Below the pieces are notes generated by a model. That model was given only the letters and a program-made list of their open reading frames with translations. It was not told the origin of the DNA and made no database searches. Positions 1-39,402 of a stretch of 39,402 nt of DNA are shown here, in pieces. The position numbers and the translations under genes are program-made. Position 1 is the first letter of the stretch. Each line of letters opens with the position of its first letter. Source of the DNA: a virus. The stretch is taken from positions 1 to 39,402 of IMG/VR virus record IMGVR_UViG_3300030098_004972. One strand, 5' to 3'.

Positions 1-1
1 A

Positions 2-1021
2 GAGTTAACAGATTACAGTAGCTTAGTAACTTTTGTAAAAGAATTTAATAAAAAAATTGGTGGTCAAACTAACTTCCCTAGACTAAGAGACATATTCTTT
101 GGTTTAGGTGCCTTTGGTGCTGGTATTGACCCTGTTAGTGCAGCAGGTGTAGGAGCCCTAACTTCTGCTTTTGCAAGGTCTGACTTAAAAAATAAACTCA
201 TGGTCTTAACTGATATTGAAAGAAGTAATATCAAAGTAGGACAAAAAATTAGTAGTTCTATAAACAAGTTTTTTAAAGGTAGAAAGTTTGACAAACTACC
301 TGCTCTATCAGCTACCCTTTTGACTGGTAATCCACTAGCTAGAAAAACAGACGGTGATTTAGTTGTTGGTAGACCAAAAAATGAAAGAGAAGCCATAAAA
401 AACATGGCAGACAATATGGATAGAATAAAAGACAATCCACTTCTTATGAATAAATTATTAATGGATGCTAATTTACAGTCTAGTGCTCCTCAAACATATC
501 AACAACTTAGACAGGTTGCTGGGAGAGCTTTTTTATTTTTAGACTCTAAACTTCCTAGAAAAACACAAATGGTTAATCCTTTTATTAAAAAATCATACCC
601 TACGTCTGATCAAGAGATTTATAAGTTTAAAAAATACGTACAAGCTGTACAAAACCCGATGTCTGTTTTAAAGGACTTAAATGGTGGAGTTTTAAGTAGA
701 GAGGGTATTGAAGCTGTAAGGTATGTTTACCCAACCTTATATTCTGAAATGCAGTCTAAAGTCTATGAAGGTCTAGAAAAGGCTGGAGGTCAGACTACTT
801 ATAAACAAAGACTACAATTAGGCATACTTATGGATCTACCAACAGACTTATCATTAGAGCCACAGTCTATAGCAGGGCTACAATCATTCTATAGAGAGGC
901 TCAAGTATCTCAAGGCGGAGGCACTATAACTGCTGCCGCAGCGAAGCAAATGGACCTAGCAGAATCCCAAGCTACTGAACTAGAAAAAGTGAGTAATCGT
1001 AAAGATTTAGGTAGATCATAA
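2..1021 (+). CDS. C-terminal part of a large virion protein (probable internal/ejection protein), 5' end outside window
   Basis: The frame is open from base 2 to a TAA at 1019-1021, with no start needed at the Met at 200, so this is the last 339 residues of a longer protein. Near its start is a Gly/Ala-rich stretch (about residues 28-60, IFFGLGAFGAG followed by VSAAGVGALTSAFA) that could insert in or lie against a membrane. The rest is helical and rich in Lys, Gln and Leu. Family recognition is not possible from this part. Its place just before fibre and decoration genes, and the fact that tail-machine genes leave the window at the other end, suggest an internal or ejected virion protein such as the large podovirus core proteins. 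That is inference from position and composition only. Confidence 0.5.
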   Translation, partial: ELTDYSSLVTFVKEFNKKIGGQTNFPRLRDIFFGLGAFGAGIDPVSAAGVGALTSAFARSDLKNKLMVLTDIERSNIKVGQKISSSINKFFKGRKFDKLPALSATLLTGNPLARKTDGDLVVGRPKNEREAIKNMADNMDRIKDNPLLMNKLLMDANLQSSAPQTYQQLRQVAGRAFLFLDSKLPRKTQMVNPFIKKSYPTSDQEIYKFKKYVQAVQNPMSVLKDLNGGVLSREGIEAVRYVYPTLYSEMQSKVYEGLEKAGGQTTYKQRLQLGILMDLPTDLSLEPQSIAGLQSFYREAQVSQGGGTITAAAAKQMDLAESQATELEKVSNRKDLGRS

Positions 1022-1083
1022 TATAATATAAATACAAGGGTAGAAACTAGAGACTACAATCTCGTACTCATAAGGAGTTTTAG

Positions 1084-1467
1084 ATGGGAAGAAAAAATCT
1101 TATTTTAACCCATAATATGCTAAATGCTATTGACCTAGACACAAGTGCAAATAGTTCAGCTACATTTACAACTACAATAGATCAATTATCAATAAACATT
1201 GTTTGGTCAGGTTCTACAGGAACTAACACAGGTGCCATAGTGGTACAAGGTACCAATAAAGATCCAGAAGCTGCGGATTTTGTAGCAGCAGATTACTTTG
1301 ATTTAGAACTTTCAGGTGGGGCTATAAATCTTACAGGAGCCTCAGGTGAACATATAGTTATCTTTGATAAGACACCATTTAGAGCCATAAGGCTTGTTTA
1401 TACTAACTCTACACATGCAGCAGGTACGGTTAGTGCCATAATGTCTGCTAAGACCCTAGGAGCCTAA
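1084..1467 (+). CDS. Small beta-sandwich-like virion protein (hypothetical)
   Basis: A 127-residue protein with no signal peptide and alternating Thr/Ser/Gly-rich beta-type sequence. A good ribosome site (AAGGAG) lies 7-8 bases before the ATG. It ends 1 base before the next gene, so the two are probably co-translated. The pattern 'GAIVVQGTNKD ... FRAIRLVYTNST' (about residues 48-58 and 99-110) resembles that in the 136-residue protein at 7369-7779 ('MIVQVSNDEGA ... YRWVRIFWDS'), so the two look like distant paralogues. Such proteins usually decorate the head or tail. No specific function is recognised. Confidence 0.6.
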   Translation: MGRKNLILTHNMLNAIDLDTSANSSATFTTTIDQLSINIVWSGSTGTNTGAIVVQGTNKDPEAADFVAADYFDLELSGGAINLTGASGEHIVIFDKTPFRAIRLVYTNSTHAAGTVSAIMSAKTLGA

Positions 1468-1468
1468 G

Positions 1469-2731
1469 ATGTCACAATTCGTATTTCCTCCTCTTACGGC
1501 TAACCTTAACTCTGAAGCTAGTAATGGTGGTTCTCTACCAAGCTCGGTCTTAGTTGTAGCAGGTTATGATGGTGCTAATGTTAGAGCCATAAAGACAGAT
1601 TCAACAGGTGAAATAGCCGTAGATGTTTCAAGTATTGGTACAGTTACGGTAACTGGTACAGTCGCAGTATCCGCTATAGCAGGAGCACTTCCGGCAGGTA
1701 CCAATAATATTGGTGATGTGGATATAGCATCTGCCCTGCCAGCAGGTACTAATAATATCGGGGATGTAGACATTGCCTCTGCCCTTCCTGCTGGTACAAA
1801 TTCAATTGGTACAGTTATACTAGGAGCTGGTACAGCTGCAATAGGTAAATTAGTAGCAAATGATGGCGTTGACATTGGAGACGTTGATGTAACTAGTATT
1901 GTTCCTGGTACAGGAGCTACCAACCTAGGTAAAGCCATCCAAAGTGCTCAAGGAACTACAGATACAGGTGTTCCTGCTCTTGTAGTTAGAAATGATACCT
2001 TAGCAGACTTATCTGGAGCCGATGGAGATTATGCTCCACTACAGGTAAATGCTTCAGGTGCTCTTTATACTGAAGTAAAAACTTCTGCTCTACCTTCAGG
2101 TGCAGCTACGGAAGCTAAACAAGATGTTATAGAAACTACTCTTAACTCAATAGAAGGGGATACAAGTTCACTAGCTGGAGCCGTAAGTGGTACAGAAGTA
2201 CAAGTAGATGTTGTAGCTTCATTACCAGCAGGTACAAATAACATAGGTGATGTTGATATTGCTTCTGCACTTCCAGCAGGTACGAACTCTATTGGTACAG
2301 TCATACTTGGAGCAGGAACAGCCGCAATTGGTAAACTAAGTGCAAACTCTGGAGTTGATATTGGTGATGTAGATGTTACGTCCCTACCAGCGTTACCAGC
2401 AGGTTCAAACACGATTGGTAAAGTAGATGTAAACGCCATAGCTCCTGTAGACTTTTTAGACTCAGGACTAGTAGATACAAGTACAGCTAACATTGCATCA
2501 ACTGGAACTACAGTGGTTTCAAGTCTTGCAGCAGCTTGTACAGAAATAGAAATACAAGAAGACATAGGTGAGTTTATGTCTCTTAGAGTTGGTGGAACTG
2601 TCAAAGCCTTTTTACCCCTAGGTGGTGGTAGAGTTAAGGTCAGTTTAGCAGCTACAGACGCAGTACAATTATTTAGCGAAACTGGAACGGCAATATCAAG
2701 TGGTAAGATTGCCATAAATTTTCTAGGTTAA
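1469..2731 (+). CDS. Repeat-containing fibre or appendage protein
   Basis: A 420-residue, Gly/Ala/Thr/Val-rich protein. Its core is built from 16-residue repeats of the form LPAGTNNIGDVDIASA (first block about residues 73-150, second about 250-320), with a longer variant containing SIGTVILGAGTAAIGKL in both blocks. Short repeats of this kind occur in phage head-fibre and tail-fibre shafts, where they form beta-helical or trimeric rods. The last 95 residues differ and look like a compact beta domain. The gene follows 1084-1467 after one base and sits in a row of virion genes. The assignment to fibre or neck appendage is inferred from repeats and position. Confidence 0.65.
   Translation: MSQFVFPPLTANLNSEASNGGSLPSSVLVVAGYDGANVRAIKTDSTGEIAVDVSSIGTVTVTGTVAVSAIAGALPAGTNNIGDVDIASALPAGTNNIGDVDIASALPAGTNSIGTVILGAGTAAIGKLVANDGVDIGDVDVTSIVPGTGATNLGKAIQSAQGTTDTGVPALVVRNDTLADLSGADGDYAPLQVNASGALYTEVKTSALPSGAATEAKQDVIETTLNSIEGDTSSLAGAVSGTEVQVDVVASLPAGTNNIGDVDIASALPAGTNSIGTVILGAGTAAIGKLSANSGVDIGDVDVTSLPALPAGSNTIGKVDVNAIAPVDFLDSGLVDTSTANIASTGTTVVSSLAAACTEIEIQEDIGEFMSLRVGGTVKAFLPLGGGRVKVSLAATDAVQLFSETGTAISSGKIAINFLG
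1685..2430 (+). repeat. Internal coding repeats (48-bp units, two blocks)
   Basis: Two blocks of degenerate 48-bp units code for the LPAGTNNIGDVDIASA repeats. The first block has units at 1685-1732, 1733-1780 and from 1781. The second starts near 2221 and repeats the same order of unit types, so the whole block seems to have been duplicated. Third-codon positions have diverged while the protein repeat is kept, which indicates selection on the protein. Confidence 0.8.
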
Positions 2732-2755
2732 TAACCTACTAGTCAGGAGACTACG

Positions 2756-3112
2756 ATGCCAGCAGCGATTTTTAACGGACAATTTGTAAAAGTCCTTAAA
2801 GATGAAATAAAGTCCAAGTCAGGTGGGCTTTTTGATAAAGTTTTTACAAGTGCTAAATCTACAGACTTTACAGCAGAAGTAGGATTTACATACTTAATTA
2901 ATACTGGAACAGCCGTAACTGTTACTTTACCTGCTGCCTCTGCTAACGCAGCTATAGTATTTAAAGACTCTACAGGTGGGGCAGGTTCAAATACAATAAC
3001 TATAAACAGAGCAGGAACAGCTACAATAGATGGAGCCACAAGTCAGACCATAGTATCTAACTTTGGTTCATTAAAACTAATATGTGATGGAACAAACTGG
3101 TTTATAACATAA
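2756..3112 (+). CDS. Small tail/fibre beta-domain protein
   Basis: A 118-residue protein. Its last 75 residues form a recognisable beta domain: VTVTLPAASANAA, then IVFKDSTGGAGSNTITI, then ATIDGATSQTIVSNFGS and a C-terminal DGTNWFIT. The same order of motifs is found at the C-terminus of the protein at 37018-37722 (RLPAASTAP, VIKDIGG, NNITVQVSG, TIDGAS, ASNFGS). The domain is common at the ends of phage fibre and tail-tip proteins. The ribosome site is CAGGAG about 7 bases before the ATG. A structural role is likely; its exact place in the virion is unknown. Confidence 0.6.
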   Translation: MPAAIFNGQFVKVLKDEIKSKSGGLFDKVFTSAKSTDFTAEVGFTYLINTGTAVTVTLPAASANAAIVFKDSTGGAGSNTITINRAGTATIDGATSQTIVSNFGSLKLICDGTNWFIT

Positions 3113-3180
3113 TTACAATAATATAACCCCTACTTTATTAGCTCCGGCTTTTAAACTTTATTTAGGGAGTGGAGAACAAA

Positions 3181-5982
3181 ATGTCTTACATAGGAAAAAA
3201 CCCAGAGGTTGATAGCGTCAAACTCAAAGGCTCTGCTACTCAAGCCTCTGGCACGGAAGAAGGTCAGCTTTATTATAACACTGGTACAGGCTCTATATCA
3301 AAAGGGTTGAAAGTTTTTAAAAACTCTCAATTTGTTGCTATTGATAAGCAGTTAGGTGATGCAGATACTTTTCACTTACTAAAAGCTGCTGATATTTCAA
3401 CTGCTGAGTGGGATGCTGCTAGAAACTCTACCAGTACAAGTTTTCTAAATCAAAACGCTGTACCTTTTGAAACTACTACAGCCTCAGGAGTAGCAGGTAC
3501 TTTTAGTAACTCCAGTACAGGTGATGCCCTTCTGACAGACGAAAGTGCTGACCTTGTATTTGCTTACAAAAGTTCAGGTACAAGTGATGATGCTCAAGAA
3601 TATTTTGGTATTCCACTTACAGTTCCAAAAGCCTTCAGAGGTGGAAACGTAGTTTTAACTTTTGAATATAGAACAGGGTTTGGAACTGGAACAACTGCTA
3701 CAGTAAATGGAGACTTTGAAGTAGCTGTTCTGGATAAGTCTAGTGGAAATGGTGGTCAAACAACTTCTACTAACAGTACAACAGACATAACAGCAGGTTC
3801 AGCTATAACGGTAGCATCTAAAACAGGTCTAGCTGTAGGACAACGAATAAGACTAGAAGCTGGTAGTCAATCATCAATTGGACATCCCGATGCTACAGTA
3901 GTAGAAGCTTTTATTACTTCTGTGTCAAGTACAGCTAATGAAATTACAATATCCGAAGACTGGGACACTCCTCATGCCTCAGGAGCAGTAGTTGTTTCCG
4001 GTTGGTTAACCGACATAGTCCCAGGACAACTAAAGGCAGCTGATAGTCAGACTAATAAACAAGGTAAGAAATTTAGTATTCAGTTTAAAACAGAAGACGA
4101 TACTTCTGATATAGTTTTATTCTTTCAAAATAAAAACACTTCTAGTACAATCAGTAGACATTTATTTGTAGATAACATATTACTTTCTGCGAATAAATTT
4201 TTACAAGCTAGTAGTAGGACTAAAAGTGCAGACTACAACGTAGCACAGATAACAAGTGCTATGAGTGACATTCAAGGAGGAGTAGCTTTTAACCTTAGTA
4301 CAGCTAGTATCTCAGAAGGTAGTGGTTTTAGTGACATTATTCAAGTTTCAACTGGGGGAACTGGTACAGGTATTTATACAAAATTTGAAGCTTTGGTAGA
4401 CTGTGTTGTAAATGCGTCTTGTACTTTAGTAGATAATGCTTCAAGTTCAGCAGCAGCCATAGTTAAAGGTGCTGTAGGAAATCAACCTTTAGTAATGGGG
4501 TCTGGACCTGTAGATAACTCACATAAACTAGGAGCATCGTGTGGTATTGTTTTAAAAAAGGGTGAAGAGTTTCACTTTGAAATGAGAACCTCTAATGAAG
4601 GATTAGACCCTGGAGACCCTGGGGCAATGTTTAGTGGAACCACTGCTTGTTATGCTCAAATTGTTGCAACTCCAGAAGTTGCAGACACAATAATTTTGGA
4701 AAGTCAGGAAGAGATTTTTACCGATTATGTGGACTATACTCCAACTATCACAGGACATGGAACAGTAACGAACCTCACTGCTCAATATAGAAGAGTTGGG
4801 ACAAACATAGAATTTTTTGGTTCTTATACTACAGGAACAGTCAGTACCGACCTTGTCTCAATAACCTTACCGCCTGGGCTTAATATTTCAACAAGTGTAG
4901 CAGCTATTTCGGCTGGTCCACAGCTTGGTCGTTTTACTAGTAACGAAACAATACTTAACTCTAGGTATTTATATTTTCAACCTGGGGAGACAGATAAAGT
5001 TTATATTACTGAACAATCAGCAGCTAGAGCACCCACTACTAGGCTGCAAGGTAGTCAAGCCTCTACTTCTACTACTATATGTGATTTTTGGGGTTCTATA
5101 CCAATTCAAGGATATAACACAAATTTTAATCCATTGTTGTCTATGCCCTTGCAAGATTTTTCTAGTTTAGAAAACACTTTTAGTGCAAGACTTACTAACA
5201 ATGGTTCTACCTCTACCATTACTAGTCAGTCCGGTAATTTTATTGCAAGCGTTTCTAGGACGGGTTCTAATGGTGGAATAAGTGTAACATTTACTCCTGG
5301 TTTTTTTAGTGAAATACCTTCAGTTGTAGTTACTTGTGATGGTGCCACTGGAAATAAGTTTGCATCTGTTTCTGCTATTAGTACTTCAGGTTGTACTATA
5401 AATGCCGACGAAGATGGAGGCTCAAACCCTAATCAAAACATGAACCTAACGGTTACACGCCAAGGCGGTGACTTTAGACAAGCTCCTCAAGCTACCGCTG
5501 CGGTTATAAAACCAGCCGTCTGTGAATTTAGTATGCAGCTTTCCTCTAACACCTCTGGAGGAGATTCTACAGCAGGAGCTTGGAATCAATTAAAACCTAA
5601 CACATTTAAGGGAGAGACTTGGTTTGTATCTGGATTTAATGGAACTACAGGAGTAGGTGGAACTAATACGGATTTTGATTTAGACCCTGGAACTTATAGC
5701 CTTGAGTGTACTAGTCAGGCTTATTCGGCTGGAACTGCCATGCTTAAGTTAATTTCTGGAACAACTGTATTTGCCTATGGACAAACTCAGTTTACTAACA
5801 GCACCACAGGTGATGCAGCAAATACAAGTTTATTTACAACTTTTACAATAACGGCAAAGACTACGTTTACTATTAAAATGCACACCTCTGCTTCCCAAGC
5901 TCCTAATGGTCTAGGTCATGCTGCTGGGATATCAGGTGTACCTGAAACATACTTAGCTGGTTTTATTCATAAACTTAAATAG
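3181..5982 (+). CDS. Large tail fibre / receptor-binding-type protein
   Basis: A 933-residue protein, one of the two longest reading frames here. I start it at the ATG at 3181 (MSYIGKNPEVDSVKL), which has GGAG 8 bases upstream, not at an in-frame GTG 12 bases earlier. The N-terminus 'YIGKNP' followed by a motif like GQLYYNTGTG is typical of phage fibre proteins, where it attaches the fibre to the tail. The rest is Ser/Thr/Gly-rich beta sequence with several probable jelly-roll modules, and the C-terminal 150 residues look like a separate carbohydrate-binding-type beta domain. Receptor binding is inferred from size, composition and place. No enzyme motif for polysaccharide cleavage is visible. 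Confidence 0.7.
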   Translation: MSYIGKNPEVDSVKLKGSATQASGTEEGQLYYNTGTGSISKGLKVFKNSQFVAIDKQLGDADTFHLLKAADISTAEWDAARNSTSTSFLNQNAVPFETTTASGVAGTFSNSSTGDALLTDESADLVFAYKSSGTSDDAQEYFGIPLTVPKAFRGGNVVLTFEYRTGFGTGTTATVNGDFEVAVLDKSSGNGGQTTSTNSTTDITAGSAITVASKTGLAVGQRIRLEAGSQSSIGHPDATVVEAFITSVSSTANEITISEDWDTPHASGAVVVSGWLTDIVPGQLKAADSQTNKQGKKFSIQFKTEDDTSDIVLFFQNKNTSSTISRHLFVDNILLSANKFLQASSRTKSADYNVAQITSAMSDIQGGVAFNLSTASISEGSGFSDIIQVSTGGTGTGIYTKFEALVDCVVNASCTLVDNASSSAAAIVKGAVGNQPLVMGSGPVDNSHKLGASCGIVLKKGEEFHFEMRTSNEGLDPGDPGAMFSGTTACYAQIVATPEVADTIILESQEEIFTDYVDYTPTITGHGTVTNLTAQYRRVGTNIEFFGSYTTGTVSTDLVSITLPPGLNISTSVAAISAGPQLGRFTSNETILNSRYLYFQPGETDKVYITEQSAARAPTTRLQGSQASTSTTICDFWGSIPIQGYNTNFNPLLSMPLQDFSSLENTFSARLTNNGSTSTITSQSGNFIASVSRTGSNGGISVTFTPGFFSEIPSVVVTCDGATGNKFASVSAISTSGCTINADEDGGSNPNQNMNLTVTRQGGDFRQAPQATAAVIKPAVCEFSMQLSSNTSGGDSTAGAWNQLKPNTFKGETWFVSGFNGTTGVGGTNTDFDLDPGTYSLECTSQAYSAGTAMLKLISGTTVFAYGQTQFTNSTTGDAANTSLFTTFTITAKTTFTIKMHTSASQAPNGLGHAAGISGVPETYLAGFIHKLK

Positions 5983-5991
5983 GAGATTATA

Positions 5992-6906
5992 ATGAAAGAT
6001 GAAGAATTAAAAGAGTCAAAGTTATTGCTTGAGGTAGAAATTAAAAATCTCCAAAAGTTTGTTGACCCTGCTAAAAAAATTATTGAAGAACTTGAACTCA
6101 AAGAGGAGTTAAGTGAAGAAGAGAAAAAGAAACTAGAGGATTCTAAGTCTGAAGTTCTATTACTTGAAAAAGAGATAAAAGAAAGAGAGGACAAAGTCAA
6201 GGACATAGATAAAGAACTAAAACATAGAGAAGAAATCAGGCTACAAATAGATAATGCTCTAAAAGACTTCGTAATAGATGAGGATGTAAAAGAATCTCAC
6301 ATACTTCATGAGTTAAAGTTTTGTGACCACATTGAAATTAAAGAAGAACTAGTAGTAGATGATGAAGTTCAGCTTGATGAAGAAGGTAAACCCATTGAGG
6401 TAGTAAAAAAAATAAAGCACATACCTTGGGAAAAAGATGCTATTCTTAAAGATTTAAAACTTAAGTTAGACCTTGATAAGGCTAACGATCTAGTTCGTCG
6501 GGTTAAAGATTATAAGCATAATAAAAAGAAGGGTGAGTTAGAGTCAAGATTAAAACCTCTAGTTGAAAATAATGTTTATTTTAATGCAGCGTTTGGTGAA
6601 GAGATTGAGATAATTAATGGAGAAAAACATGTTGTTGGAGAAGTCAGACGTATAGCCAAGTGGGACAAAAATGACCTTATAGACTTTGAAGCCAAAGTAT
6701 TAAAACTTGAAGAGGCTAAGGTCAAGATAGATGAAAAAGAGAAAAAAGAAAAACCCATTAGAGAAAGAAAACTAGAGTATTCAAAAATAGACGGACTATT
6801 ACTAGAAGCTCTAGTTGAAAAACTTGAAGAAGGTAGACCAGAAAAGATGGTCGAGTATTTAAAACTTAGAAAAGAAATAAAAGATAAACACCCATTGGAG
6901 GACTAA
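5992..6906 (+). CDS. Long charged coiled-coil protein, unknown function
   Basis: A 304-residue protein very rich in Lys, Glu, Leu and Ile with heptad-like spacing along most of its length, so largely coiled coil. It has no signal peptide and no membrane segment. The ATG has GGAG 6 bases before it and follows the fibre gene after 9 bases, and the next gene starts 1 base after its stop, so it belongs to the same transcript. It could be a fibre chaperone or a virion rod; nothing in the sequence decides this. Confidence 0.6.
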   Translation: MKDEELKESKLLLEVEIKNLQKFVDPAKKIIEELELKEELSEEEKKKLEDSKSEVLLLEKEIKEREDKVKDIDKELKHREEIRLQIDNALKDFVIDEDVKESHILHELKFCDHIEIKEELVVDDEVQLDEEGKPIEVVKKIKHIPWEKDAILKDLKLKLDLDKANDLVRRVKDYKHNKKKGELESRLKPLVENNVYFNAAFGEEIEIINGEKHVVGEVRRIAKWDKNDLIDFEAKVLKLEEAKVKIDEKEKKEKPIRERKLEYSKIDGLLLEALVEKLEEGRPEKMVEYLKLRKEIKDKHPLED

Positions 6907-6907
6907 A

Positions 6908-7369
6908 ATGCCAGGTTACAAAAAAGACGTTGCTAAAATCATTGTTAAAAAACTTAAAAAAGGTGGAAAAGTTGAACTAACTCCCGATGCCAAAAAGATA
7001 CCTTCAGAGTTAGAGAAAGCTTCTCAAATGCACAAAGGTCAAGCTAAGCGGTTAAGAAAGCTGGGATTTAAGCATGGTGGAGAAATGAAGTATGGTCATG
7101 GTGGAGAAGCTGATAAAAAGAAAATGAGTTATGGTCACGGTGGAGACGTTAAGTATGGTCACGGTGGAGAAGCTGAAAAGAAAAAAATGAAGCATGGCGG
7201 AGAAGCTAAACCTGACTTTCTAGACATAGACAAAGATGGTGACAAAAAAGAATCCATGAAAAAAGCTTCTAAAGACAGAAAGAAAAAGAAAATGAAGCAC
7301 GGTGGAGAAATGAAGTATGGTCATGGAGGCATGGTCAAAAAAATTGTAAAAAAATTAAAGGATAAGTAA
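6908..7369 (+). CDS. HGG-repeat basic protein with a calcium-loop-like motif
   Basis: A 153-residue, Lys-rich protein with seven HGG triplets, mostly as HGGE or HGGD in units such as MKYGHGGEA. Between repeats lies PDFLDIDKDGDKKESMKKA, in which D-I-D-K-D-G-D has the spacing of the metal-binding loop of an EF-hand or dockerin. Proteins with 'HGG' repeats and a 'PDFLDxDxDG' motif are familiar from marine phage genomes but have no assigned job. The stop overlaps the start of the next gene (TAATG). His-rich repeats could bind metal ions; that is inference. Confidence 0.65.
   Translation: MPGYKKDVAKIIVKKLKKGGKVELTPDAKKIPSELEKASQMHKGQAKRLRKLGFKHGGEMKYGHGGEADKKKMSYGHGGDVKYGHGGEAEKKKMKHGGEAKPDFLDIDKDGDKKESMKKASKDRKKKKMKHGGEMKYGHGGMVKKIVKKLKDK
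7070..7330 (+). repeat. HGG-coding short repeats
   Basis: A row of repeated units coding KHGGE or YGHGGE (DNA core ggtcatggtggagaa and close variants), five units at about 7070-7209 and two more at 7291-7330, inside the gene at 6908-7369. The DNA copies are closely alike, so unit number may vary between related phages. Confidence 0.75.
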
Positions 7370-7779
7370 TGAGTGCTATAATTACAAGTTACGATATAGT
7401 AATGAAGGATGGGGCAGACCCTAGCACCTCTACTGCATCAGGAAACCTTAATGGTGATCGGTACAGTGTAATCATGCCAGTAACAAGGGCATTCATGGGT
7501 GAACTTCATCTACACTGGGTAGCAGGTCCAGTAGGAAAAATGATTGTTCAAGTTTCTAATGATGAAGGTGCTCTTGATGATGAGGGCATAAACAGAATAA
7601 ATAGTAACAACATAGTTACAAACTGGATAGAGCAAAATTCTGGTACTATATCCGGTACAGATTCAAGTGTTCGATTTGCTTTATCAGACATAGGTTATAG
7701 ATGGGTTAGAATATTCTGGGACTCAACTTCTGGAACTGGAAACATTTCTAGTTTTAGAGCAAGTTTTAAAGGATATTAA
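7369..7779 (+). CDS. Small beta-rich virion protein, paralogue of 1084-1467
   Basis: A 136-residue protein starting in the stop of the gene before it (TAATG). It has alternating beta-type sequence with GKMIVQVSNDEGA near residue 60 and YRWVRIFWDSTSGTGNISS near residue 110, the same order of motifs as in the product of 1084-1467. It probably forms a beta-sandwich that decorates the virion. No enzyme motif is seen. Confidence 0.55.
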   Translation: MSAIITSYDIVMKDGADPSTSTASGNLNGDRYSVIMPVTRAFMGELHLHWVAGPVGKMIVQVSNDEGALDDEGINRINSNNIVTNWIEQNSGTISGTDSSVRFALSDIGYRWVRIFWDSTSGTGNISSFRASFKGY

Positions 7780-7780
7780 A

Positions 7781-7972
7781 ATGGCAGCTCCTTTTGCAGC
7801 TATACTTAAAATGATAGCAGGAGCAGGACTAGCCTCTGCCTATAAGAAGTATGGTAAAAAAATAGGCAAAGAAGCAGACAAGATAAAGAAAGAAAAAGAG
7901 GATAAAGAGTTTTATACAAAAGACTTTTTAGAAATGTTGGAGAAGCGAAAACGTGAGAAAAAGAAAAAGTAA
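7781..7972 (+). CDS. Small protein with hydrophobic N-terminus and charged tail
   Basis: A 63-residue protein. Residues 1-20 (AAPFAAILKMIAGAGLASA) are hydrophobic and Gly/Ala-rich, like a short membrane or amphipathic helix; the rest is a Lys/Glu-rich helix. It starts 1 base after the previous stop. It could be a small lysis or virion protein; family not recognised. Confidence 0.5.
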   Translation: MAAPFAAILKMIAGAGLASAYKKYGKKIGKEADKIKKEKEDKEFYTKDFLEMLEKRKREKKKK

Positions 7973-8054
7973 ATGCCCTTTTTGTCAACAACCTTGTAAC
8001 AATGAATGGTGCTCATATGGACAGGATAGAAGAAAAACTAGACAGGATAGATGA
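7953..8054 (+). CDS. Candidate Cys-rich microprotein overlapping two genes
   Basis: In the +1 frame relative to 7781-7972, a GTG at 7953 opens 33 codons ending in TGA at 8052-8054. The product contains CPFCQQPCNNEWC, four cysteines in 13 residues plus a basic tail, as in a small zinc knuckle. It fills the gap between the stop at 7972 and the next gene, whose start it overlaps. A possible ribosome site (GGAG) lies 11 bases before the GTG, which is rather far. The cysteine pattern speaks for it; the weak start speaks against it. Confidence 0.4.
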   Translation: MRKRKSKCPFCQQPCNNEWCSYGQDRRKTRQDR

Positions 8055-8259
8055 AAGATTAGACAGCTTAGACAAGAATATGGCTGTAAATAATACTTTG
8101 TTAGAGTATCATATAAAAAGAACGGACATGTTAGAAGAAGAAGTTAAACCACTGAAAGGACATGTTCTTAAGGCGCAGGGTGTCTTAGTATTCATTGGAG
8201 TCCTGTCAACTCTAGTCGCAGTAGCGGTCTCAGTCCTTAATATAATAAAAACACAATAG
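8002..8259 (+). CDS. Coiled-coil protein with C-terminal membrane helix (holin/XhlA-like)
   Basis: An 85-residue protein. Residues 6-55 form a coiled coil (RIEEKLDRIDERLDSLDKN and on), and residues about 61-80 (VLVFIGVLSTLVAVAVSVL) form one membrane helix. This layout matches small tail-anchored phage proteins of the haemolysin XhlA type, thought to help lysis. The start could be the ATG at 8002 or the one at 8017; neither has a clear ribosome site, so translation may depend on the overlapping Cys-rich frame at 7953-8054. The link to lysis is inferred from topology only. Confidence 0.6.
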   Translation: MNGAHMDRIEEKLDRIDERLDSLDKNMAVNNTLLEYHIKRTDMLEEEVKPLKGHVLKAQGVLVFIGVLSTLVAVAVSVLNIIKTQ

Positions 8260-8273
8260 TAAAGGATAAAAAA

Positions 8274-8423
8274 ATGGCTAAGAAGAAACCAGTACCAACC
8301 AACCCTAAATTATATGCTACAGTTAAAGCCATGGCAAAAAGAAAGTTTAAGGTCTATCCTAGTGCCTATGCCAATGCTTGGTTAGTTAGAACCTACAAGA
8401 AGAAAGGTGGTGGCTACAGATGA
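8274..8423 (+). CDS. Small basic protein of the DUF5872 type
   Basis: A 49-residue protein too short for usual cut-offs: MAKKKPVPTNPKLYATVKAM, then KRKFKVYPSAYANAWLVR and a KKGGGYR end. I recognise this 'PSAYANAWLV' pattern as a widespread marine-phage and bacterial domain of unknown function (DUF5872-like). AAAGGA lies about 8 bases before the ATG. Its TGA overlaps the next ATG (ATGA). Confidence 0.8.
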   Translation: MAKKKPVPTNPKLYATVKAMAKRKFKVYPSAYANAWLVRTYKKKGGGYR

Positions 8424-8683
8424 GCCTTAAAAAATGGTTTGCTGAGAAGTGGGTAGACATTGGGAGCAAACGAAAAGACGGTTCGTTCGCACCTTGTGGG
8501 CGCACCAAACAAAAGAAGGACGCTAAACGGAAGTATCCTAAATGTGTTCCTATGTCAAAGGCTATGAGAATGTCTGCTAAACAGAGACAATCTGCTGTTA
8601 GAAGAAAAAGAATAGCAGAGAAGGTAAGGCAGAGAAAAGGAAAAAGTCCTATAAATGTTAAAACAATTGTGAATAAAAAATGA
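8420..8683 (+). CDS. Small basic protein (marine-phage DUF type) with two cysteines
   Basis: An 87-residue, strongly basic protein beginning MSLKKWFAEKWVDIGSKRKD and carrying FAPCGR and KYPKCVP, followed by RMSAKQRQSAVRRKRI. The 'WVDIGS..KDG.F.PCGR' and 'YPKCVP' motifs are familiar from marine phage genomes beside DUF5872-like genes. It overlaps its neighbours on both sides by ATGA. The charge and two Cys suggest nucleic-acid contact, but function is unknown. Confidence 0.7.
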   Translation: MSLKKWFAEKWVDIGSKRKDGSFAPCGRTKQKKDAKRKYPKCVPMSKAMRMSAKQRQSAVRRKRIAEKVRQRKGKSPINVKTIVNKK

Positions 8684-8826
8684 TAATTAAACAGGGTTCA
8701 AAATTCGTACTAAAAAATAAAGATGGGTCAAAAACCCTTGGTACCTTTGATACCAGAGAACAGGCTATGAAAAGAGAGAAACAAATTAATTTTTTCAAGT
8801 ACTTAGACAAGAGGAAGAAGAAATGA
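8680..8826 (+). CDS. Small conserved-type phage protein, 48 residues
   Basis: The ATG at 8680 overlaps the TGA of the gene before, and its own TGA overlaps the ATG at 8823. The product has the pattern KFVLKNKDGSKTLGTFDTRE followed by QAMKREKQINFFK, which I know as a common small phage protein of unknown function. Tight coupling on both sides supports it as a real gene. Confidence 0.7.
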   Translation: MIIKQGSKFVLKNKDGSKTLGTFDTREQAMKREKQINFFKYLDKRKKK

Positions 8827-9137
8827 AGTCTCCTGCATGGACCAGAAAAAAAGGAAAGAACCCAAAAGGTGGTCTGAATGAAGCAGGTAGAAAGTCTTAT
8901 GAAAGACAAAATCCTGGCTCTGACCTTAAACCACCTGTAAAACGTGGTGATAATCCTAGAAGGGCAAGCTTCCTAGCTAGAATGGGAAACATGCCTGGAC
9001 CAGAATATAAAGATGGAAAACCGACTAGACTCCTACTGTCTCTTAGAGCATGGGGAGCAGGGTCAAAAGAACAAGCTAGAAAACTAGCTAAAAATATAAG
9101 CAAAAGACTGAAAGCAAAGAAGGAGAGAAAGAAATGA
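8823..9137 (+). CDS. Small basic protein of the DUF6321 type
   Basis: A 104-residue basic protein. The pattern AWTRKKGKNPKGGLNEAGRK, then NPGSDLKPPV, NPRRASFLARMGNMPGPEYK and TRLLLSLRAWGAGSKE, is that of a well-conserved marine-phage domain of unknown function (DUF6321 as I recall). It is part of the tightly coupled set 8274-9331. Conservation suggests a real, selected role, perhaps nucleic-acid binding given the charge. Confidence 0.8.
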   Translation: MKSPAWTRKKGKNPKGGLNEAGRKSYERQNPGSDLKPPVKRGDNPRRASFLARMGNMPGPEYKDGKPTRLLLSLRAWGAGSKEQARKLAKNISKRLKAKKERKK

Positions 9138-9331
9138 TTGAAGTATTAAAATCTATCGGTAAGGCGTTGATATCGTCTTTACTAACTGAAAAGTTTGTAA
9201 AAGAGATCATCATTTACCTACTAGAAAAACTAGCCAAAAAATCTGACAACAAAATCGATGATGAAATTGTTGCCAAGATTAAAGAGGCTGTAGAAGTTAA
9301 GAAAGAAGAAAAATCACCTGACAGCGAATAG
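9134..9331 (+). CDS. Small amphipathic/hydrophobic protein
   Basis: A 65-residue protein whose first 35 residues carry hydrophobic and amphipathic helices (IGKALISSLLTEKFVKEIII), followed by a charged tail. It overlaps the previous gene by ATGA. It might be membrane associated and take part in lysis; not recognised. Confidence 0.55.
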   Translation: MIEVLKSIGKALISSLLTEKFVKEIIIYLLEKLAKKSDNKIDDEIVAKIKEAVEVKKEEKSPDSE

Positions 9332-9339
9332 ACTGTCCT

Positions 9340-9798
9340 GTGAGACGTGTAATAACTCTTAAGCTAAAGCCATTTTCTATAAATGCCATGTTTTGCCGTG
9401 ATAAAAGGCACAAAACGATAGAGGCACAAGAATGGTCATGTTCAATATTAGTGGCACTAGCTTTAAAAGAGAATAAGAAAAAGTTAAAAGAGCTTCGTCA
9501 ATATTTTGACCCAAAGAAGCATGTCTATAAAGTAGACCTTACCTTTTTCTATCCTAAACATGTTTTGCATAAAAAAGAAGGTGGAATATCAGCTAGGGCG
9601 CATGACCTTAGTAATATAGAAAAACCTCTCATTGATCTAATCTTTTTACCTATGTTTTATGATCGACCTAGTCCTTACGGTGCTAAAAATCTTAATATTG
9701 ATGATAAGTACATAGTTGATCTAAGGTCTCGTAAAAGAACTGGTAAAGATTTTAGAATTAGGGTTACATTGAATATAAAGGATTTACCGAGTAATTAA
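9340..9798 (+). CDS. rusA: RusA-like Holliday junction resolvase
   Basis: A 152-residue protein with the RusA pattern: an N-terminal strand ITLKLKPFSINAMF, a Lys/Tyr-rich middle, then HDLSNIEKPLIDLIF and NIDDKYIVDLRSRK, which hold the acidic metal ligands (Asp in 'HDLSN', Asp-Asp in 'NIDDKY') and the conserved Lys. RusA enzymes cut four-way DNA junctions. Here it would resolve recombination or replication intermediates before packaging. It starts with GTG at 9340, 8 bases after the previous stop, without a strong ribosome site. It is the last plus-strand gene before the convergent leftward arm. A second junction-resolving enzyme (endonuclease VII type) is encoded at 11333-11923. Confidence 0.8.
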   Translation: MRRVITLKLKPFSINAMFCRDKRHKTIEAQEWSCSILVALALKENKKKLKELRQYFDPKKHVYKVDLTFFYPKHVLHKKEGGISARAHDLSNIEKPLIDLIFLPMFYDRPSPYGAKNLNIDDKYIVDLRSRKRTGKDFRIRVTLNIKDLPSN

Positions 9799-9830
9799 GT
9801 ATCCAATGTAATACCCTATTGCAAACCATA

Positions 9831-10076
9831 TTAGAAACTCAACCACTTGGATTTATCCTTCTTAGGTTTCATACTCTCTAATTTAGAAACGTAAACAGCT
9901 AGATCCCATTCACTCTCTATCTTTAGTTTCTGTAAGATTCTTTGCTTGTATGTGCTTACTGTCTTCGGACTTAAATTCAAGTCGTATGCTATTTGTTTGT
10001 TCATCAGACCATCTTTCATTTTTAGTAAGACCTGTGACTCTCTTGGAGAAAGTTTCATTATCTTTTTCGCTGCCAT
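9831..10076 (-). CDS. LuxR-type helix-turn-helix regulator (HTH domain only)
   Basis: An 81-residue protein almost entirely made of a LuxR/GerE DNA-binding domain: LSPRESQVLLKMKDGLMNKQ, IAYDLNLSPKTVSTYKQRI, LQKLKI. The pattern 'S.RE..VL......N..IA..L..S..TV..Y...I..KL' is complete. There is no receiver or ligand domain. It lies at the far end of the leftward arm, 51 bases after the gene before it, with a strong ribosome site (AGGAG) and its own promoter-like TATAAT sites, so it may be made separately as a transcription regulator. Targets are unknown. Confidence 0.85.
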   Translation of the reverse strand: MAAKKIMKLSPRESQVLLKMKDGLMNKQIAYDLNLSPKTVSTYKQRILQKLKIESEWDLAVYVSKLESMKPKKDKSKWLSF

Positions 10077-10099
10077 TCCTAGCTCCTTGTATTCTTTTC

Positions 10100-10110
10100 A
10101 TTATATTATA
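10100..10110 (-). promoter_or_regulatory. Tandem -10-like elements before the LuxR-type gene
   Basis: On the minus strand two overlapping TATAAT boxes (10105-10110 and 10100-10105) lie 24-34 bases before the ATG at 10076. The matching -35 region is poor (TTTTAA at 17 bases), so activity might need an activator. They lie in the only gap of the surrounding tightly packed block, which supports a separate promoter. Confidence 0.35.
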
Positions 10111-10127
10111 GTAAAACCAATTTAACA

Positions 10128-10436
10128 TTAAAAACCCTGATCTAAGATTACAAACATAAGTTCACCTGTTTTAGCGTGAAGGTCTACCATTATTCCACTT
10201 TTATGGTCATCTATTAGCTTTTTCCACGCCTTCCTACTTTTAGGTAGATCAATTTGTTTTTCTAGTTTATACTTTTTTAATAATTTTTTTTCAAACTCTT
10301 GGGCTTGCTTTGTAACAGTGGGCATGTCTCCACCTGCTTTAAAGAGTCTGTCGAATCCATCCCTCCATTCTTTTAAAAATTTTTCAGCTTCGCTTTCATC
10401 TACTGGACTTCCAGACTGTTTAATGATCGTAACCAT
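10128..10436 (-). CDS. Hypothetical protein, 102 residues
   Basis: A mostly helical charged protein (KFLKEWRDGFDRLFKAGGD near the start, AKTGELMFVILDQGF at the end). No motif is recognised. The ATG has AAGGAG 8 bases upstream and lies within the last 17 bases of the nuclease-like gene at 10420-10938, so the two are translationally coupled and may work together. Confidence 0.6.
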   Translation of the reverse strand: MVTIIKQSGSPVDESEAEKFLKEWRDGFDRLFKAGGDMPTVTKQAQEFEKKLLKKYKLEKQIDLPKSRKAWKKLIDDHKSGIMVDLHAKTGELMFVILDQGF

Positions 10437-10938
10437 CTTGTATCTCCTTTAAGTATAGGGCTACTTTTGAATGTCTGTATCTTGGAACTCGACACTCACC
10501 CCATCTGTTAATCTCTCTAGCTCTTATTATTTTTAATATTGTAACCTCTAGTTTATCAAGGTCAACACAAGTCAATACTAAAAAATCAAAAGGTGTAGCA
10601 TTTCTAACTATCTGGTCTGACCTTTGGAATAACCAAGAGTGACCATACTTTCTAACTGAATCCCTAGATTGACTCTTAACATGAATACGCATGTTGCCCA
10701 ACTTCAAGTCTGCACTATATGACTTCTTACTTCTTTCATAGATAGTAAAGTCTGGTTTCTTAGACTTAAAATACTTACAGGCTCCGACTTCAGCTAGTTT
10801 ACCTATGATAATATCCTCTCTCATTTTTAGTTTAGAGGATTCTCCTCTGTATGCGTAAAGCTTTGCAGAGCCTTTTAGTTGATCGTCTGCAAACTTTTCA
10901 CACTTCTTAAGGTGGTATTTACTTAGTTTCATTATCAT
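10420..10938 (-). CDS. Probable PD-(D/E)XK-fold nuclease, family unassigned
   Basis: A 172-residue protein. GKLAEVGACKYF (about residues 47-58) places a Glu on a helix, then SADLKLGNMRIHVKSQSRD gives an Asp followed by the hydrophobic-strand 'hhVKS' pattern typical of PD-(D/E)XK nucleases, and the later PFDFLVLTCVD fits the next core strand. I see no known family. It may be a host-DNA-degrading or recombination nuclease, or a restriction-like enzyme. The catalytic assignment (Glu51, the Asp of SADL, the Lys of HVKS) is by eye. Its start overlaps the stop of the gene before it (ATGA). Confidence 0.55.
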   Translation of the reverse strand: MIMKLSKYHLKKCEKFADDQLKGSAKLYAYRGESSKLKMREDIIIGKLAEVGACKYFKSKKPDFTIYERSKKSYSADLKLGNMRIHVKSQSRDSVRKYGHSWLFQRSDQIVRNATPFDFLVLTCVDLDKLEVTILKIIRAREINRWGECRVPRYRHSKVALYLKEIQDGYDH

Positions 10939-11249
10939 AACATTACCAATATTGTCAATACAGCTAGTATTCCGTTAAGTATTTTACTGAAAGAGGCATC
11001 TGCCTCCTTCTTAACTATGTAGGTTTTCTGCTCATTTATCAGCTCCTTTTGTTTCTTTATTACTACTTTCTGACTTTCTATCGCCTTTTTCTGATCCTTC
11101 GCTACTTCCACGCAATTTTCCAGCATCTCTACGCACGGTTGACAGTCCTCTGCGCTTAAGGTCAGACTTATAGGCATTATACTTAGACATAAAATCATCA
11201 TAGCCTTTATTAGCATGTTTGACTTCTTCATCTGCTTTTTGGCTTGCAT
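10935..11249 (-). CDS. Signal-peptide, coiled-coil, tail-anchored protein (spanin-like candidate)
   Basis: A 104-residue protein. Residues about 12-33 (MLIKAMMILCLSIMPISLTL) look like a signal peptide with possible cleavage after SA, then EDCQPCVEMLENC (three Cys), a coiled coil from residue 45 to 85, and a short hydrophobic C-terminus ILNGILAVLTILVML. This puts the coiled coil in the periplasm, held at one or both ends, as in spanins that join inner and outer membranes in lysis. No lipobox is seen, so it is not a classical lipoprotein spanin. GGAGG lies 9 bases before the ATG. The first two thirds are coded inside the gene at 11032-11349 in another frame, as in Rz/Rz1 pairs. Confidence 0.55.
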   Translation of the reverse strand: MQAKKQMKKSNMLIKAMMILCLSIMPISLTLSAEDCQPCVEMLENCVEVAKDQKKAIESQKVVIKKQKELINEQKTYIVKKEADASFSKILNGILAVLTILVML

Positions 11250-11349
11250 CTTTCACTTCCTCCTCCAGTTTTTTAATTTTGGTTTTTGACATCATATCCT
11301 TCAGGAATGAGATTATGAAATCTACAATCCATTTAACTAGTTGTTTCAC
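11032..11349 (-). CDS. Small protein with N-terminal amphipathic/membrane helix, overlapping partner gene
   Basis: A 105-residue protein starting with GTG at 11349 (AGGA 6 bases upstream; it overlaps the end of the endonuclease gene by 17 bases). The N-terminus MKQLVKWIVDFIISFLKDMM is hydrophobic and could be a membrane helix; residues 21-60 are a coiled coil, and the tail is highly charged and Ser/Lys/Gly-rich. The last 218 bases are shared with the gene at 10935-11249 in another frame. A membrane protein with periplasmic coiled coil next to an embedded secreted partner is the architecture of two-part spanins. This is inference from topology; the order is not proven. Confidence 0.5.
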   Translation of the reverse strand: MKQLVKWIVDFIISFLKDMMSKTKIKKLEEEVKDASQKADEEVKHANKGYDDFMSKYNAYKSDLKRRGLSTVRRDAGKLRGSSEGSEKGDRKSESSNKETKGADK

Positions 11350-11923
11350 CTCTAATCCTTTCTATATAATCTGCTGCTGCTCTTAGTAAATCTGGATTAT
11401 CCTCAAAACACCCAAGACCTATATTAAATCTACCATACAAAAGACCTCTAATTTTTCCAGTTTGGTGACAATGATCAACGTGTAACTCTTCATCAGTACC
11501 TCTAGACATTATATTCAAAGGTCTTCCTGATATAGCACAAACTTTATCTCCTTTAAGTAATTCATGGGTTTCCTCTGGGGTAATATTATAATGAAACATT
11601 ACATTATTATAAGCTCTTCTTTCCTTAGCAGTCAATCCTATTTTATCGAAGAACTCTCTTGTTCTTCTTTTATTTAAGTATTTAGGAAACCATTCTTCGT
11701 AACTTTGAGGAGTATTTGACAATCCTTTTTTCTTATTCCAATCATTGGTAGCAATGACATAGTCGCAGTAACTACAAGGTGACCTCCAAGTTCCTCTTTT
11801 TTTCATAAATCTAAAGTTATACTTTAAATTTAAAATTCTTCCACAAGTTTGGCACCCTCTTAAATCACACTCTTCTAATTTTTTTTGTTCTTTTCTTGAG
11901 AACTTAAACTTAGTGTCCTTCAT
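11333..11923 (-). CDS. Recombination endonuclease VII (HNH-type)
   Basis: A 196-residue protein. I start it at the ATG at 11923, which has CAGGAG 8 bases upstream, rather than 57 bases further out. Two Cys pairs (C24-x2-C27 and C50-x2-C53) could bind structural zinc. The C-terminal half holds the endonuclease VII signature HVDHCHQTGKIRGLLYGRFN followed by GLGCFEDNPDLL, with the His-Asp-His and Asn of the beta-beta-alpha metal fold. Enzymes of this family (T4 gp49) cut branched DNA so that packaging can proceed. It overlaps the polymerase stop by 14 bases, so the two are co-translated. Confidence 0.88.
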   Translation of the reverse strand: MKDTKFKFSRKEQKKLEECDLRGCQTCGRILNLKYNFRFMKKRGTWRSPCSYCDYVIATNDWNKKKGLSNTPQSYEEWFPKYLNKRRTREFFDKIGLTAKERRAYNNVMFHYNITPEETHELLKGDKVCAISGRPLNIMSRGTDEELHVDHCHQTGKIRGLLYGRFNIGLGCFEDNPDLLRAAADYIERIRGETTS

Positions 11924-14117
11924 AAAAGTCTCCTGAGATTTCAGCCGGAGCCTTAAGTGGTAGTGATAACTTATAAACATTCTCCATCAAGAACTGCACA
12001 GTCTTTTGCCACTGCTTAGCCTCTGACTTTGGAACTCTGACAATAATCTGGTCATGAATTTGAGCACAGACATGTCCATCTACACCTTTACGTTTTAGTT
12101 CTCTTGCAATTGCTATACAAGCTCTGTTGGTTATCGAAGCTGCTAAACTCTGTATCTGAAAGTTCTTACCATTGTTAAGATAGTTAATCATTTCTTTTCT
12201 AAGAAACTTAACTTGGTTATACCTTCTAGGGTCATCATTAAACTGTTTCCAAATCTCTAAAGAGTCTAGAATATAATCATGATGTCCTTTCCAAATCTTT
12301 GGTGCTTTTGGCATGTGCCTGATCCTACCTGCCTCTGAAGCTACCTGACCCACTTTCTTGACCATATCATCGGTTTCTTTCATCCATGACTTTAGATCAG
12401 GGTATGCCTCTAGATAGTTTGATACTAGGATCTTAGCATCTGATTGTTTGATGTCTAACTGTTTCGAGAGTCCGTAGGCTTCAAGCCCATAGGGGATGCC
12501 GAGGCTATAGGCTTTTGCCTTTTGTCTAAGTTGTTTGTTGACTTTACCGAGGTAATTGTCACTGCTTTTAACTGCTGAAACTCCATCGAGCTTTTCAGTA
12601 GCAATAGCGATTGTAGAATAGAAGTCACGACCGGAACGAAAAATATCCTTAAGTCGTTCGTCTCCTGAAACATGAGCAAAGACATGAGGCTCAAGAGACT
12701 CGTAATCACTGTCAATAAAAACATAATTTTCTCCTGCGATAAAAAGTTTTCTAATTTCATTGTTGTATTTCCTAACTAGTTCAGAGGCTTGATTCTCCTC
12801 CAAAGGTCTTGGTAGTTGTTGTAGGTCTGAACCATAACGCCCACTAACTGTTTTATGTTGTTGAAAAGATGGATAAAATACTCCATCCTCCTGACTGTCT
12901 AGTATTCTATCTATGTAAGTTCCCTTTATCTTGTTTAATTTATTGTAGTCTCTTAGTAACGAAGCCCATTCATACTTGTTTGCCATAGAATCTAAGAAGT
13001 TATCATCTACTTGAGGATTACCTTTTTCAGTTTTTGATAGAGGTTCTTCTCCTAAGGTCTCGAAGAATAGTTTCTTTAGATGATGCTTAGATGATAAATT
13101 AAACATGTAACCATCTACCATAGTATTCTGTATTTCTCTAACTACATCATTAGGTAAGTATTCTCCACCTAATAAGAATGTTTTATAAATAGAATCCTCA
13201 AGGGACTCCAGAGCCTTCTTTGATAATGAGAAAGCTCCAGAGCCAGTTTGAGGTAAGGACAGGTTTGCATACTTTACGAGGGCTTGGGCAAACGGACCTG
13301 TCCTTCTAGGTGGAAAGTTCTTCCATAGATACCAAGGCTCAAATACTTTTTCTAACAAGGGGGAAATCAGAGTTTGTATTTGGTTCTCTAACTTAGCTAT
13401 ATCACCTTGGATATTAACCTGTAATTGCTCTAGGTTCTTGACATCTACTGGAATACCTTTCAACTCCATCGGTATAGTTACATTTTTATATAATGGCATA
13501 ACTTCGTCATCAAAGAAAAACTTCTCAAGTTTCTTGTCCATTTTAGTTACGAAGTTAAACGCTAGTCTAAAAGTTAAGTGACAATCCTGAATACAGTATT
13601 TGCCCATTATGTCTTTATCTGCTTTATAGTATTGTGTTTTAGTTCCACCATTAACTTTGATGGATTCGAATAAATCTTTTTGTTCTTTCTTCTCTTGGTC
13701 TCCATAGATTTTAACACCTACTTCTTTCAATCCAAATGGAAACCATTCATCTATAGTATGTTTTCCTAACATCCCTTCAATATAAAGACTATCGGTCAAG
13801 TCTATGTCAAAAAAATGATAGGTGAACCTTATATCAAAAGAACCATTCCACATTATTAGTTTTCTTTTTTTTAGTAGCCTTAGTATTACTAAGCATTCTT
13901 CCTTTGATAAGGCTTGTTTCATTTCTCCATTTTCATAATATTGGTGACAAAAATAAAAGCCCTTAAGACCATTAGAAATACCAAATCCAATAATCTCATC
14001 TTTACGAACATTAAGACCTGTAGTCTCAATATCATATGCCCATTCCTTTGTCATGCCATTGAGCATGTTGATAGCCCTCTTATACTCTTTGTGGTTTGCA
14101 TCTGTAATTACGCTCAT
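11910..14117 (-). CDS. polA: DNA polymerase A with 3'-5' exonuclease domain
   Basis: A 735-residue family A polymerase for phage DNA replication. The proofreading domain is intact: Exo I DIETTG (D29, E31), Exo II around MWNGSFDIRF, Exo III around YCIQDC. In the polymerase domain motif A is DYESLEPHV (D471, E476), motif B is RQKAKAYSLGIPYG (R531, K535, Y543) and motif C is IHDQ (H688, D689). Two points are unusual. The residue matching E. coli Phe762 is Leu (L539), a form linked in the literature to slower, more accurate synthesis. Motif C reads HDQ instead of HDE. There is no 5'-3' exonuclease domain, as usual in phage enzymes. The start has AGGAGG 5 bases upstream. Confidence 0.95.
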   Translation of the reverse strand: MSVITDANHKEYKRAINMLNGMTKEWAYDIETTGLNVRKDEIIGFGISNGLKGFYFCHQYYENGEMKQALSKEECLVILRLLKKRKLIMWNGSFDIRFTYHFFDIDLTDSLYIEGMLGKHTIDEWFPFGLKEVGVKIYGDQEKKEQKDLFESIKVNGGTKTQYYKADKDIMGKYCIQDCHLTFRLAFNFVTKMDKKLEKFFFDDEVMPLYKNVTIPMELKGIPVDVKNLEQLQVNIQGDIAKLENQIQTLISPLLEKVFEPWYLWKNFPPRRTGPFAQALVKYANLSLPQTGSGAFSLSKKALESLEDSIYKTFLLGGEYLPNDVVREIQNTMVDGYMFNLSSKHHLKKLFFETLGEEPLSKTEKGNPQVDDNFLDSMANKYEWASLLRDYNKLNKIKGTYIDRILDSQEDGVFYPSFQQHKTVSGRYGSDLQQLPRPLEENQASELVRKYNNEIRKLFIAGENYVFIDSDYESLEPHVFAHVSGDERLKDIFRSGRDFYSTIAIATEKLDGVSAVKSSDNYLGKVNKQLRQKAKAYSLGIPYGLEAYGLSKQLDIKQSDAKILVSNYLEAYPDLKSWMKETDDMVKKVGQVASEAGRIRHMPKAPKIWKGHHDYILDSLEIWKQFNDDPRRYNQVKFLRKEMINYLNNGKNFQIQSLAASITNRACIAIARELKRKGVDGHVCAQIHDQIIVRVPKSEAKQWQKTVQFLMENVYKLSLPLKAPAEISGDFYEGH

Positions 14118-14148
14118 AGTACCTCCTTAATCGGGTTTGAGCAATAAA

Positions 14149-14168
14149 GGGGGACATTATAGCCCCCC
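14149..14168 (-). terminator. Hairpin between candidate SSB gene and polA
   Basis: On the minus strand GGGGGG (14168-14163) pairs with CCCCC (14153-14149) around a 9-base loop and is followed by TTTATT. The U-tract is weak, so it may only attenuate, lowering polymerase expression relative to the upstream replication genes, or stabilise the upstream messenger's 3' end. Confidence 0.5.
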
Positions 14169-14174
14169 AAGTAT

Positions 14175-14516
14175 TTATTCTGGTTTATCTACTAGAACTT
14201 TAAAATTATGTGCCATTCGACCTTCCATCTTACCTTTTTCTATTTTAGTTTTGCCTTCATAGCTAATCTGTACAAAGTCTCCAGCGTTGACTCTTTCCAT
14301 TTGGTATCCAAGGTTTCCTGCACCGTTTAAGATAATAGTCTTACCTTTATCAGCACTAAACTTGTAATCTAGTTTATTATTGTCAAAAGCATTTGGCAGT
14401 GATTCTACGAATGTAGCCTCCAGTAATATGCCAGGTTTTTCTAGTTTAGATGGTCTGATAAATTCAATGTTTCCTGTTTCTATAGGCGATACGAAGTTTC
14501 TTTTCTTTGCTGTCAT
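14175..14516 (-). CDS. Candidate single-stranded DNA-binding protein (OB-fold-like)
   Basis: A 113-residue protein with beta-strand pattern: ILLEATFVESL, KLDYKFSADKGKTIIL, GDFVQISYEGKTKI, AHNFKVLVDKPE. This order of strands resembles an OB fold, and the position between a RecE-like exonuclease cluster and DNA polymerase is where phages often place an ssDNA-binding or annealing protein. No SSB-type acidic tail is present. The call rests on fold guess and context. Confidence 0.4.
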   Translation of the reverse strand: MTAKKRNFVSPIETGNIEFIRPSKLEKPGILLEATFVESLPNAFDNNKLDYKFSADKGKTIILNGAGNLGYQMERVNAGDFVQISYEGKTKIEKGKMEGRMAHNFKVLVDKPE

Positions 14517-14517
14517 G

Positions 14518-14757
14518 TTAATCCTCCACTTCAGGTGACATCACGCTCATTAGAGAGTCGTGAATTAGTTGTAATTCTTCCTCACTCAACTTATTGTGAG
14601 AGAGTTTGTACTTTAGAGAGTTGACCTCGTCCTCTAAAATCTCTAACTGTAAATCTAATAACTTAACAATCTTATCTTGTAAAGAGTCCTCTGACTTCTT
14701 TATAAGCTTAAATGCCATTTTCTTAAAGTTCTTTTCTGTTTCTTTTTCTTTACTCAT
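14518..14757 (-). CDS. Hypothetical helical protein, 79 residues
   Basis: A highly charged, helical protein with likely coiled coil from residue 20 to 60. It has a clear ribosome site (AAGGAG) 8 bases upstream and overlaps the 51-residue gene before it by 8 bases. No family recognised; perhaps a partner of the exonuclease or ssDNA-binding protein on either side. Confidence 0.6.
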   Translation of the reverse strand: MSKEKETEKNFKKMAFKLIKKSEDSLQDKIVKLLDLQLEILEDEVNSLKYKLSHNKLSEEELQLIHDSLMSVMSPEVED

Positions 14758-14905
14758 TGTTTAGCTCCTTAAGCTCATTCTCCGCTTTTTCTATCAGCTT
14801 GTCAAGTATTTTTGACTGGTTATATAGATTATATTGAGATTCATCTTTTTTCAATAACTTGTAAATGTCTATTATAGACTTTAATTCTTCCTTTCTCTCA
14901 GACAT
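14750..14905 (-). CDS. Small coiled-coil protein, 51 residues
   Basis: A gene too short for usual cut-offs. ATG at 14905 follows GGAGG by 5 bases and overlaps the stop of the RecE-like gene by one base (TAATG). The product is a charged helix (MSERKEELKSIIDIYKLLKK and on) and ends inside the next gene (ATGAGTAA overlap). The perfect coupling on both sides supports it. Confidence 0.7.
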   Translation of the reverse strand: MSERKEELKSIIDIYKLLKKDESQYNLYNQSKILDKLIEKAENELKELNNE

Positions 14906-15705
14906 TAGACCTCCAAAATTTCATAATCTGTTATAGGTTTAATCTCTTTTTCATTATCCCATTTACCAGATTCCATACAGCCTTTGTAGATTTTAACTGC
15001 ATCTAATACTTTCTTTCTGCCTTTTCCTAAAGTAGCTTCTGATACTTTATAAACTTCGCAAGTATGAGTTCTTTTTCCTAAAACTATAAAGTAGAAGTCA
15101 AACTGTTTATCATACCTTCTAGAAAACAAATCAGTGTAAAGAGCAGCACTAAGATCGTATCCATACTGCTCTACTGTAAACTTAAAAGTATCAACATCTG
15201 GATCGGAAGCTGTAGTCTTAACATCGGCTATGAAACCTTTTTCAATATTAATAATATCAGCTCTGACCTTAAGTGGAACTCCTAGCATTTCTGCAAACAA
15301 AGAAAACTCTTTATCTGCTCCTTCTACTAGATCAACTGCCTCTGGTCTTTTCTTATATGACTCAACCCAACTTTCTACTTTTATTTTTTGGGTGTTGGAC
15401 AAGATGGTTTTTCCTGAATCTTTGTGCTCTGCTTCGAATGCTTTCCATTCTTTTCCTGCTTTTCTGTTACCATCAAAGAATACATATTCTTCAGGCACAA
15501 GATGAGGCTCGAGTATAAGAGAATGAGTATAATTACCCTCATCTAAAAACGCTCCTTTTAATGGTTCTCGTTCTCCTAGGATCTTTTCCTTGTAGAACTG
15601 GTTAGTATCTTTTAGTAACATCTTTAGGTTAGATGAACTAAGATGCTTTTGCTCTGAATGATAAGCATCATTACTTAGTGTTTTATAAATGCCCTTGTAT
15701 TCCAT
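14905..15705 (-). CDS. RecE-like / PD-(D/E)XK exonuclease (DUF3799 type)
   Basis: A 266-residue protein. The N-terminus has the family's entry signature (LSNDAYH, then HLSSSNLKMLLKDTNQF) and GNYTHSLILEP. The nuclease core is LKVRADIINIEKGFIADVKT, in which Asp and the 'DVKT' strand form the PD-(D/E)XK site, with a following QYGYDLSAALY helix containing the conserved Gln-Tyr. Such enzymes chew 5' ends of double-stranded DNA for strand annealing. No RecT/Beta annealing gene is recognised in the window; the proteins just downstream may take that role. GAGG lies 6 bases before the ATG. Confidence 0.88.
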   Translation of the reverse strand: MEYKGIYKTLSNDAYHSEQKHLSSSNLKMLLKDTNQFYKEKILGEREPLKGAFLDEGNYTHSLILEPHLVPEEYVFFDGNRKAGKEWKAFEAEHKDSGKTILSNTQKIKVESWVESYKKRPEAVDLVEGADKEFSLFAEMLGVPLKVRADIINIEKGFIADVKTTASDPDVDTFKFTVEQYGYDLSAALYTDLFSRRYDKQFDFYFIVLGKRTHTCEVYKVSEATLGKGRKKVLDAVKIYKGCMESGKWDNEKEIKPITDYEILEV

Positions 15706-15711
15706 ACTACC

Positions 15712-17607
15712 TCACTTAACAGGACAAGCCCCTGTTGCACATTCGAAGCTTCCTTTTATATCCTCTTCGTTTACTTCACAGTTTGTTATTGGTTTTACTG
15801 ACTTTACCATATCCTCATACTTTTGTCTATCTATTTCTTCAAGTGGAGCCTGATCAAAACCATGCTCTGAATGTAATAGGAATGAAACAGTCTTTAAGTT
15901 ATTGTTATAATTAGAGTTTAACCACTCTTTTATTCCATCTAGTTCTTCTTTTCTATAATAAATAGTTACGGAAACAGAATTATCAGACCACTCGGTTTGT
16001 AATTTTTTCACTAGCTCTAACTGTTCTAAAGCCTTCATGTCTTTTGAAACCACTGTGTTCTCTGGAAACTTACATGGAAACTCTACTACTACAGTATTGG
16101 TATCGTCTGAACCATCAAAGTTTCTTTGGAACTCGACCTTATATCCATTCTGTTTACATACTTGAACTAAGGCACTATCTGAAGCCATACGTATTCTTCT
16201 TATATGATAATGACTATAACCTGGATGCGCCCCTGGGGTTACACCTGATAGTAAACTTAATGTGCCAGAAGGTTTAACAGTAGTTAATTTAATACTAGGT
16301 GGAAACCCTTTTTCTTTTGAATAGTTAACATCAAAATCTCTTAGTTCTTTGTATGTTTCTTCTAACCAAGATTGTTGTTCTTCCGTAGCCATACAGTAAC
16401 CTGTGATGCCTATACCCATTCTCATATTCTTATGAACTATATCCTCTGTTTCTTTTGCATGACATGGTAAAGCCAACGAGTGTTTATTGATTCTATATAA
16501 ATAAATAGCTACTTCTATCAACTCTTCTTGAGATTCAATGTTTGGTAAATGAATCTCTGCTAGACAACATGTTTCAAACGGTGCCAAGCTTTGTTCAGCA
16601 CATGGATTATATCCTGCAACGTCTGGGTCAGGATAGTTTGTATCTCCTGTCCGTCCAATCTCTCTAGATAGTTTAAGATTGATGAGACCGTATGGTTCAC
16701 CATTTCCATTATATCCTTCCCAAAACTGTTCGGGTAGAAGTGAGATATCGTTGCATACAACACTATTGTTAGACATAGCCCTCCAGTTAGGTATGCCAAG
16801 ATCCCAACGCTTCGCCTCAAGGTATTGAATATCATCATAGTCCCCTATTGCTATTTGTGCGCTCCTACGCACGTTTCCTGCTACTACAATATAACCTATT
16901 ATGTTCATGATGTCAAGACAATCTATGGGTCTAGCTTTTTTTCCTGCTCTTGAGTTGAGTAGTTTACTAATCTCTCTAATTCCCCAACATAATTCTTCAG
17001 GTCCTGAAGCAACCCCCCCAAAACCTTTGATTGGAGTTCCCTTACCTCTAACGCAGATGGTGGAATAAGTAAATCCTTCCCCTGTGATAAAATGAGATTC
17101 GAGAGTTTTTCTAAGGAGTTTGACCCAGCCCTCTCTCGAATCCGGTACAATAAAGTCTGCATCATTTGTATCTTTCCTAATAATTCTAACTTTTCTTTTA
17201 AGCTTAGGCAATTCATAAACGTATTCCCTCTGGATGTTATATCCTACTCCTGACCCTAACATAAGAGCGTCCATAGCCCACGTAAAAGGTCTAACTGGTT
17301 CATTAACTACTGTAAACGCACAATTTTGTAAAGACATCAAACCTAGTCGGTCAATTGTCTTAGTGCCTAACTGCCACATGAATCTACCTGCTACTGAACC
17401 TTTGAGACCGAGAAGTATTTCTTTTAATCTCTTCTCTTCCTCTGGACTAAATCCAACCTTAAGTTGTTTATCACTAGCTTTTACTATTCTGTCTACAGTG
17501 TTTTCAAACTCTTCCGTTTTTGAATTAGCATTATTTTCATTCAGTCGTCTTGCATAGGTTCTTTTATAAGTTACATAACCCAACGGTCCCCAAGGTGTTT
17601 CTACCAT
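15712..17607 (-). CDS. nrdJ: Class II (B12-dependent) ribonucleotide reductase, monomeric type
   Basis: A 631-residue enzyme that turns ribonucleotides into deoxyribonucleotides using adenosylcobalamin, so it needs cobalamin from the host. It follows the single-chain Lactobacillus RTPR pattern: active-site Cys in LQNCAF (C96), LMLGSGVGYNIQREYVYELP, the finger loop NPCAEQ (thiyl Cys C336, E338), the second redox Cys 11 residues later (C347), and the C-terminal shuttle pair CATGAC (C623 and C628). Glycine-rich PSGTLSLLSG lies in the second half. All catalytic residues are present, so it should be active. Its start overlaps the end of thyX by 7 bases. Confidence 0.95.
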   Translation of the reverse strand: MVETPWGPLGYVTYKRTYARRLNENNANSKTEEFENTVDRIVKASDKQLKVGFSPEEEKRLKEILLGLKGSVAGRFMWQLGTKTIDRLGLMSLQNCAFTVVNEPVRPFTWAMDALMLGSGVGYNIQREYVYELPKLKRKVRIIRKDTNDADFIVPDSREGWVKLLRKTLESHFITGEGFTYSTICVRGKGTPIKGFGGVASGPEELCWGIREISKLLNSRAGKKARPIDCLDIMNIIGYIVVAGNVRRSAQIAIGDYDDIQYLEAKRWDLGIPNWRAMSNNSVVCNDISLLPEQFWEGYNGNGEPYGLINLKLSREIGRTGDTNYPDPDVAGYNPCAEQSLAPFETCCLAEIHLPNIESQEELIEVAIYLYRINKHSLALPCHAKETEDIVHKNMRMGIGITGYCMATEEQQSWLEETYKELRDFDVNYSKEKGFPPSIKLTTVKPSGTLSLLSGVTPGAHPGYSHYHIRRIRMASDSALVQVCKQNGYKVEFQRNFDGSDDTNTVVVEFPCKFPENTVVSKDMKALEQLELVKKLQTEWSDNSVSVTIYYRKEELDGIKEWLNSNYNNNLKTVSFLLHSEHGFDQAPLEEIDRQKYEDMVKSVKPITNCEVNEEDIKGSFECATGACPVK

Positions 17608-18272
17608 TCCAACGCTCCTGATATAATTGGTAACTCTTGTTTAAAAATACTTTTTATTTTTAAAGCTATGTCTCTATGTTCTTTTTGAGTTTCTATTCCT
17701 GTCCTTAGTTCTAAGTAATGAATCCATGACCTTATGTTTCCTGTCATGTAGATTTTAGTTTTTGAACTCATGGGTAATAAAAACCTAGCTTGTTCTTTTG
17801 CAATGCCTCTGTCTAAAGCATCTAGGTATAAAGATGCTGATATAGATTGCACTCTGTCTTGTGCTAGATCAAACCAGTGACGATCCTCTATACTCATATC
17901 ATCTATTGAGTTTTGTCTGTTTTTCTTATCCTGCCTTCTAGCTTTATAAGTAATAAAATCAGGAACCTCTGCATACCTTTGAGAAAACTCTTGAAAGGTA
18001 AAACTTCTATGCCTCAAGATTTGTGCGCTCATAGCTCTAGAAGTATTTATCTCTACAGTTAGATAAGCAGTCTCAAAGATAGACCAATGTTTATGTTTAA
18101 TACAGTATCGCAAAAGCTTAGAGATACTAGGGTTATCTTGTTGGTTAGAACTAACCCTAGCACAATAAGCCACTAATTTTTCAGAGTCGGGTGTAATGCT
18201 TATAAGCTTTACTGGTTTTTCTACTTCCGGTATGTCATCATTATCTACAGAAAATCTTTTACCCAATTGCAT
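17601..18272 (-). CDS. thyX: Flavin-dependent thymidylate synthase ThyX
   Basis: A 223-residue protein that makes dTMP from dUMP with FAD, NADPH and methylene-tetrahydrofolate. The ThyX signature RHRSFTFQEFSQRY is intact (R87-H-R89, S97, R99-Y100), as is HWSIFETAY and the C-terminal SWIHYLELR. The start is uncertain: the ATG at 18272 abuts the ribosome site AGGAG directly, while an in-frame TTG two codons later (18266) has 6-base spacing, so TTG may be the true start. It lies directly before ribonucleotide reductase, forming a deoxynucleotide supply unit. Confidence 0.95.
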   Translation of the reverse strand: MQLGKRFSVDNDDIPEVEKPVKLISITPDSEKLVAYCARVSSNQQDNPSISKLLRYCIKHKHWSIFETAYLTVEINTSRAMSAQILRHRSFTFQEFSQRYAEVPDFITYKARRQDKKNRQNSIDDMSIEDRHWFDLAQDRVQSISASLYLDALDRGIAKEQARFLLPMSSKTKIYMTGNIRSWIHYLELRTGIETQKEHRDIALKIKSIFKQELPIISGALEW

Positions 18273-18275
18273 CTC

Positions 18276-18548
18276 CTAATCATAAAAGTTTGGTTTTTCT
18301 TCCTCAAAGTCTGGTCCGAGTATGCTATCAACTTTCTCTTTTGTCAAGCCTATTTCTGTGTTTACATAATCTAGTAAAGTATTTTTAGTATCCATAGCAG
18401 AATCATACTGACTTCTAATACTTCCTTTGATCAAAGCTTGATCTCTATATAACTCCTTGAGTCGTCGATAATGTAATTTTAACGCACCAATACTACACTC
18501 TTGTTCTTTCTTGTAGTATTTTAACCAGTTTTCGTAATTGTCATTCAT
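18276..18548 (-). CDS. Hypothetical protein, 90 residues
   Basis: A charged helical protein (ENWLKYYKKEQECSIGALKL near the start, acidic SILGPDFEEEKPNFYD at the end). GGAGG lies 7 bases before the ATG, which sits in the last 8 bases of the gene before. No family recognised. Confidence 0.6.
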   Translation of the reverse strand: MNDNYENWLKYYKKEQECSIGALKLHYRRLKELYRDQALIKGSIRSQYDSAMDTKNTLLDYVNTEIGLTKEKVDSILGPDFEEEKPNFYD

Positions 18549-18723
18549 TGTTGTCCTCCAGTAGTGACCACCATGTTAGTAAAACTAAGGTGGCTAGTAA
18601 AAATCGTAACACCCATACTTCCTCTGTAGTAGGAGGTGTGGTGGCTACATCGGTGTTTGCTATCGCTGCCAAATTTTGTATTTGCTCAAGAGCAGTTTGG
18701 CGGTAGTTTGCTAGTGATTGCAT
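18541..18723 (-). CDS. Small single-membrane-helix protein, 60 residues
   Basis: The C-terminal third (EVWVLRFLLATLVLLTWWSL) is a clear membrane helix; the N-terminal part is polar and Thr/Ala-rich. It has a ribosome site (GAGGGA) and starts within the end of mazG. It could be a small inner-membrane protein acting on the host; there is no known family. Confidence 0.6.
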   Translation of the reverse strand: MQSLANYRQTALEQIQNLAAIANTDVATTPPTTEEVWVLRFLLATLVLLTWWSLLEDNNE

Positions 18724-19024
18724 ATCGTTCCCTCAACTTATTTCTATTCTTAAACATAATGTCCTCTGGTTTTACACCTAGTTCATTACAAGCTGCAAAA
18801 ACATAATATAGGACATCCCCTAGTTCTTCTTCTAGCATATTTTGTGGAAATTGTCTACCATCATTGTAAAATCTCCACTTCTTAAATTCATCTAATAGTT
18901 CACCTGCTTCCGATGATATTCCTATCAAGGCATGTGCCAAATCATCTTTTTGAAAGTGGGCGTATGGTCCACCTGCTTTTTTCCAAGTTGATTTCATTGA
19001 TTCCATAAATTCTTCATTATCCAT
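18686..19024 (-). CDS. mazG: MazG-type nucleotide pyrophosphohydrolase
   Basis: A 112-residue protein when started at the ATG at 19024 (GGAG 7-8 bases upstream) instead of a TTG 12 bases out. The helical metal-binding motifs are present: SSEAGELLDEFKKW, with the E-x-x-E core, and EEELGDVLYYVFAACNE. MazG enzymes hydrolyse nucleoside triphosphates to monophosphates; phage copies are proposed to recycle nucleotides or alter the host starvation signal. It overlaps the helicase stop by 8 bases, in the middle of nucleotide and replication genes. Confidence 0.9.
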   Translation of the reverse strand: MDNEEFMESMKSTWKKAGGPYAHFQKDDLAHALIGISSEAGELLDEFKKWRFYNDGRQFPQNMLEEELGDVLYYVFAACNELGVKPEDIMFKNRNKLRERYAITSKLPPNCS

Positions 19025-20333
19025 TTTTCTCTCCAAAAAACTTTACTCTTCTTACTCTTTTACCGTTCATTCTATTAAATGTTATTTTAAAAATTGTAGA
19101 AAATCTTTCCTGTAATTTTGACAACTCACTTCTAGATAAAGCCTTAAACTCTTTTTCTCTAAAAGCTTCTTGTACTATTGTTAAGTCTATGACCTGTCCT
19201 TTCTTCTCTACTGCATAATCCTCTAAGAACCATTCTTGAGCATCGGTCAACGTAGAAAGTTTGATATCCTCTAGTCTTTGAGATCTATGAACTTTAAGCA
19301 TCTCATCTTTATCAACCTCATAATGATATAAATACTTAGCTAACTCTTCTATGTTTTTTAATTCATTTAGTTGTTCTATTTCTTCTACTGTAAAATTAGA
19401 ATCTAGTCTGTTGTTTGTTAGTTCAATAACTGAAAACCTTCTATCATTTTCAGGTATGTAAAGTGAATCTAAATTATTTGAAGCTACATAAATTGATGCG
19501 TAGTTATCATCTAGTTTAGCATCTTTTCCTTTCCCTTCTATTTCTATTTTATCATTAACTAAATCTTTAAACTTATTCATATGATTAGTTTTCTTTATGT
19601 TTATCTCATCACAAAACACTAATCTTTTATTTCTTATTTGAGCATTAAAATCTTTTGATATTAATTTATTATCTGTTTTAGTAAAATTACTTAGACCAAC
19701 TAAGCCTAACATGATATTCCCTAGAACTCCTTTACCGATTCCAGGTGCGCCTATAGCTGTTAGAACACAAAAGTTTCTATCTTGAATTGAGTTTGCTAAC
19801 CACTTTACCATATAATTATATTCTGATTCTTTTCCATTTGATAGATGAATAAAAAATCTATGAAACAACTCTGGCATTTTATCCACTCTCTCAACTTCTT
19901 TGTATTGACCATACTCGTCTACCATCCAAGTAGGAGGTTCATAATTATTGAAGTAACTTATCAGGTCATCACCTTCATAAACTCTTTCTCTTTTGAAAGG
20001 ATCATAGACAAACTCACAAGGTCTTATCACTAAATCTTTCATGGCATCTTTATCTAAAACATTTCTAAGTTGTGCTTTTTCAATTTGCTTTATCTCTGGA
20101 TGAAATGGATCATCCATAAAAATTAACTGACCTTTCTCTCTCATGTTAGTAAATAAATTAGACCTCATAATTTTTTGTGCCAGTCTAAATTCAGAATCAT
20201 TTTTCTCATTAACAATTTTATCTATAACATTTTCTTTGGTTTCTGGAAACTGATGTTTTAGTCTACTACTTATCTGCTCTTTATCAAACCCTGACCTTAC
20301 TAGTTTTCTCATTTCATTCCTTATCTTTTGCAT
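19017..20333 (-). CDS. DUF5906 / SF3-type replicative helicase
   Basis: A 438-residue protein. I start it at the ATG at 20333, 6 bases after GAGGAAA, rather than at a TTG 12 bases earlier. The ATPase core has Walker A GAPGIGKG (about residues 195-202), Walker B LVFCDEIN (D242, E243), sensor IYVASNN and a probable arginine finger NDRRFSVIE. This is the helicase type (DUF5906/P4-like superfamily 3) that in plasmids and NrS-1-like phages is joined to an AEP primase. Here the primase is a separate gene two positions upstream (20712-21677). It probably unwinds DNA at the phage origin or fork. Confidence 0.88.
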   Translation of the reverse strand: MQKIRNEMRKLVRSGFDKEQISSRLKHQFPETKENVIDKIVNEKNDSEFRLAQKIMRSNLFTNMREKGQLIFMDDPFHPEIKQIEKAQLRNVLDKDAMKDLVIRPCEFVYDPFKRERVYEGDDLISYFNNYEPPTWMVDEYGQYKEVERVDKMPELFHRFFIHLSNGKESEYNYMVKWLANSIQDRNFCVLTAIGAPGIGKGVLGNIMLGLVGLSNFTKTDNKLISKDFNAQIRNKRLVFCDEINIKKTNHMNKFKDLVNDKIEIEGKGKDAKLDDNYASIYVASNNLDSLYIPENDRRFSVIELTNNRLDSNFTVEEIEQLNELKNIEELAKYLYHYEVDKDEMLKVHRSQRLEDIKLSTLTDAQEWFLEDYAVEKKGQVIDLTIVQEAFREKEFKALSRSELSKLQERFSTIFKITFNRMNGKRVRRVKFFGEKNG

Positions 20334-20712
20334 ACGTTTCCTCAATATTAAAGTATCGATGAGACCCTAGTGGGTTCTTAAGATCATCATAATAACAAAA
20401 AGGTTTTGTCATTATACCAGCTACATACTTTTCAAGCTTCAAAGCTCTGACAACTGATTGTGCCCAATGAACTCCACCCTTTGACCATACTATAACATCT
20501 ATACCTCTAGAACCATGTCTTTTCAACTCTTCCAAATTACCTTTGTTTATCACCATATGGTTCAAATGTCCATCACAATTTATACAAACTGTGTCCCCTG
20601 TAAGTTTTTCATCCCACATCACAAGTGTATCGTCAACGTCAAAGAATACTGTAGGTTTGTAAAAGACTTTTGGTTTTCTTTCTTTTATGGTTTCCATTAT
20701 GCTGTTAGCCAC
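20314..20712 (-). CDS. HAD-family phosphatase-like protein
   Basis: A 132-residue protein starting with GTG at 20712, overlapping the primase stop (TAGTG) with AGGAG 9 bases upstream. Motif I is FFDVDDTLV (nucleophile D25, D27), motif II lies in IDVIVWSKGG (Ser), a Lys is in IMTKPF, and CYYDD could be motif IV. Small HAD enzymes of this type act on phosphate esters, for example nucleotides or DNA ends. An insertion has CINCDGHLNH, a possible metal site. Between primase and helicase, a role in nucleotide or DNA-end handling is likely but unproven. Confidence 0.75.
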   Translation of the reverse strand: MANSIMETIKERKPKVFYKPTVFFDVDDTLVMWDEKLTGDTVCINCDGHLNHMVINKGNLEELKRHGSRGIDVIVWSKGGVHWAQSVVRALKLEKYVAGIMTKPFCYYDDLKNPLGSHRYFNIEETYAKDKE

Positions 20713-21677
20713 TAATCTGACTCCTGAAATATTCTTCTTATGTTTCTCTTAACATTCTCTATCTTTTCTCTTGAGTAACCTATTTGGTTTAGGTAATCAA
20801 AAGTATGTTTATCTAAAATACTTATAAGCAAGTCTGGATTTTTGGTAACTTCTCTTTTGGACCAGTACGCTATGTTTCTAAGTCTAGGATAGTTTCCATC
20901 AGCATTACCCCATTCTTCTGGATACTTAATCCAGTTTCTCAAACCCTTAGGACACAAAGCCCAAAACTGTTTATCATTTTTTGCAAAGTTGGCAACATCA
21001 ACAAAGTTTGTTTCCGGTGCCTTAACCAGTGGGCATTTTTCTAGTATTTTATTTAGTGTAGCCATTGAACATTTGCTACCCATAAACTCAATTCGTTGTA
21101 GGTGACCTTGTCTCATGTAGTTAGGAAACCTTGAGAACCTTGATGGGTTTTTTGTTGCTTCGTCTAATACTCCGTCTTGAAGCCCTACAATTTTTCCAGC
21201 GTATTCGGCGTTTATTAGGGCTGCTAAGCGTTTCCATACTTGTTTGTATTGCTCTACCCCTTCTTGAGTATGAGGCTCTCCTAGGTTGTCCTCAAGGCTC
21301 AATATTGCATGATAACTTTTGTTACCACTAAATACTATGGCAGTCCAAGGAATACCAGACCGGAACAATAATTCTAGTTGATCATCTAGCGGTATTCCAT
21401 CAATCTCAAACATTAGATTCTTAAGACTAGTACAATTCAAGTCTGCTCTACGTGGTTTGTTAGGTTCATACTTCTTAGGGTCATAACCATAAGCAAAATC
21501 TATTGAGGGGTGGATAGGGTTCACGGTATAAAGTGGAAACGCATATTTTGATGCCTTTTCTACAATGTTTCCTATGAGTTCAGGTTTAGTTTCAAACCTA
21601 TCACCTGCTACAATATGGTCATGTCCACCAAAAAGAGTATGAAAAAATTTGTCTACACTCGTTTTTTCAGGAAGCAT
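20712..21677 (-). CDS. Archaeo-eukaryotic-type primase (AEP) catalytic subunit
   Basis: A 321-residue protein with the AEP fingerprints in order: a first acidic pair in LMFEID (E91, D93), SGNKSYHAIL (H123), an acidic site in QDGVLDEATK, and the Arg-rich NPSRFSRFPNY (177-187). These build the nucleotidyl-transfer site that makes primers. No zinc finger and no helicase domain are attached, so the primase-helicase is split between this gene and 19017-20333. This pairing differs from the T7 plan (gp4) used by many PolA phages. The ATG has AGGAG 6 bases upstream and overlaps the UDG-like gene by 11 bases. Confidence 0.82.
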   Translation of the reverse strand: MLPEKTSVDKFFHTLFGGHDHIVAGDRFETKPELIGNIVEKASKYAFPLYTVNPIHPSIDFAYGYDPKKYEPNKPRRADLNCTSLKNLMFEIDGIPLDDQLELLFRSGIPWTAIVFSGNKSYHAILSLEDNLGEPHTQEGVEQYKQVWKRLAALINAEYAGKIVGLQDGVLDEATKNPSRFSRFPNYMRQGHLQRIEFMGSKCSMATLNKILEKCPLVKAPETNFVDVANFAKNDKQFWALCPKGLRNWIKYPEEWGNADGNYPRLRNIAYWSKREVTKNPDLLISILDKHTFDYLNQIGYSREKIENVKRNIRRIFQESD

Positions 21678-22029
21678 TATGTTCTCCTATGTAATCTTTA
21701 CATTCTTTTAAGAACTTATCTACAACTTTTTTATCGTTTAGTAAATAGTTTTTTCCTGATGGGTGAGGTATTTTTAAATGTGGAATGTTTTCTTTAGTTA
21801 AAACCTTAGATGCTTCATTCCCTAAAGCAATCACAGCATCAAATGAGGACCATATTCTATCATCATTAGTTTCTATAAATCTGGCATGATTAAATAAACA
21901 AATACTATTGATACTGAGATTCATTCTATAAATCCAATCAAGTAAAGTTTTATAAGACCTTGTGCCTACGAACGCTACATTTTTATCTATGTTTTTTTTA
22001 GATGGCTTGTCGCCTACGAAGTAAATCAT
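21667..22029 (-). CDS. Uracil-DNA-glycosylase-superfamily-like protein
   Basis: A 120-residue protein, short for the superfamily. YFVGDKPSKKN near the start fits motif A ('GxxP'), AVIALGNEASKVL the central strand, and IPHPSGKNY (about residues 87-95) fits the 'HPSGxN' motif that enters the DNA minor groove. The water-activating residue of classical UDG is not evident, so it could bind without excising, or use another residue. It is the first gene after the strong 22.1-kb promoter. It may repair uracil or act in replication or host takeover. Confidence 0.6.
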   Translation of the reverse strand: MIYFVGDKPSKKNIDKNVAFVGTRSYKTLLDWIYRMNLSINSICLFNHARFIETNDDRIWSSFDAVIALGNEASKVLTKENIPHLKIPHPSGKNYLLNDKKVVDKFLKECKDYIGEHNAS

Positions 22030-22074
22030 ATCATCCCCTTTGGTAACTGGTACCCGACTTTTTAACTATACTAT

Positions 22075-22103
22075 ATTATATTATATAATACTATACTTAT
22101 CAA
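22075..22103 (-). promoter_or_regulatory. Leftward sigma-70-type promoter for the replication block
   Basis: On the minus strand TTGATA (22103-22098) is followed after exactly 17 bases by TATAAT (22080-22075), ahead of the UDG-like gene at 22029. The 114-base non-coding stretch around it is very A+T rich, with a 12-bp palindrome TATTATATAATA at 22079-22090 within the spacer/-10 area. It should drive the UDG, primase, helicase and nucleotide genes. Confidence 0.75.
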
Positions 22104-22108
22104 GTATA
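22092..22108. promoter_or_regulatory. Operator-like perfect dyad over the -35 box
   Basis: TATACTT-ATC-AAGTATA is a perfect 7+7 inverted repeat covering the -35 element of the 22.1-kb promoter. A dimeric regulator bound here would block or replace -35 contacts. It lies between two GGTACC sites (22049 and 22133). The Fis-type and LuxR-type proteins encoded in this window are candidate binders. Confidence 0.5.
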
Positions 22109-22143
22109 AGTGAATTTTTTATAGGAACCATTGGTACCGGACC

Positions 22144-22311
22144 TTATAAATCACTTAACCCCGACCTTATGAGTTCTCTCTCTGCTGCTTCCCTGAAGAA
22201 CTCGATGTCCTCTTGTGCCTTATCAAGCTCCGACCTTAAGCTTTGCATCAACATATCCATAGTCTCTACTTTCTCTTCTAAAGCCTTGATTCTACGCTCT
22301 GATTCACTCAT
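22144..22311 (-). CDS. Small coiled-coil protein, 55 residues
   Basis: Too short for usual cut-offs. ATG at 22311, overlapping the TGA of the Fis-type gene (ATGA), with GAGGTG 6 bases upstream. The product is one long charged helix (SESERRIKALEEKVETMDML and on, then EFFREAAERELIRSG), probably a dimeric coiled coil. It could be a partner of the regulator it is coupled to. It ends just before the 22.1-kb promoter. Confidence 0.7.
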   Translation of the reverse strand: MSESERRIKALEEKVETMDMLMQSLRSELDKAQEDIEFFREAAERELIRSGLSDL

Positions 22312-22634
22312 TTTTCACCTCTATAAAATCTTTTGTATCTATTATCTAATCTCTCACCTACAGCCAACCGAGTGTCACCACCGACGGTTTTATACTCGAA
22401 ACAATCTCTTAATTGTCTAACAGGCTGCGTAAATTGGTACCATCTTTCTACCCATTTAATCTGGTACCGTTCGATATAACTAAACAAAGTAACTTGAGTT
22501 ATGTTCAAAATCTTTCCTGCTTCAACCTTTCTACCCTTCGCATGTAACAATGTTTTAGCTACACAATGCGCCTTAAAATCATCAAGTGGTACCACCTCAT
22601 CAATGCTTTGTGGGTTCAGAATCGGGTCCCTCAT
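22308..22634 (-). CDS. Fis/NtrC-type helix-turn-helix regulator
   Basis: A 108-residue protein. Residues about 19-58 (FKAHCVAKTLLHAKGRKVEA, GKILNITQVTLFSYIERYQI) match the Fis-type HTH of NtrC C-termini: 'A...L...G....A...L.I...TL...I..Y.I'. The last 45 residues are basic and may add DNA contacts. There is no ATPase or receiver domain. It has a strong GGAGGAA ribosome site, lies just upstream of the promoter of the replication block, and its own coding sequence holds three of the five clustered GGTACC sites. A role in switching early to replication genes is a reasonable inference. Confidence 0.75.
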   Translation of the reverse strand: MRDPILNPQSIDEVVPLDDFKAHCVAKTLLHAKGRKVEAGKILNITQVTLFSYIERYQIKWVERWYQFTQPVRQLRDCFEYKTVGGDTRLAVGERLDNRYKRFYRGEK

Positions 22635-22836
22635 TTATTCCTCCAGATAATATTTTTGGTTTATTCAAACTATTTAATCTCTCATTTTCTTCTCGTAACT
22701 CTCCAACGGTGTCAATCATCTGATCAAAGACCAGGTCCTCAAATCCTGTAGCCTGATCACTCTTTACCACCGCCTTTTTGTAACGCTCTAAAAAATAAAT
22801 TAAAGTGTCTAAAATTTTCTCTTGTTGTCTAGTCAT
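22600..22836 (-). CDS. Hypothetical helical protein, 78 residues
   Basis: I start it at the ATG at 22836 (AAGGA 5-6 bases upstream, in the stop region of the gene before), not at the ATG 36 bases further out. The product is helical and acidic with likely coiled coil in TVGELREENERLNSLN. No family recognised. It overlaps the start of the Fis-type gene by 35 bases. Confidence 0.6.
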   Translation of the reverse strand: MTRQQEKILDTLIYFLERYKKAVVKSDQATGFEDLVFDQMIDTVGELREENERLNSLNKPKILSGGINEGPDSEPTKH

Positions 22837-23116
22837 AACAATCCTTCCAGTCTGTTGCTTCGATCCGCCCATGATAGGCTTGTTCGAAAAGGTTATCCCC
22901 TCTCTCCTCTATCTCACGATTCATTGTTTTTGTCAATCTTTTCTGTACTCCGATATGAAACAATCCCTCATCCCATTGTAACTTTTCCTCATTCCATACC
23001 GCTATGCTTTGAATCCTAAACTCATCTTGAGCATAAAAGTCAACCATGACCGAGTAATCTTTTCCCTGAAAAGTAAACGTGATTTCTTCATCCTCAAATA
23101 CTGGTATCTCTTCCAT
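22829..23116 (-). CDS. Hypothetical acidic protein, 95 residues
   Basis: Start at ATG 23116 (AAGGGG 7 bases upstream) rather than a TTG 15 bases earlier. Beta-type N-terminal half (EEITFTFQGKDYSVMVDFYA) and an aromatic, acidic rest. It overlaps the lipoprotein gene's 3' end by 23 bases. No family recognised; it lies in the early micro-gene block where host-inhibiting proteins are common in phages. Confidence 0.6.
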   Translation of the reverse strand: MEEIPVFEDEEITFTFQGKDYSVMVDFYAQDEFRIQSIAVWNEEKLQWDEGLFHIGVQKRLTKTMNREIEERGDNLFEQAYHGRIEATDWKDCYD

Positions 23117-23396
23117 CTGTATCCCCTTCAATAAAATCTATGTAGCCTCTCCATTGCTCTTTACAGTATGCCTTTATATCCTTGGACTTCCAAGCGTGTT
23201 CATTCCGTTTCATCTTAGTACAAGCTGCTATCGCCTTTTCTTTTGTCTCGTCACTAAAAGCCGGTGACCTTCCCACCGTCTGATTGAAGTCAACTTGACT
23301 GTCAATCTTACAACTAGAAAGGGATATCATCACTAACAAAATCACCATCGGGGTCAACATAACTGTCAAGCCTGTCACTATCTTCAATATTCTCAT
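23094..23396 (-). CDS. Phage lipoprotein with lipobox
   Basis: A 100-residue protein. Its N-terminus has a long hydrophobic signal peptide ending in the lipobox LSSC (C29), so the mature chain of 72 residues would be lipid-anchored in the envelope. The mature part has three further Cys (ACTKM, YCKEQW) or disulfides. AAGGA lies about 8 bases before the ATG. The whole signal peptide is coded in the 3' end of the acidic gene at 23314-23481 in another frame. Early phage lipoproteins often block superinfection; that role here is inference. An Rz1-type spanin is less likely because there is no Pro-rich region. Confidence 0.65.
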   Translation of the reverse strand: MRILKIVTGLTVMLTPMVILLVMISLSSCKIDSQVDFNQTVGRSPAFSDETKEKAIAACTKMKRNEHAWKSKDIKAYCKEQWRGYIDFIEGDTDGRDTSI

Positions 23397-23481
23397 TTCT
23401 CATTCCTTCTTCAATTAAAAATTGTTCATGTTCGTACGTTAATAAATCATCAAAGTCAATCATTCTTAATACTTTACTCAT
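23314..23481 (-). CDS. Small acidic protein overlapping the lipoprotein signal peptide, 55 residues
   Basis: Too short for usual cut-offs. ATG at 23481 with AGGGGGG 7 bases upstream, overlapping the previous gene by 4 bases (ATGA). The product is acidic, especially its C-terminus (EDSDRLDSYVDPDGDFVSDD). Its last 83 bases also encode the lipoprotein signal peptide in the alternative frame. The same arrangement is repeated at 23716-23874. Confidence 0.65.
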   Translation of the reverse strand: MSKVLRMIDFDDLLTYEHEQFLIEEGMRNENIEDSDRLDSYVDPDGDFVSDDIPF

Positions 23482-23813
23482 TTGTTACCCCCCTCTGGTT
23501 TCACCGTACTGATAACAACTATCCCTTTTGGTGTTGCTATGACAGCATCTTTTTGCGGTGTGTTATCTCTGTATAATAGCACGATCATACCATGCTGTCT
23601 ACATAATAATTGAAAATTCTTAAAGTGGACCGTAGTCGTACAACTAAGATGGTCCTGACTAGTTCCTATTGCGTTGACCGTAGTTGAATTAATAGTCAAA
23701 GGCGTGAACCATGATTTAGTTGCCTTCGGGGTCTTGATCGATATCATTACGGTCGATGCCATCGAAGTCATGCTCATCATTAACATTCCTAATACTAATA
23801 ACTTTTTCATCAT
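23478..23813 (-). CDS. Secreted/periplasmic protein with signal peptide, 111 residues
   Basis: A typical signal peptide (MMKKLLVLGMLMMSMTSMAS, cleavage probably after MAS) leads a 90-residue mature domain of beta type with two Cys (HLSCTTTVHF, QLLCRQHG) that could form a disulfide in the periplasm. AAGGAG lies 5 bases upstream. The signal peptide is coded within the acidic gene at 23716-23874 in another frame. No family recognised. Confidence 0.65.
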   Translation of the reverse strand: MMKKLLVLGMLMMSMTSMASTVMISIKTPKATKSWFTPLTINSTTVNAIGTSQDHLSCTTTVHFKNFQLLCRQHGMIVLLYRDNTPQKDAVIATPKGIVVISTVKPEGGNK

Positions 23814-23874
23814 CCTTACTCCTTACATAAGTGAAGTCTAATAACTTCTTTAGAAAAAAACCAGGGCAAACCAT
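23716..23874 (-). CDS. Small acidic-tailed protein overlapping a signal-peptide gene, 52 residues
   Basis: Too short for usual cut-offs. ATG at 23874 overlaps the stop of the gene before (TAATG) and follows AAGGAGA by 6 bases, an excellent ribosome site. The N-terminus is hydrophobic-basic (MVCPGFFLKKLLDFTYVRSK), the C-terminus very acidic (DFDGIDRNDIDQDPEGN). Its last 98 bases also carry the start of the secreted-protein gene at 23478-23813. Confidence 0.65.
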   Translation of the reverse strand: MVCPGFFLKKLLDFTYVRSKDDEKVISIRNVNDEHDFDGIDRNDIDQDPEGN

Positions 23875-24065
23875 TAGAAGTCTCCTTGGTCTAGTTGTTT
23901 AACTCTTATCACGTAATTGTTTAATCTCAAAGCGTCCTTGTCATAATTACTTAGTTTATCTCTCATGAAAAGATAACCGGCTTGCTTTTTATTATAAGCC
24001 ATGACAATGCCCTTTATTTCATGCAATGTTGATATAGCTTTGACCTCATAGACTCTTTTTCTCAT
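23874..24065 (-). CDS. Hypothetical basic protein, 63 residues
   Basis: A small protein starting MRKRVYEVKAISTLHEIKGI with YNKKQAGYLFMRDKL in the middle; the pattern resembles short phage proteins that modify or follow 'YEVxA' strands, but no family is clear. It overlaps the gene before by ATGA and the next by TAATG. Confidence 0.6.
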   Translation of the reverse strand: MRKRVYEVKAISTLHEIKGIVMAYNKKQAGYLFMRDKLSNYDKDALRLNNYVIRVKQLDQGDF

Positions 24066-24268
24066 ATAGGTCTCCCCCCTCTACAATCTTGCATGGTTCT
24101 AATCACTATAGACCCATCCTGTTGTTTAAGTAATATTATCATGGTATAACACCCATTCTTAAGTTTAACACCGCCTTGATCGATCGTCTCTTTAGTGTTA
24201 CCAATCTTGGACATGGCGATAAATAAAACAGTGAGAATCAAAACGTCTTTACATAACTTTACAATCAT
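24062..24268 (-). CDS. Small membrane-anchored or secreted protein, 68 residues
   Basis: I start it at ATG 24268 (AAGGGGG 4-5 bases upstream) instead of a TTG 57 bases further out that lacks a ribosome site. The N-terminus MIVKLCKDVLILTVLFIAMS is a signal anchor or signal peptide; the rest (about 47 residues) carries two Cys (NGCYTMIILL, QDCRGG) and would lie in the periplasm. No family recognised. Confidence 0.6.
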   Translation of the reverse strand: MIVKLCKDVLILTVLFIAMSKIGNTKETIDQGGVKLKNGCYTMIILLKQQDGSIVIRTMQDCRGGRPI

Positions 24269-24305
24269 GTTGCCCCCTTTGCCCTCCATGGCATGACCGT
24301 AGAAT

Positions 24306-24422
24306 TTACTTCTTCTTAGTTCCAAAAGCTTTATTGATTAACTTAATTCTTTTATCTCTCTTAATCTTATCTTGAGAGACCGTAGGCTTTATAATCTTAT
24401 ATGCCCAAAAGTTTTTCATCAT
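24306..24422 (-). CDS. Small very basic protein, 38 residues
   Basis: Too short for usual cut-offs. Two consecutive ATGs at 24422 and 24419 follow GGAGG by 4 and 7 bases; the second has the better spacing. The product is strongly basic (KNFWAYKIIKPTVSQDKIKR, ending KKK). The start overlaps the stop of the gene at 24419-24547. A nucleic-acid or polymerase-binding early peptide is possible, but this is a guess. Confidence 0.5.
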   Translation of the reverse strand: MMKNFWAYKIIKPTVSQDKIKRDKRIKLINKAFGTKKK

Positions 24423-24547
24423 GCCGCCTCCAATACAGGTAAAAGATGTTTATAGGGAAACTCAACGTAGACCCACTGACCTTCATCGGATACTTCACGG
24501 CATGGTAGTGGAATAACATTTTCTAATTGAATTGTTTTTGTCTCCAT
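24419..24547 (-). CDS. Small acidic protein, 42 residues
   Basis: Too short for usual cut-offs. ATG at 24547 with GGGGGA 4-5 bases upstream. The product METKTIQLENVIPLPCREVS continues with DEGQWVYVEFPYKHLLPV; it has one Cys and a beta-like pattern. It is coupled to the basic 38-residue gene downstream (ATGATGA region). No family recognised. Confidence 0.5.
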   Translation of the reverse strand: METKTIQLENVIPLPCREVSDEGQWVYVEFPYKHLLPVLEAA

Positions 24548-24564
24548 TGAATCCCCCTACAATT

Positions 24565-24593
24565 ATATTAACACAAAGTGCTAAACTATGCAA
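24565..24593 (-). promoter_or_regulatory. Possible second leftward promoter in the early block
   Basis: On the minus strand TTGCAT (24593-24588) and TAATAT (24570-24565) are 17 bases apart in the 38-base gap between 24586-25023 and 24419-24547, the only real gap in this block. Both boxes match the consensus only partly. Confidence 0.35.
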
Positions 24594-25023
24594 CACCTCT
24601 AAGGTCACAAATGTAATAATTGTTACCATCTTTAGTGTAGTTCTCGCATTGAGTTGCAATGCCTTTAGTTGTCGCAATAAATTTTCCAAGCTTCTCACTC
24701 TTAGGCAACTCATTTAGTGAAGCGTCAAAGGGCTTGACCATAAACTTCAACTCAGCATTCCTATCTGAATCAACAAATAATATTGAGTGCTGGTTGTAAA
24801 TGTGCGCCAACTGTTCAACGGTTGCAAGATCAAACACCTGATTAATAACAGGCACTAAGATAGATAACTCCGACTCGCCACGATAAACACCCTCAACTAC
24901 TTTATACTTGAACCCAAAGTCCTCAAGATGTTTAAGAACCTTTTTGTGGTTGTCCATGTTATCTTGATGACTTAACCTAGATTGAAATGCTGAAAATATT
25001 ACAAAAGCGTCTTTTTTATTCAT
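24586..25023 (-). CDS. First gene of the leftward arm, unknown (possibly DUF3293-like)
   Basis: A 145-residue protein starting with GGGAGG 5 bases before the ATG and 20 bases after a good promoter, so it is probably among the first phage proteins made. The layout 'AFVIFSAFQSRLSHQDNMDN', VVEGVYRGESELSILVPV and HSILFVDSDRNAEL vaguely recalls DUF3293 proteins ('N...r...L...L...g......G......E.S'). The evidence for that is weak. Timing suggests an early host-takeover or anti-defence role (inference). Confidence 0.55.
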   Translation of the reverse strand: MNKKDAFVIFSAFQSRLSHQDNMDNHKKVLKHLEDFGFKYKVVEGVYRGESELSILVPVINQVFDLATVEQLAHIYNQHSILFVDSDRNAELKFMVKPFDASLNELPKSEKLGKFIATTKGIATQCENYTKDGNNYYICDLRGVA

Positions 25024-25043
25024 TCAAACCTCCCGATAACTAA

Positions 25044-25072
25044 AGTATAGCACGATCAGACAAAACCTACAA
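25044..25072 (-). promoter_or_regulatory. Leftward early promoter
   Basis: On the minus strand TTGTAG (25072-25067), 17 bases, TATACT (25049-25044). Transcription would start about 13 bases before the GGGAGG ribosome site of the gene at 24586-25023. It overlaps the rightward promoter at 25057-25085, so the two cannot be used at the same time. Confidence 0.65.
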
Positions 25073-25085
25073 GACTTTTTATAAT
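25057..25085 (+). promoter_or_regulatory. Rightward early promoter, overlapping the leftward one
   Basis: CAGACA (25057-25062), 17 bases, perfect TATAAT (25080-25085). The predicted start near 25092 leaves a leader of only about a dozen bases before the ATG at 25105, without a ribosome site. Its -35 lies within the spacer of the leftward promoter. Confidence 0.6.
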
Positions 25086-25104
25086 AAAAAATGTACAATT
25101 AGTT

Positions 25105-25581
25105 ATGAGCAAAAAAAAGCAAAAAACGCCCTCATTTAAAGAGTTACAAAAAGCATGGTATAAGATACTCGACGACTCCGGCTTTGACGATATCGAACGG
25201 TCTGGAAAGAATAAAGACCAGTTTACAATCGATGAGTATAGCGGAATACTAAAGAGACCGACGAGCGTTGTTAGGGCAAAATACAATTTATTTATCGAGA
25301 AATACTACAATATAGCAAGCTTTTTAAGCCAAAACGCCACCTTTTTACCTAAAATTGACCTTAAGATACTAGAATTACATGGCGAAGGCTACACAACTCA
25401 ACGCATATCCGACTACTTACGAGAAAACTTTGAATATCCTTTACAGAAGACCCCGAGAAAGCGTAAGCCCTACTCAATTTTTTTCGTGCATACTAAACTC
25501 AAGTATTTAAAATTATTAATATTAATCTATGCTAAGACAGACTGCCTCAGAAGTGTTAAGATATCCTGGCAATCTATGTAG
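25105..25581 (+). CDS. Phage protein of unknown function with possible HTH
   Basis: A 158-residue basic protein. The beginning SFKELQKAWYKILDDSGFDD followed by IERSGK is a pattern I have seen in phage and mobile-element proteins of unknown role. Residues about 92-110 (DLKILELHGEGYTTQRISDYL) look like a helix-turn-helix. The ATG has no ribosome site and only a very short leader from the promoter at 25057-25085. It stands alone between the divergent promoter and the virion operon's own promoter, as a regulator would. DNA binding is inference. Confidence 0.6.
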   Translation: MSKKKQKTPSFKELQKAWYKILDDSGFDDIERSGKNKDQFTIDEYSGILKRPTSVVRAKYNLFIEKYYNIASFLSQNATFLPKIDLKILELHGEGYTTQRISDYLRENFEYPLQKTPRKRKPYSIFFVHTKLKYLKLLILIYAKTDCLRSVKISWQSM

Positions 25582-25623
25582 CAAATGTTAAGATCCCTAG
25601 ACATGGGGGGGTCAAAAAAAGGC

Positions 25624-25651
25624 TTGACAAATTATAAAACCTGCATAACAC
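25624..25651 (+). promoter_or_regulatory. Possible promoter of the virion operon
   Basis: A perfect -35 box TTGACA (25624-25629) lies in the 101-base gap before the gene at 25683. The -10 box is weak: TAACAC at 16 bases (25646-25651). A weak -10 with a perfect -35 may need an activator, as late promoters often do. Confidence 0.4.
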
Positions 25652-25682
25652 TGAATAATATAAACCCCTTTCTGGAACCAAA

Positions 25683-26060
25683 ATGACGCAAGACAAAAAG
25701 AGCCCTAAGCGCATCGTACTACCGCCTAAGAAGCGTCCCATATCTTTGGAGACTAGTTCAGTCATCCCAGCCACAGAGCTGCTTCTACACGACGCTAAAG
25801 CCATCATAGGAGCCGAGTTAGCCCACTACCGATCTAAAGCCGTAAGGGGAGTGACCTTAGACCCCAAAGAGGCTCGAATAGTACAAGGCTACCTGGAGTC
25901 CCTAGTTAAGATCCAGCGTGAAGAACGAGAGATTGCAGACGCTCAAGATTTATCGGCTATGTCAGATGTCGAATTGCTGCGCCTAGCCAAACGGGTCTTA
26001 GAAAATAATAATACAGATACAATAGATAAGAACGAAAGGAGCAATAATGAAAGCGAATGA
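25683..26060 (+). CDS. Putative small terminase subunit or packaging-related protein
   Basis: A 125-residue helical protein, first of the packaging and head operon. The middle LDPKEARIVQGYLESLVKIQ followed by REEREIADAQ, and DLSAMSDVELLRLAKRVL near the end, form a pattern I recall from small phage proteins upstream of terminase. No clear HTH is seen at the N-terminus, so the small-terminase call rests on context, length and the helical C-terminal motif. The ribosome site is weak. Confidence 0.4.
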   Translation: MTQDKKSPKRIVLPPKKRPISLETSSVIPATELLLHDAKAIIGAELAHYRSKAVRGVTLDPKEARIVQGYLESLVKIQREEREIADAQDLSAMSDVELLRLAKRVLENNNTDTIDKNERSNNESE

Positions 26061-26256
26061 AATTTATGTAGCAAAGGCTAACGACCTGTATGCAGCCATA
26101 GGTCATGCCATAGTACAGAAGAAACAACTAGAAGAACAGATTGCCGAGCTAGAAGCTCAACTCAAAGGTCTGATAATTCACAACCCTCTATTACAAAAAG
26201 TAGAACAAGATGTTCTCAAAGAACAAGCCTCTGATTCCATAGACGAAGAGGTGTAG
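26047..26256 (+). CDS. Small coiled-coil protein, 69 residues
   Basis: A charged helix with heptads (IVQKKQLEEQIAELEAQLKG). AAGGAG lies 8 bases upstream and the start overlaps the end of the gene before. No family recognised; it could act with the putative small terminase. Confidence 0.6.
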   Translation: MKANEIYVAKANDLYAAIGHAIVQKKQLEEQIAELEAQLKGLIIHNPLLQKVEQDVLKEQASDSIDEEV

Positions 26257-26257
26257 A

Positions 26258-26716
26258 ATGGACAACTGTAGACTCCGTCCCCTGATAGAGGATGACCTTC
26301 CATTTTTATTCAATAGTTGGCTGAAGTCCTATAGGGTCTCTCACTTTGCCGACAAGATTACAAACACTATTTATTTTGAAGACCACCATAAACTTATTCG
26401 TCGTATTCTTGAGGACTCAAAGATTCTCATGGCTTGTAATCCTTCCGACCCTTCTCAGCTTTATGGCTACGTAGTATCGGGGGAGGTAGACGGTATCCTG
26501 GTTATCCACTATCTTTATGTTAAGCATACCTTCAGAAATATGGGGATAGGAAAAACTCTTTTAGACGCAACGGGTCATTCAACCGACAAGGCTGGAGTTT
26601 ACACCCATCACACTCGCATGGCAGACAAGCTAGCATCTAAACAAAATTTTGTTTATCATCCTTATTTATTATTTGACCTTCCTAACCTATCGGAGCCAAT
26701 AGATGAGCAGGACTAA
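26258..26716 (+). CDS. GNAT-family N-acetyltransferase
   Basis: A 152-residue protein. The N-terminus CRLRPLIEDDLPFLFNSWLK fits the GNAT start, and the acetyl-CoA site is ILVIHYLYVKHTFRNMGIGK followed by TLLDA, the R/Q-x-x-G-x-G motif. Phage GNAT enzymes next to terminase genes are common in marine phages; the substrate is unknown and could be a host or virion protein. GAGGTG lies before the ATG. Confidence 0.8.
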   Translation: MDNCRLRPLIEDDLPFLFNSWLKSYRVSHFADKITNTIYFEDHHKLIRRILEDSKILMACNPSDPSQLYGYVVSGEVDGILVIHYLYVKHTFRNMGIGKTLLDATGHSTDKAGVYTHHTRMADKLASKQNFVYHPYLLFDLPNLSEPIDEQD

Positions 26717-27266
26717 AGATGTAGATAAAGAAAAGTTAAGACTCGACTACCTCTTTGACCAGGGGGTTAATTTTGTAGATCGAGTTATTCAGATTAATGA
26801 AGAGATAGATGACCATAGTTTTGCATTTATAGATGCCGCCCTAAGTGAACTAGAAAGGGCTAGTAAGAAAACTATAACTATAAGAATAAACTCTCCAGGT
26901 GGTTCAGTCTATGATGCCCTAGCCATGATAGGTAGACTTAATGCTTCTAGTTGTCGTATAGTAACAGAGGCATATGGACACGTAATGAGTGCAGCCACAT
27001 TATTATTAGCAGCAGGTAAAAAACGCCGCATGTCTAAATACTGTGTGTTTATGGCACATCAAATGTCTTATTACATAGGAGGGTCTCATGCTGAAACGAA
27101 AGAAGAAGTAGATCAAGTTGAAAAACAAGAACGTCAATGGTGTTCTTGGATGGCAGAGTTGAGTGAAAAAGATGCAGAGTTTTGGTATGATAAAACCTAC
27201 AAGAAAAACTTTTACTTGACTCCAGACGAATGTTTAGACTATGGAGTTATAGATGAAATCTTTTAA
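26703..27266 (+). CDS. ClpP-fold serine protease, cytoplasmic copy (catalytic Asp replaced by Asn)
   Basis: A 187-residue protein. The oxyanion-hole loop INSPGGSVYDA (62-72) and the nucleophile site EAYGHVMSAATLLLAAG (S96) are present, with His in CVFMAHQM (H119). Aligning the C-terminus by eye on E. coli ClpP (the 'EYGLVDSI' end), the third triad residue becomes N169 in KKNFYLTPDECLDYG. It has no signal peptide and no HK97-capsid fusion. Head-gene ClpP proteases usually cut scaffold or capsid. Its role here is open because a second ClpP-fold protein is encoded nearby. Confidence 0.85.
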   Translation: MSRTKDVDKEKLRLDYLFDQGVNFVDRVIQINEEIDDHSFAFIDAALSELERASKKTITIRINSPGGSVYDALAMIGRLNASSCRIVTEAYGHVMSAATLLLAAGKKRRMSKYCVFMAHQMSYYIGGSHAETKEEVDQVEKQERQWCSWMAELSEKDAEFWYDKTYKKNFYLTPDECLDYGVIDEIF

Positions 27267-27534
27267 AAACCGCAGTCACGAAGTAGCTTATAATATGATG
27301 GAAATAAGTGTAGAGTTAATAGATGAAGTATTTAAAAAGGTAGACAAACTTGCTGATGCTAACTCTCACAGAGAACGTAATGGTTTAAAACTTATTGACT
27401 CTGGACACTTTAGATGGGATATCAGGCAGCTCAAGATTAACACAAAAAACAAGCTTGAGAAAATTATGAACTTACTAGAAGAGTATGGGGATGACGCAAA
27501 ACTAGTCACTCACGAACCGGAGGAAAAAGAATGA
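27253..27534 (+). CDS. Hypothetical helical protein between two protease genes
   Basis: A 93-residue charged helical protein; its start overlaps the first protease gene by 14 bases (GGAG 6 bases upstream) and its end overlaps the second by 4 bases. The order protease, this gene, protease is tightly coupled, so it may be an adaptor or substrate of one of them. No family recognised. Confidence 0.6.
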   Translation: MKSFKNRSHEVAYNMMEISVELIDEVFKKVDKLADANSHRERNGLKLIDSGHFRWDIRQLKINTKNKLEKIMNLLEEYGDDAKLVTHEPEEKE

Positions 27535-28178
27535 AGAAACTATTGACCTTAGCTATTTTGGGGGGTCTATTTTTAGGCACCTTTTTGTCAATTGAAAAAG
27601 AAGAAGTATTAGAGAACAAGTATGATGTTTCTATTGGAGCTATCGATGGCTACAGCATAGGACCTACACTAAAAGACTTTAAGAACGCAGCAAGAGCAAA
27701 CGGAAAGGATAAAGTAATTGACATGGTTATAAACTCCGGTGGTGGGTCAGTTCATGTTGGGCTAGAGTTTATTGAAGAAATGAAATACTTTAAAAGCTTA
27801 GGTTACAAGTTCAACTGCTACGTTCGTAATGCATACTCTATGGGATTTATAATCTTACAATATTGTGACCATAGGATAGGGAGTTCTAATTCTACTTACA
27901 TGCACCACCTAGTGCAGGTAGGATACGGCAGACCTGAAAGAACTGAAAATAATAAAAAGTTGTTTAAAGCACTTGACTTTTTCGATAATCTAGTGTTAGA
28001 TGAAATCTCAAAAAGAATGGGCGTAAACCCTAAAGAGTTCTTTGAGATTTATAAAGATGACAAATGGTGGGATGCTAAAGAAGCTCTTAAGTCTAACATC
28101 ATAGATGAGATAAAGCCATTTAGTTTAGTTGTAAAAAAAGTAAAATATAAATTCGTACCATTTTGGAGGAGATTTTAA
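27531..28178 (+). CDS. ClpP/SppA-like serine protease with N-terminal signal sequence
   Basis: A 215-residue protein. Residues 1-19 (MKKLLTLAILGGLFLGTFLS) are a signal peptide or signal anchor, so the enzyme should face the periplasm. The fold matches ClpP/SppA: MVINSGGGSVHVGLEFIEEM, nucleophile RNAYSMGFIIL (S103), STYMHHLV (H126), and Asp at the expected third place in KDDKWWDAKEAL (D177 by eye alignment). The triad is complete, unlike in the first protease. The basic tail VKKVKYKFVPFWRRF might bind membrane. A strong ribosome site (GGAGG) lies 7 bases before the ATG. An exported ClpP-like enzyme in a head operon is unusual. Confidence 0.82.
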   Translation: MKKLLTLAILGGLFLGTFLSIEKEEVLENKYDVSIGAIDGYSIGPTLKDFKNAARANGKDKVIDMVINSGGGSVHVGLEFIEEMKYFKSLGYKFNCYVRNAYSMGFIILQYCDHRIGSSNSTYMHHLVQVGYGRPERTENNKKLFKALDFFDNLVLDEISKRMGVNPKEFFEIYKDDKWWDAKEALKSNIIDEIKPFSLVVKKVKYKFVPFWRRF

Positions 28179-28486
28179 TGAAGTATGAAATAGATGCAAT
28201 CAGATGTTACCAATCAGTAATGTTTGAAAAAACTAACGAAACATTTTTTGCTTCTCGGCAGATTAATAATAGAAAACCATTAGAGTTAGAATTAATTCAA
28301 AATCTAAATGTGGTATCTGTCAGATCAGATAGAGATCATATTCTTATTCCTTTAACTAACATATCTTGTGTTTATCTAAAGTCTCCGATGAAAAAAGAGC
28401 AGGAAGAAAAAGACATAGCAGAGAGAGCTAAGATACCTACTCCGAATATAATTAAAAAACCAAAAGTAAAAAGATCAGCATACTAG
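28178..28486 (+). CDS. Hypothetical protein, 102 residues
   Basis: I start it at ATG 28178, overlapping the protease stop (TAATG) with GGAGGAG 7 bases upstream, not at a TTG 15 bases earlier. N-terminal two thirds look like a small beta-barrel (ELIQNLNVVSVRSDRDHILI, then PLTNISCVYL); the tail is basic. The barrel resembles SH3-like phage proteins, function unknown. Confidence 0.6.
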   Translation: MKYEIDAIRCYQSVMFEKTNETFFASRQINNRKPLELELIQNLNVVSVRSDRDHILIPLTNISCVYLKSPMKKEQEEKDIAERAKIPTPNIIKKPKVKRSAY

Positions 28487-28496
28487 GAGCTATTTC

Positions 28497-29375
28497 ATGA
28501 GTGGTAAGAACGCAAAAAAAGCAAGAAAAGAAGCAAAAGAAAATGAGTCCGAACAAGATAAACTAAAACGATTAGCTGAAGCTACAGACTTTAAATTAAT
28601 GAAACCTTTTGGTCCATCGTTTGGTATGTTTGTTATGCCAGATGAAATGACGAAAGCTTTGCTAAAAAAGTCTGATGAAATACTAGAGGATAGAAACAGA
28701 GTAGACTGGGGTAAAAACCTTGTAGGTCAAATTGCAGAGGAGCCTTGGATTTCTAATGAAGACTTAGATGAGATTGGAGCACTAAAGTATTTAGAAGGTA
28801 TGCTGTATAACTACGTATGGAATGCTCTAGCTTCCGATGGTCATCAAGTAGAACTTTTAGAAGTTAGTCTAGATCATGCATGGATTGTCAGTCAGTATGA
28901 AGGAGAATACAACCCTGTTCACTTTCATACCTACTGTGATCTTTCTTCTGTATTATACTTAAAAGTACCACCACTTGACGAAAGATCCAAGAACAAAGAG
29001 TTACCAGATTATAAATTTTCTAGAGATGGGATGATTGAGTTTATCTACAAAACAGCTTGCCCTGGAGGTTTAGAGAAAGGTTCACTGTCTTTTACCCCTG
29101 AGCCAGGAAAATTAGTTATCTTTCCATCTAACCTTTTGCATACAGTTTATCCATTTAAAGGAGAAGGTGAACGTAGGTCTATAGCTTTTAACTCTCATTG
29201 GAACGCAAGACTTAAAGGTGGAAAAGTATTTGACAAATCATTTAGAATGAAGTCAGATCAAAAAAACGAAGAGTATCAAAAGACATTAAAATCAAAAAAC
29301 GAGGAATCTGGATTTGCAAAACGTAAACAGGGAAGCCCTGATAGCGGAGCTTCAGAAAAGGAAGACAAAGTCTGA
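28497..29375 (+). CDS. 2-oxoglutarate/Fe(II)-dependent oxygenase
   Basis: A 292-residue protein. The double-stranded beta-helix core has YNPVHFHTYCDLSSVLYLKV (H142 or H144 as first iron ligand, D148 near) and PGKLVIFPSNLLHTVYPFKG (H215), then ERRSIAFNSHWN (Arg for the 2-oxoglutarate carboxylate). This is the PF13759 type often found in marine phages, proposed to hydroxylate prolyl or other protein residues. Its first 25 residues are Lys/Glu-rich. The gene's last 62 bases overlap the start of the large terminase, so the two are co-translated. The substrate is unknown. Confidence 0.85.
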   Translation: MSGKNAKKARKEAKENESEQDKLKRLAEATDFKLMKPFGPSFGMFVMPDEMTKALLKKSDEILEDRNRVDWGKNLVGQIAEEPWISNEDLDEIGALKYLEGMLYNYVWNALASDGHQVELLEVSLDHAWIVSQYEGEYNPVHFHTYCDLSSVLYLKVPPLDERSKNKELPDYKFSRDGMIEFIYKTACPGGLEKGSLSFTPEPGKLVIFPSNLLHTVYPFKGEGERRSIAFNSHWNARLKGGKVFDKSFRMKSDQKNEEYQKTLKSKNEESGFAKRKQGSPDSGASEKEDKV

Positions 29376-30795
29376 AAAACCTAAGTTTGTATTTGATGAA
29401 TTTTGTTTTAACAAACAAGTTAATTTTCTTCGTGGTCCAGGCTCAAGGTTTAGAAATGCTGTATGTTCTCGTAGAGCAGGTAAGACAGTCGGTATAGCTG
29501 CTGATATGATTGACTCTGCATTGGGTAATGAAGAAGTTAATCTACTTTATATTACTATAACTCAACAACAGGCTAGAGCAATCATATGGTCTGACCTAGT
29601 TAAGATTATAGAAGAGTTTGAGTTAGAATGTAAAACAGACAATGTTAGATTAACAATAACTTTTCCTAACAAGTCTAAGATTTACATAGCAGGAGCAAAG
29701 GATAGAACAGAGATAGAAAAATTTAGAGGTTGGAAACTAATGAAGTGCTACATAGATGAGTGCCAATCATTTAGATCCTATCTGAAAGAATTGATAAACG
29801 ATATTATAATACCTGCCCTAAGGGACAAAAGAGGACAATTATTTCTTACAGGAACTCCAGGTCCAGTCAAGGCAGGTATATTTTTTGAATATTCTCAATC
29901 TAAAAACTGGGAGGGACATCACTGGACTGCATTTGATAATCCACATATGCACTTACCACCTGCCCTAGACTTAGAAGAGATACTAAAAGAAGAAAGAATT
30001 ATAAGAGGAATCGACGAATCCGATCCATCTTATATAAGAGAAACATATGGAAAATGGGTAGAAGACAAAGATGCGCTCGTATTTAAGTTCAATAAAGCAA
30101 AAAACATCTATGATAAACTCCCTACTGAAGGCGAGTGGAACTATATCATTGGTATTGATATTGGCTACAATGACAGTGATGCTATCGCTGTTATCGGTTA
30201 TAATACGCACCACAAAAAAGTCTACTTGGTGGACGAACATGTCAAAAACAAACAAAACATTAGTCAACTGGTTGCGGTTATAAATGAATATAAGGACTTA
30301 TATAATCCTATTAGGATGGTCATGGACGCAGGAGCCTTAGGTAAAAAGATTCAAGAGGAGCTTCGAATGAGGCATGGTCTTAATATCGAGGCTGCTGACA
30401 AGACCCGAAAGGTAGAATTTATAGAGCTATTAAATGATGACTTACGAACTGAAAAATTTAAAGCCTTCAAGAGTTCTCTATTTGAAGAGGATTGCATGTT
30501 GGTACAGTGGGACAAGGATTCGAAAATTCGTAATCCAGAAAGACCAAAGATTTCAGACACTTATCACTCTGACATCTGTGACGCTGTACTGTATGCTTGG
30601 AGGGAATGCCGTCATTATCTATCTGAAAAGCCAAAAGACCAGCCAACAGAAGGATCAGATGCCTACATGAAAGAGCTAGAAATGAAGGAAGCTAGAGAAT
30701 GTGAAGAACGTAAGAAAGATCCATATGCCTTTGAATTAGAGAAGTTATATGAGCAGGATATGGAAGAATTAGATAATATAATGGATGAACAATAG
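29314..30795 (+). CDS. terL: Terminase large subunit
   Basis: A 493-residue packaging motor and nuclease. ATPase domain: Walker A CSRRAGKT (51-58), Walker B CYIDECQ (D148, E149), coupling motif LFLTGTPG (177-183). Nuclease domain (RNase H fold): IIGIDIGYNDSDA (D282), MVMDAGALG (D338), and a C-terminal YHSDICDAVLYAW with the third acidic site. It starts with TTG at 29314, well supported by GAGGA 8 bases upstream, inside the end of the oxygenase gene. All catalytic parts are present, so it should be active. Confidence 0.95.
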   Translation: MQNVNREALIAELQKRKTKSEKPKFVFDEFCFNKQVNFLRGPGSRFRNAVCSRRAGKTVGIAADMIDSALGNEEVNLLYITITQQQARAIIWSDLVKIIEEFELECKTDNVRLTITFPNKSKIYIAGAKDRTEIEKFRGWKLMKCYIDECQSFRSYLKELINDIIIPALRDKRGQLFLTGTPGPVKAGIFFEYSQSKNWEGHHWTAFDNPHMHLPPALDLEEILKEERIIRGIDESDPSYIRETYGKWVEDKDALVFKFNKAKNIYDKLPTEGEWNYIIGIDIGYNDSDAIAVIGYNTHHKKVYLVDEHVKNKQNISQLVAVINEYKDLYNPIRMVMDAGALGKKIQEELRMRHGLNIEAADKTRKVEFIELLNDDLRTEKFKAFKSSLFEEDCMLVQWDKDSKIRNPERPKISDTYHSDICDAVLYAWRECRHYLSEKPKDQPTEGSDAYMKELEMKEARECEERKKDPYAFELEKLYEQDMEELDNIMDEQ

Positions 30796-30803
30796 GAGAG
30801 GAC

Positions 30804-31034
30804 ATGTTAAATGAACTTGATGACGTTAAGTCCTTTATTATATGGTGTAAAAATAATAAAGTAAAATCGTTTAGGTCAAAAGAGCTAGAGTTCGAACTTT
30901 CTGACATAGGATTAGTAGAGGGTTTAGCTAACGTAGAGGAACTACAAAAGCACTTAGACGAATCTAAACATGAAAATGAACAAATACAAAAACAAGAAGA
31001 CGATGAACTAATGTTCTGGTCTTCTAATACTTAG
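30804..31034 (+). CDS. Hypothetical protein between terminase and portal, 76 residues
   Basis: A small, acidic, helical protein (SFIIWCKNNKVKSFRSKELE, then a Gln/Glu-rich tail). GGAG lies 6-7 bases before the ATG. Small genes between terminase and portal are common in podoviruses; none of the known families is evident. Confidence 0.6.
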   Translation: MLNELDDVKSFIIWCKNNKVKSFRSKELEFELSDIGLVEGLANVEELQKHLDESKHENEQIQKQEDDELMFWSSNT

Positions 31035-31042
31035 GATATTTC

Positions 31043-32950
31043 ATGGGTATTTATTCAGAAATTAACGGAAGTAAATGGTGGTTAGCCAGTAATAATGACT
31101 TATATCAAGAACTATTCTCTTACGTTAATAATCTAGATAGTAAACAACAGTATAGATCAGCTGATAATCTAAGGTATGCTAGGTTATACGGAAACTTTGA
31201 TTACTTTGGTCTAAATGCTTTAAATTATTACAGAGTTGAAGCCTCCTACAATGTAACCAATCGGGTTACTCTTAACGTAGTGCAGTCTATGGTAGATACT
31301 GTAGTCTCAAAGATAACTAAAAATAAACCAAAAGCTACATTCCTCACCTCTGGTGGGGATTTTAGTTTACAGACTAAAGCTAAAAAACTTACAAAATTTG
31401 TAGAAGGTATTTACGCTCACACTGATTTTTATGAAAAAGCTACTATGGCATTTCAAGATGCTTGTATTTTTGGCACAGGCTGTCTTAAAATTTTTATAGA
31501 AGACGGTCAAATAAAAACAGAAAGAGTAATGATTGAAGAGATAAAGATAGATGATGTAGAATCTTTTTATGCTAAACCAAGACAAATCCATCAAGTTAAG
31601 TATGTTCAAAAATCTGTTTTAAAAGAAACTTTTCCAGGTTTTGAAATAGAAATAGATCAAGCCATGAACACAGACGATAACAGTTTTCAAGACTATCAAT
31701 CGTCTACATATAAAGACATGGTAAAAGTTGTAGAGTCTTGGCACCTAAAGTCTGGACCAAAAGCAAAAGACGGTAAGCATACTATTTGTATCTCTAGTGC
31801 TACTCTCTTTGAAGAAGAGTATGATAAAGATTACTTCCCCTTTGTATTCTTTAGATGGGGTGACAGACCTGTTGGTTTCTTTGGTCAAGGTTTAGCTGAA
31901 CAGCTACAAGGTATTCAACTAGAGATTAATAAAATACTAAGAACAATACAAGTATCAATGCACCTTGTCAGTGTTCCTAAGTTACTAGTAGAAGCTAGTT
32001 CTAAAATCGTATCATCTCACCTTAACAACCGCATAGGTGGGATTATTAAGTATGCAGGAACTCCTCCAGCTTATGCTCCTCTTGGTGGTATCCCAGGTGA
32101 ACTATTCTCTCACCTAGATCGTCTATATCAAAGAGCTTATGAAATATCCGGTATCTCTCAACTAGCAGCTCAATCCTTAAAACCTGCTGGTCTAGACTCA
32201 GGTAAAGCTCTAAGAGAGTTCAATGATCTAGAGACTGAAAGATTTATGTCAGTAGCTAAACGATATGAAAAAACTTTTATGGATGCTGCTGAGATTATGA
32301 TAGACATGGCTAGAGATTTATACCTTGCAGAAGGTGAGTTTAAAGTAAAAGCTAAAGATGGTAAGTTTGTAGAAAGTATTAGTTGGAAAGATGTAGACAT
32401 GGATAAAGATAAGTACATGATGCAAGTATTTCCTACCTCTGCCTTATCTAACACTCCTGCTGCCAGACTAGCAGACGTTCAAGACCTATTGGCTGCTGGT
32501 TTCATAGATAAAGAAGATGCCTTAAGTTTACTAGACTTCCCAGACTTAGAATCTACAATGAACTTACTAAATGCTGATTCTAAAAACTTAGAAAGAATCA
32601 TAGAAAAAATGATGGATGAAGGAGAATACTTTCCACCTGAACCATATCAGAATCTTGAAAACTGCCTAAGAAAAACACAACAAGCTTATTTATTATACAA
32701 AGTCCAAGGTGCTCCAGACGATAGACTAGAGCTTCTAAGACAGTTTATGGAAGACTGTCAGAATCTTTTAGAAAGGGCTAGAGCAGAGGTACCAGGACCA
32801 CAAGAACTTACACAAGAATTAGCAGCACAAGGAGCAGCTACAGCAGCAGCAGAAGTAGCTGAAAATATTCCACAAGAGCAAGGTCTATTAGAATCTGGAG
32901 CCATAGACCTAAGTGAACAAGCAGTAGATGACCAGCAGGTTATAGAATAA
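31043..32950 (+). CDS. Portal protein
   Basis: A 635-residue protein forming the ring at the packaging vertex. Typical portal features: NVTNRVTLNVVQSMVDTVVS, then ITKNKPKATFL, an early motif of portals, and PFVFFRWGDRPVGFFGQGLA followed by EQLQGIQLEINKILRTIQ (the clip and channel region), then a long helical C-terminus ending in an Ala/Gln-rich barrel-like tail (LTQELAAQGAATAAAEVAEN). It lies in the standard order after the large terminase and before the scaffold. Start ATG has AGGA 6 bases upstream. Confidence 0.9.
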   Translation: MGIYSEINGSKWWLASNNDLYQELFSYVNNLDSKQQYRSADNLRYARLYGNFDYFGLNALNYYRVEASYNVTNRVTLNVVQSMVDTVVSKITKNKPKATFLTSGGDFSLQTKAKKLTKFVEGIYAHTDFYEKATMAFQDACIFGTGCLKIFIEDGQIKTERVMIEEIKIDDVESFYAKPRQIHQVKYVQKSVLKETFPGFEIEIDQAMNTDDNSFQDYQSSTYKDMVKVVESWHLKSGPKAKDGKHTICISSATLFEEEYDKDYFPFVFFRWGDRPVGFFGQGLAEQLQGIQLEINKILRTIQVSMHLVSVPKLLVEASSKIVSSHLNNRIGGIIKYAGTPPAYAPLGGIPGELFSHLDRLYQRAYEISGISQLAAQSLKPAGLDSGKALREFNDLETERFMSVAKRYEKTFMDAAEIMIDMARDLYLAEGEFKVKAKDGKFVESISWKDVDMDKDKYMMQVFPTSALSNTPAARLADVQDLLAAGFIDKEDALSLLDFPDLESTMNLLNADSKNLERIIEKMMDEGEYFPPEPYQNLENCLRKTQQAYLLYKVQGAPDDRLELLRQFMEDCQNLLERARAEVPGPQELTQELAAQGAATAAAEVAENIPQEQGLLESGAIDLSEQAVDDQQVIE

Positions 32951-33016
32951 AATATAATAAGAATACAATAGTAGATCAGTAGATCGGGTACCACCCAAAA
33001 AGCTAAAGGAGCCAAA

Positions 33017-33889
33017 ATGGAGAACACACATGAGCATCTAAATGATGTTGTAATGAACCAAGAATCTGACTTAGATGCGTCTGAGGAAGTTGAACAGTCA
33101 TTAGAAGAAGCTAGAGAACCTGAAAAAAGCGATGATTTTTCACGTAAGTTTGCTGCTTTGAGCAGAAGAGAAAAAGAAATTAGAGCAAAAGAAGCAGAAT
33201 ATGACAAGCGCATAGCTGAGTTAGAAGAAAGATTAGGCTCTTTTGGTAAAAAACCTGAACCGGAACCAGAGTTACCGATAGAATACAGGTTGAAAAAAGA
33301 CCCACTTAGAGCCCTAGAGGATATAGGTCTTAGTTATGATAAATTAACTGAGCTAGCATTGAATGATGGAAAACTTACTCCAGAAATGCAAATGCGATTA
33401 ATGCGTGAAGAATTAGAAGGTGGTTATAAAAAGAAGTTTGAAGAGTTAGAAAACAGACTTTTAGAAAAAGAAAGAAGTGATGAACAAAGACGGTATGATG
33501 ATATTCAAAGAGGTTTTCAAAACGAGATAGAAGACTTTGTTGAATCTAATCCAGATAGGTATGAACTAATACAAGCAAACGAAGCAAATGATATTATTTA
33601 TGACGTTATTGAAGAGCATTACAACGACACTGGTAGAATCTTAGACATAGAAGAAGCTGCCGAAGCCGTTGAAAGTTATCTAGAAGAAGAAGCTGAAAAG
33701 CTACTAAGTCTAGGTAAACTTCGTTCTAAGTTTGGTATAGAGAACGATTTTGAGCAAGAGGAGTCCCCAAGACAGTCGCAAGTAACACTGTCAAACGCCA
33801 TGTCTGCTCAGGCGAATGAAAGAGTAGCTAAAAAGTTATCGGATGAAGAAAGTAAGGCTCTTGCAGCCAAAATGTTAAAATGGGAATAA
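33017..33889 (+). CDS. Capsid scaffolding protein
   Basis: A 290-residue, highly acidic, helical protein directly before the capsid gene, the usual place and composition of a scaffold. Residues about 45-75 are coiled coil (FAALSRREKEIRAKEAEYDK and on); the end SNAMSAQANERVAKKLSDEE, then a short basic/aromatic KMLKWE tail, may bind capsid. A strong ribosome site (AAAGGAG) lies upstream. The 66 bases before it carry a direct repeat (agtagatc twice) and a GGTACC site. Confidence 0.82.
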   Translation: MENTHEHLNDVVMNQESDLDASEEVEQSLEEAREPEKSDDFSRKFAALSRREKEIRAKEAEYDKRIAELEERLGSFGKKPEPEPELPIEYRLKKDPLRALEDIGLSYDKLTELALNDGKLTPEMQMRLMREELEGGYKKKFEELENRLLEKERSDEQRRYDDIQRGFQNEIEDFVESNPDRYELIQANEANDIIYDVIEEHYNDTGRILDIEEAAEAVESYLEEEAEKLLSLGKLRSKFGIENDFEQEESPRQSQVTLSNAMSAQANERVAKKLSDEESKALAAKMLKWE

Positions 33890-33919
33890 TTAATTTACTA
33901 AACTTAAAGGAGTTTAAAA

Positions 33920-35113
33920 ATGGCACTTAATATGACTACTTTTGCTGCGGCTCTTAAGCAGCATTATACAAATGAAAGAGTCGAGAATATGGTTTACAAA
34001 GATAATCCATTTCTCGCTATGGTAGCTAAGTATGAAGACTTTGGTGGAGAAAACCTGAAGCTTCCTATCAAGTATGGGATTCCTCAAGGTAGGTCTGCTA
34101 CTTTTTCTGATGCTCAAGCTAACAAAACTAATACTCAACTTAAAGCATTTTTGCTTACCAGAGTTTCTGATTATTCTTTAGCTTCTATCGCTAACGAAAC
34201 TATTGAAGCTTCCAAAGGAAATGCAAACGCATTTATGGAATCTGCTACTCTTGAAATTGATGGGGCTATCGAATCTGCTACTCGATCACTTGCTATCGCT
34301 CTTTATAGAGATGGTTCAGGTGCTATCGGACAGGTATTATCGACAACCTCTTCTGCTACTACCTTTACTCTAAAGCAGACTGATGATGTTACTAACTTTG
34401 AAGTTGGTATGCAACTAAAGCTTAACGCTACAAAAACTGGTTCTTCTGGAACTTTATCTACTGCTGTTACTGTTGATGGTGTTAACAGAGATACAGGTGT
34501 TATTACACTTTCTGCTTCTGCCTCTCTAACTGCTGATCACTTTATCTATCAAGAAGGTGACTACGATGCAAAAGTTAAAGGTCTAAACGCTTGGGTTCCT
34601 GAGTCTGCCCCTGGTTCTACTGATTCTTTCTTTGGTGTTAACAGAAGTTCAGATGCTACTCGTTTAGGTGGTATCAGATTTGACGGTTCATCACTTCCTA
34701 TCGAAGAAGCTCTTATTGGTGGTGCTTCACGAGTTGCTAGAGAAGGTGGAAAGCCTGATGTTTGTTTCATGAACTACTCAAACTTTGCTGACCTAGAAAA
34801 AGCTTTAGGTTCTAAAGTTTCTTATGTTGACGTTAAAGCAAGTCCTGAGATTGGTTTTAGAGGTATTTTAATTCACGGTCCTAGAGGTCCTATTAAAATA
34901 ATACCTGATCAAAACTGTCCTAAAGATGTAGCTTTCATGCTTCAAATGGATGTTTGGAAACTTTACTCTCTTGGTAAAGCTCCTAAGATTCTTGATTCAG
35001 ATGGTCTTAAGTTTTTAAGGGATTCTGCTGCTGACTCTGTTGAAGTTAGAGTTGGTTACTATGCTCAGCTAGGGTGTAGAGGTCCTGGGTATAACGTAAG
35101 AATTGCATTATAA
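33920..35113 (+). CDS. Major capsid protein (HK97-type fold)
   Basis: A 397-residue protein. N-terminus TTFAAALKQHYTNERVENMV and KDNPFLAMVAKYEDFGGENL have the pattern of podovirus capsid proteins; VSDYSLASIANETIEASKGN and GAIESATRSLAIALYRDGSG follow. Residues about 145-190 look like an extra beta-rich insertion (STTSSATTFTLKQTDDVTNF and on). End ADSVEVRVGYYAQLGCRGPG is also typical. Codon use shifts to GCT/TCT-rich, consistent with high expression. AAAGGAG precedes the ATG and a strong terminator follows the stop. Confidence 0.92.
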   Translation: MALNMTTFAAALKQHYTNERVENMVYKDNPFLAMVAKYEDFGGENLKLPIKYGIPQGRSATFSDAQANKTNTQLKAFLLTRVSDYSLASIANETIEASKGNANAFMESATLEIDGAIESATRSLAIALYRDGSGAIGQVLSTTSSATTFTLKQTDDVTNFEVGMQLKLNATKTGSSGTLSTAVTVDGVNRDTGVITLSASASLTADHFIYQEGDYDAKVKGLNAWVPESAPGSTDSFFGVNRSSDATRLGGIRFDGSSLPIEEALIGGASRVAREGGKPDVCFMNYSNFADLEKALGSKVSYVDVKASPEIGFRGILIHGPRGPIKIIPDQNCPKDVAFMLQMDVWKLYSLGKAPKILDSDGLKFLRDSAADSVEVRVGYYAQLGCRGPGYNVRIAL

Positions 35114-35122
35114 TTAATATTA

Positions 35123-35151
35123 GGGAAGCCTTTCGGGGCTTCTCTTTTTTT
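35123..35151 (+). terminator. Rho-independent terminator after the capsid gene
   Basis: GGGAAGCC (35123-35130) pairs with GGCTTCTC (35137-35144, one G-U) around TTTCGG, followed by seven T (35145-35151). This is the strongest terminator in the window and ends or attenuates the head-gene message 10 bases after the capsid stop. Confidence 0.9.
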
Positions 35152-35191
35152 GCTGCGTGTTGTATTACACTCAGACTAAAGGAGAAATAAA

Positions 35192-35620
35192 ATGGCTAAC
35201 AGAAATTTTAATAGATTACAAGCTTTAGATAAAGAAATAAAAATAATTCATGGACAGTTCGATGTAGGTTCTTCAGGTGCTCCTACTCTTTCTGTTGCAA
35301 AAAGTGTTGGTGTTAAAAGTATCGCTAGAAATAGTGCAGGGGATTACACATTAGTTCTTGGTGTCTCTGGTGGTGATACTGATAAATACAATCATTTTTT
35401 TGGCGCTTACTTTGATATCCAAAAATCAACTGCCATAGGTTCAACTGCTGGTGGCGCTTCTTTTCAGTTAAAAGGTGCTCCTACCGTTTCTACTAACGGT
35501 ACAGTTAATTTTATAGCTCTCAACTCCTCAGGAGCTGCTGCTGAGATTGGATCAGGTGAAACAGTTCATTTTATGATAGTTGTTAAAAACTCTAACCAGC
35601 CAGGTGTTGGTGCTAGCTAA
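35192..35620 (+). CDS. Head decoration/fibre-type virion protein
   Basis: A 142-residue beta-rich protein. The pattern IHGQFDVGSSGAPTLSVAKS, then GVKSIARNSAGDYTLVLG, is one I know from many marine-phage virion proteins of the head-decoration or fibre type. It follows the capsid terminator and has its own AAGGAG ribosome site. High GCT/TCT codon use like the capsid gene suggests abundant expression. Confidence 0.65.
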   Translation: MANRNFNRLQALDKEIKIIHGQFDVGSSGAPTLSVAKSVGVKSIARNSAGDYTLVLGVSGGDTDKYNHFFGAYFDIQKSTAIGSTAGGASFQLKGAPTVSTNGTVNFIALNSSGAAAEIGSGETVHFMIVVKNSNQPGVGAS

Positions 35621-35631
35621 GGAGTCTAACA

Positions 35632-35922
35632 ATGATTATGATGGGTCCTAAAAAAGATAAGGGCGGTCTAATGGTCGCCATTATGGAAAAGTTAAAGAAC
35701 GGTCATAGCTCATACGAAGAAGGTAAAGAACACAACGAACACATGATGGAAAAACATCATGATGGTCATGGTCATTACGAAAAATACAAACATGAAGTAG
35801 ATGGAATGATTAAAGCCATAAAAGACTGCGTCAAAGGCGAATCAGACGAAGAGGAATACAAGGAAGAATTTGCTAAATGTCTAAAGATGTTCATTAAAAA
35901 ATGCGTTAAAGACGATTACTAA
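35632..35922 (+). CDS. Small His-rich acidic protein, 96 residues
   Basis: The middle is rich in His and Glu (KEHNEHMMEKHHDGHGHYEK followed by YKHE), with three Cys in the C-terminal half (DCVKG, KCLKM, KCVKD). This could bind zinc, copper or nickel. The first start is ATG 35632 with in-frame alternatives at 35638. GGAG lies 6-7 bases upstream. It stands between two terminators with only the decoration gene, so it may be made in an unusual amount. No family recognised. Confidence 0.65.
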   Translation: MIMMGPKKDKGGLMVAIMEKLKNGHSSYEEGKEHNEHMMEKHHDGHGHYEKYKHEVDGMIKAIKDCVKGESDEEEYKEEFAKCLKMFIKKCVKDDY

Positions 35923-35925
35923 TTA

Positions 35926-35950
35926 GGGGGGCTAACGCCCTCCTTCTTTT
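35926..35950 (+). terminator. Rho-independent terminator after the His-rich gene
   Basis: GGGGGGC (35926-35932) pairs with GCCCTCC (35937-35943, one G-U) around TAAC, followed by TTCTTTT. The hairpin overlaps the approach to the next ribosome site (GGAGG at 35951), so it could also affect translation of the next gene. Confidence 0.7.
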
Positions 35951-35956
35951 GGAGGT

Positions 35957-36676
35957 ATGATGGCTTCAATTACTGAAAGTTCTTTAGTAACCAGAGTTCG
36001 GCAAAGAGCCGACATGGAATCTAATAACTTTGTTTCTGATATAGAAGTGCAGACTTACATAAATGGTTCCATAGCAGAGCTACATGACTTGCTAATTCAA
36101 GTTTATGGTCAAGACTACTATGTTAGTAGTAACACCTTTACAACAACAGCAGGTACAGACACCTACGCACTTTCTACAAGTGCAGGTGCAGATTTTTACA
36201 AACTAAGAGGGATGGATGCAAAGTTAAATGGATCAGAGTATTTTACTTTACAGCCATTTAATTTTAACGAAAGAAACATAAGACAGGAAGGTAGCCTATC
36301 TAACGTACTAGGTGTTGCCAACCTTAGGTATAGATTAGTAGGATCTAATATTATTTTTACTCCTACTCCCGATGCAAACACTGAAGTTAGAGTTTGGTTT
36401 GTACCAACAGCACAACAATTTAGCAGTTCAACTCCAGCTACTTCTACTACTACCTATGATGATTTTAATGGGTATGCTGAGTATGTAGTTATAGACGCAG
36501 CTATAAAGTGTTTGCAAAAAGAAGAAAGCGATGTAAGTGTTCTTCTAGGACAAAAAGCTGCTATGAAGAGAAGGATAGAGGAAGCTGCTAACAATAGAGA
36601 TGCAGGGCAGCCTCTTACTGTATCTGATGTTTATTTAGAAAATAACGAGTTCTTCTTTGGCAGGAGCACACTGTAA
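35957..36676 (+). CDS. Head-tail adaptor-type protein
   Basis: A 239-residue protein. LVTRVRQRADMESNNFVSDI, EVQTYINGSIAELHDLLIQV and YGQDYYVSSNTF form a pattern known from phage head-completion or adaptor proteins that bind under the portal (P22 gp4-like position). The end has a helical arm (LLGQKAAMKRRIEEAANNRD). GGAGG precedes the start; the tandem ATGATG leaves the first codon uncertain by one. Its place between capsid and tail genes fits. Confidence 0.7.
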   Translation: MMASITESSLVTRVRQRADMESNNFVSDIEVQTYINGSIAELHDLLIQVYGQDYYVSSNTFTTTAGTDTYALSTSAGADFYKLRGMDAKLNGSEYFTLQPFNFNERNIRQEGSLSNVLGVANLRYRLVGSNIIFTPTPDANTEVRVWFVPTAQQFSSSTPATSTTTYDDFNGYAEYVVIDAAIKCLQKEESDVSVLLGQKAAMKRRIEEAANNRDAGQPLTVSDVYLENNEFFFGRSTL

Positions 36677-37008
36677 TGTCAGTAAGAAGATTTAATAAAG
36701 TTTTTAAACCACAGGATCAAGAGTTTAATAGACTTCAAGATAATATTGAACAAGTTTTAAACCCTGTTATAGATTCTAGGATAGTAGATGGAGTTTACAT
36801 AAAAGAAGTAGACCTATCAACAGCAGATACTTTTGTTGAACACAAGCTAGGAAGAGAACCATTAGGTTTTATAGTTGTAAGAAAGTTTGCCGCAGGTGAT
36901 GTCTTTGAATCTTTGACAGACTCAAGTGGTGACAATTATGATAGAAAAAAATTTATAAACATTAAAGCATCAACAAGTTTATCAAATGTTTACTTGTGGA
37001 TATTTTAG
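36676..37008 (+). CDS. Hypothetical tail-region protein, 110 residues
   Basis: A small protein starting SVRRFNKVFKPQDQEFNRLQ, with VEHKLGREPLGFIVVRKF in a beta-rich middle and a short C-terminal VYLWIF strand. The 'H.LGR.P.GF.V...' pattern is found in phage tail-region proteins. It starts in the stop of the adaptor gene (ATG at 36676 in TAATG). Confidence 0.6.
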   Translation: MSVRRFNKVFKPQDQEFNRLQDNIEQVLNPVIDSRIVDGVYIKEVDLSTADTFVEHKLGREPLGFIVVRKFAAGDVFESLTDSSGDNYDRKKFINIKASTSLSNVYLWIF

Positions 37009-37017
37009 GAAATAACT

Positions 37018-37722
37018 ATGGCTGAAACATCAACAACAACCTTTATGAATTTAGTCCTTCCGACCCCAGGTGAACGGTTAGGACCAACTTGGGCTACTGA
37101 TATAAACACAGCCTTAACTAGAATAGATGAACATGATCACTCTGCTATAGGAAAAAGTTTAGGAGTAGCTGCCTTAACTATAGATGGAGATTTAGATTTC
37201 TCACCTGGAACAAGTGATTTTGCAACATTAAACAAAAAATACTCAGGTTTCACGAACAACTCAACAACTCTTGCTGCTGCTAGTTTTCCTGCTAGTGTTT
37301 TTGTTCTTGAAGGAAATCTTTTTTATAACAACTCTACAGGTAGTCAAATACAATTAACAGACGGTTCAGCTCTTAGTTCTACAGGAGTTTCTGCGATACA
37401 GTTTGCTAAGTTTGCAGATACTTTATCGTCAAGTAGTTCAACAGCTCCTGACGCTATAAATGCAAGTGATAACGCTTCTTACTATGTTTGTGACACAGGT
37501 ACAGCAGCAGTTTTTGTTAGATTGCCAGCAGCTTCAACCGCTCCAGCAGGTAGATTTTTTGTGATAAAAGACATAGGTGGAACAGCTTCTACTAATAATA
37601 TAACTGTTCAAGTATCAGGAACAGATACAATAGATGGTGCTTCCACTCACGTAATTGCTTCAAACTTTGGTTCAGCTACTTTTATTTCTAGAGGTAACTC
37701 TGTTGCTTATGATGTAATATAG
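37018..37722 (+). CDS. Tail fibre/appendage protein
   Basis: A 234-residue beta-rich protein. The start FMNLVLPTPGERLGPTWATD followed by INTALTRIDEHDHS is typical of phage tail-fibre attachment domains. The C-terminal 75 residues repeat the beta domain found in the gene at 2756-3112 (VRLPAASTAPAG, VIKDIGGTASTNNITVQVSG, DTIDGASTHVIASNFGS). It has an AGGA ribosome site. It may join the fibre to the tail. Confidence 0.65.
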   Translation: MAETSTTTFMNLVLPTPGERLGPTWATDINTALTRIDEHDHSAIGKSLGVAALTIDGDLDFSPGTSDFATLNKKYSGFTNNSTTLAAASFPASVFVLEGNLFYNNSTGSQIQLTDGSALSSTGVSAIQFAKFADTLSSSSSTAPDAINASDNASYYVCDTGTAAVFVRLPAASTAPAGRFFVIKDIGGTASTNNITVQVSGTDTIDGASTHVIASNFGSATFISRGNSVAYDVI

Positions 37723-37730
37723 GAGATAAC

Positions 37731-39402
37731 ATGGCTCTTAATAAACAAGGATTACATCTACAATTAGACCAAGGCATCAATACAAAGTTTGATGATAAAG
37801 ACCTACCTCTTGGAGACTTTGATTTAGTTGAAAATGTTTCATTTGAAAAAAATGGAGAGTTCAATAAAAGATACGGATATGATGAAATAAAAGGAGAACA
37901 GATAGGAGGAACTCAAGCTCAGTCTCCTATTGGTGTTACAAAGTATAAAGATCAGTTATTATGGGTATCTAGAGATCAAGTTTATAGCTACAGTGAAGGA
38001 GCTACTGTATTTCAAAATGAGGGTAGTTTTGATGCTATAGTTCCTAAGTCTAGCATAGTGGTTCAAAATGGAAAAGAACAATCTGAGCTTCAATGTGCCT
38101 ATTTGCAAGGCTACAAAGTTTTTGTTTACATGGAAGGCTCAGTTCATAAAATATCAGTAGTTGATGATGAGTCGGGTTCATATGTTCTTTATAATCAAAC
38201 AGTACCAGGCTCTACTAGAACAGGCGGTCTTAGAATAGTTGTTAAAGATAATAAGATAATTTTATTTGGCACAGACGGTTCTAATGTTCTAAAGATTCAA
38301 AGATTTGATTTACTAGGTTATCTAAAAGATGGATTAGCTTTTGAGTCTTCAGCAGTAGGAGCCCTAGGTGCAGAAAATACTGTAGCCACTTTACACTCAT
38401 CTAAGAAGTATGATGTAGCTGTAAGTGCCATATCAATGATAATTGCATACTATGACAATAGTGCAAGTGAATTAAAGTTTGCAAGAGAACTTTCTAATAG
38501 TGAATCTTTTACGACTGATATAGACCCTTTTACTGTTGCAATAGCTCCTGCAAACGCCATAGACTTAAGTGTTGATCTTTTTGGAAAATTTATATTAGTA
38601 ACAGCAAACGGAAGTGGTGTAGTAAAATTAGCCATACTTGGAGCCGATGTTACACAAGTTAAAGCTCCTACTACAATAGAAGATGTAACTTCTGCTAACT
38701 TTGATTCTGCTGTAAACGTAACCGCACAGACTATAGATGGTTTTACTTACGATGTTTTTTATCAAGTCTATGAGTCTTCTCCTTCTGTTTTTACTATAAG
38801 CACAGGAACTACAGCAGCTTCTACTACAGCAGCTTTAGACTACACATGGTCAAATCATCATGTAAGAAAAAATACTTTTAGTTATAGTACTAGTACAGCA
38901 GGTACAGCCTCTACTATTATGAGAGGAGTTGGTCTAGCGACAAAAGCTTTTGTACAAGATCAGAATGTTTATATAAATACAATACGAGAAGCAGAATTAT
39001 ATGCTACTTATTATGTAGCAAAATCAGACGGTTCTATACAATCAAAGATTAGTCAAAATACAGGAGGCAGTCTACTTAACTCTATAAGAAAAAGAAATGG
39101 AGTATCTACAGTTTTTTCTAATCACAGTGGTACAAACACTGATGCAGTTTACACTGTACCAAGCCTTAGTAACGTCCCAACCATCAGTTCAGAAAAGTTT
39201 TTAGTAGTAACTAAAATACAAGGTGTTATAGAAAGTGGAACTGAAGGCACTACAAACTATTATAGTTTATATGGAGTAAATAGCACAATACTAGATTTTA
39301 GTAATGAGATTGTAAACCAAACTGAAGAACTTGCAGAAAACTTGCATTTCTCTGGAGGTCAGCTAAAAGCATATGATGGTAATGTTTTAGTAGAACAAAA
39401 TT
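37731..39402 (+). CDS. P22 gp10-like tail/stabilisation protein, 3' end outside window
   Basis: From the ATG at 37731 (AGGAGA 5 bases upstream) the frame is open for 557 codons to the window's end, so it is cut. The N-terminus GLHLQLDQGINTKFDDKDLP, then GDFDLVENVSFEKNGEFNKR, matches the P22 gp10-type DNA-stabilising tail proteins ('G.nt..d..lp.....l.eN....g...kR'). The remainder is beta-propeller-like with repeated YxxV...DG segments. It probably plugs the channel below the portal. Longer than P22 gp10 already. Confidence 0.7.
   Translation, partial: MALNKQGLHLQLDQGINTKFDDKDLPLGDFDLVENVSFEKNGEFNKRYGYDEIKGEQIGGTQAQSPIGVTKYKDQLLWVSRDQVYSYSEGATVFQNEGSFDAIVPKSSIVVQNGKEQSELQCAYLQGYKVFVYMEGSVHKISVVDDESGSYVLYNQTVPGSTRTGGLRIVVKDNKIILFGTDGSNVLKIQRFDLLGYLKDGLAFESSAVGALGAENTVATLHSSKKYDVAVSAISMIIAYYDNSASELKFARELSNSESFTTDIDPFTVAIAPANAIDLSVDLFGKFILVTANGSGVVKLAILGADVTQVKAPTTIEDVTSANFDSAVNVTAQTIDGFTYDVFYQVYESSPSVFTISTGTTAASTTAALDYTWSNHHVRKNTFSYSTSTAGTASTIMRGVGLATKAFVQDQNVYINTIREAELYATYYVAKSDGSIQSKISQNTGGSLLNSIRKRNGVSTVFSNHSGTNTDAVYTVPSLSNVPTISSEKFLVVTKIQGVIESGTEGTTNYYSLYGVNSTILDFSNEIVNQTEELAENLHFSGGQLKAYDGNVLVEQN

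Follow-up and report, generated by a model that had tools for sequence, protein, structure and literature searches.

Candidate operators of a Fis-type helix-turn-helix protein flanking a predicted replication promoter in an uncultivated phage group

The locus and its relatives

The window analysed here, a whole IMG/VR record of 39,402 bp, carries a leftward operon that starts near 25.02 kb and runs through several small genes, the gene of a 108-aa probable regulator with a Fis/NtrC-type helix-turn-helix (HTH) and a conserved open reading frame (ORF) of 55 aa into an intergenic region of ~115 bp (Table 1). Beyond this region lie genes for a uracil-DNA-glycosylase (UDG)-like protein, a primase, a HAD-like protein, a DUF5906 helicase and a MazG-like protein (as read by eye), and further downstream those for a ThyX-type thymidylate synthase, ribonucleotide reductase and DNA polymerase A. 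Among the genes scanned, none was recognised as an integrase or lysogeny gene. A search of viral contigs for the regulator, primase, helicase and 55-aa ORF returned only three contigs besides the window, all from IMG/VR: G001 (L009), G002 (L010) and G003 (L016), the last of which ends inside an AT-rich stretch. The comparison is accordingly one of three related lineages in four contigs, the window included. Counterparts of the 55-aa ORF lie at 5367-5534 in L009 and 5328-5528 in L010. Searching bacterial genomes gave no relatives, and neither a close cultured relative of the phage nor a relative of the regulator was found among the cultured phages searched.

Table 1. Positions in the window of the genes and sequence elements discussed in the text
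Feature	Positions	Strand	Basis or description
DUF5906 helicase/primase-type gene	19017..20345	-	PF19263, E 9.1e-19; phrog_1156, E 3.5e-26
Primase-like gene	20712..21677	-	phrog_2597 DNA primase, E 5.8e-9
UDG-like gene, first behind the predicted promoter	21667..22029	-	PF03167, E 1.3e-5
Site A	22042..22054	-	GGTACC with a GTTACC half-site 7 bp away
Sigma-70-type promoter, TTGATA-17-TATAAT	22075..22103	-	Consensus scan (11/12), alignment, prediction
7-3-7 dyad over the -35 box, TATACTT-GAT-AAGTATA	22092..22108		TATACTTGATAAGTATA on the minus strand
Site B	22124..22143	-	GGTACC with a GGTTCC half-site 9 bp away; core 22133-22138
Conserved 55-aa ORF between regulator and site B	22145..22312	-	Read from sequence
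108-aa probable regulator, Fis/NtrC-type HTH	22308..22634	-	HTH at residues about 19-56
Second in-gene site	22436..22441		Codons TGG TAC CAA (WYQ); 27 bp from the site at 22463
In-gene site, end of recognition helix	22463..22468		Codons CGG TAC CAG (RYQ); conserved in L009
Third in-gene GGTACC	22588..22593		Probably accidental; unconserved as GGTACC in either relative

Several features outside this locus were recorded. A divergent promoter region with a conserved GTAC core separates the early from the structural genes (25023-25105), and a promoter-like TTGTAG-17-TATACT element is found there in the window, L009 and L010. Two neighbouring genes (26703-27266 and 27531-28178) both match families of ClpP-like head maturation proteases and may represent a duplicated or two-subunit protease, and a 2OG-Fe(II) oxygenase gene (28497-29375) directly precedes the terminase gene. 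All four related genomes lack GGCC (0 observed against 34.6, 18.7, 18.8 and 13.7 expected), a pattern suggestive of HaeIII-type restriction-site avoidance (window; L024-L029).

The GGTACC cluster and the intergenic sites

Of 12 promoter-like sites in the region the intergenic promoter scores best, though their number does not exceed the 13.1 expected in shuffles. The relatives keep TTGATA or TAGATA and TATTAT at the same spacing of 17, and the three other matches to the promoter pattern lie inside coding sequence, apparently by chance. Transcription would likely start at about 22068, seven bases past the -10 box. The preliminary description had drawn attention to a perfect 17-bp dyad at this promoter; the dyad does cover the -35 box and is present in L010 and L016 as well as in the window, but it is one of 33 perfect dyads in the window with 7-bp arms and spacers of 0-8, one base breaks it in L009, and as a lone feature it is at chance level.

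By exact count the window of 39,402 bp contains ten GGTACC. Five stand at 22049, 22133, 22436, 22463 and 22588 (span 22049-22593), all TGGTACC on the plus strand, and the other five at 1249, 1697, 8740, 32788 and 32987. These counts bear out the earlier statement of five TGGTACC within 545 bases against about five elsewhere, as they do its placing of three sites inside the HTH gene and of two, 22049 and 22133, on either side of the promoter. The total of ten compares with 3.9 in dinucleotide shuffles and with 9.6 predicted by sub-word counts of the window itself; since it is close to the latter, the unusual part is the clustering and not the total. None of 20,000 simulations placed five of ten uniform points within 551 bp. 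Among the 64 palindromic hexamers GGTACC is the most clustered, and among all hexamers the second most (scan p 4.6e-5, uncorrected), a value that correction for about 2,000 hexamer classes leaves no better than borderline; the several probability tests on the sites were made after the data had been seen. The cluster is real, its count alone is only suggestive, and the case for the sites is carried, at the level of sequence, by comparison with the relatives.

G001 keeps four of the five clustered sites, namely both intergenic ones and the in-gene pair 27 bp apart, while G002 and G003 contain no GGTACC in 44 kb. Loss of the sites in a close relative had been named beforehand as evidence against a regulatory role; the hexamer is literally lost in G002, but doublets with a GTAC core stand there at the same positions. 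Site B reads GGTACC-AAT-GGTACT in L009 and TGTACC-AGG-TGTACC in both L010 and L016, with the second half-site 9 bp from the first in the window and all relatives, and site A reads GGTACC-A-GGTACC in L009 and GGTACG-TT-GGTACG-TAC in L010. The 21.7-kb G002 contig has three pairs of GTAC within 12 bp of each other, every one of them at A or B, with about 0.5 such doublets expected genome-wide; retention of GTAC in the G002 cluster is not above background (2/5 vs 7/19). DNA identity between the window and L010 is about 53% at site A, 57-73% over the end of the HTH and 83-100% over most of the 55-aa ORF and the promoter. The likeness of A and B as a direct repeat (15/18 bases) extends beyond the core. 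Judged from these alignments, what is recognised appears to be two half-sites with a GTAC core, 7-9 bp apart and set within a longer asymmetric motif, and not GGTACC alone. The G002 sites have changed together while keeping the GTAC core. Avoidance of a KpnI-type site was considered for the loss of GGTACC in G002 and G003 (L026-L029) and set aside, only about 6 copies being expected there by sub-word counts; several other hexamers are also at zero in these contigs, and GGTACC is possibly a second avoided site in G002-type contigs.

Sites A and B flank one predicted promoter in the window, L009 and L010, B at about -67 and A at about +17 from the probable start point, and site A lies directly upstream of a Shine-Dalgarno sequence, AAAGGGG (22035-22041). 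The GTAC of A is 84 bp from the GTAC of B in all three, which is eight turns of 10.5 bp and a whole-turn spacing in three lineages, although the spacing sits in a gap-free alignment and its conservation is therefore weak evidence for phasing. A matrix built from A and B finds its best matches at this locus and only scattered ones elsewhere, and in a search of the remaining sequence with the matrix and for doublets no further intergenic operator was recognised. TAAGGTC occurs three times at or upstream of site B (22140, 22163 and 22232; region 22140-22240), its copies kept at the same places in the relatives and two lying within the 55-aa ORF; it was rejected as a further operator motif, having many copies genome-wide and no specificity for the locus. 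Tandem GTACAA/GTACAG hexamer repeats were noted in the G003 contig (L029, 20957-21010).

The regulator and the sites within its gene

All four orthologues of the regulator match HTH_8 (PF02954; best E 1.2e-5), the window copy alone scoring 12.6 bits, below the cut-off of 22. The orthologues also weakly match models of the C-terminal HTH of PrdR, ZraR, FlbD and Fis, and the best solved relative is ZraR (E 0.11). An AlphaFold2 model made with four sequences, of low confidence (mean pLDDT 48.5) and too weak for a fold search, has helices at residues 19-32, 36-41 and 47-56. By profile match, the likeness to Fis/NtrC-type proteins lies in the tri-helical HTH; no AAA+/ATPase domain was found, and the C-terminal part has no family match. 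The window protein is 77%, 70% and 69% identical to its orthologues in L009, L010 and L016. Compared with L010, it differs at 11 of 19 residues over the end of the HTH (54-72) against 10 of the 53 residues before it (p 0.003). The core of the recognition helix is identical in the window and L010 (TQVTLFSY) although their sites differ, and reads TQRTLFTW in L009 although the L009 sites match those of the window. As far as these alignments go, the pattern is not what a simple recognition code predicts; the contacts may lie in the variable segment after the helix core, or the G002 sites may be tolerated variants about a common GTAC core. The 108-aa protein is the predicted binder and probably reads the sites.

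At the place equivalent to the 22463 site, L010 and L016 carry a shifted GGGTACGTTGG copy, whereas the 22436 site is kept in L009 with the same 27-bp spacing and is absent in L010. The third site is GTGGTACCA in the window, ATTGTACCC in L009 and GTTGTTCCC in L010. When codons were resampled synonymously from the phage's own codon usage, at least three GGTACC arose in the window gene in 0.05-0.08% of resamplings (p 0.0005) and two in the G001 gene in 1.9% (p 0.019); with the unconserved 22588 site left aside, at least two are reached in about 3%, which makes the in-gene excess a moderate line of evidence. The segment at the end of the recognition helix encodes IERYQIK in the window and LKRFRVR in G002, where the gene reads TTCGGGTACGTTGGGTA and has the 13-mer TCGGGTACGTTGG in common with site A, both copies in the same strand orientation. 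A 13-base match of this kind appeared in 0.3% of shuffles (p 0.003) and 0.03% of synonymous resamplings (p 0.0003).

The unusual feature of the locus, to judge from the two lineages, is a sequence resembling an operator that lies in the recognition-helix codons and varies in step with the intergenic operator. A bolder form of this idea is that the codons specifying the end of the recognition helix contain the operator, so that a single stretch of DNA sets what the protein reads and also supplies a copy of it, and that the G002 operator gained the same 13 bases in a joint shift of specificity. We consider this decidedly doubtful; if true, recognition-helix codons and intergenic operator would together form a self-referential way to shift specificity.

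Proposed control and comparison with known systems

Our preferred reading, to which we give a probability of a little under one half, is that A and B are operators of the adjacent regulator flanking the replication promoter, with repression the likely outcome and autocontrol through the in-gene sites. The regulator would be made early, from the leftward operon beginning near 25.0 kb, and would bind B and A on the same face of the DNA, eight turns apart. The near-consensus promoter of the UDG-like/primase/helicase operon would then most likely be repressed, either through a small A-B loop or directly at A on the initially transcribed region, and the weaker in-gene sites, lying in the path of the early transcript, would let the regulator slow or shut its own transcription. 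That this protein is the binder, that it represses rather than activates, that it loops the DNA and that it regulates itself are all points we infer. Repression is preferred because a promoter so near consensus hardly needs an activator and because A falls in the initially transcribed region. The early-to-replication switch of the preliminary description is supported in part, by the UDG-like, primase and DUF5906 genes downstream, the Fis-type HTH gene upstream and the conserved sites in between.

An activator would differ from this reading only in sign. As in class I activation, regulator bound at B would contact RNA polymerase from about -67 and turn the replication genes on after the early genes, A modulating or delaying escape. 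Class I activators are typically centred at -61.5 or -71.5, close to the centre of B, the -35 and -10 boxes match less well in L009 (TAGATA, TATTAT) and the HTH resembles that of enhancer-binding activators. We still think activation unlikely: the window promoter already matches 11 of 12 consensus positions, the position of A favours repression, the protein lacks an ATPase domain and inspection by eye showed no sigma-54 promoter. Somewhat less likely again, yet a live alternative, is an iteron-type origin, with the small protein as initiator acting both within its gene and at sites around a 70-bp unwinding element rich in A+T. At 84% A+T, the stretch at 22058 ranks second among the 70-mer loci of the window, the sites lie inside and beside the gene with primase and helicase genes following, and the lambda iterons lie within O, next to an A+T-rich region (PMC5043065). 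The few sites here, with their irregular spacing (27, 125, 303 and 84 bp), do not, however, resemble an iteron array, A is tied to the Shine-Dalgarno sequence with the promoter layout kept, and cumulative GC skew, which follows gene direction, turns at about 25-26 kb and not at this locus.

That chance and coding constraint explain the cluster, through WYQ and RYQ codons and common ancestry with no recognition function, seems improbable to us. The borderline significance of GGTACC among all hexamers, the unconserved 22588 site and the resampling frequency of about 3% agree with it, but the in-gene sites exceed codon needs, the intergenic doublets are conserved in three lineages and the change in G002 is a correlated one; pure chance does not account for the G002 doublets. 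Least probable is control at the RNA level, by a protein or RNA acting on the motif in the mRNA. Site A adjoins the Shine-Dalgarno sequence, the G002 copies all run in one sense and L010 site A can form a hairpin (-10.7 kcal/mol, z -2.3), yet in the window this site folds less well than its shuffles (z +1.6), that of L009 is average, and the encoded HTH family binds DNA. With good folding confined to L010, a hairpin at site A was rejected, and Rfam and tRNA scans gave no match.

Should repression from A and B prove right, the locus would provide a compact regulator-operator pair for an uncultivated phage group without a close relative among the cultured phages searched. It would also offer a possible natural test case for operators and a Fis-type recognition helix changing specificity together, since an in-gene site overlaps recognition-helix codons.

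By analogy, the closest working comparison would be GalR at the Escherichia coli gal operators, where OE at -60.5 and OI at +53.5 lie 113 bp or 11 turns apart and repression by GalR is phase-dependent (PMC4693257). In both cases two operators or candidate operators flank a promoter at whole helical turns, here 84 bp and eight turns. GalR, in contrast, is a LacI-type repressor that needs HU and has 16-bp operators, whereas the present locus has a 108-aa Fis-type HTH protein, half-site doublets and a hypothetical loop. Cluster A mycobacteriophages have more than 20 stoperators of 13 bp across the genome and an immunity repressor of 183 residues (PMC9283540, PMC6550527). The likeness to them lies in asymmetric sites that are oriented with transcription and differ in sequence between lineages together with the regulator; a genome-wide scatter of many oriented sites is not seen here, where about four conserved sites lie at one locus. 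Lambda ori, whose 19-bp iterons form an array within the O gene next to A+T-rich DNA (PMC5043065), likewise combines sites in a gene with neighbouring A+T-rich DNA and replication genes. The A+T-rich element has its counterpart here, and in place of the repeat array there are short sites scattered around a promoter. The locus fits best as one more case of an arrangement of known type, in which operators of a phage regulator flank a promoter.
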